From: Daucus carota subsp. sativus
Taxonomy: Eukaryota; Streptophyta; Magnoliopsida; Apiales; Apiaceae
Length of the DNA stretch: 64,000 nt
NCBI RefSeq assembly: GCF_001625215.2
Contig: NC_030381.2
Location: 51,793,214 to 51,857,213 of the forward strand
Reading direction: 5' to 3'
Below the pieces are notes generated by a model that saw only the letters and a list, made by a program, of their open reading frames with translations, did no database searches and was not told where the DNA came from. This document shows, piece after piece, positions 1 to 64,000 of the stretch. Position numbers and translations under genes: made by a program. How positions within the stretch are numbered: position 1 is the stretch's first letter; every line of letters starts with the position of its first letter.

Positions 1-1134
1 AGACATCGAAGATGAAGGGCGCGCCCTCAGGGGTCGCGCCCACATGTGGACGCATTGAATGAGAGGGCGTACCCCTTGGAGGTGTAACCTCTTTGAGAGG
101 GCGTACCCCTTGGAGGTGTAACCTCTATGAGAGGCTTGACCATATTTGGCCACGTGAATTGGGAGAGGGCGCGCCCTCCGCGGGTAATCCGGGAGGCGCG
201 GCCCTTTGTCTCAAGAGCACGATGTCACGTGTCTGAAGTGTGAAGAGAATGAGGAACAAGGGTCAAGGGCGCGCCCTCCGTGGTCGCGCCCACAGGTGAT
301 GAATGTGTGTGAGGTTGAGTGAGTCTCGATGACGACCCTTCCGAGGGATACGAAGATTTACCCTTCCGAGGGATATGAAGACTAGTGCCAGAGCTCATCT
401 GGTAGTTATCAGGCTCATCTGGTAGTTCCCGGGTTACGTCCGGGCGTGATCTATAATCCCCAGTCCTGCTATCTGCCGGGTTGTCCTCGTGCGGGGGCCT
501 GGGGTGATCATGGTTGTAGAAGGCCCTCAGGGGTAACACGAAGGCCGATCATATGTCCGGGTCCTGTATTCTGGTGAGTTAGTCCTCATTGGGGGACTGG
601 GACGATCGTGTAACTTGGCTCCTCAATTGTCTTATCTCTTAGTGAGAACCTTCACTAGGGGGTAAGGACGCGTCCATACGCCTCATGGAAGTGGTTACGA
701 CTCTATCCGATGTCTCCTCCATGTTACGAAGAGTAGCGGTTAGTGTCACCTCTCGTAGTGGAGGTGATGCCGTATCCGTGATGTACTTGGACTAGGATTC
801 TAAGGTAGTTGTCTCAAGGCTTACTTCTAACTGGAGTAGAACTCTAAGTGATAAGTCTCCGACCCACGGTTGGTCTTATCCCCAAGAGGCCTAGTCCTGA
901 TCAAACTAGGAGTCTTGGTTCTATAGAACTACGTACGGCTTGATCCCCTATATAAAGGGGTACGTAGGCACATCAAGGGGATATATCGAGAGTTGTGAGA
1001 ACGAGAGCAGAAATATATTCCCTTGATCTCAGCCACCCTCAAACAAACAACCACCACTCTCCGGCGACCAAAACCACCGTCACGGATCTTGATTCCGGCC
1101 ATGAACCTCATCTTTGTTGATTACCAAATTCCTC
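1..1134 (+). mobile_element. LTR retrotransposon remnant: one long terminal repeat (solo LTR or 3' LTR), cut by the window start
   Basis: The stretch is GC-rich compared with everything to its right. It carries several short tandem repeats: a 34-bp unit twice at 61-128, a unit of about 29 bp near 335-382, and a unit of about 20 bp near 390-430. A TATA-type core (CTATATAAAGGGG) lies at about 948-960, followed by a leader-like segment ending near ATCAACA at about 1134. This order (upstream repeats, TATA, leader, CA end) is what a plant LTR looks like. No primer-binding site, gag or pol follows, so it is either a solo LTR or the right LTR of an element that starts before the window. The superfamily cannot be set; a Ty3/gypsy origin is a guess. 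It is a fossil fragment. Age cannot be judged without the partner LTR. Confidence 0.55.
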
Positions 1135-1373
1135 TATCAACATTTATTAACATATCCATTAATGTAAAATAGTTGTACTGGTACTTAAGGTTTTTGGTAA
1201 TATAATGGTGAAATTGATATGTAACTTACTGATGGTGAAGTAGCTTGTTTCTTTATAAGACGGCGACATCATAGAAATCTTTGAGGAACAGCTCGTAGAA
1301 TTAAATTAGCATGTTGGTTTCTTGTTTCATGAAACGGGTGTTCGCTAAATATATCGTTTTTCAGATATACAAT

Positions 1374-2105
1374 TAGGGATGGACATTAATCCCGATCCGC
1401 CCGATCCCGATCCGATCCCCGCACCGAATGGTGCGGGAATTCGGGGATTTTATCGGGTACGGGCCGGGGATCGGGGATGACTTTGAAAAAAAATCGGTGA
1501 TCGGGTAGGGTACGGTTTTTCACATTCCCCCGGCCCGATCCCCGAACCCCGAACCCCGACCCGATTGTCCACCCGATCCCCGACCCGATTATTATATTAT
1601 ATATTATATATTATATATTATATATATAATATAAATATATACATATATATTATATTATTAACATGTTTATATACCTCTTTAGGTCAACTTCAGTCATGAA
1701 TTTTCACATGTTTATAATCATATATTAACATGTTTATATACCTCTTTAATATAATTAAATTTATTAAAATAAATTTTAATATTTATTTCTATTAATATAA
1801 GTCTTAAAACTAAAAAGGTCATAATTAAATTATTGAAGATCTGTTTATTAAAATGATTAGGTATTAATTAGACATATTAGAAACTAATCGTAATTATGAA
1901 TTTAAGTATTTAAATAGAAATTTTAGCTTAAATTAAAAATCCCCGAATCACCACGGGTATCCCCGAATCCCGATCGGGCCGGGGATGGGGATCGAAAAAT
2001 AATCCCCGATGGAGATCGGGCCGGGGATGGGGATTGAGTTTGGATTCGGGGATCGGGGCCGGATATAACAATCCCCGACCCGAAGGGGCCCGATGCCCAT
2101 CCTTA
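1374..2105. mobile_element. Non-autonomous hAT element (MITE), 732 bp, with 8-bp target duplication
   Basis: The ends are imperfect inverted repeats: TAGGGATGGACAT on the left, and TAAGGATGGGCAT when the right end is reverse complemented. The 8-bp sequence TATACAAT lies directly outside both ends (1366-1373 and 2106-2113), as expected for hAT transposition. Both subterminal regions are GC-rich and packed with variants of CGGGGAT/ATCGGG in inverted arrangement. The centre (about 1590-1940) is extremely AT-rich. There is no coding capacity. hAT transposases are known to bind arrays of short subterminal motifs, so these arrays are probably binding sites (inference). Confidence 0.87.
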
Positions 2106-2483
2106 TATACAATCCTATGCAGGACTGCTGGACAAGATTATTTCAAATATCATTTTGTAATCCAAAATGTTAGATCATATAATATTCGTTTATTTTCAGT
2201 TTTTGACATTAAAATTATATAATATCTTAAAAATTCTAAATATTAATTTATGTAAGTTATCACATTATGAATCATGTTACATTTTCAGACTTAGACACAG
2301 TATGGCATGGCGTTTTCTTTCTAAATATGTGTTTAGTATTTTTTTTCCTTCAAAATTATAACATCTTACCAAAATATCAAAATACTGAAAAATTAACCGT
2401 GCAATGACTAGTAGGACTGTAGGAGTAGTGGCGTGAGGCATGCGCCGTGCGTTGATTGACAAATGGAACGATGCGTGTCACCT
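2106..2483. other. AT-rich spacer, nothing recognised
   Basis: Only short chance reading frames; no repeat or gene signature seen. Confidence 0.5.
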
Positions 2484-2931
2484 GGGGGTGTATTCGATTT
2501 AAATTTTAGTGTATTATTTTTATATATGAATTTTAATGAATTTTATTGGATTTTGATTTTGTGCGGAATCTTGATAAAATGTTTAAGCACAATGTTTCAA
2601 AATGTCGTGAATTTTGATGGGATTTCAAAAAATTAAAAATATACTGAGAAATACCATAAAATTCATCATTTTATTAAATCCAAAAAATCCATCAGCATTT
2701 GAATACCGTCAGATTTTATAGGATTTTATACAATCCCAATTGAATACCATCGGATTTTAAAGCATAATTTAAAATCTCAATTGAATACCACTAGATTTTG
2801 CAGTATAATTTAAAATATCAATTGAATACCTCTAAATTTTAATGGATTTTAAACAATCACACTTGAATACTCTCGAATTTCAGGAATGCAAAAAAAATTA
2901 AATTCTTTAGGATCCCAATCCAATACATCCC
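2484..2931. mobile_element. MITE of about 450 bp with an internal 41-bp tandem repeat
   Basis: The left end reads GGGTGTATTCGATT and the reverse complement of the right end reads GGGATGTATTGGATT, a short imperfect terminal inverted repeat. Inside, the phrase TTGAATACC recurs at about 2697, 2737, 2778, 2819 and 2859, giving five copies of a unit of about 41 bp. No clear target duplication was found, so the superfamily is uncertain. Confidence 0.6.
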
Positions 2932-3863
2932 GTAAAAAAAAGTTCGAAATAGAAAAATATACCGCTCTCCGGAAATAATAGAACAATATCAATTAATTTC
3001 TTCGTAATTCGAAATGAATATCTATTTGCCAATAAAAAAAAAAACGAATTACTTGGTTACAGTCGAGTACTCATCGGGCATTGTTCATGCAGTGCAAATA
3101 ATGTCAACTGTAACTCTGGAAGCACAAAATATATCGTATCGGCGTCCAAATTAGTACCGTTGTTTAAAATACTAATAAAAAATGACCAAATATTCCGTAC
3201 TTAGTTGGTGACCTGATTAAATTTGATTATCCATTACGTATTGTGGTTGACATTCCAATTAGATTCTCTGCTATTTTATTTAAATTCCGAAATTAACAAT
3301 CATTGAAAATCTAATTGTCATTTCATTATTACATAGTGTGGATGTAGACTTTCCAACAATCTTAAAGATTATAAAGTAGTAATGTATACAAATTAATTTT
3401 TAAAAATCTCCAAAGTAATAAATATCCTGATTAATTCTCAACAAATATTTAATTAATTTATCAATTACACTCTAATTTATCAAAAAAATCTTCGCAGGTT
3501 AACAGTTTGTTCTGATTTCCTGTTTCAAAATCTAATAAAAGGTTTAAAGATTAAAAAATGAGGTGTCTAGTACTGGGCCTTGTTGTTTACACTTTCTGGT
3601 TTTGGGTCTTGTATTTTTATGTTGCGGCCCATGGAGAGCGACTGCTTAAATTTGATACGGGCTTGAGTTTTGGAAAGAAAATGTGTTTGAATACAAATTA
3701 TTCCTGTGATCTGGGTGGGCAATGTGGTTGTCTACTCACACAACCTAGGAAACATAAGCGCAATTGGTTTTGGATGGGTGATGGGAAACAATTTTGTGCA
3801 GAGAATCTAATGTACAATATGACTGCACAAGAACAAGAAGATAAAACCCATCATGATATTATA
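2932..3863. other. AT-rich spacer, no supported gene
   Basis: A 112-codon open frame at 3558-3896 begins with a hydrophobic stretch but its end runs into the Stowaway-like element that follows. It matches no family I know and I do not call it as a gene. Confidence 0.45.
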
Positions 3864-4107
3864 CTCCCTCTGTTTTTTTTATATATCACTTTCTGATTTG
3901 GGCACCTATCTTTAGGTGGGTTGATCGTATAGTATAAATTATTATTTTTAATTATTTTTTTTGAATTGAAATTTTGATTACATATTTTTATTCACAAAAA
4001 AAAAAATTTAAAAATAAAACTTTTAAATACCCGATCAAAATATTTAAAAGTGTATACCAAAAAATCAAACATCATATATTAAAAACATCATATATTAAAA
4101 GAGGGAG
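3864..4107. mobile_element. Stowaway-like (Tc1/mariner) MITE, about 244 bp
   Basis: It starts at TA-CTCCCTCTG and ends at GAGGGAG, the hallmark ends of plant Stowaway elements. The left TA target is intact; the right one reads CA. The interior is AT-rich and non-coding. Confidence 0.68.
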
Positions 4108-4148
4108 CAATATTCATATTGTTTACGCATGGTTGGATTCTCGAATTA

Positions 4149-4243
4149 GTTGTCACACATACAAATCATCATCTAATCTAAGTACCTTCCATTATTAGTA
4201 TTAGTTGTCAGTTGTCACACATACAAATCATCATCTAATCTAA
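4149..4243. repeat. Short direct duplication (33 bp, offset 62 bp)
   Basis: The block beginning GTTGTCACACATACAAATCA occurs at 4149 and again at 4211 with essentially no change, so the duplication is recent. Confidence 0.75.
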
Positions 4244-7200
4244 ATAGCTAGTATGTCATGGATGCCCACTAGCCAGCTTCTCCATGGGAATGGAGCTCCT
4301 GATTAAGAGCATCTCTGACTGAGCTAACTAAATTTGCTTAAAATGACAAATCATCAAAAATTTTATTATTTTATTTTCTATTTTTTCATTTCAAAATTCC
4401 TTTTCTTTTAAATAAAAATTTAATATTTGATTTTTTGTTAAAACTAAAAATTGAAATAATATTTATTACTCTATTTTATAGGAATTTTTAAAATACGTGT
4501 TTGGTAATAAAAAAAATCTTATAAAAATGAGTGATGCGGAAAAAGTAGTTTCTAAGAATTCTATTTGGACATTAAACTTCAAAGAGCAAAACACAATGAT
4601 TCTTTGCTTGAAAAGGGAGTTGGATTTGGAATGTTTATAGAAAATCTCCAAATCCCCACCATTGATAGGATGAGTAAATCATGTGTATATGCTTATCACA
4701 TGGAACATTATTGTTGTTAGTGGGAGAAAATGATGCATGCATAATGCATTATCTATCTATCAACACATCAAATTCCCTCATGAACAAAAATTTGAAACGT
4801 TTTTTCTTTTAGGTCTTGTACCTTCCAAGACTTGAGTTTAACCCTTTATTGGGTTATGATTCTAACATCAGACTAAATAGCCACAAAAGACTAAACTTCA
4901 CTTGCCTTTAGTTATACTCCACCATCATTGCCCATATTTAACCAAATCCTCCATAATGTAAACTCATGCCAACCTCATTAAAATCCCCCCTCTAGGCTAT
5001 AGCCCATGCTCATTTTCACTTCCTATGCTTCTTTTCTTGCATATCTATCATTTTGACAAGTTATGGAATGGTAATGGGACCAATAATACAAAAGGGAATT
5101 GAAATGTGTTGTAATTAAATTGTAAGAGAACAAAGCAAGCAACATCAACTCAAAGCAAATAGATGTGTGCCCCAACTAGACTGACATGTACAATAAGAAA
5201 AGTGTTCAACTCTTTGGCCCCATGAGACCTAACCATATCCACATTTTCATGATTCAAGATATATCTTTCTGTTCTTTCTCTTCAACCTAAGTACAAGGAA
5301 TTATTTAGACCATTCTTAATGTATATTCATGCTATCACTCCATCACCCACTATCTATTCACATATGGGCCAAGATACCCGGATCACCCATTTTTTGTACC
5401 CAGACGGAAAGAAAATTTTATAAAATTTATATATAATTTTAAAAAAAAATTCGTATACAGTCAAATAAATATATAAATTATTATATATTTTATGATAATT
5501 TACTCCATATTATCGCATGATTTCATAATCAGATAAATCAAAACCCAGTTATTAAAGGGCAAGAGTCGAAAATTGTTCCGCATGATAGTTGTCACTCGCT
5601 CTCTAAACAAATTCTCGCTCTCTAAATAAATTTTAACAGAATCCCCAAAAGAATCTATACCCAAGTCCCGGGAAAACTGATTGAATTCACAGCTGGCCCT
5701 GCACACAAGCCATAAATTTATAACCAAAACACAGAGATTGGCCGCTAGTGAATTTGATAATCCATAAAAAATTGTGTGTATTCTCGAAATGCTCAAATGT
5801 AGCTCACACAAGATTATGTTTTCACTCTTCTCTCGTCTGTGTGGGTGGATATTTAGGAAATACATATACACATTCCTCGGCGTTGCACTTAAAAACCAAG
5901 GTAAAAACAAAAGAGGGATCAAATTGTTTGAAGTACGTTATTGTGCTGCATGGCGATGCAGAGACAGAACAGTCAGGATACTTTAATACACTAAAACCCC
6001 CAACAAGAATTCTGCACCATCAAATGTTGCTTTCATGAGACCCTTCATCGTTGAGTAAGCTACATCTGTATAATAGATATGTATCTATCACCATCCCTAC
6101 AATATGATGTTGTGTTGAATAAAAATATCGCCAAGTAGAATGTGCATGATATCATGTATAATTTATGGAATATCTGTAAAATATTTTGCTTCGACTGTAT
6201 TGACCGTATTTATTATTTATATTTTAAAAATAATATATTATTATTAATTGTTACAAGTTGATAGATGATGTTTAATCTTTTTACGAGAGAACAGTAAAAT
6301 ATAGTCAAAATCAATGAGTTGCCTATTAGACAAGAATAATGAATAGAAAAAATTCACATATTATCTATAATCAATAATATATATAATTCATTGGATTTTA
6401 ACTAAGAAATTGAGGTACGAGATGTTCTTATTCAACTCTCCCAATTTTAATCCAATTTCCAGCGAGGTTATTACCTATAGATTACTATTATTTAATCAAG
6501 ATTTCATTGTGCATCTTGTTACCTTCAACGAAGCTTATTTGGTAATAATAATAATCCAGACTAGATTATGTTCAAATTTTTAATAAGTAAAATTTAATGG
6601 TAATGATAGTAGTTGTGCTCCAAAGAACTTGTTTAAAAAGTCTATTAGATAGCTACAAGTCTTTAAATTTAAAACACAAATGATCTGTGTCAACTTCCCA
6701 GTCCATAGAAGAAACGACAGACACTTTTAACCTGAAATTTTATGTACGTTCCATTGCGTGATCTTATATTAGTTTGGCCAGATAGAGCATCACACGGTCA
6801 CAATCATTAAGCAATCAGCTGATTAGGTAAGTAATCTATTTCGTAATCAACAAAGATAATGTCTTTCTCTGTTTAATCCGTGAATTAACATTCTTTAATT
6901 GGCTACACTTACACAAGGATAATGACTCGATCAACCCATCATTGTAGCTTAAATAGAGCAGACTAGTTAGAATTTTGTTTATATTATCCGGTAATACAAA
7001 TTTCATAGCAGGTATCTCATTTTTGTCATACTTGGCTTTTTAACTTGACTGCCATTACTAATTCAGGATCATTGATTAATATAAAACACTTCTTTTCTTA
7101 GAGGGTAAATTTTATCCACCTAATCACGACTGATCATGAAAAAATTAATATAAAATATATGTTATTTTATGTCTTAAATGTTGTAATCGAAAACTGTTAA

Positions 7201-8075
7201 TTTTTAATTGTCTAATGTCTGGCCAGACTAGCATAACATTTTATATTTGGCTATTTGTAATTTTGCAAATTAAAGACGGTTAATTTTATTTTTATTGTTT
7301 TATTTAAAATTTCAGGTCATTTCGGGCCGTGTAAAGTCGTGTAAAAAATGACCTTCAGTTTTGGGTAATTTAAGTGTCTACCAGGTCGGGTTCGTGTCAC
7401 ACTTTCTTAACCTGTTTCGAGTTCAGGTCGGGATAAAAAAAACTAAGTACTTCCAACCCGACCCATTATCCGAAATTGCTATCCTTAAACTACACTAACC
7501 TATTTCTAAATTTTAATTTTTAAGAAAATTAACTGATATACCGATTTCATTTCAATTTGACCAAAATTCTCTGACAATCTCTAACAAATCTTAAATCGAT
7601 AATTCATCGATTAATTTCGATTTCCAACTTTTACGACTATATATTTAGTCACAACTGCCAAAATGTCTTAGATATGGTGGGGAGTGGATATGTGGAGAAG
7701 TATACGACTGTAACGAGGTGACCGTCTAATGCAGGCTTTATTTGGTACTTGGTATTATATACGTGTCACTTGAGTGCCCTGTCTGTGCACCAGATTATAA
7801 TGGATTCTCAACAGATAAAGAGCCCGGCTTGATTTAAGGGTGTTTTTTTCTGTACTTTGTTCCCTTTTCTCCTGCTCTTCCACAAACAAACTGTCTTTCT
7901 CGCTTCACATCTTGGACTATCTTCCCGTCAACAACAATATGTACTATTTACAAATCTATTCTTTTGTGTGGTGATCAGGTCCGAATATTCGCCTCAATAT
8001 TAGTTGATATTTTTCAATAATTATTATATTCGGTGTACTCGGTCGAGTTAAAAACACTTATTTTAATAGTTTCAT
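4244..8075. other. Gene-free AT-rich intergenic DNA
   Basis: All open frames are short, overlap on both strands and match nothing known. The only structured piece seen is the GC-rich transposon end at about 7312-7487, listed separately. Confidence 0.55.
7312..7487. mobile_element. Probable right end of an old hAT-type MITE
   Basis: A locally GC-rich block with repeated GGTCGGG/CCCGACCC motifs ends in TTGCTATCCTTA. This resembles the right end of the hAT MITE at 1374-2105 in its motif style and its CCTTA terminus. No matching left end or target duplication was found, so it looks truncated. Confidence 0.4.
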
Positions 8076-8092
8076 GCTATTATCTATTTATG

Positions 8093-8231
8093 AGCACGAT
8101 TGGATAGCCCTGGTGGGTTTATCCTCTGTTGTCTCCGGAGACCTGGGTTCTACTCTGACTCATCCGAGTAGTATTGAAAAGATACTAATTTGTAAGGCAT
8201 ATAAGCCTCTCCATTGTCAAAAAAAAAATTT
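8093..8231 (+). mobile_element. tRNA-derived SINE, 139 bp, with 17-bp target duplication
   Basis: The 5' part carries a tRNA-like A box (around TAGCCCTGGTGG) and a B-box-like GGTTCTACTCT about 35 bp later. The 3' end is a poly(A)-like tail at about 8219-8228. A 17-bp target duplication flanks it: GCTATTATCTATTTATG at 8076-8092 and GCTATCATCTATTTATG at 8232-8248, one mismatch. This is typical LINE-mediated insertion. A diverged relative lies at 60785-60906. Confidence 0.8.
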
Positions 8232-8636
8232 GCTATCATCTATTTATGGGGGAATTTACCTCTAACATCTTAATCCCAAATGCTTTCATATTGTCGTGTG
8301 TAGCATTTCAAACACGGATCTTCATTTCAATTGCCAAATTCTCACCTGTAAAAGTACAGGTGCTGGTACTCTCTTAATCCACACAAACTCGTAAACAATA
8401 CAGATCATATGCCGAATCTAAAATTCCAAATAATTATCAATACTGTTGTTAGTAAAATCGAAAACTGAAAAACGAACAAAAGATTGATTAGCTAGAACAT
8501 TGAAACTGTACAAAACTGGCTGGATAGCTCAGCATTTAGCACCACAAAGCACCACTAGGCTAAACAAACATACTAAAACACAGAGAAACTCTACACAGCT
8601 TCTCTTATTCTAACCTGATCACTCCCTAAACAGACT

Positions 8637-9880
8637 TCAAGTGAGGCAAACATGCACCGTTGCAGTCATTCCAGTGTCACACACCGGGCAATTCGCTTGA
8701 ACACTGCTCCCACACACACCGCAAAGGCAAAGATGCCTGCAGGGCAGAAGCAAAACGCTTGATTCCCTTTCCCCGCATTTCTTACACATCCTATTGCAAA
8801 TCTCGGGAATTCTTGTAGTGACATCCTGGTCGACCCCTTGATCATTGTTTCCGAAATCAGTACTTCCATAACAAGACTCCGCGTCTTGCTCAGCAGCCTC
8901 GTTTGGCATAGGCCTGTTGTGCTGGCTGACCTTGGCTAGGATTCTGTCAAAGTCTCTGCGGAGAGACATGTTGGTGAGTTCAGCGTGGCGCGCAATGTCT
9001 TTATAGAGCTGTGTTTCAGCACAAAGAGCCTTGGCTCTTTCTTGGAGTGCCATGTTTAGTTTGGCAATCCTGGAAATTTTTTCACTTTGGATTTTCATCT
9101 TTTTTATGAACTTTGATGTTAAACTAGCCAGCAAAAATTTCAGGTCTCGCTCTGTTTGTGTCTCGAGTTCCACTTTAATGTTCTTGGTCTGCACAACCAC
9201 CAAGATTCATAATTACAATCAGAAACCAATCACTCAAAATTACATTTATGGTAACATCCTGACGCTATCTTGATAACCGGATGTCGAGAGTTCAAATCTA
9301 GGCAGATACGTAAATAAATATCAAAAGAAATGAAACTTACAAATTGGGAAAGGATATAGTCTATGTCCCATTGATGATACTCATCCTGCAGAAAATTGGT
9401 TTGTGGTGCAAAACCTGGAGGAACATCATCTGTGATCATAGGAGGGATGTTGAGATTGTCGAACTGATTTTCCATTGAATCTCTAGAACGTTTTCTTGGG
9501 TCATTTGGTAGGATGACCGGGACTTCATTCTCCACCTTAACGAAATTAGTTTCCGGTTGAATCACCATATTATTCATTCCCATAAACTGATGATTCATGC
9601 CCATCCACGGATTTTCCATTGTGGTAGCAAAAGGATTTGCACTAGCCATTTGTACAGGATTGTTTAGCTTGGCCTCATCAATCTTCCCGAATTCCCTACA
9701 AAACTTGTACCATGTTACACAAACATAACAAAACACTAAACCAATCTTATTAAATATAGTAAGTGTATAAAAGTGCACAAGGAATTGAGGCAAAAAGCCG
9801 CGAAAACTTGTTAACTAGTACCTATTGTTTGTGATGATTTGCGGAGAGAAATGATTGTGGTGCCTAGCTTCAAGTGCCAT
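8637..9880 (-). CDS. BOI-related RING-type E3 ubiquitin ligase
   Basis: The reading frame joins three exons on the minus strand: 9880-9822, 9695-9341 and 9188-8637 (59, 355 and 552 bp), all with GT/AG junctions in phase, giving 321 residues from ATG 9880. The N-terminal half is low-complexity and Met/Asn-rich and contains the family's RKRSRD basic motif. A coiled coil follows (about residues 140-230). A C-terminal C3HC4 RING occupies about 273-310 (CKKCGERE, LPCRHLCLC, CPVC). This order and length match the BOI/BRG (Botrytis susceptible1-interactor) and S-RNase-binding-protein family. These are nuclear E3 ligases that, in Arabidopsis, restrain cell death and gibberellin responses. The ATG of exon 1 (MALEARHHN) matches the usual family start. 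Which BOI/BRG member this is cannot be decided here. Confidence 0.9.
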
Positions 9881-9957
9881 TAATTTGCGGAAATAGGTGG
9901 AGAAGAGGTTGAGGAGGAGAAAGTGGAAATGTGAAGGAAGCTGTTGGGAGGGAGGGG

Positions 9958-9965
9958 TATATATA
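9958..9965 (-). promoter_or_regulatory. TATA box of the BOI-related gene
   Basis: TATATATA lies about 80 bp upstream of the ATG at 9880, embedded in a pyrimidine-rich leader on the minus strand. Confidence 0.55.
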
Positions 9966-10749
9966 GTGACTTAGTGAGGAGACTAAGGAAGTGAGAGCAT
10001 GCAATGGAGGTGGCGAGTTGAGGGGATGAATGAGTTTGGTTTGAGTTCAAGGTCCTTTGGTGTGGCTTTTAGATGGATGAGAGAGAAATTTAAGTCAAAC
10101 AAATATTATTTCTACATTGAGAAACACATACCATTTCTAGTGCGATAAATTAGTAGATGACAAAAGAATAGTAACCAAAAGCTTTGATGATTTTTGTTGG
10201 GTCTCGGGGGATATTTACCATCTCAGATTTCTTAGTTGATTTATCATATCATTATAAATTGCCTTCAACTAATTGCATGAATTTGTTGGCTAAAATTTTG
10301 TAAAAACTTGAAATGAGAAACTTTTACATGCATTTTACAATTTTTACTCCACCTAATCTTTTAACTTACCATTCCTCTATTTATTTGCCTAAAATGTTAC
10401 TTAAGTTTCTTGATATTTAAATATAATGACTTTACTCTTAATACCTTAATTAGCAAGATTTAGTTAGAGTGAGACATATATAATAAATATTTACTTGAGT
10501 AACATGTACACAGATGGATAAAATTTTGATAAAAAAAACCTTATTTTCACGTTAAATATATATAATTCTAGTCATAAATTTAAATTAATTTAATAAATAA
10601 TTATTATATTTTTCACTGAACTTATTATTTTTGTCTAAATTTGATTCAAAATAATATTATATTCAAATTAAATATTTATACAATTATTTGTAAAAATATA
10701 TTCTTGTATTTATATATACATATATATATACATATACATACATACATAC

Positions 10750-10783
<34 letters not shown>

Positions 10784-13700
10784 TATTCTAGTTTAATATA
10801 ATATGGGAAAACAAAATATAAATATAATTTAATAGATAAATTTAAATTTAAAATATTTAATTTTAACGAAGATATTAAATAAATTTATCAATATGACTAG
10901 TCAAGGGTTTAAGAAAGGATATTCTGGAAAATATAATCATAAAAAAAATATACAGATAAATATAAATATAAATTGTTCAATTAAAATAGGACAGAACTCA
11001 TAAATATAAGTAATTTGATCAAAATCGGACAAAACTCATCTTGAGAGTTGAGAGCGAGATGAAGGATTCCCATGGCCAATGTCAGATAACAATAACATCG
11101 ACTGAAGCATACCTTGTGTGTTCACGTGATTTTTCGCTCAAATAGTCACAGAAATACAGTCTGTGTGTACATAGTAAATTGTGTAAATATGTTAAAATAT
11201 TTGGAGAGGCGGTGACCTCATATTTTTTGTTTTTCCTAAGTGTATGAGAATAACTTTTTTTCAAAAAATTTAGAAATTATATTTTGAATTTTATACTTTG
11301 TGTGAAATTATGTTTAAAATTGTTGTGTTGTCATAGAAAATTGTTTAAGAATAAAGGTTAAGAATTATTATAATATTTTTGATATTTACCTATCTTAAAA
11401 TATAATTTAAAAATTATTAGTACTGTTAATAAATGTGTTATGTTAGATGATTATATGATAATATTTTTTGATATTGATAATAGTCATGATATATGTAAAT
11501 TATAGGGATTTTCTCATAAATATTTATGTCCAAAACAATTTTTACAAAAATATTACCTATTTTTCAGATATTTTGGAAAATTATGAAATTTTTGAAAATA
11601 TTTATAAAATTATCCCGTTGCATCATACAACTTTCAACCAGAATCATACATCCTAGTATCCTACCAATTAAGTGAAGTTGCAATTGGTTACATTTCTGTA
11701 AATATTATCTAAGAATTTAGTACTTTTGCAAATATTTTTAAAAAATAGTAAAATCGTAAGAACACTTTAAAAAATAGTAGTTTTGGTAAATTTTCAAAAC
11801 TATAATGAAAAATTTATTATTATTTTGTTTATATAATGTTTTTTCATGTCTCGTCCAATTCCTTACAATATACTTCATCCAAATTTCTATATTATAAAAT
11901 TTTAAATTATTATAATATAAAAATTGATTACATTCATTATTTTTTACATTTCCTTTTTATAAATTTAATAATATTTATTGGTTAACCATTTTACAAGCTC
12001 TTACACTTCTAGTCTCATCCCAATTCAAATGTAATCAAATATGTAATTATATATGAGCATAAAATTATTTAAAATAAAATAAAAAATCAGACGGAATAAC
12101 ATGAGAGATCAGCTGATTTCACGTGACATGAGAATGTTAGCGGTGATGAATCTCGTAAACAAAGGATGACTAAGGTCGCAAACACACAACACGTGTAAAT
12201 AACACGTTGAATGCATTTTATATTTGTCCGATAGTGATAAAAAAAAATTGAAACTCATGTCTCCGTCTACTTTGTATCCAATTTTTTGCTATTTTGTAGT
12301 GACATAAAAAATAACTTATAATATATAAAAAGTGATTTAATGATAATTATCATGAAAGTTTTTGTGCGTAAAAAATATAATTTCTTAATCAAATTTTGTA
12401 TTTATAAATATAAAAAGAAATATTTGTACCCACATTTAAATTAAATTCTAAAAATGAAGGCATGGTTTTCTTCCTTTTCCGAATAAACAGTCATATTATT
12501 CCAAGCGATGCATTTGCTCCCTTCTTTGGAAAAAGCGTAATAACTCACTAGTCTAGTTCCGTGGCACTAAAAATATATCGGAGCTCAAGTGATTCAACGA
12601 AGCAATGAGACCTTGAAAGCTGCTTTTTCAAGTGTAAGTAGTGGAACATTCTATCAATCGAGAAAAGTTTCTAGTGATAGTGGTAATATTGGTATGGTTC
12701 TTAGAAATACAATATAAACATATAGTTAGAAGTATGAAAGTTTTAATATAAAATATAGAACATGTGAAAATGATATTTAATTCATCAATGCAAGTTTTAT
12801 TGTTTAGAGGACACATTTTTGGGTTATCGAAGTCCTCCCACAAACCATTATATAAATCTTGTACTCATATAATCTAGTACTTATGTATGGTATATGTTGT
12901 CGGCAGCGTATAAAAAACAAGATTGATGTCGTCACAAGTTTTTATAGTAGTTATTTGACAAAAAAATTTCTTTTTTTATTGGAAGCAAACAAATAAAATA
13001 GACCGTTGAACAGCACTGAGAAACATGTGAAATGTAATACAAACACAACTTTATTTTGATATATATTGTTAAAAAGTAGATAACTCCAAAACAATATGCT
13101 CAATATTACAAAGCTGAACATAAAAATTTGATTTTCCCAAACGCAAAATGTTGAGAAAACTTACATCATGATTGTTTACATTGACGATTTATGGACACTC
13201 TTGACTTGAACATGATACTCGTGTTTTCCTATACAAAGTGGTAACAACATTTGCATCATGTTTGCACATATTGACAAAATTGCATACTATCGTTTATATA
13301 TAAAAAGAGTATTTTTTTTCTTAGTCTTTTTTAAGTATTGATCTATACTTTCTTTTTTATTAAAAATATTTACGAATTTAGTAATTTGTTCTTGAAACTT
13401 ACCTCATTTATTAAAATTTAGAACCATCACTCAATATATAATAGTAGAGTATGTCAAAATTCGACAAAATATCTTAAAGGACTCAAAGAAGACTCATAAC
13501 AACATATTTAGCATATTAATTATTGTACAAATAAATTATATGAAATCGTGTGTGCGTGTGTGTATGACATATTAAAATATAAGCAGGTAGAACATATATG
13601 TCTATTAATACTCACTACAAACTCTTGATATTATATAAAACTTAATTTAACCAAAATATTATACATTTTAATAGTAAAATTTTCATTCATCCATTTTTCA

Positions 13701-13992
13701 AAAAAATTTAGGTAAAAATTATAAAAAATTCCCAACCAACGTTTACATGCAGTGTTAGTCTCACATGAGATGATACACAACCAATAATATGCAGATTATT
13801 ATCAAGAACTTAAAATTTCATAGTCCCATTTTGTATATTTAGTCCGATACTAATGTTACAAAACCGTAAATACAAACAACCATCACAACAAGTCTTAAAT
13901 TGCTTAGCAAAATATCTAGCTAGCTTGATTTATTTGTGAATAACAACACAAGTGAGTATGTTTCATAAACATAATTATCCCTTTCTCATAAT
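9966..13992. other. Gene-free AT-rich intergenic DNA
   Basis: About 4 kb of AT-rich sequence with no convincing reading frame. Apart from the microsatellite at 10711-10784 I see no organised feature. Confidence 0.55.
10711..10784. repeat. Compound (TA)n/(CATA)n/(CA)n microsatellite
   Basis: Runs of TATA, CATA and then CA repeats follow one another without interruption. Confidence 0.9.
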
Positions 13993-14930
13993 GATGAAAG
14001 TTATATGGAGACCTTAATAATTGGAGACCATATCATCCACCATTCATATTCTTAACATCTAATGGTCAAGTTTTTCTTTAGTTATATAATTAAGGCTCGT
14101 ATATCTATTCACATATGTATACATTTTTTATACTTGCAAAACTGACTTATTCGACGGTTACGTGTATTAGTATTTGTGGCAGTTTCTATCTTCATCTCTT
14201 AGCCCCAGTTTCTCCGCAAAATTTTCCTTGTTTTATACTCTCTATAAAAACTATGATCGAGTTGTTCTGCAATCTTATGTCTTTTGTCTTTCTTCACAGG
14301 ATTGAGTTTTGGGTTTTGTTCTGCAGTCAAACATCGCAAATACACAATTATTTAACTAAAAATTGTTGTACTTCAAACCAACCAGATAGACATTTACATG
14401 GTTCATTCTCCTCTAGATCCCATAACATGAAAGCAGGATAAAGAAAAAAAAGCAGAACAATTAAAACTTAAAGTTAGAAGTAACTTTTACATATTGCAGG
14501 ACAATGAAACTCATAAAATTTTTACAGTACTAGATCCATAAAGATAAATCGACTAAATCGATCATGTGCAAGATAATTAGCAAAGTACTTTAAGTTGTGG
14601 AAATACAAACATGAAATCATCACAAAGTTCTTATAGATGTCCTTCATTGTTCTTCTCGCTTCATAATCGAATCATGCAATTAACCCAGATTGGTTGTGAT
14701 TACGTATATCTTACACACGTAGTAATGTCAGTTTCTTAGAAAGGAGCAGGCGAGATACGCGCCCGCACAAGTATATGAAAGTGATCCCAGTATATGGGAC
14801 ATTATTGTTTTATTTTAAATAAAATTATCTGTTTTTAACACTAGCCACACGATGTTATCCTAATCTAATGGTGGTGCTTGTGGTCTCCATGGACTCCAAT
14901 ATATTTTGGTCTCCACAGAACACAACTCTC
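13993..14930. mobile_element. Probable large, old MITE of the GGAGACC family
   Basis: The left end contains AGTTATATGGAGACC and a second GGAGACC. The right end, reverse complemented, reads TGTTCTGTGGAGACC followed by ATTGGAG. The same motif order marks the clear element at 34449-34855, and a variant of it (ACACAAAAACATTGGAG) marks 39973-40386. This copy is longer and more diverged, and no target duplication was found. Confidence 0.42.
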
Positions 14931-15595
14931 ACATAATTTCAAATATCGTTACATAATATTTGACAATATATAATGGAAAAGAACACTATTAAATTACAGC
15001 ATACTTAAGAAACCGACGTTTTAGTATTATCGTCACTTGTCTTCATTTATGATGAAGATATACAAATCACATACCATATATATTGATTTAGTTGCAACAT
15101 GAATATTTTATGTGATAAACTCTTACATCACTTACGACTTATAAAAAAGATACATGTAAGCAAGTTCCGTAAATAAACCCATGACATATTGAGAAAACTA
15201 TTATAAGAATCAAAATAGGAAAAATATCCAACACAAGTAGTTTGATTTTCATATTATGAAATAATTTAAACAAATCCACACATCAAAACAATTTAATCAT
15301 CCATGTAAATAAATAAATATATATATATATATTTATATATATAAATCATTTTCATGTAACATAAAATAAAAAAAAAACTGTATTAAACTTGTGATTTTAA
15401 TAACAGCAAACATCATCCTAACATGAAAATTATACATTGAATTTATAAAAAAAATTAACAAGAAAAACAATTCAAACTCAACACATCTACAATAATTCAT
15501 TCATAGATAGACCAGCTACTCCTTCATTCATATTTCTATCTTTTATAAAGAAAGAAAAGAAAGAAAAGAAAAAGACGCGGGAAACAATTGGGGGT
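14931..15595. other. AT-rich spacer upstream of RNase H2 subunit C
   Basis: No gene seen. An (AT)n microsatellite lies at about 15310-15345 and an AAAGAAAGAAAAG purine run at about 15545-15572, close to the promoter of the next gene. Confidence 0.5.
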
Positions 15596-15605
15596 TTATA
15601 AAAGC

Positions 15606-15654
15606 TAGGGTTTGGACGATGACTAATAATTGAACTCTCTCAATTAAACCCTAA
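15606..15654 (+). promoter_or_regulatory. Inverted pair of telo-boxes in the leader of RNase H2 subunit C
   Basis: TAGGGTTT at 15606-15613 and AAACCCTAA at 15646-15654 are telo-boxes in opposite orientation, 14 to 60 bp before the ATG. In plants telo-boxes are common in promoters and leaders of genes active in dividing cells (replication, ribosome biogenesis), which fits an RNase H2 subunit. A TATA-like TTTATAAAA overlaps the line just upstream (about 15596). Confidence 0.5.
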
Positions 15655-15667
15655 AAATCAAAATTTG

Positions 15668-18381
15668 ATGGCCAATCAAGAAATGGGAAGCGTTGGTAGC
15701 ATCAATCTGAGGAATGGTGAATCCATGGTGGATCTAACGGGTCGGGTCCATCAGCTACCATGCTGTATTAAGTTTACTGGGCCTTCCCCTGTTTCGCACT
15801 ACTTCAAGCCCAAATCCACGGGTAACCCATTACTTAGCGTTAATTATATATGTACATGAACGTGTATTTATGTTGATTATACATATTTAAATTATGTTTC
15901 TTGCATTGTGGTAGTATAAGGTAGTTTAAATGTTTTAGTAGTGCTGCAAGATTTATATTTTTGTTGGTGAATATGGAGTTAATTTCGAGATATTTTTGAT
16001 TTTTAGGAAATTTCTGAAATTGGGATTTTTATATTTTTTTTTTGTGATTGTTAGTGTGGGGTGTGATGTTTTGAGCGCATGGTGAATGTGTTTGATTTGT
16101 ATGTTTCTGTATGTGTAGATGTTGAGGTTGATGGTTTGAGTGTGAATGAAGCGTATTTTAGAGGAAGGAAGTTGCAGGGCACGACAATGCCTCTTCCGCA
16201 AGGCTATTCTGGTGAGTACGCTTCTGCTTACGGGTATTGAGTTAATGATATAAAGCATTTAGAAGTTGGGAGAGGTGTTTGCGAAAATTGTACAGTCTCA
16301 AATTTGAGGTTTTGAGGGCTTTGTCGTAGAGTTCTCTGTCTCTCTTTTCCTTTTTTTCCCGCTAAATTTGTGGTAGAGTTCTTCAAGGCCAAAAGAGGAC
16401 TTTTTATGTACCTAATTATGTGTTATATTCGAAATTTGGTTTTAATTTATCTGATTAAATGAATATCCAAATTAAAAGACCCTAAGGACTTGCGTAACCA
16501 CAGGTTAACATTTTTCTGAACACCTTTTGCATCCTTTCCTGTGCATTATAATGTTATATTACTTTTGCGCCTGGCAGTGGAGGCTTTGCAGTTGTTTGGG
16601 TTTTACAGCCTTAAAATAATAATGAAGTGACTCAAATTGAGCGCACCAATGTTGGGTTTGAGGGGGGGGGGGGGGGGGGGGGGGGGGAGGAATCCTTCTG
16701 AACTGGCCAAAAAAAAGAAATCCATTGATTTGTATCATAGTGCTTAACTCTTCCTCTCTTTCTTGGTATTAGGAAGGGAATCAATGACACACATGTTTGA
16801 CTGTGTGTATAATTTATTTTTTGAGGGTCGAATAGCCCTTGGCAGTTGATAGCTCTGGCCTTCTCACTGCTCACAGATCAATTACATTCTTATGTTTTTA
16901 AAACATACTTCGGCAATATGAGATGATATGAAAGTACTGCAAGTTTTTAGGAGAATTATACTAGGGTTTATGATTCTACAATTTTTTTAATTAATGATTT
17001 AAGATTATGTTCATGTTTGCTACTTGTTTCATATTGTGATCCTTTTGTACAGGATTTGTCATTGGAAAGAAAAAGGTAGGTAAGAGAAAAGCTTCTGACA
17101 AGTCTGAGGAAGATTCAGGTTGCTGGGAGACGAATGCAAAATTTCAAAATGTAACATTCTGGAATCATGACAGTCTTCCATCACAAGACGATGCTTTCTT
17201 GCGAACTTTTCATTGGCTTGCTGTTGCCAAAGCGGTATGCTTCTATCTGACCTGATATGTACCAGTAGATCTCAAATTCATAATGGCTAAATGCATGCAA
17301 TGAGATATGAGATCAAATTTTCATTACTTCAATGGTTTAAGGATGTTTTTTACATCAGCACACATGTGCCTGTATTTGGGATGCGACGTGAGTACTGCTT
17401 GTTTTCTCAAATTCATAGTCTAAAATGGCTGGTACTTGGTAATATCACGTTATCATTGTATTTGTTTGACATACTCTTGCAAATAGGGATAAATATCAAG
17501 TAGGTCACTCGTTTCGTCCAAATGTATCAATTGAGTTACTGATTCCTAAATTGACTCAAATGAGACACTCATTAAAAAAATTTATATAAAAAATATCACT
17601 CTATCGTTAGTCGAAATTTTAAAAGTCTTATATATTGAGTTTTGCACATTTTTTATGAATAGTATTACATCCAAATGAAAGATTCCGAGTTCTACTATTT
17701 TCGCTAATATTTTCAGATTTTTAAAATTTTATCAACTTTTTATTTTTAATTTTTTGATTGTTTTATTTGATTTAATAAAAATAAATAGGAGATAAATTTT
17801 TAAAAATATTAGCGAAAATAGTAGAACTCAGAATCTTTCATTTGGATGTAATACCATTCATAAAAAATGTGTGAAACTCAATATATAATACTTTCAAAAT
17901 TTCCACTAACAATAGAGTGATATTTTTGATACAAATTTTTCTAATGAGTGTCTTATTTGAGTCAATTCGGGAATCAGTGACTCAATTGATACATTTGGAC
18001 GAAACGAGTGACCTACTTGATATTTATCCCCTTGCAAATATGAGTGAATCAAAGAATGATGGTTGAGGATCTATCAAACTATTACTTCAATATATTGAGT
18101 TATGAACCATGAAGTTCTATTTATAGGTAGGGTTGTGATTCTGTTTTCTTTTATTGTTATCTCCATTTGCCACGAAGGTCATCCTTTTTTATTGAGTATA
18201 ATGATGTTTCTAGTTTATTTTATATCAGAATCGGCGATACATTATATATAGATAATGTTTTCTTTTCTGTTTTGCGCTTTCTGTATCCTTGCTCATTGCA
18301 TATATTTTGTTTTTGTTTGTGAAACAGCTGCACCAGCCAGTAACCACCGAAGATTTGGAATCTGCATCAATTAACCTGTAG
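15668..18381 (+). CDS. RNASEH2C: Ribonuclease H2 subunit C (non-catalytic)
   Basis: Four exons read in phase: 15668-15821, 16119-16211, 17053-17234 and 18328-18381 (154, 93, 182 and 54 bp), giving 160 residues, close to the 164 of the human protein. Family landmarks are LPCCIKF near the start, the strongly conserved block GRKLQGTTMPLPQGYSGFV across the exon 2/3 junction, then VTFWNHDSLPSQDDAF and HWLAVAKALHQPV near the end. Subunit C pairs with subunit B as the scaffold that supports catalytic subunit A. The complex removes single ribonucleotides and RNA-DNA hybrids in the nucleus. The start is the first ATG after the leader (MANQEM). Intron 3 contains a 545-bp palindromic MULE element that splicing should remove. 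Confidence 0.92.
16662..16687 (+). repeat. Homopolymer G tract (26 G)
   Basis: An uninterrupted run of G inside intron 2 of RNase H2 subunit C, on the transcribed sense strand. The length may not be exact because such tracts are hard to sequence. Confidence 0.8.
17486..18030. mobile_element. MULE-like foldback MITE, 545 bp, 10-bp target duplication
   Basis: The element begins GGGATAAATATCAAGTAGG and ends with its reverse complement. The two arms remain similar for well over 200 bp each, so nearly the whole element is one large palindrome. CTTGCAAATA lies directly outside both ends (17476-17485 and 18031-18040). Long inverted repeats and a 9-10-bp duplication are typical of Mutator-like elements. 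It sits in intron 3 of RNase H2 subunit C. Confidence 0.87.
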
Positions 18382-18759
18382 CTGTAGTCAGTCATATACC
18401 GACTTGAAATAGGAGTTGTATTTCTTTTGATGTATTTGATACAGGCATTAATCAATTTCAAATTATAAAGCATACTTCTTATATCTTTACACATCATTTT
18501 CTCAAAGTATATCAGACAATCTCAAGGGAAAGCAATTTACAAATGCATATTATGCTTCAGTACATCTCATGATTGTACTGATAGGCTAACATCTAATAAG
18601 CTAATTTGTAAGACTGATTTCCCATTTAAGTTTCATGCCTATGTTATATGTTCTTTGGAAAAACATTACATCATCTGGTTTTCAGGGCAAAGAATAAAAA
18701 TGTCTAGATAGTTGGTACTGCTTTTACTTTTCTAGCTAGTGGTTCGTCTCCGTTCTTTG

Positions 18760-19450
18760 ATAAAGTAAGGAATTTAAGGGCTTATCTTCGAAAGATTCCA
18801 GGAGGCAGGAGCAGAAAGGTGATGAGTTCCAATTCTTATCAAGCCTATTTCTTCTGCTCTCACCATCTGATTGCAATGGTTATGGAATCCGCTTCTGATC
18901 ATCCGATATCCAACATGCCTAAACCTCACATCAAAGAGGAAGAGGCCAAGCTTTTGATATTCTGTTGGTATGTCTTACCGCCCACGAATTGAGATGATCT
19001 ATTGTGCTTCTCAGAACAACAATTTAAGACCTTGTGAATTTGTTAAAACATACTCGTTATGAAGGGTCGTGTTCTATGGAAAAGACGAACGCTGTTGTTC
19101 TATTGCAGAACAATACAACACTGAAAATGTGAAATATCTGCAAAACTGTTGTTCTGCAATTGTTCACACCTAAATTATTATCTATTGCTTCTTCATAGAT
19201 AATGCAACTGTTTTGTCAATAGTTGGCATCTACTTTATCTTTTCTAGTTGATGAAAGAAGATAAGGGCTCATCCCCAGAACTATTCCTGGTGGCAGGAGC
19301 AGAAATGTAATGAGTTCCATTTCTTATCAAACCGACTTCCTCGGCTCCCACCATTTGATTAAAATGTTCATGGATTCTGTTTCTGATCAATCCAATATCA
19401 TCCATGCCCAGCCCTCTGATTAAAAGAAGAAGGCCAACTCTCTGATAGCA
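18760..19450 (+). repeat. Diverged direct duplication (about 200 bp, offset about 490 bp)
   Basis: The block containing AGGCAGGAGCAGAAAGGTGA near 18800 recurs as GGCAGGAGCAGAAATGTAAT near 19290. Both are followed by matching stretches (GAGTTCCA, TTCTTATCAA, CCATCTGATT/CCATTTGATT, TTTCTGATCA, CCAATATC/CCGATATC). Neither copy has a long reading frame. It lies between RNase H2 subunit C and the first phloem protein 2 gene, and could be a duplicated promoter segment or a gene relic. Confidence 0.6.
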
Positions 19451-19688
19451 GGAAAGGCTAACGGAAGATACTCATTTTCTTTATCAACACTTGTTGCCAT
19501 ACAAGCATAGAGAAAACAAGAAAAGGTCATGACAAAAATAAATGAGAATCATAAATAAGACTTTCTCTTTATGATATTCTCTCGTTAAACAATTCAGGGA
19601 ACATATTCTCTTTTATATTTAAGATTAAGGCACAAGCATATAGCAAGTGCGTGTTTTTCTTTGCACTCTGGTATCTGTTTTTTACACA

Positions 19689-20640
19689 ATGGGAGCATCT
19701 GAGAGCTCACAACATGATCAGGCTAACGCCCAACCATCTAATGAGAAACCCTCCACACTAACCTCGAAAAACTCTGAAGAAGGCCACACTAATCCGATCC
19801 CGGATGCAATTTCTCAGAGAAGGACAGAATTAGGATCAGAACTAAAGCCACCTCCTCATAACTATGAAGCCATTGTAAAAGATGCGGCCATTGACAAGTC
19901 CTCAACTGAAAAGCTTTACCAGCAGCTCTACACTGGAGTGTTACTTAACCAAAAGAAACAGGTAATTCTTATCATTTACTACTTGTAATCGCTGAAAACT
20001 AGTACAAATTCATTAGTTAACTATATGTTACTGTGGAATTCTATTGTTACAGAAGTATTGGGTGGACAAGAAGTCCCATGCCAACTGTTTCATGTTGTAT
20101 GCGAGGAGTCTTTCAATAACTTGGAGCGAAGACAGACGTTTCTGGCACTGGCCTTATGACAGTGAAAGGTTGAAATTTCTTCGTTTTGAAAATCATATAG
20201 AAATTTATTTTTTCAGTTTTGACAGTATATAAACTAAGCATGGGTTATTATGCAGTGATGGTGTGTTCGTCGATGTTGCTGAATTGCTAAACGTATGCTG
20301 GCTAGAAGTGTATGGGAAACTCGAGGCATCAATGCTTTCACCTGGGGTGCTGTACGAATTTGCTTTCGTGGTCATGTTAAAAGATCCTGCATATGGATGG
20401 GAAGTTCCAGTAAACCTGAGGCTTACTCTTCCCGATGGAACTAAACAAGAACACAAAGAAAATTTGATGGAAAAGCCAAGAGGAAGGTGGATAGAGATTG
20501 TCATAGGCGAATTTATGGCCTTGCAGGATAAACCTGGAAAGATTGAGTGTTCTTTATTTGAATATGAAGGTGGAAAGTGGAAGAAAGGCTTGCTTATTAA
20601 AGGGGTGGCAATCAGGCCAAAAGCATCTATCAAGGTCTAG
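19689..20640 (+). CDS. Phloem protein 2 (PP2-A1-like) lectin
   Basis: Exons 19689-19961, 20053-20168 and 20256-20640 (273, 116, 385 bp) join in phase to 257 residues. The first 90 residues are a variable, Ser/Thr/Asn-rich tail followed by a family-like helix (YQQLYTGVLLNQKKQ). Residues 92-257 are the PP2/Nictaba-type lectin domain, with KYWVDKKSHANCFMLYAR, SITWSEDRRFWHW, the core VMLKDPAYGWEVPVNLRL, LPDGTKQEHKENLMEKPRG and the terminal KGVAIRP. PP2 proteins are abundant chitooligosaccharide/N-glycan-binding lectins of phloem sieve elements and are stress-linked. The chosen ATG (MGASESSQ) is the first in frame; an upstream in-frame stretch from 19647 has only a GTG. A related gene and a decayed copy follow. 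Confidence 0.92.
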
Positions 20641-21382
20641 AACGTCTAATATTCATGCTTTTTCGCATGTAGCTCTTACATGTACTTGGCTTTTGGCTTG
20701 GCCATGGGAGCCCTTTGTTTTAAGATGTAATGAATAAGGATCTGTGGGAAGCTGCTAGCTAGACAATAGTCGATCAGATGTATTCTCATAGTATCTAAAG
20801 TGTGTATTTATATTATTATCGCAACATATAACTGGGGCGGTTTCTGAGACCCTTCTTTTTCCTGAATCCTGTGTTTTTCTTCATTCTGTGCCTTCTGAGA
20901 TCATCTTGCTCACATTAGTAACATTACATTTTACCGAAATTTAAGTCAAATTTGGCCTCTAATTAATCATTTGATCATGTTTCCACGTTTCTCTAACTTG
21001 CCTATGTCTAGTCCATGAAAAATTTGATTCAGATGTAAACTATTTCAAAACGTTTGAAAAGAAAAACAAATGACTATCTACATGCAGCAAGTATTGCACT
21101 ATTGCTATTGCTACATAACTAATATTGCAGACATGAAGTTAAAAATATTTTATAATCTTAAGAGTTGGATTGTATTTCAGTTCTTAACAATTTGAAATTT
21201 ATTTAAACCTTGTAAGTTTTGGTTATTATACAAAGTGAGAATGACACCCACCCAGAATCTGAATATTAGGCTTTCATGAAGATCAACATTAATATTATTA
21301 AGCTTTCTCAAAAGTGAAATCTCTTTAGACAGAATGCATCCACATGGAGATTCTGGATATGTGCCATATTACTTTGCCATGC
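20641..21382. other. Spacer between the two phloem protein 2 genes
   Basis: 3' UTR of the first gene, then AT-rich sequence; no other feature recognised. Confidence 0.5.
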
Positions 21383-21390
21383 TATATATA
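21383..21390 (+). promoter_or_regulatory. TATA box of the second phloem protein 2 gene
   Basis: TATATATA stands 90 bp before the ATG at 21473 and is followed by a pyrimidine-rich CTACCCTTCACTG, a reasonable start-site context. Confidence 0.6.
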
Positions 21391-21472
21391 CTACCCTTCA
21401 CTGAATTTGTAAATAACCAAAGAACATATACATTACAGAAAAGAAGAACATTGTTATTTGGCATCTGAAGAG

Positions 21473-22329
21473 ATGGCACAAGCATTTAGCCACGACGGTA
21501 TCAGATCATTGTGGTCTCAATGTGAAGAAAGTAAGAAACTCCATTTTATCTCCCAGGACAAACCGGTAACTATAAGCTTTATCTTTGCAGAACAATATAC
21601 TATAAAGCTTTCGGAAATTATTCTAGATTTTTCCTTCATCATTCAGAGGGTTGCTAATATGCCAGTTCAAGGGTTACATGCAACTTAATTTACCTTCTGA
21701 ACTCTGAAGTTTTTGTGTACTACTTTTTCGTGTCTCTTGTATTGTTCAGAGTCTTGTGGGACAACTAAATGCAAGGGATCTGTCTATCACTTCTGGTTCA
21801 GATCTTTGTCACTGGAAATGGAGTCATGTAAAAGACGGCATAAGGTGAGTTATTGGACAAAGACAGGATATGGTGAAATCTGCAACAGAATTGACTAGGA
21901 AATATTGAACTTTGAAATTTAAGGTCCTAGAAAAAACTTTGTAATCTCTTCCCTCATTTTTTCAGTGGTGATATGAACGAAGTTGCTGAACTGCTTGAGA
22001 TTCGCTGCCTTCAAATTGATGGAAGATATGAGGCGAATAAGCTCAAACAAGGATTGCTGTACGAGGTGCAATATGTGGTGATGCTGAAAGACAACCACAC
22101 CATTACTACTCCACTGAAGCTTGTACTTACTCTTCCCGATGGAACAAAACATGAAAGCACTAAGAATCTGATGGAAGAGCCGAGAAACCACATGATAGGA
22201 CTCAAACTAGGACACTTTCTCACCCAAAATTTAGGTGGAGATGTTAAGTTCTCTCTGGTGGAGAATAGTTCAGCTCAAAAAAGAGGTTTAGTTGTTATTG
22301 GTGCGCTAATCGTGCCTAATATAGTGTAA
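21473..22329 (+). CDS. Short phloem protein 2-like lectin
   Basis: Exons 21473-21565, 21750-21844 and 21966-22329 (93, 95, 364 bp) join in phase to 183 residues. The second and third exons follow the same intron positions as the gene upstream, so this is a tandem duplicate. The lectin domain is recognisable: LNARDLSIT with HWKW, NEVAELLEIRCLQIDGRYE, VVMLKD, LTLPDGTKHE, NLMEEPRNH and a final GLVVIGALIVP. It differs in two ways. The N-terminal tail is short, and the usual YWVD..NCFMLYA segment is replaced by a degenerate SLVGQLNARDL, so sugar binding may be altered. The frame is open and splice sites are good, so it is probably expressed. Confidence 0.82.
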
Positions 22330-22659
22330 ACATGTTATGACAGTTGCAAATTCCAGCTGTCTACTAACTACTCAAACAGTATTTGAGCTTGGTATGTAAA
22401 ACTCAATGATAAGTTGTAGTTCTCAAAAGTAAAATGGTACTTGTCCCAGAGTGCTTCATTGTCATATCCAGAATTTGTTTGGTAGTTTGTGCGCGGATGG
22501 CCTCATTAAAAACCATGTTTGCCCCCTTGCAGAAAAAGATTTCAGATTTCAGATTTCAGAGCATGAATGATCATGAACACATAGTTGCTTATAGAGCAAA
22601 CTTGAACATGCATACATTAAAGCTGATGGGATCAGACTTTACTAATGAATATTATTGTT

Positions 22660-22830
22660 AATACAGAACTCTGCTATCCAGTGCAAGGCCTCCATTGAAT
22701 GGCAAAACAGGTTTTTCAAAGCAACGCCTCTACCCCTATTGACATCATCTGTCTCCACCGAGACTTGAACCCTCAACTCACCCGAGGGAAAGGCCCCAAG
22801 ATTTAGTAATTGACATACACTAAGCATACC
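22660..22830 (-). mobile_element. Possible tRNA-derived SINE, antisense
   Basis: On the minus strand a B-box-like GGGTTCAAGTCTC (about 22764-22776) is preceded by CCCTCGGGTGAGT, resembling the internal promoter of plant SINEs. No tail or target duplication was pinned down. Located between the second phloem protein 2 gene and the decayed third copy. Confidence 0.38.
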
Positions 22831-23207
22831 AAACTCGAGGGACAAGTAAAAATATTTCAATGTTATCCTCTCCTTTTTCGGATCTCTGGAAATATATTCT
22901 AGTAATTGACATGCACTACTGTATGTTCAGCTCCAAGGGACAAAGAAGCCTAATTCCTATCACAGGCTTTAAAGCATAAAAAAGATGCTGATAGATAGGG
23001 CATTAACTTATATATTCTCAGTGCATGATAGATCTGTTTGTTTTGTCCTGCTAACCTGGACATGAAACGTAAAATTCCATTTAATATCAGCCAAGCCAGC
23101 AGCCTTATGCATAAAGTGATCTATTGGTGAATTATATTTGTTAAATTCTTTGTCTGCAATTTCTTAATATATCGATACCTTGATCCTATTGCATCATAAT
23201 ATGGAAT

Positions 23208-23595
23208 CTGTCGATCATCTGGGGTTCTGACACTAGCTACTGGAAACAGATTACCACGAAACTTGAGTAAGTAGAACACAAGCCTTTGATTTGAAAAAAT
23301 ATAAGACTCTGTAATCAATCATTTGACAACTCTTCCATAGTTCATTCCAGTACTTTCAACTGATGTATGCTGGCTAGAACTTGGTGGAAAATATGTGAAT
23401 AATACTGAGCATACAGAAGGAATGACTTATAAAGTGAAGCTAGTAGTTAAGGTGTTGGAGGGCTGTAACATTGACAATCCAGTGAGCTTCAGCATTACTA
23501 CTCCAGACGGATGCAAGCATGAGAACGAAGAAAACATGATGGAAACACCAAGAATCCAAATTATAGGTGTCACATTCGGGGAATTCCTAAACTAA
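23208..23595 (+). pseudogene. Decayed third phloem protein 2 copy
   Basis: A relic of the middle exon (LSIIWGSDTSYWKQ) at 23208-23270 is followed about 70 bp later by most of a last exon. That exon reads VCWLELGGKYVNN, MTYKVKLVV, TTPDGCKHENEENMMETPR and GVTFGEFLN before a stop. The two pieces do not join in the family's phase, the first exon is missing, and the C-terminal third of the lectin domain (the part ending in KGVAIRP) is absent. It is therefore a pseudogene or at most a truncated product. Confidence 0.75.
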
Positions 23596-23883
23596 TTTTT
23601 GGTGAATTGATCTTTTACCACTGTCTGTGTACTAAAAAAAGAAACTACACTTGGTTTTTTTTTTGAAATAAGTATGTCATGTACCTGGAAGATACAATGT
23701 GATGAGATAGTCAAGTGATAAAGGCTTATCCTCTGTCGTCCCATGTTCAATTTTTGTTCACCCTGAGATCTTGATGCAACTACGTATCTAATGGCGGCAT
23801 GCTTACTACACGAGGAAGAAATCTGAATAATAAAGACTTGGTAATTCATAGATCATAATTCATTTATGTCCTTAAAAAAAAAT

Positions 23884-24919
23884 GGGTTAATGTTCTATTC
23901 CATCACTTTACTGGACCAAAACTTTCAGTTAGCCTACCGAGTCAAAAAAGTTTTCATTTAAATAATAAAGCATCTAAAAACTTTCAATCACAAGATTAAG
24001 TATAAAAAATATTTCAACGCCGTTAATCCTACCTTTGACTTTAACAGATGATGTTAAAGTTAACGGAATGCATGTTTTTGCATTTGTTTGTGTTATATAT
24101 AAATATATTTGTGTATATGTTTGTGCTCCCTGTTATCTCTATTTTTCTCCCTCTCTTCTCTCAGTCGCCTCGATCCCTCTCCGTCTCTCCATCTCTGCCC
24201 AGCCTTCTCTCTTCCTTCCTCCCTCATTCTAACCTCTCTCTTTTTATCTCACCTTCACTCTCCTTGTACATACTACAACCCACCAACCCATGCCATCAAT
24301 TCCCAGTAGTGGGGCTCGCTTCCTCGTATACAAACCTAAAAAAAATAAATATCAAACCTCCATCTATTTTTTTCAACACGTTCTGGCCATTAAAATCTCA
24401 TACGCACTCATCAAAACTTTAATAATCAAAATCCTATTATTCAGCTTTTCTGAAGAATAACATATAAATCATATGATCCAATACTTAAAACAATAAAACA
24501 TGGACGATCAAAGGTGGGTTTTATAAGAAATCATACCCTTCACCAAGCTAAAAAAAAAAAGTTGTCTTGGAATGTTATCAGATAGAATGTTGGCAGATGG
24601 TTTTTTGCCAAACATTATGCTTTATACCCCAGCAGAGTGTGCGTTTTACTTCTTCCGCTGGGGAGGGAAGAAAGGAAATGGTGATTGATCAGGAGCCTAA
24701 TTGCTTGCAAAGCTGTACTTTACTCAGTAGGGTCATTGAAAATTTTGATCAAAATTAGTGATGACATAGAGCATTAACATGTTAAATTTTTAACGGAGAC
24801 TAATGGAATGACCTTTTTGCAAGTTTTAAAGGTACAATTAGTTGACTGAAAGCTTTTTTCACTCGGTAGGTCAACTGAAAGTTTTGATCGAGTACAGTGA
24901 TGAAATAGAGCATTAACCC
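23884..24919. mobile_element. MULE-like element 1, 1036 bp, just upstream of cytochrome c6A
   Basis: The left end GGGTTAATGTTCTATTCC and the reverse complement of the right end, GGGTTAATGCTCTATTTC, begin inverted repeats of at least 70 bp that share ACTTTCAGTT and CCTACCGAGT. AAAAAAAAAT flanks both sides (23874-23883, 24920-24929). The right end carries a second, inner copy of the terminus (around 24765-24780). The interior has a pyrimidine-rich block (about 24120-24260) and, near 24580-24680, a stretch whose translation (MLADGFLPNIMLYTP, CAFYFFRW) resembles a pentatricopeptide-repeat protein. Host sequence capture is therefore likely. The element ends 84 bp before the ancestral ATG of cytochrome c6A. 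Confidence 0.85.
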
Positions 24920-24980
24920 AAAAAAAAATCATACAACTCAAACTCAATATTACAAGGCAAGATAATAGAACTACAGAGGT

Positions 24981-24999
24981 CTCTCTCTCTCTCTCTCTC
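24981..24999 (+). promoter_or_regulatory. (CT)n pyrimidine patch in the cytochrome c6A leader
   Basis: A CT microsatellite directly before ATG 25004. CT-rich leaders are common in plant genes for plastid proteins. Confidence 0.5.
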
Positions 25000-25003
25000 A
25001 AAT

Positions 25004-27575
25004 ATGCAGACTTTAGGGTTAATGCTCTAATTGGTCACTGTACTGGACTAAAACTTTCAGTTGGCCTACCGAGCCAAAAAAGTTTTCATTTAAATAATAA
25101 AGTACGTAAAAACTTTCAATCACGAGATTAAGCAAAAAAAATATTTCACCGCCGTTAAACATGTCTTTGACTTTAACGGAAAATGTTAACTTTAACGGAA
25201 TTTAAGGATTAATGCTCTGTTTCATCACTCTACTTGATCAAACTTTCAGTTGACCTACCGAGTCAAAAAAGTTTTCATTTAAATAATAAAACACGTAAAA
25301 ACTTTGAAAATGCTACTTTGTTTGATACGTTGCATGGGAGCCGGGATTTTGATGGGATTCAGTCAATGAAAGTGTACATGGAAATGCAAGGGTTTGGGCT
25401 CAGGCCATCTGCAACCATGTTTGTTTCGTTAATCGATTCATTTGTTAAATCACATGCAAAGTCAGAGAAGTTTTAGATAGCAATGTCTGTCTTTTCAGAT
25501 ATGGAGAAGGCCGGAAATCTGCCCACTCCATCTACCTATTCTTGTCTCTTGGAAATGCATGCTGCTACTGGCCAAATAGATTTTGCCATGAAGCTGTATA
25601 ATTCGATGTAGTGTGCTGGTCTAAGACCGGGACCCATTACTTATACTTATGTAAGTGCTAGTGATGTTTTAATGGTTTATATCAAGGATGCTTATGTTGA
25701 TCTTGCCTTAGGATGGTTAGGTTTCATGGGTTGCACGGTTTGTGATAGAGCAAAACTTATTCGACATGTGCTTACCCTGGATTCAGCGGGTAATTTGGTT
25801 CAAGAAGGTTGTGTACTACACAGGTTATCACCTGATATGTACTGATGAGATGAACTACACTGCAGATGTTGGCGAGCTTATAAGAAAAAACATCTATTTC
25901 CAGATTGCTTGCATAGTTGTCATGTACTCGGTAGGCCAAGTGAAAGTTTTGATTGAGTACAGTGATGAAATTGAACATTAACCCATTAGAAACTTAACGG
26001 AGACTGACGGAGTGACCTATTTGAAAGTTTTTAATAGTACAATTAGTTGACTGAAAACTTTTTTGACTCGGTAGGCCAACTGAAAGTTTTAGTCGAGTAG
26101 AGTGATGAAATAGAGTATTAACCCGCAGACTTTAACTCTGATTCCACCCAGAGTTTGCAAGATCAAATCCTCCATTTCAACAAAGGTCTGTCACAAATCT
26201 CACCTATATTTCATCTGGGTCAGTTCTTTTTGTCTATATTTATCATGGTCCTTATAAATTTACAACAATCGTTTGTTGTTGATATTGAAAATGCTAAAGG
26301 AAATCAAAGAAAACAGGGCAGTAGCGGAACATGGTAAAAATGAAGTGAAGTTCTTGAATATCAAGAAAATGCTGGTTCCATCTTTAATGGCTGCTGCACT
26401 ACTCACCTTATCTCCAGTCATCAATCCTCCAGGTCCTCTCATTTATACACACACTCAACTGCCCTTAATTTTCTCTGTAAATTACGTAATGCCATTCTCA
26501 TTAGTTTTCCTTTTCTTTCAGCCACTTTTTGTTCAAGAATGTGATAAATTAACCTTTACTACTAGCACTTTAAGGTTTTTGAGGCTGGGGTCACTTCCCA
26601 GTTCCCATGGTAGCACCCAGGGGCAGAATTTTGGGGGGGGGGCACCAAGCAAATTTTCGAAAAACACCTACATATTTTTAAATTTAGGGGGAGCACTTCT
26701 GTAATTTTGCAAAATTTAGAATGGTGAAAAAATGCAAAAAAAAAATTTTAGGGGGGGCACGTGTCCCCCCGTGCCTCTTACTAGATCCGCCCCTGGTAGC
26801 ACCTAAGTCCCAAAAACCAATCTGAGAAACCCGTCTTAAAAAATGGGTTTTCGAGTGAAAGAATGACAGAATGTTAAAAGTATATGATGCAGACATGCAG
26901 TCAAGCCCATATACTAAGTAAATTTTAGAGTAGACTTAGTAACTTAACATATGTCAAACCTGTGACTGAATAAGAATGTTTGTGATATTGTCTGTGACTC
27001 TACAGCATCTTTTGGACAGACTGCTGAAGTACACAGAGGAGCTTCGCTGTTTAATCGAGCTTGCATTGCATGTCATGTTGGAGGAGGAAACATAATTCAG
27101 CCAGTAAGTTTTCTCAACTTCCGTACCCATCCTTGCAAAACTACCATTGCGCGTTTAAACAATGTACTGTTGTCTTGCCAGGGTGCAACGCTTTTCTTGA
27201 AAGATCTGCAAAGGTAAATCAAGATGCAAGCTGGTTTAGTAATGCTTGCCTAATCAATTCATAGGTTGCTAAAATTTACTAATTGCTGCAGAAATGGAGT
27301 TGACACAGAAGATGAGATATACCGTGTAACGTACTATGGTAAAGGAAGAATGCCAGTACGTTCTCCATAGCTCTGAATATCTAGAGTTATTCTCCGCGTT
27401 TTAGATGAATTATAACATCCTATTCTTTCTCCAGGGGTTTGGTGTGGATTGTAAACCAAGGGGTCAATGCACATTCGGGGCTCGTCTGCAAGATGATGAA
27501 ATTAGACTTCTAGCAGAGTTTGTGAAATCACAGGCTGCTGAGGGATGGCCAAACATTGAGATTTCAGGAGAGTGA
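25004..27575 (+). CDS. Cytochrome c6A, thylakoid lumen, with a MULE inserted in exon 1
   Basis: Exons are 25004-25015 plus 26135-26185 (exon 1 split by the element), 26300-26432, 27006-27103, 27182-27213, 27292-27355 and 27435-27575. Without the insertion these sum to 531 bp and 176 residues, the usual family length, with every junction in phase. Features are a plastid transit peptide rich in Ser/Lys, a hydrophobic lumen-targeting stretch (MLVPSLMAAALLTLSPVI), haem motif CIACH at 85-89, axial Met in GRMPGFG, and the c6A-specific loop with two cysteines (CKPRGQC). Cytochrome c6A is a low-potential lumenal c-type cytochrome whose role is still debated. In this sequence the ATG and codons 2-4 are followed by 1.1 kb of transposon. 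From that ATG the frame closes after a few codons, and a TAG lies in frame just before the downstream part. The gene is probably broken, or relies on a later ATG or unusual splicing. Confidence 0.85.
25016..26124. mobile_element. MULE-like element 2 (Pack-MULE), 1109 bp, carrying PPR gene fragments
   Basis: The ends GGGTTAATGCTCTAATTGG and, reverse complemented, GGGTTAATACTCTATTTC match those of element 1, with long inverted repeats. The target duplication is GCAGACTTTA at 25006-25015 and 26125-26134. Each end is doubled: an inner terminus lies near 25204 on the left and 25982 on the right. Between the doubled ends (about 25300-25860) is captured host sequence from a pentatricopeptide-repeat gene. 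No transposase is present, so it depends on a partner elsewhere. It interrupts exon 1 of cytochrome c6A after codon 4. Confidence 0.9.
25306..25745 (+). pseudogene. Captured, rearranged PPR gene fragment inside the Pack-MULE
   Basis: The translation gives, in order, LFDTLHGSRDFDGIQS, MKVYMEMQGFGLRPSATMF, VSLIDSFVK joined to SHAKSEKF, then VFSDMEKAGNLPTPSTYSC, LLEMHAATGQIDFAMKLYNS, AGLRPG and DVLMVYIKDAYVDLAL. From memory these resemble separated parts of the Arabidopsis EMB2217-type PPR protein (At1g79490 class). The pieces keep the parental order but the repeats between them are missing. Stops interrupt the frame after EKF and after NSM. It is a non-functional copy. Its resemblance to one specific PPR family should be confirmed by a protein search. 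Confidence 0.75.
26618..26795. mobile_element. Small hAT MITE, 178 bp, in intron 2 of cytochrome c6A
   Basis: It starts CAGGGGCAGAATTTT and ends GATCCGCCCCTG, imperfect inverted ends of the CAGGGGCGGA class. The 8-bp duplication GTAGCACC flanks it (26610-26617, 26796-26803). A relative with the same ends lies at 50008-50485. Confidence 0.87.
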
Positions 27576-28066
27576 TATGATGGACCAAGAAAACAATGAA
27601 ATTGCCTCAATATAACCAAGCTCTATATATTGAATGTAGGAATGTTTGTATGCTATAACTGTAATGCCATTGTAATGTTAGCATATTAAGAGATCGAAAA
27701 ACTATGACCAAATTAAAAGGGCATCAATTCAGTTTTGAAGTATCCAAGCCTGCATTTCTTGCAACACACATGATTATTTCAAAATTTCGATATGAACATT
27801 GATACATAACTTAAGTTTATACACAATTCATATTACCAGAAACAAGGGACTGAAGGAAATAATCCACACTAACTCTTGGATTTTACAATCGATTTTCTAC
27901 TAGTATTAACATCATAATATTATAATAGCAGCAATGACAGATCTGGTGATATGTAACCGGCTCTTGGATATATTTTATTTGACAAAATGTCAGAACTTGC
28001 AACCTGAAAGTCGAGTCATCCAAGTTTGGAAAGTCTATGATGCAAAATTGCTGCATTTCCAGACAT
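27576..28066. other. Convergent 3' regions of cytochrome c6A and NARROW LEAF1-like
   Basis: Under 500 bp separate the two stop codons. The sequence looks like two 3' UTRs and nothing else was recognised. Confidence 0.5.
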
Positions 28067-31000
28067 TCAGTTTCGATCTTTGGCTATCAGTGAAGAATCA
28101 GACTGTTTCCTTCTTTTTTGTTCGGGATCACCTAATTGCAGTGAGATAGTAATCTCTTCACATCTACTTGCTGCCAGGAGGCTTTTTGATTCTGTGATTT
28201 CTTGTTTATTGTGTTGATGCATCCCTGCAGCACTTGGAATGAATTGATGCTCTACACTTGGAGCACTTCTAGGACTACCTTCTATGTTAAACTCCTTAGG
28301 CATGAAAGGTGGGTTAAGCCTGCAATGAGATGAACCTTCAGTAGGAATGGAACCAAGGGGCTCTTTTTTGTTGCATCCTTTAAGTTGTTTCCTCACATGA
28401 GCAGACGACTCTTCAAAAGCTGAACCCATTCCAGCTGTTGAAGCTTTCCTTTGATCTCGTATAGATGCTGTTTGGGACCAGGAAAAAAGGGGAAAAGATG
28501 TAACGAAAAAAAAATAATCCTATATATGGGAAGAAGTTATACAAAGTTACAACCAATGTACAAGAAATAAGAACAAATTCATGAATTATATTAAACACCA
28601 GGAATGAATGTCACTGAACACTGATATAAGTCATGTGTTAGGCCAGACTCTATTTCAGCAGTCCTTACAAAAAAGAAAGATGGCGAACGAAAAAGTCATC
28701 TCTTGCTGAAACAAGAAACACAAAGCATCATCTTATAGATATATTTAAACTGAAAAAAGAAACATCATTGTATTTTATTAAACAGACTAGAAACGCTCAC
28801 AACTGTCCAGTGTAAAATACTTAGATGCACTATTTTGTTAATTAATTATGACATACATCCTGCAGATAAATATATAGAATTCTTCTTATGATCCAATACT
28901 GATTTCAAATAGCTGAAGTAGATGTACAACAAGGAGAGATGGTACAAAGAATTAGGTATGCATAGCTGTAGCTAATTGAAACTGGGTGTTCAACACTTAA
29001 ACTAGAATCTTTAATATCCTATCCCCTCGGCTAGCACTATGCTACACTTCTTAAATATTAAATTGGTTGGACGTTAGTGTTCTTTTTAAGAGAGGACAAG
29101 GACAAACATACAAATAAAAGAAGATGCATAAAGTAGTACTGGTTTCTCTGTTGTTAACAAATATAATACATATATGTGTTATTTAGAAATACAAACCTCG
29201 AAGACCTTCTTTGCTTGTTATGAGATCAAGTTCAAGGAGATCAAGAAGGCGGCCTAGATCAACTCCACTTGTCCAATTCTCTGGAGGTTGGCCAACTTTT
29301 AACTTTAACCTACCACGATTAGCCGTCCCACCCCAAATGATTCCAACTGGCCTAGGTTTTTCACCATTTTGACCTATAAGAAGAATTAAGCTTCCACTGT
29401 CACCTTCAAGATCAAAAGTTTGCTGGTTTTCCCCAACCACAAGAAAGTCAGTAAAGAAACAGATCCCTTTTTCATCATTGTATTCTAAAGCATAAGCCAT
29501 AATTGTCCCTGTAGTCAAACCAGAGCTTCGTCCTACTTTCACTACTTGTCTGCCGATCAGACTACCAATAGGAGACTGCAAGTCTATAATCTTGACATCC
29601 CCGATCTCACCTACGCCCTTAACTGATGTAGATACATTGGATATATTAAAATCTTCTGCAAAAGCAATGAATGCTCCATCAGCTCGAACAAAAGTTTCTG
29701 CAAAATCACAGACATGACTATCATAAATTATTTACTTACAAAGTAAATTTTTCGAAAGAAGAGGATTATTTTTCAATTTTGGTGTAGGGTTCCACAATCC
29801 ACACCAATATATTCAAGTTTGAGTGACTGGCACATGCTAAATTAAGAACACTGTATTTCCAACTTCTCATAAATCTCGACTTTAAACTCGTATCTAAACA
29901 AAGTTCTCAGTCAGAAATGTATGGGTCAATTTTCACTGGTACCAGCCTAACATCATTTGTCTTTTGAGCAGTATTATACCAAGTCCAACTGTGCAGTAAA
30001 ATACTAGGATATGAAGTTGCTACAAATTATACATATGTGATTTGAGATTAGGTACCTGGGTTTGTCCCAGCAAAAATGCCATACCACTGATCATCTGTTA
30101 TGAAAGATGTTGCTCTCTCCACGGCACCCAGATACACCCCGGGTCCAAGGCTTGGTGGCAAAGGATGAAACATTTTCTGGTTAGGGTAATCCAGGTCAAC
30201 TGCTACATGCCGATTAGTGAGAAAACCAACTTGTCGATTTCCAGTTCGACTTTTCACAATGGCACCCAAGGTACCATATGTCTCTTGGCTAGCAACCTAG
30301 CTATGGAAGAAATTAACCTTATAAAGAAGATCAACCACAGTGAATAAGTAATGTAGTAAAGACTGCAGCACTAAGTCGGCAAAATGATAGACTTCTTCAC
30401 TCCACATTCTATAATTTATAAGACAATATGATATTTTCCCTCTAATTCTCAAGTTAGCCTAGTACTTGAACAAGAGAGAGTGTTCTGTAGGAGGGGAGCT
30501 ACTTTGGCTAGACTTCCTGCAAAACCAGCTACATATTTTGCTTCACATAAACTACTATCACCATACTAAATTGTGTGGAGATTCTTGAACATAGAAGATA
30601 ATACCAAACTACAGGACCAATGTTCCTGTACTATATTACAAAATAACTTAAGCCCTTTGACATCGCAGTAAATATAACAGTGACATTACAATAGCATTTC
30701 ACTATTCCTAAAAATAAATTGAAAACATTGTCGTGTATAATTTTAAAAAAGGATCATGCTTTTTAAGTAAAGAATGATAAGTATGGCACCTGGGAACCAG
30801 AGCCTATGCAGGGATCACTTCCACGCAAACCATCTACGAGCTCTGTGTAAAATTCTTCCTTTGGAGTCGCAGCAGGTGCGCCAAAGTAAGAGAACTCAAC
30901 AACGTCTACATCACACCATACACCTCCAGGTCCCTGCTCAATCAAGCATAGGGGCAAACAGTTGATTTTATTTTTATTTATATCTTTAAAGAGGTCACTT

Positions 31001-31648
31001 CGTCAATTCCAAATGTAAATAAGGTATAGATAGCAACAACCAGTTGAGCCTAAGCATTTAGGGCCAACATACAGTCCACATCACGTATTAGCAGTTTATA
31101 TATGATGGATATAGCAAGAAACTCTAGTAAAGACAAAGAAAGACATTTTAAACCTCTAGAGCAGTGGGTAAACAATGAATGTGCTGAAGCCATTGCCTGT
31201 TGACTTTGCGAGCAACAAAGACAAGAATGGCAGGTATATTAGTCAAAACACCACGCCGTATTCGGAAGCCAACTGCTGTGCCAAGACTACAACGTCGCAA
31301 GATTTTGCTATGAAATGCCCTGACTGTCAATACTTCAAGCAAAGTGGTTGCTCGCTGTCCTGCAGGCAGGCGCCCAAATGTCTCAGGCAAAACACCCTTC
31401 TGTAGGTTTCCGAAGTAGTTTGACCTATCCTCAGCTGCGTCATTTAACCGGCTGGTAGTAGGCCATGAGAAGTAGGCAGCACTGCTCTCAGAGAACTGAC
31501 CACCTGATGCAACAGCCTGTAAAGGTGATGGACTACATGAAGGCAAGTCCAGATGTTTAGAGTAGTTTCTCTCTAGATCCACAGATGATTCCTCTGATGG
31601 TGCAGATCCAAAAGGTTTATTTTTTAAATCAAGTCTTGTTTTGTCCAT
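28067..31648 (-). CDS. NARROW LEAF1 (NAL1)-like trypsin-fold protein
   Basis: Five exons on the minus strand, 31648-31154, 30933-30790, 30296-30056, 29697-29197 and 28467-28067 (495, 144, 241, 501, 401 bp), join in phase to 593 residues; rice NAL1 has 582. Conserved blocks include AYFSWPT, GNLQKGVLP, HSKILRRCSLGTAVGFR, GPGGVWCDVDVVEFSYFGAP, VGFLTNRHVAVDLDYPNQK and FDLEGDSGSLI. The catalytic-triad positions of the family are kept: His about 243, Asp about 300, Ser about 394. The C-terminal tail has a basic KRRK and an LxLxL-like ISLQLG, consistent with the reported link between NAL1 and TOPLESS-type co-repressors. NAL1 controls leaf width, vein number and auxin transport in rice. The first exon is preceded by a GTGAAGAGC leader after a plausible splice acceptor, so a 5' UTR intron is likely. 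Confidence 0.93.
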
Positions 31649-33837
31649 TTTCCAGCTCTTCACCTGCAAATTCTTGTCCAAGCTGTCTTAACACTTTCTA
31701 TTTTTCCCAGGAAAAAAAATTAAACAAAAACCCTTTAAACTATATACATATCTAAAATGAATAAGACTTGGACAGTAATCGAGAAATAACATCTTCATTA
31801 ACAATAACTTTTGTAACTTACGAACAAAACATACATTTACCAAATCATATTTGATTGATTAGGGAAGCCAAATCAGACAAGACCGGTAAGAATTCCAATT
31901 TATCATCTACAATGCATGTTAATCCAAAGCCTCTGATGCTGTTAGGTGATATAATCCAAGAAAACTGGCATTAAAAGTTGGAGGTGCACAAATAAGTACA
32001 TATTAACTTATGCATTCTTCTTCAGCAGATAAGAGACTCCATTAAAACTAAAATGAAGGTAGCTGACAATGAATGCAATAGCATTTCGTAACTGGTGACA
32101 ACAAGGGAAGAAATCTAACCGAAAAATCTACAAGAACTTAAGAACATTAACACATTGAGCATTAGATCATTTAACAGAAAGAAATGATCAAATTTGGTAA
32201 GAACCTCAAACACCAATTCAAGAAACTTACAAGGCAGCTATGAGCTACCTACCTAAATTATCCATCAAGATTACAAATTCCGATAGCAACACCCAGAAAT
32301 TAAAATTTGATGAAATGGCGCACACCCAAAAACTTAAACAATCAAATATCTATATATACTCAACAATGAACAGATCCCCCTCACAAACAAGCACAAAAAA
32401 TGTAAAAATGGCAACTTTGCAAAAAAAAAATTACAAAAAAATCACCTCTTAGCAAACCCTCTTCAAGATTTCCATTCCCTAGCAATCATTCAATACATAA
32501 AAGATCAGATTTTACAAAATAGAAGTAGTTAAGAACTCAACACTGCAGCTACAGTCAACCTATGAAGAAAAATTCAAACAGTAGACAGCTATAATTAGTA
32601 AGAAAATCTATATATAGAAACAAAACATCAATATACATACTGTCTTCTATTCTATAGTATCTGCTTGTTTTGTGCAAGAACAAGTAATAAAGATTGTATT
32701 TTTATTTATTTTCTTGAAAAAAAGTACTGCCCTTTTTCGTTTTTGGTGTCACAATCAAAATTTTGTTTATTGGCACTCATTGGGGTCATGAGACTGTTGA
32801 TGGGGGAGAAGATTTTTAATGGTGAGGTGAAAGATGGGCAGAAAAATTATATAATATTAGTGGGGTTGAGGAATTTGGAGATGGGCCATTCTTATTTGCT
32901 CCCCAAAAGTTGCACACACTCTCTTTCAAATAATGCAAGCCCTCACCATTTTACCTCGAGGTCACCCTTTCTCTGGACTGGGTTTACACTCTTTTTTTCA
33001 AGGTTTCTTATTATTTTGGAATTTGGAGGAAGATGTGTTGATGTTTTGTATTTTGTAAAAGAGGAATCGTATTTATTGATGTCTCACTTCTTTCTGTTTA
33101 TTTTGATAGGTTATACACATATGAACTATACACAAATTAATAAAAATGTGTAAAATAATATAAAATAATAATAAACAGAATAAAAAGTGGGTAAAATAAC
33201 GAGAGATATTAATATCTAATTGATATATTTGGAAAATAGATGAAAAAATGAGATTTTTATATTATAAAAATTTATTGTTTTTTGAAGGTTTTTAAATGTA
33301 TATAATTGAACGAGACATTTAGAAAATTAAAAAAAAAAAAAAAGAAATCAATGAGAAAAGGAGAGTACGTTTTGATTAGCACATATTTTGATACTTCTTT
33401 AGGGGTCGTGACGTTCTTTACGGTTTTTTTTTAATTCATGTAAGTTTTATTGTCTAAATATCCGGAGTTATACTTGCATGATTTTCGGTTAGATGATAAA
33501 CTTTTTTAATGTATTTTGATACAATTCATCAACGAGTATGCAGACCTTACCAAAAAAAAATTAATAGTCTGCTCACTCTCCTCGCTTATAAAGAGCACAT
33601 AGTAGCTCTTAATTTTTTATTTATGAATATAATATTAATTTCTCTCCTATTATCTTCTCTTTTAGTAAATTTTTCCTTCTCATTTACATGTAACACAATA
33701 TAAATATGAATAAATAAATAAATATAAAAAAAATATCAGAGTCCTCACACTTTTTAATATATTAATTTATTTCGAGATAAAATTTATATTATGAATGATT
33801 TGGAACCACAGTCGGTTCCGACTCTGATATCACAGTA
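31649..33837. other. Upstream region of the NAL1-like gene and spacer
   Basis: Probably contains 5' UTR intron and promoter of the minus-strand NAL1-like gene up to about 32700. The rest is AT-rich without a gene. Open frames here have no family resemblance. Confidence 0.45.
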
Positions 33838-34096
33838 CTCCCTCCGTGCCAAAAAGCTTTTCTCGTTTGATATGTCGGGACTGTTCATAACATGAGACAA
33901 ATTACTAATTTACGTCTAATCTACAAGACTAAATATGGTCATAAGTGATCTTGTTGGTTTTGTATTTATGAGTATTTTAATACAGTGAAATTTTTATATT
34001 TAAAACTAATATCAAACTAAAGATATTAATGATCCAACATGTGTGTTGGCAAACGTGAAATAGGCAAACAGGAAAAGTATTTAGGGACGGAGAGAG
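33838..34096. mobile_element. Stowaway MITE, 259 bp
   Basis: TA-CTCCCTCCGTGCC at the left and GGGACGGAGAGAG-TA at the right, with the TA target on both sides. Internal sequence (CTGTTCATAACATGAGACAA and following) is shared with the element at 47902-48161. Confidence 0.9.
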
Positions 34097-34448
34097 TAAT
34101 ACTTAAATCAAACGAGTTACGAGTATGAAGCATTCACCAAAGAAACTAGTGACACGTGTTGCACTCCATTTCGAAAAATTAAACAGAAGGCAACGAAGAT
34201 ATTATGTGGGCCTAACCATTATTGTGATCGGCACCTTCTGTTTGGACACTGTTACCAAAAGCAAGCGTTATGGGGCATACTTGGCCCATGAACAGCCCAC
34301 TAACAAAATTATTAAGTTCTGATTTTGTACGTAGATTTATATAGTAAAAGGTCCATAGCTTTCCACGATAAAATATCATATAAATTTTATTTATTTTTTT
34401 CAAATGGACGATAATTCTATGAATAATAATATATTTCAGTTCCATAAT

Positions 34449-34855
34449 GGGATAAGTTCTATGGAGACCACGTTTTCATTGGAGACTTGGAGACCACTTA
34501 TGTACTGCAACTAAAATACTCCATAAAAACATTGCAAAACGTATTATTTTTCGAATTATGTTTTACAAAGATCATTATTTTATTGACAATCTTACAAATT
34601 TTATACATTTAGCAAATAAAATATTAAAAACATATTATTTTACAAAACCATGTTTGGTGTGCAGAACATTTGTTGATGTTGCAGAACATACATGTTCTGC
34701 TTGTTTATCATAAATAATTTTCAACATTTTTAATGAAATAGTGATATTTATCGAATGTACTTCGCAAAATAATAAATTTGATAGTGTTTTAATTGCAGAA
34801 TATAAATGGTCTCCAAGGTCTCCGATGAAAACGTGGTCTCCATAAAACTTTTCTC
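34449..34855. mobile_element. MITE with long inverted repeats of the GGAGACC family, about 407 bp
   Basis: The left end reads AAGTTCTATGGAGACCACG; the reverse complement of the right end reads AAGTTTTATGGAGACCACG. Both continue with TTTTCAT.GGAGAC, giving at least 40 bp of inverted repeat. Target duplication unclear. Likely MULE-type by its GGG start. Confidence 0.78.
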
Positions 34856-34936
34856 TAATTATTATACGTATAATATCTTATTCACGAGTTATTAAATTTT
34901 ACATAACAAAATATGTTGCGTAAATACTCCAACCTA

Positions 34937-35218
34937 ACCTCCGTCCCGGATTCCATACATCCTCTGAATTTTATATGTTCACTTCGTCTCTCTGCATTCC
35001 ATGCGTCCTCTGGATTCTATACATTCACTGTGCACTTTAATACTTCTGTAAATTATAGTTTCATAACTTATTTTTAAGATTTTCCTTTTTCTGAATAAAA
35101 ATTTAATAAATTAAACTTTTATTCACAAAAAAATTTCAAAATACAAGTTATATAACTATATTTTAGAGGCGCGTGCCGCTCCCTACGTATACAACTCAAC
35201 TTAGGAGGATGGACGGAG
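34937..35218. mobile_element. Degenerate Stowaway-like MITE, about 280 bp
   Basis: CCTCCGTCCCGGATTCCATA at the left and GGATGGACGGAG-TA at the right resemble Stowaway ends. The left terminus is eroded. Confidence 0.6.
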
Positions 35219-36154
35219 TAATAAGTTATCCAAATTAAAATTAACAATACTAGCATAGAAAAATGGCTACGACAAAAATATTGACCATCCTTCGTATGGT
35301 TGAAGTGGAAGGCCGAAGACACAAATATAAAATACACAAAATATGCATAGCATACTAATGTTACTAGCATACTCGACAGGGAAAAAAGGCTAGACATGAA
35401 GTAATTTTTCGCTGATAATACTGTAGCACTTATTATATATCTATCAAAAACTTGGGATTAAGCTATTCTGTACAGTTTTTTTTCCGCTGAATATATGCCA
35501 ATGACATAAGCATGTCTGGAACCGGACCCAATAAAATAAGGTAAAAGTTTGCAAGACTTGTGGGATAAAAGACTGAATCAACTTAAATGAGACTGAAGTA
35601 CTAAAACTTGGGTTCTACTTGTAGAACGAAATGAAACAGCTGATGAACCTGATGCATATATACACAAGATAGCACATATATTTAAAATTCAATCGAAAAA
35701 CCTCGGTAAAACAAAAAAAAAAGATAAAAACAGATATCCACAACTGGTCATCTGGTCAGTATATATTTATATAGATAAGGGTAGGTTGCCAGCTTAGAAG
35801 CTGCTAACAGTTTCCAATTGGACAAAAGCATAAGAGCATCCCACGCTAGGATTCCCTCACTTGCTAGGGAAGAAATCCAACTACAATAAGTCTGCATTAA
35901 ATCTAACAAGATATATTCTAATATCCCGAGAATGGTATGGGAGTATTATATCTTCATAGATTCACCCAGAACTCCACAGAAGAAAATGAAAGAGAAATAG
36001 CACTGCAAGCAAATCGTTAATTTTGATACCTACTTGCACAATGAACCAGCAGACTTTTTAATAAAGGTGGCTGCATTATACGCCAACTAATCACTAAACC
36101 TTTCTCCAAAATCAACATTTGACATGGTGCTTTTTAAAAAATTCCTTAACCTTT
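35219..36154. other. 3' flank of the DCD gene and spacer
   Basis: Probably includes the 3' UTR of the minus-strand DCD gene; otherwise AT-rich and without a recognised feature. Confidence 0.45.
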
Positions 36155-38886
36155 TTAGCTCTGCAGGCTGCATCTCTGTTCAAGAGTATCCCCATTAGAA
36201 ACTTGATGGTTTATGCCTGCGGTTTCTTTCTCTTCCAGATTTTTAGGAACATCAGTGGCTCTACTTGTATATGGTGGTTGTTCTTGTGCACCGGAGCCAC
36301 TCGAGGGGCAGCTAACAAGGTCCTGTTTCGAAACATTTACCCGATTCTCACTTCCTAACTGTAAGCTACTTTTCTGTTCACATTCATTAGACCCACTACC
36401 AACTTCAGTTACTTCTTTATGGTCTTGGGAGTTTCTTTCATCAATTTTCTCCCCGCCTTCACATTTTCCAAGGATATCAGTAGCTTCATTTAAAGCGGAT
36501 GGTGAATTTTGAGTGCTATCATGAGACAGCTTTTTACTGAAATCTGGTCTAATCAATTTTCTAGTCTTACCTGCTTTACCTGCCAAATCCTCGCCTTCTG
36601 CATTAACTGATATCTTACAAGTCCTAGTGGTCTCAGCAGAAACTTTAGAAGCCATATCATCCAGAACCTTGTTCTTTTTACTGCGACGCTTAAAATCCAC
36701 AACACGAGTCTCCTTCCATACTATGTCACTGTCCTCTTCCAAAAAACAGTCTACATCCGTTGTCATCTCTTTTGCTACCAGAGGCGGCTCAGATTGTGAT
36801 TGATTTGAAAATTCAGAGTCCTCTTTACATCGAACATATACATACCTACTTTTTGGTCCAACTGGGGGTTTACCCTTCACCCAACGGTTGTGAGCATGGT
36901 GCAACGAGTCCATAATTTCATCTATTGATGCAAGCCTACCATCTTCATCATGAATGCCTTTATCTTCTTTTTTGTAAGTTCTGGGCGCCACGCTTAATCG
37001 AGAAAACACACTAGCTTTAACCACTGGTGCTTCGGAATATAATGAACCTAAGGCCGCATCATGCGGTACACATTTACTAGTTGACAAAGGGAGGAAATGC
37101 TCATCATGAACTTGGTGAGAATAAAGATCTTGAGCTGAATTCATAATTTGAGAGGGGCATTGATAATTTATATCTGGGAATTCAGGATCATAAGGAACAG
37201 TTCTATGAAGTGTATCAATAGATACTAAACCTGATGAGAAATTAGGCTTGATACAACTCTCAACATCACAAGCATTTGCTACCCCATCATCCTTGCTAAA
37301 CGTGTAGTCATCAGCTACAACGTCTTCACTCAAAGTGATGTAGCTAGGATATACAGGTAAATGGTCTCGCTCTATACGGTCTCCAATGTTAAGAACACTC
37401 TTAGCTCTGTCCTCCATCATGAGGGGCTCTCTGTCTGCTCCAATCAATCCTATCGAAGACTTGCCAATGTGCTCAGTTGAGAACCTGCTTTTAACAAAGT
37501 TTGGCTCTATACCATCTCCAAAGTTGCGAATACTCCTAAATCTGTCCTCGAACATAAGGGGCTCTCTATCTGCTCCAGATTTGCCAATGTGCTCAGTTGA
37601 GAATCTGCTGTTTAAAAAGCCTGGCTCTATACCATCTCCAAAATTATGAGCACTTTTGAATCTGTCCTCAATCATAAGGGGCTCTCTATCTGCTCCAACC
37701 AATCCTATCGAAGACTTGCCAATGTGCTCAGTTGAGAACCTGCTTTTTACAATGTATGGCTCTATACCTTCTCCAAAGTTATGAACACTCCTAAATCTGT
37801 CCTCAATCATTAAGGGCTCTCTATCTCCTCCGGACTTGCCAATGTGCTCAGTTGAGAACCTGCTGCTTAAAAAGTCTGGCTCTATACCATCTCCAATGTT
37901 ATGAACACTCTTGAATCTGTCCTTATTCATAAGAGACTCCCTATCTGCTCCCACTGATCCTATTAAAGAGTTGTTAACGTGCTCAGTTGAAAACCTGCTG
38001 TCTGAAAAAAATGCGCTATCAGGAGCTGAGTTTATAGTGCCCAAAGTATCCCCACTGCAATCTGCACTTGTAACATGCCAAAAGGGCCATTTATTAAGGA
38101 CCTCACTTTCTGAAGCATCGCCACCGCAATCTGCACTTGTAGCATGCCAAGGGGGCCAATTATCACTTTCTGAAGCATCGTGACTAGGAAGCATGCCATC
38201 ATCGTTTATCTTTCTCTTTCTAGTCCGATGGATATCAGGGATTCTATCGTTCAACCTTCTCAAGTAGAATAGGTGTAAAAGTGCACGAACCTGCATACAT
38301 ATTACAAAAGCATAAAAAACCATTGTTTTGGATGCTAGCACATCATTGACAGCCATACGACAGAAACTTAGAGACCTGCTGCTCAGAAAGACCAAAACGG
38401 AACTTTTTAGGTGAATAGTAATTATCTTTGATAGCTTCCCGAAATACAACTTCAGAAAGAGGGCGACATGACCAGATTGGAGCAATCCGAACCTGAAAAA
38501 TCAAACCAGAATACCAGCCTATTGTATATAACAACAAAAAAGTACAGCTTCTGCGGTACCTACATTCGATATACATCTTATATTCATACCTGCGCAGGAA
38601 AATTTCCAGAAGAAGTAAATGCCTGGGGCTTAAGATTCATAATCCCATCAGATGTCGCCTGAAATACACCATAGAGCTCTCTCTTCTCATATTCAAATAG
38701 AAACAAAATCATGCCAGATTTAACCTGTTTAACAAAGTTAGCCATGGCCAAAGGAAGTCCAAAAATTTTACGTTTGAGGCATTCCTTTTTTGTAGCACTG
38801 TTTGACATGAAGATTGCACCAAACTTGGGTACTGAACCCTCAACATCCTCATTGAACTCCATGAAATACCTTCCAAACATAGACAT
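36155..38886 (-). CDS. DCD (development and cell death) domain protein with internal repeats
   Basis: Exons 38886-38590, 38492-38376 and 38290-36155 (297, 117, 2136 bp) join in phase to 849 residues. The DCD domain spans about residues 20-135: KFGAIFMSNSATKKECLKRK, FGLPLAMANFV, GMILFLFEYEKRELYGVFQA, SGNFPAQVRIAP, then SPKKFRFGLSEQQV. This is the usual order (FGLP, LFLF, LYGV, PAQV). A large, polar, probably disordered region follows. At about 235-440 it has five repeats beginning SRFSTEHIGKS, and near the end a stretch rich in Lys/Glu with basic clusters (RRSKKNK). DCD proteins are plant-specific and linked to stress, hormone and cell-death responses; molecular function is unclear. The ATG at 38886 gives a compact start, but an additional upstream coding exon cannot be excluded. 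Confidence 0.87.
37461..37990 (-). repeat. In-frame coding repeat, alternating 120 and 135 bp units
   Basis: The phrase GTGCTCAGTTGAGAA (encoding the repeat start FSTEH on the minus strand) recurs with its unit boundary at 37461, 37581, 37716, 37836 and 37971. The spacings are 120, 135, 120 and 135 bp. Short units lack the SIGLVG segment that long units have, so the array grew as a 255-bp dimer. All unit lengths are multiples of three, so the frame is kept. Confidence 0.9.
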
Positions 38887-39299
38887 ACTACGTATTAAAG
38901 ATGCATGATTTAAAAATATATAGGAATTGCAAATGTGGAATTAGTAAAAACTCACATAGAAGCAGAGTGCTTATAAGTAATAGAATTCGAAGCAGGAAGC
39001 TGTTTCTCGTTAAACCTCAGCTTTCATAGATAGAAACGTCGACGCATAATATTTACCACCATGATTTGGAATTAAATACAATAAATCATAAAAATTACTT
39101 AATATAACTCTTATATCTCTACTATCGTCATAAAGAGAGTCCCTAATAAACTAACATATACATTGTCATCAAACTTATTTAAAATAATATGATATATTTC
39201 ATTACTGCCTTAAAGAAAACTGGAACAGAGAAATATGTTCGCAAATACACTTAGTACACCTGGCAATTCCACACCGCATAACAGATATTTACCAACTAA

Positions 39300-39500
39300 C
39301 AAATAAACAATAGTTCAACAAACTGATGGTTTCAATTAAATATTGGTATATTACATAGAGCATATATAAAACAAAATATCACATAAACAAACAGTTCAAT
39401 ACCTGTAACAAGTCACTATTTAAAGTTATGTAAAATGCACCATTTCTAAAATACACATAGTAAAGGCAAAATTAGAGTAAATAAAAGACAGAGGGTTCTG
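39300..39500. repeat. Segment duplicated at 41700-41890 (third partial copy 41935-42040)
   Basis: Shared stretches include ATAAACAAACAGTT, TTGTAACAA.TCACTA, ATGTAAAATGCAC.ATTTC and GGCA.AA, all in the same order and orientation, each copy running into a GA-rich microsatellite. Confidence 0.7.
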
Positions 39501-39519
39501 GCAAAAAAAAAAAAAGACA

Positions 39520-39664
39520 GAGGGTGAGGGTGAGTGAGGGGGTGAGCGAAGGAGCGAGGGGGAGAGAGAGGGAGAGGGAGAGCGAGAGAGCGGGAGGGAG
39601 GGAGAGCGAGCCAGAGAGGGAGCGGGAGCAAGAGCGAGAGAGGGGGAGGGGAGAGAGAGAGAGG
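39520..39664. repeat. Purine-rich GA/GGGAGA microsatellite
   Basis: Imperfect GAGAGGG repeats; open frames across it are artefacts of low complexity. Confidence 0.9.
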
Positions 39665-39972
39665 ACTAGAAGATGCAACAAAATGCACACATACAGTAAA
39701 ATAAATAATAATTATTTCAAAATTAGTAGTTTACCTTGAAAAAAAAGAAGAGATTCTAAACTCTTACAATGCAAATGAGAAAACTCAACTTCAATGGGTT
39801 GACTTTTATAAACACTGGACGCCAAGAGTTTATGGCTTCTGCGGCTGAAAGCAAACCAGAAGGAGAAAGCAGTGTTGTGAAATGCACAAAATAAAAAAAG
39901 GAGCACAAAATCCAACTTTGAAGTGCGATTACTCGCACGATTTTTTGCCAAATATGAAAGTATACATATGAT

Positions 39973-40386
39973 GGGTCAAGTTCTATGGATTACACAAAAA
40001 CATTGGAGTATTGGAGTACAAAATTGGATAAAATATAATCTACTCATTTAAAGTTTATTTTTTTTATTCTAAAATATTTGTAAATATCCGACAACCTGCA
40101 GATTTTTTTTCTAAAACATAAAGATTGTAATCAAAAGGTAGAACAATTACTTTTATAAATTGTAGGACACTATGTTCTACAATATGACTCATAAACAGAA
40201 CAATAATCTTAATGCTTGTTAAAGTAGAAAGATATTAATGATTAATTGATAATTATGTTTAAGACTGCTTATAAATGATAAATTATATATAAATTAGGAT
40301 AATCAAAGATATTATTTATGATTAAACTAAAAAATTATGATTCTCCAATACTCCAATGTTTTTGTGTACTCTATAGAACTTAACCC
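39973..40386. mobile_element. MITE with long inverted repeats, about 414 bp
   Basis: GGGTCAAGTTCTATGG at the left and, reverse complemented, GGGTTAAGTTCTATAG at the right. Both continue with ACACAAAAACATTGGAGTA, giving inverted repeats of about 45 bp. A relative of 34449-34855, with similar length and start. Confidence 0.82.
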
Positions 40387-41873
40387 ATAATATAATTGAC
40401 TATGTATATAAATATATACTTTTCAAAACATTTGTTCTTGTATTTAACAATAGAATAGTATTTAAAATAGATTGACATAATAAAATTCTCCAACATAGTT
40501 GAAATTCACATAAAAAGTATCAAACTATTGGTCGATATATTTATGTAGTCTAAGAAGAAAAAAACCTAACACACATTAAGAGTAGTATTTAAGGTTGCTG
40601 CTCAAAATTAGCGAATATAAAGACAAGTAGGGTTTTTTTAAGTAAAAGGTATTTCAGTCTTTCTATATATAGTCCGAGTATTTTTGCGCTTTGTACCAGA
40701 AGTTCTGCTCTTTTTTTCGAGTAAGGTGATTTAATGCTAATTTGATAATCACAATATATCGTTCATAAGCAACTCACTGACCTTTCACATAATCGTGAAG
40801 CGCGAACGCGCGATTAATCGCGATTTTAAAACACTGGGGAGAGTTACAAAAAGAAAAGGTTCTGGCGTAGCAGTCTACTATAATTGCACTGCAATCACAA
40901 GCATATATATTGATAGCTATCAAAAGGGCACATACATATGTACTGTCTTGATGATTACTATAGTTGACAAAACCATAAGCCAGAAGAAGATTGGTTACTG
41001 AACCTTGACATGCTCACGCCAAACCACCAAAGCAGGGACTCAATTGAAATCTTCATAAAATCCTCACCACTTACATTTGTGTCCAAATCATCAGCATACA
41101 ACATCATCGAGTTGTACTCATATAAATCATCATCCCACCAACCCATTCCCTTCTCCGTCATAGTGTTTATTTCTTTCTTTTTTAGTAAATGTTTACTTAT
41201 AATCTCGAGTCGTAACCCTAAAAATATAATATGAATTGTCTAATATATTTTCTTTTGGACTGTACAATTTTTTCCGAAGAATAACTACATTTTTATTACC
41301 TTGGTACATACCTACTAGATATATGCTTCAGACCTAGTTGCGTTCTTGATAGCCAACCAATATAAAACTCCCCTTGCACACATTCTCCATTTATCGAAGA
41401 AAAGAGTGGTACAGGGAACATTCCGAATTTGTTTTCAAGAATTGGCTTCTTGAGGCTGTAGACAATGATCATTTCTCTGATCATTCATTCTCTCCACCTC
41501 TCTCAAGTCTCAACCTAATCGTTATTTCTCTCATCCCCTATTTTAAGACAATCACAACTACTGTACCATAAAGAAGGGCTGACATGTAATTAAAATACCG
41601 CGTACTCTAGCTGCGCACAAAAGCACAGTTAATGAACATTGCATACAATTAGTCAACCTGGCTATTACACACTACGTAGTTGATCATTCGGCTACTAATT
41701 AACAAACAATAGTTCACTTAATTCATTCTCTCGATAAAACATTGGTCTATTACAAATAGCATATACACACACAAAATATCGCATAAACAAACAGTTTAAT
41801 CTTGTAACAAATCACTAAATCATGTAAAATGCACAATTTCCATAGCACACACTATTGGCATAAAACACAGAGA

Positions 41874-42054
41874 ACGAGAGAGAGATATAGAGAGAGTGGG
41901 GAGACAATGAGAGAGAGAGAGAGGAGAGAGAGTGTGTGTTCAATAGTACTTGTAACAAGTCACAAAATCATATAAAATGCACAATTTTCATAGTACACAG
42001 TAATGGCAAAACTATATTAAATGAAACACAGAGAACGAGAGAGAGGGAGATAGG

Positions 42055-42085
<31 letters not shown>

Positions 42086-42165
42086 AGGGAGGGAGGGAGG
42101 GAGAGAGAGAGAGAGGGAGGAGCGGGGGAGAGAGTTCTTGATACTGAGAGAGAGAGATTACCGAG
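41874..42165. repeat. GA-rich microsatellites in two blocks
   Basis: GAGAGA/GGGAGGGA tracts at 41874-41933 and 42029-42165 separated by a copy of the duplicated segment. On the minus strand they are CT-rich. Confidence 0.85.
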
Positions 42166-42924
42166 TGAAGATGATGGTGAATGTGATTCTGAATGGGTGC
42201 GAGTGTGTGTATATTTTGAACTGGATTGAGGAGAAAGCCAAAAAAAGGGGACGCTGTGTACAGGTGATGATATATATACACCTCTGTATCTACACTGTTG
42301 AGAATTGAGATGGTTAATCCACTATTGCTACGCTGGAATACAAAACGGGGTTATTATAAAACTAATATAACCAGATTTTCTTTTTGCATCGATAATACAA
42401 CTGGACTAATCAAATCAAAAAATTAAATAGTTCTGTTTAATATTCGCTCCACCCCTAAATAGTTGTTCATTTTCAAATTTTATCTGATTAATTTAATCAA
42501 ATTTTGATTGAAATTTATATATTGTATTATTACAAGAAGTTTCAAATTATATCAAAAATATGTAATTTATTTTAAAATATAATTTTCAAATATTAAAATT
42601 TTACAAAATATGTTTTAATATGAAAAAAAACGATCAGTATGACCGATTAAAATCAATATAATATGAAACATAAGTGCAATATTCAGAAGCTGAAATGTAA
42701 ATCGTTTATTCCATCCTATATTTTAATACCTGCGTGGTTATTTCCTTTTATAAAACTGTCAGTTGTAGTCAAGCCGGAAGAAATTGAGGTGAAAAAATGG
42801 TAGAAATTTCATTAATGTGTATACCATTTTTAGTGTTTGGTTCTTCATTCTTGTGGTCCATCTTCTTTTCTGTTTTAATCCACTTTTAGAATACTGTCCA
42901 GAGATGTCCCACTTGAAAATAATA

Positions 42925-43214
42925 CTTCCTCCGTCCCCCTCAATTGTTTACATTGGAGGGGGACACGAAGACCAAGACAATGTATGAAAAATGAGTAAAG
43001 TTAGGTGAAAAGTGAGTAAAGTGGTGGGACCCATTAATATTTAATAATAGATTTGAGATAGTAGAGGAAAGTAGTGGGTGTAATAGTAGTTTTTATTGTT
43101 AAATATGAGATAGTGGATGTAATGATGAAAAAACTTACTATTTATGGTAACGTAAAGAAATGAGAGGGACATCCCAAAATAGTAACTGTAAAGAAATGAG
43201 AGGGACGGAGGGAG
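42925..43214. mobile_element. Stowaway MITE, 290 bp
   Basis: TA-CTTCCTCCGTCCCCCTC at the left and GGGACGGAGGGAG-TA at the right, TA on both sides. Near the right end AGTAACTGTAAAGAAATGAG is a partial direct repeat of the preceding subterminal sequence. Confidence 0.88.
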
Positions 43215-43277
43215 TACTATGTTGCAGTACCGTCACCTTGTCCATGATTTAGGATGATACTACTAAAAGTTACGGTA

Positions 43278-43527
43278 CTCCCCCGCCCCACAATACATGT
43301 CTCTTTTAAAAAAAATTACGCATATTAAAAAAAATTAAATAGATAATATTTTCTCACTTGTACCTCTAATAAATGCATGAATGTAAACTCTTATTCAATT
43401 TTATATAAATTTTAAGAAGGATAATTTTGAAACAATGTTAATATATTTGTATTGAAAATTAAAAGTGGACAAGTATTATGAGACAAATTTTTTTCCAAAA
43501 AAGACATGTATTGTGGGACGGAGGGAG
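43278..43527. mobile_element. Stowaway MITE, 250 bp
   Basis: TA-CTCCCCCGCCCCACAATAC at the left and GTATTGTGGGACGGAGGGAG-TA at the right, TA on both sides; ACATGTCT/AGACATGT extends the inverted repeats. It lies only 61 bp from the previous Stowaway element but is a different family. Confidence 0.88.
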
Positions 43528-44037
43528 TAGTATCGAAAAACATCCAAAATTATGATCTTATCGAAAAACAAATATGCTAGAATCAAATCAACCTAATTTA
43601 AAAAGTTCGGTTTAGTTTTGTCGGGTTCGATTAAAAATCACTACAAAAACTTAATAAATTTAGTAGCATAAAATTTTATAGCAAATAATTTAGTAAATAT
43701 GTATCGCAAATCCAAATAATAAGGAAAAAAAAATAACCACGAACGATTGCTAAGGCCTTGACGAACGATGTTTATCTCCTTTGGACGAGTTTGTAACCTG
43801 AAATGAAAGCCAGATGGTTGCTGCATAGTGTTAAGCGTACCTAAATTAAAACCTCAAAAATTTGTAATATCAGAATCAAGCAGAATGGGTTTTAAGTACA
43901 TTATCATGCCAAGGGTTTTTTTGTTTGTCAAAAAACTCATGCCAAGGGTTGGCATGCACAGCCAGCATAGTTTTCACTTGAGCAAAATAAATCTATGAAC
44001 TTATTGTATTCTTACCTAAATTAATATAGATGACAAC
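43528..44037. other. 3' flank of the Obg gene
   Basis: No feature recognised apart from likely 3' UTR. Confidence 0.45.
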
Positions 44038-46467
44038 CTAATTAAGCTCTATATTATCAAGTTGCAGCCTGTGGGATTCTTCACCGATCACAAGCTTCCT
44101 AAGACTGCTTCTTAGCTCCTCAACCCCTTCATCTAGGACTGCACAGACCGGAAAGATAGGAACACCAGGAACTCTTCTTTTCAATTCCTCATATACTTTA
44201 TCTGCCCCTGGTTCATCCATTTTATTTGCCACAATTATTGATGGACGACTTGATAGACCCACGCGATGGAACTCAAGCTCTAAAATCAAATCTTTCAGTT
44301 GCTCCCAAGGATGGACTCCTGTTTTGCCATCTAATGCAGCAGCTAAGTCAAGCACATAAGTAAGAACCTGCGTGCGCTCAATGTGACGAAGAAAAGCATG
44401 TCCAAGCCCACGATTTTCATGAGCCCCTTTGATAAGGCCTGGTATGTCGGCCACTACAACTGAAAAATCCACATAATTCACATTCCCCAAATCAGGCCTT
44501 AAAGTTGTGAAGGCATAATGCCCAACTGTAGGCCTAGCTCTGGACAAAGAGCCTAATAAAGTAGATTTACCAGCATTTGGCATTCCCACCAGCCCCACAT
44601 CAGCAATACTTTTAAGTTCTAGTAATATAACAGCATGAGAACCAGGCATGCCAAGGCTAAGTGAGGAATGCCCGTTAGCCTCAGATTCAATATCATCAAC
44701 TCCCTTGTTCTTCTGTTCCCCCAACTTTAGAAGTTTGGGGTTCTTAAAGGCTTTTGGATAACACAAATTGCCCAACCCTCCAGTTCCTCCCCTTGCAATA
44801 ATTATCTGTTGACCAGGTACAGTTAATTCCGCGACATCATATCGAACCTGTTCTTCTTCCTCTATGTCTTCTCCCAACTCTGTTTCTGAGATATTATCAC
44901 CCACGATATTAGGTTCAGTCCCAGACCCCAGAGTTTTTATATTACTTTCGCTGTCTTCATCCCACGTCTTGTTACTAATATCCGGGAATTTAGAGATTGA
45001 ATCATTTGACGGGCTTTGGCTTGCTTTCTTTGTGTTGGCTGAATTCACCAAAGTATTGTTATACTTTGTCTGCATCAACTGGGAACTCAAGTTATTGGAT
45101 GATTGCTCGGTAGTTTTGGAAGTGACGTCTACTGTACTGGGGATATCCCATGGTTCAAGATCTGGTGAGGAATTATTTTCTACCATAACAGGAATTTCAC
45201 CGTCTACTAGATGAATTACGGTGCCAACAGGAACTAGAACAACCTACCAAACAAAAAAGGGCATCAGTGCCCGGCATTATAGTCTCAAATAAAAAAAATC
45301 ATATAGTCAAATGGCAATAACATTATAGAGTCCAAGAACGAAAATAAGGTTCATGATTTCAACCTTATCTGGCCCTCGACTTCCTATCATATTCTTTGAA
45401 GCGCCATTTCCTCCTCGTTGTGCATTCTGTTAGATATCAGGGTTATAACATATAGTAAAAATAAAGAGCAATAACAAGTACAAAAGAGACCGATAACTGA
45501 AGCAGGGAAAGGAAGAATACACAACAATGTGATGCTTTAAGCTACTGAAGTCCCAAATTCTGGGAGAACATTCCAATATCACATCACCACCTCTTCCACC
45601 ATTGGCACCTACAGGTAACAGGAATATGCATATAACTTAAAAAACGAACAACCAAGTCAAATAATATACTTCCATTGTCCCAAATTAACTGTTTTGTTTT
45701 ACTTTTTGGAGGCAAAATTGACCCAACTTTGACTGTATATTATAATATATAATTGAAAAAAATATATATTATATCATTAAAAGTATATGTAGTATAATTT
45801 AGAATGTAACTTTTAAAATTTTAAATTCATATAAAAATAATTTTTATTTTATAATCAAAGATTGGTAAATTTAACCATCAAAAGTTCAAACAGAACTGTT
45901 AATATAGGTGAGTATTATGGTGGCTGACTTAATCATATGATATTCATCAATTACTTGATATATTTCAAATTAAATATAGATAGAAGAAGCATATTGTTGG
46001 GAATAACAAACATATAATAAATATTCGTGGAGAAAAGCAAGTAGAGAAACTGAACATTTTTAAAAGATTACTGGATTAAAGTCAACGAGATTTAATATAC
46101 ACGACCTTGATTATTATAGCTATATGCATATCGGAGAAAATTAAGAACCCACCATCAGCTTTACCACGCCGATCATGCCTGCTGCGGCGAATGCTGTAAC
46201 AACCATTTCCCCCGTCACCTCCTTTAGCTGATAGCCTAATCCGGTCTATCATTCTACGGTCCTGCAACAATATAATAATAAAATTATAGCATAAGAAGGC
46301 CAGATGTATTTAACAAAGATAATGCAAGAGTGAGCATAGACCTGTAAAGGATCATTTTTTGATTTTTTGAAAGAAGAGTACGAGCAGGTTTGCATAAGCC
46401 AGGGTGACTTTAGGAAATTTTCAATACTTTGTAGAAATTGAAGGTTTCTTATGCAGTTTACCGACAT
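44038..46467 (-). CDS. Obg-family GTPase, probably mitochondrial (ObgM-like)
   Basis: Exons 46467-46342, 46261-46153, 45608-45523, 45426-45364 and 45243-44038 (126, 109, 86, 63, 1206 bp) join in phase to 529 residues. Residues 1-42 are Ser/Lys-rich with few acids, like a mitochondrial presequence. The glycine-rich Obg fold starts at RIRLSAKGGDGGNG and continues through GGRGGDV and GGNGASKN to VPVGTVIH. It is then interrupted by an acidic, Ser/Asn-rich insert (about 148-260) before resuming at QIIIARGGTGGLGN. G-domain motifs are GMPNAGKST (348-356), DIPG (394-397) and NKMD (468-471). Obg GTPases act in assembly of the large ribosomal subunit. The organelle call rests on resemblance to ObgM rather than the longer chloroplast ObgC. 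A 5' UTR exon ending at a GTAAGT donor near 47530 is likely. Confidence 0.9.
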
Positions 46468-47115
46468 CTCTATTATAACATATGTCCCTTGAGCTCTTCT
46501 GAGGCTTGAAAACCCATGCCAACAACAGGATAGATCTATGTTAGAATTATTTGTGATATATGATTGTCCTAATATTTGAAAAAATCAATATAACAACAAT
46601 GTTTAACATGATGCTCCATAATATGGCAGAACATACAAAAGCCTCAATCCTGTGCTGCACATTGTTTTGAAGTACAATTAATACATTAATCTATGCGTTA
46701 GAGAGTTAAATGTATAAAAAATTTGATGGTAACCACCCCTTGGATTCCTCTTGTCATGACCATTCAACTAATTTATACCAATTTTCAAATTCTAGAGTAA
46801 TTCTGGGCCGTGTGGTGCCTAAAATCATGTCCAATCTGTATGTAGGGTTAGTGCAGACCATTTAGGTTGCAGTTACATATTACACTCTATGTTACTCCGA
46901 CTCTGTCACTTCCGATCATCATACCCATGTCAACACCCGTGTCGACCAGACCTGACACGGGACACGCCCAGAGTACGTACTGGATCCGTCATGCGAAATT
47001 CTGACCCGTTGTCTTTGTCGCCGGGAAAATTACTAAATGATATTTCAGCTTGTATATTTTGACTATTGAGATTGTTTAAATAGATTGTTTTTGTTGCTAC
47101 TTGCTAATTTTTAAC

Positions 47116-47149
<34 letters not shown>

Positions 47150-47901
47150 AGTCAGAATTCAGAGCGATCTGTGGCCTCATATTTTATTCTCATGCAGCGA
47201 ATGTTTTTTTCAATACCTCTGTCTGCCTTGCAGTTTAGTGAAGTTTAGCAAGAGATATAGCTCAAGCACTAACTTAATGAAGATTGATGATTCAATTCTT
47301 AGTAGAAGCTTCCCGTAATAGTTTAGGAGGATTAAACTGTAGTGCCCATTAATTACTTACTTATAATAACAAAATCAAACATAGAAGAAATCACAAAAAA
47401 CAGAGGTACAGAGGAAATTAAAGCAGCAAATCCACAGAGATACAAGAAGAAAAGCCAGTGAAATTCAACAAGCAAATCCAATCCGCACATCCAATAAAGA
47501 ACTCCACAAAGATAGAGATAGAGAACTTACATATACTTGAACTCACAACAGTAAGAAAAATCCAATCCAATCAACGAATCCAGCGAGATTTGAGCAGTGG
47601 ATTTGAGATTTGAGCAGCGGGTGAATTCAGTTGTGTACACACACAACCAAGGTACAGAAACAGGTATTAGCGGGGTTTAAAGAAGGCTTGTGACTTGTAA
47701 ATATTTCATATACGGGTTTTTCTCTTCAAAAGCACACGCTATCACTAAATTTGATAAATTTGCTGAAATTTTATCGTTAGAAATTGATACAAAATCTCAT
47801 GAGACTGGTAATTTTGATCGGTAAATAAATAATAAATGTAAATGAGCCTCGGTATTATTAATAATCTCACCAATAAAATTAAGTCATTTTCATCAAAATT
47901 A
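46468..47901. other. Leader intron and promoter of the Obg gene
   Basis: Besides the poly(C) tract, the minus strand near 47640-47530 looks like a leader exon with a GTAAGT donor. No other gene seen. Confidence 0.45.
47117..47148 (+). repeat. Homopolymer C tract (32 C; poly-G on the Obg sense strand)
   Basis: An uninterrupted run in the presumed 5' UTR intron of the Obg gene. Exact length may be unreliable. Confidence 0.8.
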
Positions 47902-48161
47902 CTCCTTCCGTTTCTTTTTTTCTTTTCTTGTTTCTAATGTCGGTACTGTTCATAACATGAGACAAATTACTAATTTACTTCTAATCTATAAAACTAAATA
48001 TAGTCATGAGTGATCTTGTTAGATTCGTATTCACGAGTACTTTAATACGGTGAAGTTTTTATATTTAATGCTACTATGAAATTAAAGATATGAACGATCA
48101 AAAGTGTGTGTTGGCAAACGTGAAAAGTACAAACAGGAAAAATATTTAGAGACGGAGGGAG
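47902..48161. mobile_element. Stowaway MITE, 260 bp
   Basis: TA-CTCCTTCCGTTTC at the left and GAGACGGAGGGAG-TA at the right, TA on both sides. Same family as 33838-34096, colinear along almost the whole length (259 against 260 bp). Confidence 0.9.
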
Positions 48162-48954
48162 TAGTGTTTATTGTATGCCACTGTCACACGCAGGGGTGTT
48201 TCACCGAGGCTTAAAAGCTCGTTCGGTATTTGTAAGTTAAAACCACTTATTCGTACTGTTTGTGTAAAAGTCAGGAAACACTTAAAAGAAGCCGAGAATA
48301 CTAGCTTTTGTTTCACGGCACTTTAATTATTTATAAGTTTTAACTTGTTTCTAACTTTTATTTCATTTTTTTACTTTAAATAATAAGCACTTGTTTTAAG
48401 TACACGCCGACCGACCCTAATAAGTTTTAACGGATGGTCTAGATCCACCAACCTTGCTTTTAAACGGACAGTTGACACGTGGCATCCACCTACTCTTCTG
48501 TAGTTTGTGAATTTAATTTCCTAATTACTCCATATTGTCACACTTCGACTGCAATGACATCAAAATAACACTTTTTTGGCAGAGCAAAAGTTAAAACAAG
48601 CAGTCGAGAAAAAATCTGAATTTTTTTTTCATATCGTGTAAAATATTTTAATTTAGAATGCCCGAGTATATCTTCCTGTAATTTTTTAAAACTGCAAATG
48701 TTCATGACAAATATTTTTAACTTCCCATATTTAAGTAGAATCTTTATTTATCGATAAAAAATCGGTTTTGATAAAATCGAGGTACATAAGTCAAATAATT
48801 CATGTAGATCTCTGTTTACCAACCATGATGTTTGACACATCAGAACTCATTAAACCAAACAGCACTACAGCAGTCATATACGCATATACATACAATATAT
48901 ACTTACACTACTGCTGTGACCTAAAGGAAAGCTAGAGCTGAAGGGGATTCGGAA
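48162..48954. other. Promoter region of glycine cleavage H protein
   Basis: AT-rich; a TATA-like AATATATA lies about 60 bp before the ATG (around 48893-48901). The block near 48210-48425 (GCTCGTTCGGTATTTG to CGACCGACCC) may be another old MITE, not secure. Confidence 0.4.
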
Positions 48955-49336
48955 ATGGCTATGAGGTTATGGGCATCAAAGTCTGCTTCATATCTCAAGA
49001 TTTCTGTGTTTAACAGGGGTTTTGCTACTGGTATGTATCAGCCCTTATTTTGCATTTGTATATATTTTTTGTTTTAGTATGGTTTTGTGTGTTTTGTTAA
49101 TGAAAAAGGCTTGATCTGTGATTCTTGAATGTAAAGATCTGATTTTTATCGAGTGGGTCGGGGTTGTTTGTGTGTGTTGGTAGGTGTGTTGGTGAGTTGT
49201 TTAGTTTGTTTATGTGTATGGTTTGATGTAGGGTGGTGGCATACTCATTTTTTTATGCGTATGGGGGGAGAGGGAGGGAGGGTGGGAGAGGGCGAGGGCG
49301 AGGGCGAGGGCGAGGGGGAGGGGGAGGGGAGAGAGA

Positions 49337-49410
<74 letters not shown>

Positions 49411-52245
49411 AGGGCAATTCTCGTGTTGATTATTTTTTAGAATCATAATGTTTAACTAGTTTGTCTATTATGTCCTGTAATCTCAGGCCTTAAATATTGT
49501 TATACAACTGTTGTAGTGAGAAGTTTTCAGGGATATTAGTTTTACTTTTTTTGAATTATAGTAGTATAATAGAGATCATTGGCCAACACAAGGAGACTTG
49601 TGCAGTTCATTGTTCAACTTTTTATTCTTTTTGAACGAAGTTTTGATTTGTGGCTTCTGTTAGGATTGTATCAGGCTTGTTTACTCCATCAAGTGATAAC
49701 TTTTTGGTGTTTTACCCTTGCTAGTCCGACGGTCTTTCATTGGGATACTTGTTTCTTATAAATGAAACTGAGCAATGAAATGTGTAGACGAATCCTTATT
49801 AATTATGAACATACTAAGATGCACACATAATATAGAAGGGTGAATGCTGGGATTGTGTTAGTCAGTGTTGAGTCTGTTGACAGACTATTTTATTTCATAC
49901 CGTTATAATATTGCAAATTTCACTGTCACGTTTCTCTATGTAATTGCTATCTTCCATGATCATATCTAACTGTGTCCACAGTTCGAAAATAACACATATG
50001 TTACTGTCAGGGGCGGATGGATGGTAGCTAATGGGAGGTCACGTGACCTACCATTTTTTTTTCAAATTTTTTTTATTTATACATATCACTTGGGTACAGG
50101 GCACTTGTATAATAATCTCGGCATCTTTTATTTACACAAACACAATGACACACGCACACCCTTTTCCTCCCTGCTTCAAATACCCAGCTTCTCGTCGATT
50201 GATTTCTTCACTCTAAATCTTCAAGTTGATGATATGATTCATCTCCAAAATTCTCCTCCATTATGCTCATGGTTTCAAATTTTTTAGAAATTGCAATTAG
50301 AAAAAGATTAAATAGAGACCACAAGGTGTTCGATAAAATGTCACAAAGACCGCAAGTCGTAGAGAACAATTGTAATTGTTTGAAACATTTTTTTTGCTTA
50401 TTCTATAAATCAAGCTTTTTCTTAATTTAATCTACATGTGTTAAATTTGTGACACACCATTGTTTATATCCTGCATCCGCCACTGGTTACTGTCAGATCT
50501 GCAAAAGGACTTGCAGAATATCGTTTCTCTCTATATATTGATTTTATTTTTTTTGTCAGGTCTCTATATATTGATTTAATTTCATGGTATAACATCTGGC
50601 TTTTTTTCTGTTTACGTGTGTTACTGTTTGTTGCCTGAAATGATAATCTTTTTGAGAGTGCGTCACTGAAGGGTTGATGAAATTTGATATAGTTGATGAG
50701 ATCATACAAAAGTTCTTATCGTAGGGGTAATTAGTTTCTGACTACTGCATTTACACGTATGAGTAGCCTCGACAAGTCTTCTTAAATATGCACATTTGCA
50801 ATTTTGTATGTGTCTTATAGATATGACAGTAAAATGTTTTAGTGCTAGATGTATGAGGTCTGTTCTGCTTATATTACTTGTGATAGTATTATGTTGTTTT
50901 CCCATATAAATTCAGTCTTATGGATTTGACTAGAAAGCCACAGAAATGCATCATTTACAATTTTCTTCTCTATTTGTTTTTTACAATCGGATTTTCATTA
51001 AAGGTGGAATAATTTCAAGTATATCCCTAGACTATTCTAATCGGATTTGCCGCACATATTTTACCCTTGCAACCTTGCAGTCTTGAAAGATCTGAAGTAT
51101 GCTGACTCACACGAATGGGTAAAGGTTGAGGGTAGTTCTGCTACTGTAGGTATCACTGACCATGCTCAAGATCATTTAGGGGATGTGGTATACGTCGAAC
51201 TACCCGAACTAGGAACTGCTGTTACACAGGGAAGCAGCTTTGGTGCAGTTGAAAGTGTCAAGGCCACTAGTGACATCAATTCTCCCGTTTCTGGAAAGGT
51301 TGTTGAGGTTAACAAAGAGCTCGATGATTCCCCTGGTTTGGTGAGTCATTTGTAGCTAGCACACTGGTGTTCTTTTCAAGAACTTGACCTGCTAAATTAA
51401 ATGTTATAAATCAGTATTATATACGTTCAATTCAAGTTGCATATCTTGAACAGGCATGTTGCTTAGTTAATCTGTACGATTTTTTTTGTTTACTTTTTAA
51501 TGTATTTAGACTCATAGTGCTTCTATGTAGAGACACATAGAATTATAGTATACAACAGGAGCAAATACCCATCCATCTGGCTTCCTTATGTGTCAAGCTG
51601 ATATTTGTAGAGATGTGGCAGCTAGAATATCTTTAGTAGGTAACTATTAGTAACCCTTTATGTCAAAAGCAAATTGCTCTCATAACACTATATAATGGAA
51701 TTTTCGACTTCCGTTTTTGTAAATCATGATGTATATAATTGCAGAATGATTTTTTAATTTCTCATCATACTGTTAACTAGAATATTGCAGTTTTTGATGA
51801 TTGTCGTATGCACCAAGCATGCCTTAGCAGTCAGTAGGGAACTGAAGTAAATTTGTGCTCTGTAACACCAGTCAGCCTCTCAAGCGTAGCTTTATATTCA
51901 GCATTATCTCATATCAGTACTTCCCATACCATCTATACAACTTACGATACATTGTTTAATTTATGCCTTCGTGGCGAAGTCCAGATTACATAGACTCTTA
52001 ATTTGTTCAAATGTAATTTGCCACATCTAGATGCTTTCCATTGAAGTCTATCATTATTCTATAGCATTTACTATCCCTAATTTAATAGATGTTGGACAAC
52101 GGTTTCTCTGATTTAGGTGAACGGAAGTCCATATGAAAAAGGATGGATCATGAAGGTGGAATTGAGCAACAATGATGAATTAAAAACTCTAATGGATTCG
52201 GACAGTTACTCAAAGTTCTGTGATGAAGAAGATGCAAAGCACTAG
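48955..52245 (+). CDS. Glycine cleavage system H protein, mitochondrial
   Basis: Exons 48955-49030, 51081-51340 and 52117-52245 (76, 260, 129 bp) join in phase to 154 residues. The first 25 residues ([16 protein letters not shown], then FNRGF) form a basic, amphipathic mitochondrial presequence. The mature part begins [17 protein letters not shown] and includes [20 protein letters not shown]. The lipoate-bearing lysine lies in [10 protein letters not shown] (about K86). The protein ends with [14 protein letters not shown] and [11 protein letters not shown] protein shuttles the aminomethyl group on its lipoyl arm between the P, T and L proteins during glycine oxidation in photorespiration and one-carbon metabolism. 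Intron 1 is 2 kb and holds a GA microsatellite and a hAT MITE. Confidence 0.95.
49261..49408. repeat. (GAGGGC)n followed by long (GA)n microsatellite
   Basis: GA runs without interruption for about 68 bp at its right end. Located in intron 1 of the H-protein gene. Confidence 0.92.
50008..50485. mobile_element. hAT MITE, 478 bp, in intron 1 of the H-protein gene
   Basis: Ends CAGGGGCGGATG and, reverse complemented, CAGTGGCGGATG. The 8-bp duplication GTTACTGT lies at 50000-50007 and 50486-50493. Same terminal class as 26618-26795. Its open frames show no transposase. Confidence 0.88.
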
Positions 52246-53219
52246 TGATCCATACACACGGTTGACTGGAGTTTTCAGATTTGTGCTCTACATCAAGCTT
52301 TAAATAGAAATTGAAAGAATGGTTTTCTGTATTGATGTTCTCCAGCAAACCAATTAGTTCAGGTGTACTGCTGTTTTTCTGAGCAACAAATTATCTTCAG
52401 ATATTTTTCTCTACTTGAAGGGATATTTTATCCGGTTTTTGAGATAATTCACTAAGATCCAATTTTCACAATATTTATTTAATATATTGATTATGTTCTA
52501 CAATTGCAGCAAAATCTCACCCATCCCCTTCTGAGATCAACTTTAATTGTTAGGCAAATGTTAAAAACATACTATAGAATATGAGTTTTGAATTACCAAT
52601 CTAAAAAAGATTGCAAAAACAGTTGGCAGTGACCTACAATTGTATTTGATTTATTTTATTTTATTTTGAAAATTTGTATTTGATTTATTTAATGCAATGA
52701 CTAAAATATGTTTCTGGCACTTATTTGCTAGAAAACTTTCTTTTTCGAACAACATTTTTAGCTTAAAAAATATTTTTACTTTTCAAGAAAAGAAGGTTCT
52801 TCATTTCTTTCAAAAAATTTTAGAAAAAACTATCACTCGAAATATTATTTTTCTAAATATAACTCAAAATATGTTAATATCAAATAATAATCTAATTTTT
52901 ATATAATCATCTTTTTTTACCGGTGCACTGACCCTAATACGCGATATTTAGCCCCTAATACGCAATATTTAGTTGGTTTTCTACTTAAAATGCATGGAAC
53001 ACTTTCTAAATGTGCACAAAAACAGATATCCAAACAATACGATGATAGAAATTTCGATTATGACATTTAAATTCGTAGTTTCAACCATCCACATATCGAG
53101 ACCCAACTAGATCAAAAGTCCTTATAGAGCAACTTCTAGCACATATCGAGACCCAACTAGATCAAAATCCTTATAGAGCAACTTCTGGGATAATATTTAC
53201 GGGGATTATATATAACTCG
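52246..53219. other. Convergent 3' flanks of H-protein and AIG1-type genes
   Basis: AT-rich with the small tandem duplication at 53090-53188; nothing else recognised. Confidence 0.5.
53090..53188. repeat. 50-bp tandem duplication
   Basis: The unit starting CACATATCGAGACCCAACTA occurs at 53090 and again at 53140, with a one-base length change, next to the stop codon of the AIG1-type gene (its 3' UTR). Confidence 0.85.
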
Positions 53220-55766
53220 TTACAAAATAACACACTTTGCCTTTCCAGCTTGGTCCCGGAGTTCACGCTCTGCTCTCTCTAAGCTCTCCCTTAGTTTAAG
53301 AATTTCATCACTTGATTTCATTTGAGCAGTCTGCGCCATCTTTTGGGCAATCAATCTCGCAGCCTTCTCTTCTGCCAGTTGCTGCTCAAGCCTAGCAGTG
53401 GTCTCTCTGACCTTCAACTCAACCTGTCAAAACAGTCTTGTGATCAATTTTTTTTTTTTAATAACTTATGTGCTAATTACTTAAACTTTCATCCAATATT
53501 TCCAATTGTTTCAAGTAATTATCTTCAACAGATATATATATATTATAAGTACCTACTTAGGTTTGTGAAGACTATTCTACAATAGTACACAAAATGATAC
53601 TTTGCAATTTAATTGCCTGTAACACATAAGATTACCCATACTATTCTACTTTTTTAGTTATTCATAATATTTGTTTATCCACTCTTGTTCTCTTCGATAC
53701 TCAAAAACAACTTATAATATTTCACTATCAATTACTGAAAGCGCTGAGCTGAGCACCAAATAAAATGATACAAGCAAGTAACAATGGTGGAGAAAATTGT
53801 AGTTAGAAATTGAAGATACCATTTCAGTTAATCGCTTAATAAGTTTTTCCTCATTCTCCTGCTTAGAGACTTCTGTCTGATTATGAAGCATCCTAGCTCC
53901 TTTCTGCAAGAGCAGTCAGTATTGTAGTCACCTTTTACATAGCAATAAATTAAAGCACCAGCATGAAAAGTTACCTTCATTTCAACGAATAACTCATCTG
54001 TATAAGGTTTGCCACCACTCTTTGCTACAACAAGGTTCACAAGAGAGATTAGCTCTTGAACTTGTTCATCTTTCTTTGTCCTGTCAGTCGTTCTATTATT
54101 GAAAAGGACCGCCCGATTCTCACATTGATTCAGAAGTTCCTGTAGTGGGTCAAATAAATATATCACTTGCATATTATCAAAGCATAAATTAGCTAAAAAA
54201 ATATCAAACACATTTTCAATCAAATATATACCTTGAAAACCTATTTAATTATATAAAATTGATAAGAGGCAGGAATGAGGTAGAGCATGAGACGAGACAT
54301 GCATGAAAGGGAGCAGAAGTACATCACTTTTTCCAACTAAAATTCACATACAAGTCACTATACTTGTGCATTTAAGTAGTAACACATAAAGGACCTTTGC
54401 TAGTTTCTGATACATCATTAACTCTGCTGCAAGATAAAAAAAAAAAGTTGTCTTGTAATCAGGAAATCCATTTGGTTTTAGTTTAATAGCGTATAACTAA
54501 GATAAGCTCTAAATCCGAGAAGAGTTGCTGCATGCACATAAATTTAAACTTCTAGCCTTCAAATTCACAGTAGTTTAGAACTTTAGAGGACCAAAGTAAG
54601 ACATCACAGCACAATGCACATGGAGATCAAGAAGAGATAATAAAAATTTGAAGACATCACCTTATATGGAGATCAAAGAGATAATAAAATTTTAATTTGG
54701 TAGCTATCTTCCAAGCACTTCCTATGCACCTATATTAAGATCTCAAATCCAACAACATAAAGCAGAACTACAGCAAAAGAAAGGTGACCACAAAACAAGA
54801 AGTAGAAAAAGAAGCAAGTATTCTAATACTTGAGGTCAATGTTTAGATATGTCACAGCTTAAGACCACTCCACTACTAAGAACTAGTCCTAGGATTCAAA
54901 TCAGATAATTAGACTTTTTTATATATCATTTATGGAAAAAAGAATGCAAAATAAGAGAGCGCAAAACAAAATGAGTGCCATGATAGTCAAGATGCAACAT
55001 ATTATGCATGTCTTTATTGTATCATAAACCGGTAATCTGCTAGACATACAGAAACATTGATAGGCAGCAGAAAATACCCTTAAAGGTTCAGGACAGTCAC
55101 GACCTAGGTAATCTTCCAGAGTTTTTTCATTAAATTCTAGTTCATCCCCGCCAGTGAAAACAATTATCATGTAATCAGTTATTTTGTTCCCAAATAATGT
55201 CCTCAGGCTATTGACAGCTGCCGCTTCCTCTTTTGAAAAACGAGTCCGGACTGAAAGAACGACAAGAACTGCATGGATACCATCCTTGGCCATGTTGATA
55301 CATTTAACAATTTCTTTGCCAATGAATTCGGTTTCAGCAGAAAAATCAAACAAACCTGCCATAGATATTGTGTAAGATTTAATAATTTCCAGGTCAATAC
55401 ATAGTTTCTTTTATATCAAATTCAGCACAAAGTAAAGTTTCTATCCTTGAAATTAGAGAATTTTAAACAATAATTCTGTACGCTTTAGTAGGGAGTTAAG
55501 AGTGTCGAACTGGACAATGAAAGGGAAACTGTACCAGGAGTGTCAATAACATTAAGAATCTGGCCGTCATATAATACAGTCCTTTGCATCTCACAAGTAC
55601 GAGTAACGCCAGCAGAGTTTGCATCAGAAACAAATGCCTTCTTTTGCAAAATACTATTACCTGTTGCACTTTTGCCATTACCTGTACATCCAACTAAAAC
55701 CAGAGTCCGAGGTCCACCAGAAGGAGAAGCCAACTCCCAATCATCATCAATTGAACTCCCACCCAT
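53220..55766 (-). CDS. AIG1/IAN-type (GIMAP-like) GTPase
   Basis: Exons 55766-55535, 55355-55078, 54139-53975, 53903-53820 and 53423-53220 (232, 278, 165, 84, 204 bp) join in phase to 320 residues. The AIG1 GTPase domain has a P-loop GCTGNGKSATGNS (26-38), a switch Thr in GVTRTCEM, DTPGLFDFS and the variant G4 motif TGGDELE. A charged coiled coil follows (about 235-312, rich in Glu, Arg and Gln). The last four residues are CVIL, a CaaX-type box whose final Leu favours geranylgeranylation, so membrane attachment is likely. Plant IAN proteins are induced by pathogens, heat and nematodes; biochemical roles are poorly known. A 5' UTR intron is supported: donor at 56495 on the minus strand and an acceptor just before 55782. 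Confidence 0.92.
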
Positions 55767-56716
55767 GATAGAACCAAGTTATCTGAAAGAAGACACTCTA
55801 GCAAAACTTAAACCAGTAGGCTTCAACACATATATACAAATGATATATCGCCCAGAATATAAGGGCGTCGGTAACTTATTTTAGGGATTGTATCAAAGGG
55901 TCTTAATTCTTTTACATATTTAATCTAACAACACAAGTACAACTGAATTCGCTGTCAGCAAACACAAAACACGAAAAAGAGTCGACTTTAACACATTCAG
56001 TCAATAAAACCTTATCCTTTACGACCCTGACCACCGCAGATATCACTTAAAATCATCAACATCAATCAGCTAGTAATACACACTACTTACTAAACACTAC
56101 TCCAATTCCAATCCAATCCCACATCAAAAAACCTACTCAGCACTTCCCCAACAACCAATTCATCCCCACCACTAATCAAATTCTATAAACCAAGTACCAA
56201 TTCCCCTTCTGTGAAAAAACAAAAGCAGATGCTACATGCATACAAACTCAAAGAACACAAGCAAATTTTAACTAATAGCAACAAGAACAAGTTTCTACAT
56301 CAATACCATGATCTAAAAGTATCATAATTCATAATCAAGTTCAAGTATTGACTGAATAATCTTTATAACCTGGTAAGATTAACATAGATTAAACACATGT
56401 ATAGAAACAAGAAACAGATCACAAAGCATGGATCAAAACCCACCAAGATTAAAGAGTAGGCCAAGTAATTTAAAAGTATGGATGTGGGTTTTTACCTTAG
56501 ATGTTGATACAGCTTTGAAACAGGGTCTCAGAGAGAGGATGAGAATAATAAACAGGGTTTAGGATATTGACTTTAATAATACATCTACGTATAATATAGT
56601 CGTGTAGACGTAGGATTTGTACAGTGTTTGTATTAAAGTCTTACACTTCTTTAAAAAATTTAAGTTGTTTTACTGATTGAAACTAGGGCATAGTTTTTTT
56701 TATTGTTTTTTTAGAA
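55767..56716. other. Leader intron and promoter of the AIG1-type gene
   Basis: Leader exons at about 55782-55767 and 56560-56496 flank a 713-bp intron (splice sites CTTTCAG and AAG/GTAAAA on the minus strand). No other feature seen. Confidence 0.5.
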
Positions 56717-56727
56717 TCTATACTATC

Positions 56728-57783
56728 TATACTATACTATAATAAGCCAACATGGGTATAATTTGTAGTCCAAGATTTTAGTTATATTTTTTGGTTTGGT
56801 ACTCTCCTTTTGGTACTACAAGTCTACAAATGTAGAGTCTATTAGTATTACATTGTTAAACAGTTTCAAATACTAAAAACACTCATAACAAAATATTATC
56901 ATATAATATTTCATTAAAAAAATTATAATGATGTTATAAATATACTATACTATAATAAGCCAACATGGGTATAATTTGTAGTCCAAGATTTTAGTTATAT
57001 TTTTTGGTTTGGTACTCTCCTTTTGGTACTACAAGTCTACAAATGTGGAGTCTATTAGTATTACATTGTTAAACAGTTTCAAATACTAAAAACACTCATA
57101 ACTAGAGCTGTAAACGAACCGAACTGTTCGGTAAGCTCGCTCGGTTCGGTTCGTGTTCGAGTTCGGTAAGCTCGTCCGATAAGCTTACCGAACACGAGTT
57201 CGGACAACATTTTCTGTCCGATAAGCTTAACGAACCGAACCGAACTTTTAGGGTGCTCGGTTCGTGTTCGGTTCGTTAAGCTCGTGTTCGTGTTCGGTTC
57301 GTTATGCTCGTGTTCGTTCGACAATATATAAAAAATATTTATAATATTATATGTAAATATAATATATAATATTTATATTTAGGTAATAATATTATTTTAT
57401 AATTGTAGATTTATTTAAAATTGATATTGTATATGTTGTAAATATATAAATAAAATATTTGGGGTAATTTTTTTATTAAATTAATTTGAAAATAACCTGA
57501 TTATTATTTTAAAATATACATTGTTCGCGAACTGTTCGTGTTCGGTTCGTGTTCGGTTCGGTTCGACATGTTCGTGAACAGTTCGTGTTCGGTTCAGTTC
57601 GTTACCGAACTCGAGTTTGGACATAAAAATTTGTTCGATAAAATTATCGAACATTGTTCGGTTCGTTAACATTTTGTCCGAGTTCGGTAAGAGTTCGTCC
57701 GAGTTCGGTTCGTTTACAGCTCTACTCATAACAAAATATTATCATATAATATTTCATTAAAAAAATTATAATGATGTTATAAA
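56728..57783 (+). repeat. 213-bp tandem duplication inside the Helitron, second copy split by a hAT MITE
   Basis: Copy 1 is 56728-56940. Copy 2 is 56941-57102 plus 57733-57783, interrupted by the MITE and its duplicated target. Outside the insertion the copies appear to differ by a single base (TGTAGAG against TGTGGAG), so the duplication is recent. Confidence 0.92.
57103..57724. mobile_element. hAT MITE, 622 bp, with 8-bp target duplication
   Basis: Ends TAGAGCTGTAAACGAACCG and its near-perfect complement on the right. CTCATAAC flanks both sides (57095-57102, 57725-57732). Both subterminal regions are arrays of GTTCGG/CGAACC-type hexamers (AGCTCG, GTTCGTGTTCGG) around an AT-rich core, the same architecture as the MITE at 1374-2105. 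Confidence 0.92.
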
Positions 57784-59089
57784 TAAAATTATAAATATAC
57801 AATTTTGAATATCCTTTTTTAACAACAACCTTCATATAACTTTTTTTAATTTTAACGTGTTCAATTTCAAGATAAACACGAACCATTACATAACCCTTTC
57901 TAGCTCTAATCTTAAAAGTTATTGTTGTCAAAAAAACCAGGATTACAAAATTACGTTGAAATTCGATTGATTAGATTACTAAATCTTTCAAAGGTATTAC
58001 ACGATCGGTTATGCTTGAAAAAGATTTGAATATTCTGATTTTTATTTTATTTTTAAATCCACGTGTAATAAATTCGGATTAAATATACTAAAATCCTGAT
58101 ATGAAAATATAGTCAGTTAAATAATATAATTTAATTAAAACTCAATCCATTAATACTAAAATATTAATAAAATGATGTTAAAATTTAAATTATAAATAAT
58201 AAATTACGAACTATATATCCGCCCGTGCTTGGCACGGGTTAAAGGCTATAGCATAAATTTTGATTTCGGATTGACCGAATGGAGTAAGAGATTTCATCCA
58301 AATCGAGATTCTGCATTAATACCTGAAAAAATAGTGACTCAAAATAAAAATATATTTTATTTTCCCATAACTTCATTTATATTATTTTTCATTTTTGACA
58401 AAATTTTTAAAATGTATGTAAAATATAATTATATTAAATTTTAATAAAAAAAATATATATACACACATTATTATTGTCAAAAATTATAAAACCGAGTTTT
58501 ATATGCACCTAAAAGAAATGACAAAAATAAAGTGAACAATATAAGTAGGAAGGAGGTGTAATCAAAATAAATATCCTCCTAATTTTTCAAATTAGTTTAT
58601 ATCGAAATAATATTAAATATTTTAAATAATAAAAAATATAAATTTATAAGTATATTATATTATATATATAATATTTCGTAAAAGTTTAAGTTATCGAAAA
58701 GTGATCGGACTTTTTCACCCGATCAAATTTGAGTTAACTCATGGTTGGAAACTTGTTACCTGTAGCTTAGTATTTGGGAATTGAATTTGGCCAAGTCAAA
58801 ATGGAAACTTCCGGTCTCAATTCTTCCGGGAATCGAATTCGAATCGAATTGTCGAATTTAATTTTTTACTTTTTCTAATCAAATATTTTTGTCAAGTTGT
58901 CAAATCTGATTCTCTGCACTGCTAAGTGTCAAATTAGTAGCAGAGAAGAAGGGCACTGTGGAGATATTTCATATTCATGCGCGGTCTTTTACCGTCTTAT
59001 TTATCATTTACTAGCTGAAGAATCAAGAGAAAAGAAGAAAATGCGACAAACTAGTGAGAAATGATAAGATTTGAATGTTCAATACATAC

Positions 59090-59538
59090 TATTAATAACT
59101 TGGACCACAACAAGCCTTACTTCTTGAAGCCTTGGTTGGGGATTGACCATTTGCTATAGTTGTGTTACAACAAGCGGTCCTTGGTTTGATAGACAATTTG
59201 CTCTGCTCTTCTTCTGATGCTGATAATCTGATGGGGGTTGAAGAAGTGTTAGTTTTGTTAGGATTCAGAGGCATTGAGGCAAGTCAAGTGTCAAGGGGTG
59301 AAGCCAAGCCAGGTCCAAGCTCAGGTGCCTGAGGACGCTTATCTCCATGGTTTGGGAGTTTTTAAGAATTAGCTTTTTAAATCTTTATGATCTGGGTGTC
59401 TAGGTTTTGGCTGCATAGTTCTCAGTAATTTTTATAGGTTTTTAGTTTTAGCTATGCAGTGCCCTCCTTTTGGTCTTTGTAGGATCCTCTGAAAATTTTT
59501 TATATAAATTCGCTATTCAAAAAAAAAAAGAAAAAAAA
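59090..59538 (+). mobile_element. Possible 5'-truncated LINE or other poly(A) retroposon
   Basis: The sequence ends GCCCTCCTTTTGGTCTTTGT, a short AT-rich stretch (TTTTTTATATAAATTCGC) and then a long A tail (59519-59537). This is the layout of a plant L1-type 3' UTR. No reverse transcriptase motif is left and no target duplication was identified. Confidence 0.42.
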
Positions 59539-60120
59539 GCAAGGCTCATGTAAAAACCAAGTATACATTTGATGGAATCATATGAGAGTTTAGCTTTTGC
59601 TAAAACTCGACAAGTTTCTCGAAAACTCGCTGCGGATACATAACTTTGTTCCTCATCTATACACTGTGTTTCACAGTTGCTCAGTCCTTGTTGGAATATT
59701 TTCATTTTGAGTATCAATTTGAGTGAGTCTCGGCTACGTGTTCGTGGCAGGTTATGCTTGGATTATGTTCTTTTCTGAGAGAGTTTTCCGATGCATGTTT
59801 ATTCATTCAAAACAACTAAGGAATAGATGAGTTGTGATGATCCAAAGTTGCTTCCTTGCTATTGAAAAATTGAAGAGGAAATCTTAAGTTCCAATTTGTT
59901 TTGATAAAGAACATTTAAAGGTTTATATAGCAAGACATTTTGGTAGTGTCTAAATGTGTTGCTCATGGGTTGACTATGATTTAAAAATATTATGCTGTTA
60001 ATATTTTAGATTGTTGAAATAGAATATATCAATTCAATATGGTAATAAATGATGTGCAATTTTTTTAAAACTAACTAATTAAGATAGAGTTTGCTCTCTA
60101 AAACTAACTACTACTAATTA

Positions 60121-60673
60121 AGCCTCGTTTGGTTGGATGTAAACCAAAACTGTAACTTGAACTTTCTTGGAACTGATCTAAATTATCATGTTTGGTTTTA
60201 TAATTTTTTTATTTAAACTATGTAACTCATATTTTCTGGATATCAAAATTTCAATTATATAATTACAAGCTTATGTAAAAAAAACACATCAGACATAGGT
60301 TTTGGAGTTCCATGATAAATGGATATTTTAACTCAAAATCTTGTCAATTACATGCCATTATCATTTTATCATAGTTTCTTTAACATTGCTAAACATATGA
60401 ATCTAATGATCAGTAAGAAAGAAGACCCCTAATATATTTTGAATTATATAATATAAAAATAATATTTTGGATAAGATTTAATAGTGAAATTTGTGACAAC
60501 TTGCTGTAAAAGTATTTAAATAATATTTTAGATATAAGGAAACCTGCCTCTTCTCAAAATAGCTTTTCAGCTAAAAAATTGTCATTAGGAAAATTATTCT
60601 TAAATTTAATTAACAATTTTACATCTGAAAAAAATTTGTTATTCTGTCACAACAACGATAATGACAAACGAGC
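60121..60673. mobile_element. Possible MITE, about 550 bp
   Basis: GCCTCGTTTGGTT at the left and ACAAACGAGCC at the right are short inverted ends around AT-rich DNA. No target duplication confirmed. Confidence 0.35.
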
Positions 60674-60784
60674 CTAGTCTCGTATATTAAATTTTTTGCG
60701 CTAAAAACTGTCACTGCTCACTCCTTATTTTTGTGTATTTTTTAAATTTTCTGTGCTCAGCAACTATCAAGTTAAAGTAGAATA

Positions 60785-60906
60785 GAGCACGACTGGATAG
60801 TTGATTGGCGAGTTTATCATTTATTGTTCAGGGACAACGGGATTCGACTCTGACTGAATTATTGAAACATATATTAATTTGTAAGATATATAAACGGGCA
60901 TTGTTA
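60785..60906 (+). mobile_element. tRNA-derived SINE, older copy
   Basis: Colinear with the SINE at 8093-8231: GAGCACGACTGGATAG, GAGTTTATC, GGGATTCGACTCTGACT (a good B box) and TTAATTTGTAAG. The tail and target duplication are no longer visible. Confidence 0.65.
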
Positions 60907-61106
60907 AATTATTGAACACCCCATAGAAAAGTTTAACTGTAATATTACTCACTGTCCTAAATTATTTAAAAACAGTGAAAAGATCACTGTCTGTGCAAGT
61001 AAAGTATGGTATACAGCACTATACACACAGACCCTTTACTCCCTCCCCTTTGTCCGCTACGTGCACGTTCCACACACGCGCAGATCATAAATCAGCTACT
61101 GCAATT

Positions 61107-63399
61107 ATGAATCAACGACCCAGATCAAAATCACCCACCTCTTCATTCTTCACTCGTTCTTCCCCGTATGTAAAAACCCTAACTATATTCAAGATGGGTC
61201 GAAAAGCCTTTTTGAAGCCAACCCTGTTGTTCACTATCTTGTTTCTGCTAGCCCTTTTCGCCTTTTTGAGTATCAACACTTCGAGGTATGATTCTGAACC
61301 GACCCATTTTGAAATTCAAGAAAAAGGGTTGAAAATTGATGGGGGGTTGGGTGTGAAAAAGGTTAGGGTTTATATGTATGATTTGCCTAGGAGGTTTACT
61401 TATGGGGTTATTGAGAGCTATGCAAAGGCTAGGAATGGAGATTTGTTGAAGCTGAAGTACCCTGGGAATCAGCATCCTGCTGAGTGGTATATTTTTGATG
61501 ATTTGAACCGGGTCGGGTCGGAGAGGGTCGGGTCTCCGGTGGTCCGGGTCATGGATCCGGATGAGGCTGATTTGTTCTATGTGCCCTTCTTTTCGTCTTT
61601 GAGTTTGGTGGTGAATCCAATTAGGCCAGCTGGGACGGTGGGGCCCAGTGTGGTGTATAGTGATGAGGTGATGCAGGAAGGGTTGGTTGAGTGGTTGGAG
61701 GATCAGGTATATTGGAAGAGGAATAATGGGTGGGATCATGTTTTTATTTGTCAGGATCCTAATGCTTTGTTTAAGGTGGTTGATAGAGTGAAGAATGGGG
61801 TGTTGTTGGTTTCGGATTTCGGGAGGTTGGGCCGTGATCAGGCTTCGTTGGTTAAGGATGTGATTTTGCCTTATTCGCATCGGATTAATACGTTTAAGGG
61901 TGATGTTGGTGTTGAGAATCGAAAATCTTTGTTGTTCTTTATGGGCAATCGTTATCGGAAGGAGGTAATTATTTTTAGTAAGAAATGTTTTATGCTTTGT
62001 ATATTGTTGCGTTTTGAACTGTTAATTTCGTCCGCTTTAGATTTGTGATCAGGTTTAAGGAATGAACTTTTATGAAGCTCATTGGATTGATATTGGATTG
62101 TGATTGTGATGTGTAGCAGTGGACTTCAATTTAAGTAGGAAATGCTTACCTTTCTCAAATGATGATCGTAATGCAAATAGGTCATTAACGTGGCAATATA
62201 CTGCAGTTAGTTGAGTCTAGGAGATTTGATTTTTGTGTTTTTAATTATGCACATGTAGTTTTGCTAGGGTGCTGCGAGAATAATGGTGCAGATAGAGTAG
62301 ATGGTAAATGTTTATTTGTACAAGTAAAGACTAAGACTATCAGATGATGTAATTTGGGCTGTTATTGCATGCTCACTGTTATGGGTTCTGAGTCCAACTT
62401 CCAAGACCATGAATATGTTCAATGTAGCATGCCAAAGTTGATGCATAGGAGTAGTTGTGGAAGTAATCTTTCCTATATCAATATGAATACTTCTGGTACA
62501 TTCACTACCTTTTATCGAAGAGGTAAAGTGGTTTCTATTAACTAATTCCTAATGAAAGAACTTTTAAATCAAGTGTTTGTCAAACTTTGCACCTGTATAT
62601 TATGACATTATGGATGCAAAAGATATGTCATCTGTGAGATTATACATAATCAAAATTAGTATCACAATGATGTCCAAGCATGCGGAAGAACTCTATGAGG
62701 CCATGTGATCTTGGAGAACTTCTACGATGCCATGTGATCTAGGAGAACTTCTATGATGCCATATTATATGTTTTTGTGGTATTGAAAGATATTAGTAATT
62801 GTAGTGATCTTTCTTAATTTATGGATGACAAATTTGGTTTCAGTATACTTATACTGCTAGATGAGTAGCCTAGTTTTATTTCATCCTTTCAAAGTTTTTA
62901 TTTTTGTTCCTGACTCCTGTTAGATTGCTGGACTGTATGCTTTTGTGCATGTTTTCATTTGAGCCTTTTTTTCTCTGAGTTTTTTTTTATGCATGTTCAA
63001 CCATAATTGCATACTAATGCTATTGACATTTAGGGAGGAAAAATTCGAGACATGCTTTTTAAATTACTTGAAAATGAAAGAGATATTGTTATAAAACATG
63101 GTGCACAATCAAGAGAGAGTCGGCGTATGGCTACACAAGGCATGCATACTTCAAGATTCTGTTTACATCCGGCTGGTGATACTCCATCGGCATGTCGACT
63201 CTTTGATGCTATTGTGAGCTTGTGTGTTCCAGTTATAATTAGTGACTATATTGAGTTACCTTTTGAAGATGTCATAGACTACAGGAAGATTGCTGTCTTT
63301 GTGGATACAAAATCTGCTGTAGAGCCAGGTTACTTGCTGAAGTTGCTCCGGAGTATTAATGCTGGGAGAATTTTGAAGTACCAAGAAGAGATGAAAAAG
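61107..63399 (+). CDS. ARAD-like arabinosyltransferase (GT47 exostosin family), 3' end beyond window
   Basis: Exons 61107-61964 and 63034-63399 (858 and 366 bp) join in phase to the first 408 residues. The following exon is not in the window, so the gene is cut. The protein is a type II Golgi membrane protein: a short basic N-terminus, a membrane anchor at about 38-55 ([19 protein letters not shown]), a stem, then the exostosin domain. Blocks are [101 protein letters not shown] and [11 protein letters not shown]. This matches ARAD1/ARAD2, implicated in arabinan synthesis on rhamnogalacturonan I. ATG 61107 was chosen because it gives a normal N-terminus; the frame is open to an earlier ATG at 60975. 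Confidence 0.9.
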
Positions 63400-64000
63400 G
63401 TATGTCCTACATGTGGGTTTTTGTGTAGATATCAGTTTTTATGTATCTTCTGCCTGTTAGTTCTGTATGATGTAGTTAATTGTAGTTACACTTTTGAACA
63501 ATTGGGGGTTAAAAAAAAGTAAAGGTGTCTTGTAAAGGGGCTAAAAAACGGGCCTGTGCATTTTGTAATATTTTGTAAATAGGCAAAAGAGGTGTTTTAC
63601 CTTTTTATTTTGGAATTTCCAAGTGATGAACACAAGGTTTCATAGAAAATGGTACAACATGCACCATGTATAAATTAATGTTTAATTTCCAATTATGTAG
63701 ACCACTGCTTGCTTGGTGTATATAAATGTTCACCGCAACACATGTATGTTTGAATTGCATGATATAACTAACTATCTCAGTTGGCTCTCGCATATTTTTG
63801 GACTGCTTTCGGAGTACATCTACATGACCTTTAGTTTGTACTACATCTATTTAGGGATAAGCTTATAGTAAACAACACTTTTGATATTTAAGGAAAATGC
63901 ATATTGTCCCTCCCAAAACTGTTGATGCCTAATCTTTGATTAGTTTTGATTTTGTTGAATCAAAAGTCGGTATATTTTATTCCTGCAACTCACCATAGAG
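63400..64000 (+). other. Intron of the ARAD-like gene running to the window end
   Basis: Begins with a GTATGT donor. No sequence matching the next expected exon is visible. Confidence 0.55.

Follow-up and report, generated by a model that had tools for sequence, protein, structure and literature searches.

Does a cytochrome c6A (c6A) gene that is split by a transposon four codons after its start still supply a protein to the plastid? The question is raised by a 64,000-nt window (the whole stretch of Daucus carota subsp. sativus DNA analyzed here) in which a 1109-bp element interrupts the first exon of such a gene. What makes the locus interesting is its target, since no other copy was found of this gene, which is reported across land plants and has no known function. 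In land plants, c6A is described as the sole representative of the cytochrome c6 family, without a known function (PMC8358224, PMC5526843), and the family at large is called widespread, though not universal (PMC8358224).

The gene lies on the forward strand and was reconstructed by joining its exons. Exon 1 opens with four codons (M Q T L; ATGCAGACTTTA, 25004..25015) and resumes beyond the element at 26135..26185, where a GT donor follows. When the element and one target copy are left out, exon 1 has 63 nt, or 21 codons, and leads into exons 2 (26300..26432), 3 (27006..27103, with the CxxCH haem motif, also placed by matches to structure chains), 4 (27182..27213), 5 (27292..27355), and 6 (27435..27575, with the two loop (LIP) cysteines located by alignment and the stop codon). 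The joined coding sequence has five GT-AG introns and 531 nt, coding for 176 residues plus the stop, and all exons and splice sites downstream of the element are undamaged. The best matches to residues 70–172 are Arabidopsis c6A chains (E 2.1e-53 to 4e-53), and the next c6 chain is far weaker (E 9.7e-13). PMC8358224 characterizes c6A by two features, a residue 52 that is hydrophobic and a loop insertion that contains two cysteines. The hallmarks are all present here (a CIACH haem motif, V52, C67, and C73), and, judged by sequence, the gene at 25004–27575 is a c6A gene by those two features plus CxxCH. It resembles Arabidopsis c6A (PDB 2dge, 2ce0, 2v07) in 79 of the 103 residues of the mature part, in V52, and in both loop cysteines, but differs from it in being interrupted by an insertion.

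The interrupting element spans 25016..26124 and was delimited by repeat finding, sibling copies, and a target-site duplication. The duplication, GCAGACTTTA, is identical at 10 of 10 positions and sits precisely at both element ends (left copy 25006..25015, right copy 26125..26134, forward strand). The repeat finder independently returned the same 10-bp pair, along with an inverted repeat whose outer ends fall exactly at 25016 and 26124. Chance does not account for a perfect 10-bp repeat that brackets an inverted-repeat element at its outer ends. The duplicated sequence takes in the G of the start codon. With the element in place, the ATG at 25004 reads MQTLGLML and then stops after eight residues, and an in-frame TAG lies at 26111. 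A first-pass annotation made from the letters alone had proposed a 1109-bp element after codon 4, an early stop from the ATG, a TAG just before the downstream part, and a 21-codon exon 1 joined in phase to five further exons (176 residues). Coordinates and duplication agree with it to the base, both stops were seen, and re-joining the exons gave the same product.

Long terminal inverted repeats (TIRs) at both ends and a duplication within 9–11 bp identify the element as a MULE. Repeat finding placed a left outer TIR (25016..25119, forward), a tandem left inner copy (25206..25309, forward), a right inner TIR (25926..25984, reverse), and a right outer TIR (26021..26124, reverse). The outer pair is 88% complementary over 83 nt without gaps and 85% over ~104 nt with gaps. 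For tandem-TIR MULEs, PMC3310237 gives as criteria two TIRs per end, each 50 bp or longer and less than 600 bp apart, and here the left copies start at 25016 and 25206 and the right copies end at 25984 and 26124. We considered whether the inner TIRs belong to a second, nested MULE and rejected this. By eye there is no duplication at the inner ends, and the sibling copies have the same layout, which tandem TIRs fit better.

Between the TIRs are pieces of three host genes, each with a located source. A pentatricopeptide repeat (PPR) gene fragment occupies 25310..25732 on the forward strand (element bases ~295–717; source L039, C4 ~43.406 Mb). It is followed by 67 bp of a TORTIFOLIA1-like gene in sense (25730..25796, forward; element bases 715–781; source L042, C6 ~15.387 Mb) and by 84 bp of an amino-acid transporter gene in antisense (25792..25875, reverse; element bases 777–860; source L041, C4 ~50.181 Mb). 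The match to the PPR source looked spliced, with gaps of 413, 87, and 87 bp, and retro-capture was entertained for this piece. It was rejected since a single frame in the source (825 residues, stop to stop) stays open through all of the gaps, which are thus deletions inside the element. The longest stop-to-stop frame within the element codes for 87 aa, too short for a MULE transposase, and by this measure the element would have no transposase of its own. Tandem TIRs, siblings with target-site duplications of their own, and three gene pieces with located sources support its identification as a true Pack-MULE, the class that the first-pass annotation had named; the TIRs, 10-bp duplication, source loci, and sibling copies were all found.

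Tomato and Arabidopsis are reported to have MULEs whose TIRs are in tandem at each end (PMC3310237). The type 1 tandem-TIR Pack-MULEs described there share two TIRs per end, a captured gene fragment, a length of ~1 kb, 9–11-bp duplications, and several genomic copies with the element described here. The likeness is one of layout, and the PPR/TORTIFOLIA1/amino-acid transporter cargo and the position in a coding exon set the window element apart. Among the papers searched, none treats Pack-MULEs together with cytochrome c6.

To date the insertion, we compared sibling copies. Searching the assembly with the TIR gave at least 41 matches. Thirteen loci were taken for comparison. Three of these are the source genes (L039, L041, and L042). 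With L045 and L046 left out as well, element ends were inspected in 10 copies, two in the window and eight elsewhere. Exact duplications of at least 10 bp were found within two bases of the set ends in 8 of these 10; in L038 the duplication matches at 10 of 11 positions, and inspection of the ends of L043 found no convincing one (best 8/11). In pairwise comparisons, the window element differs from L034 at 14 of 1024 sites, from L035 at 17 of 1024, from L036 at 25 of 1023, from L037 at 31 of 928, and from L038 at 62 of 953. Substitutions private to the window element number 4 in the 859 sites common to L034–L037 and 3 in 735 sites when L038 is added. Against L034–L036 alone it is set apart at 9 of 1023 sites, which are unpolarized. 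These three siblings are without 85 bp (element bases 416–500). Most of that segment is common to the window copy and the PPR source. The window copy therefore keeps source bases that are absent from L034–L036 and is not descended from them.

We take 0.47% (4/859) as an upper bound on the time since insertion along the window lineage. At substitution rates of 7e-9 to 1.5e-9 per site per year the insertion would be about 0.7 to 3 million years old, or at most twice that if all nine unpolarized changes are its own. The comparison supports a fairly young insertion. The first-pass annotation had held it to be recent unless the gene now uses another start or splice. The private substitutions bear out a recent insertion; the argument from intact downstream exons does not hold, because a divergence of 0.47% predicts only ~2.5 neutral changes over the 531-nt coding sequence, which makes intact exons uninformative on age either way. 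As a separate observation, the sibling Pack-MULE L035 (695–2503) holds an extra insertion of ~785 bp.

Another MULE from this TIR family (1036 bp) lies at 23884..24919 and stops 84 bp upstream of the c6A ATG; like the tandem arrangement of the TIRs, it goes unmentioned in the first-pass annotation. It has AAAAAAAAAT on both sides, a duplication that is almost all A and is thus weaker evidence than GCAGACTTTA. Relatives of its inner part are just 82% and 81% alike over most of its length, so its age is not readable by sibling comparison. Mu insertions are reported to be strongly enriched near transcription start sites, and Pack-MULEs to peak just upstream of them and fall sharply in gene bodies, a pattern read there as selection (PMC7337890). 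Two MULEs at a single gene start agree with this preference. A further element, 178 bp long (26618–26795), lies within c6A intron 2. Its ends are inverted over a short stretch (CAGGGGCAGA ... TCCGCCCCTG), and the 8-bp sequence GTAGCACC is repeated exactly on each flank. We take this one to be hAT-like by the rule of 8-bp duplications.

Copy number was assessed in the assembly of 441,086,747 bases in 11 contigs. A second intact c6A locus, which the first-pass annotation had suggested looking for, was sought with the c6A protein at E up to 1. All five matches fell at the window locus (there were four first-look candidates, and four were scored), and no second locus was found in the 441-Mb assembly. 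The window locus is the only c6A gene found there. A 185-base query joining the two flanks gave two matches. These are the two halves of the window locus, which have the 10-bp duplication in common, and the query revealed no empty-site copy in the 441-Mb assembly.

On this evidence, a non-autonomous MULE carrying three host-gene pieces jumped fairly recently into c6A exon 1 and produced the 10-bp duplication that includes the start-codon G. The frame from the original ATG now closes after eight codons, and the presequence start is separated from the lumenal signal and haem domain. We consider that this young Pack-MULE in the only c6A gene found most likely abolishes or strongly reduces the supply of plastid-imported c6A by this allele. 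The effect on c6A mRNA and protein is predicted from the DNA, and four other readings were weighed.

The element could be present on one haplotype only, in a plant that is heterozygous and has a working c6A copy. We regard this as possible, although it is the less expected state of the plant. It is compatible with loss from this allele, and the probabilities given to the two readings do not sum to one. The youth of the insertion favors it, as does an 11-contig assembly that may or may not be collapsed; in one assembly, a fixed, a homozygous, and a single-haplotype insertion look alike. The lack of a second locus and of an empty site in the assembly speaks against it, but the other haplotype lies outside the range of that search.

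A shortened or re-spliced c6A product is possible by two routes. In the first, which we think unlikely, transcription would begin in the right TIR or the exon 1 remainder and translation at M45 (26369) or at 26291, the latter requiring that intron 1 stay unspliced. The protein would keep the lumenal signal and haem domain and lack the normal presequence start. Promoters have been reported within MULE TIRs (PMC3310237). If the exon-joined mRNA is taken from 26000, an in-frame stretch of 132 aa begins with the ATG at 26369, but three ATGs in two short ORFs come before it. The ATG at 26291 shares the reading frame of exon 2, but the first 26 residues from it include four acidic ones and no Ser or Thr, a composition unlike a transit peptide. 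If made, a protein from a downstream start would probably be located outside plastids.

The second route, which we rate slightly below the first, is removal of the element as a new intron from 25018 to 26151, leaving a working gene and a 171-aa protein (MQTLGVCKIK...) that retains most of the presequence. The candidate donor is at the TIR tip (AGG|GTTAAT, 25018..25019, forward strand), and no other GT occurs from the ATG to the new stop. With a score of 1.51, this donor outranks two of the gene's five native donors. The candidate acceptor in the exon 1 remainder (26150..26151, forward) scores 0.01, above one of the five own acceptors, and keeps the frame to the normal end. Other frame-keeping acceptors for this donor are at 26316 (−0.87; 154 aa) and 26115 (−8.12; 183 aa). 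Against this, the best-scoring candidate acceptor in 26040–26431 (26073..26074, forward; score 4.44) lies upstream inside the right TIR and would yield a truncated peptide, MQTLGPTESFSRVE and then a stop. The scores also come from approximate plant matrices untrained on this plant. We simulated insertions at 54 exon-1 sites in both orientations, counting in-frame splices at least equal to the gene's weakest own sites, and 30 of 108 gave a comparable path. The in-frame path is thus weak evidence for a new intron and no sign of adaptation. There is a precedent for splicing of exonic elements in Evelknievel, in exon 13 of Arabidopsis CMT1, which can be spliced out (PMC6238269). In both cases a transposable element sits in a coding exon, and the host gene is considered non-essential. 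Evelknievel is a retroelement with measured splice variants (PMC6238269), whereas the c6A element is a MULE known from DNA. By this analogy, splicing of the whole element is conceivable.

Least probable is that the ATG at 25004 is not the gene start and the true exon 1 lies elsewhere: the Arabidopsis solved-structure chains align from residue 70 on, so without the presequence, but the joined exon 1 is open and in phase with a donor scoring 3.19, a CT-rich leader precedes it, and the ATG at 25004 is the first in frame, with no other in-frame ATG between it and the upstream in-frame TAA at 23856 when the upstream MULE is passed over.

For plastid-imported c6A, a null or strongly weakened allele remains the preferred reading, and this bears on what c6A is for. 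A plastocyanin-family frame of 219 aa without stops, above the Pfam cut-off, is present in the assembly, and the plant is therefore presumably photosynthetic. We tentatively suggest that one young Pack-MULE, inserted into the only c6A gene, may have turned a photosynthetic species or lineage into a natural c6A null or into a hypomorph with an altered presequence; in a variant of this idea the TIR tip would act as the splice donor of a new intron. If true, it would be a wild test of c6A function. PMC5526843 reports no visible phenotype on loss of c6A in Arabidopsis, copper deficiency included, and a natural disruption of the sole c6A locus found, in a plant whose plastocyanin-family frame is still open, would suggest that c6A is dispensable outside the laboratory. 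Should the insertion segregate, carriers and non-carriers could be compared directly in a species that is not a model. From the viewpoint of transposon biology, the locus is an ordinary yet clean case of a Pack-MULE that entered a coding exon recently.

Two observations were made away from c6A. A strictosidine-synthase probe of the assembly gave 17 matches, in frames no longer than 229 aa. On C2, at ~55.869–55.890 Mb, there are five strictosidine-synthase-like matches with equal scores, spaced 5.05–5.09 kb apart, which look like a recent tandem array. Within the window, two similar open frames at 20233–20640 and 21931–22329 are possibly a tandem pair, and we take them to resemble phloem protein 2 type lectins.
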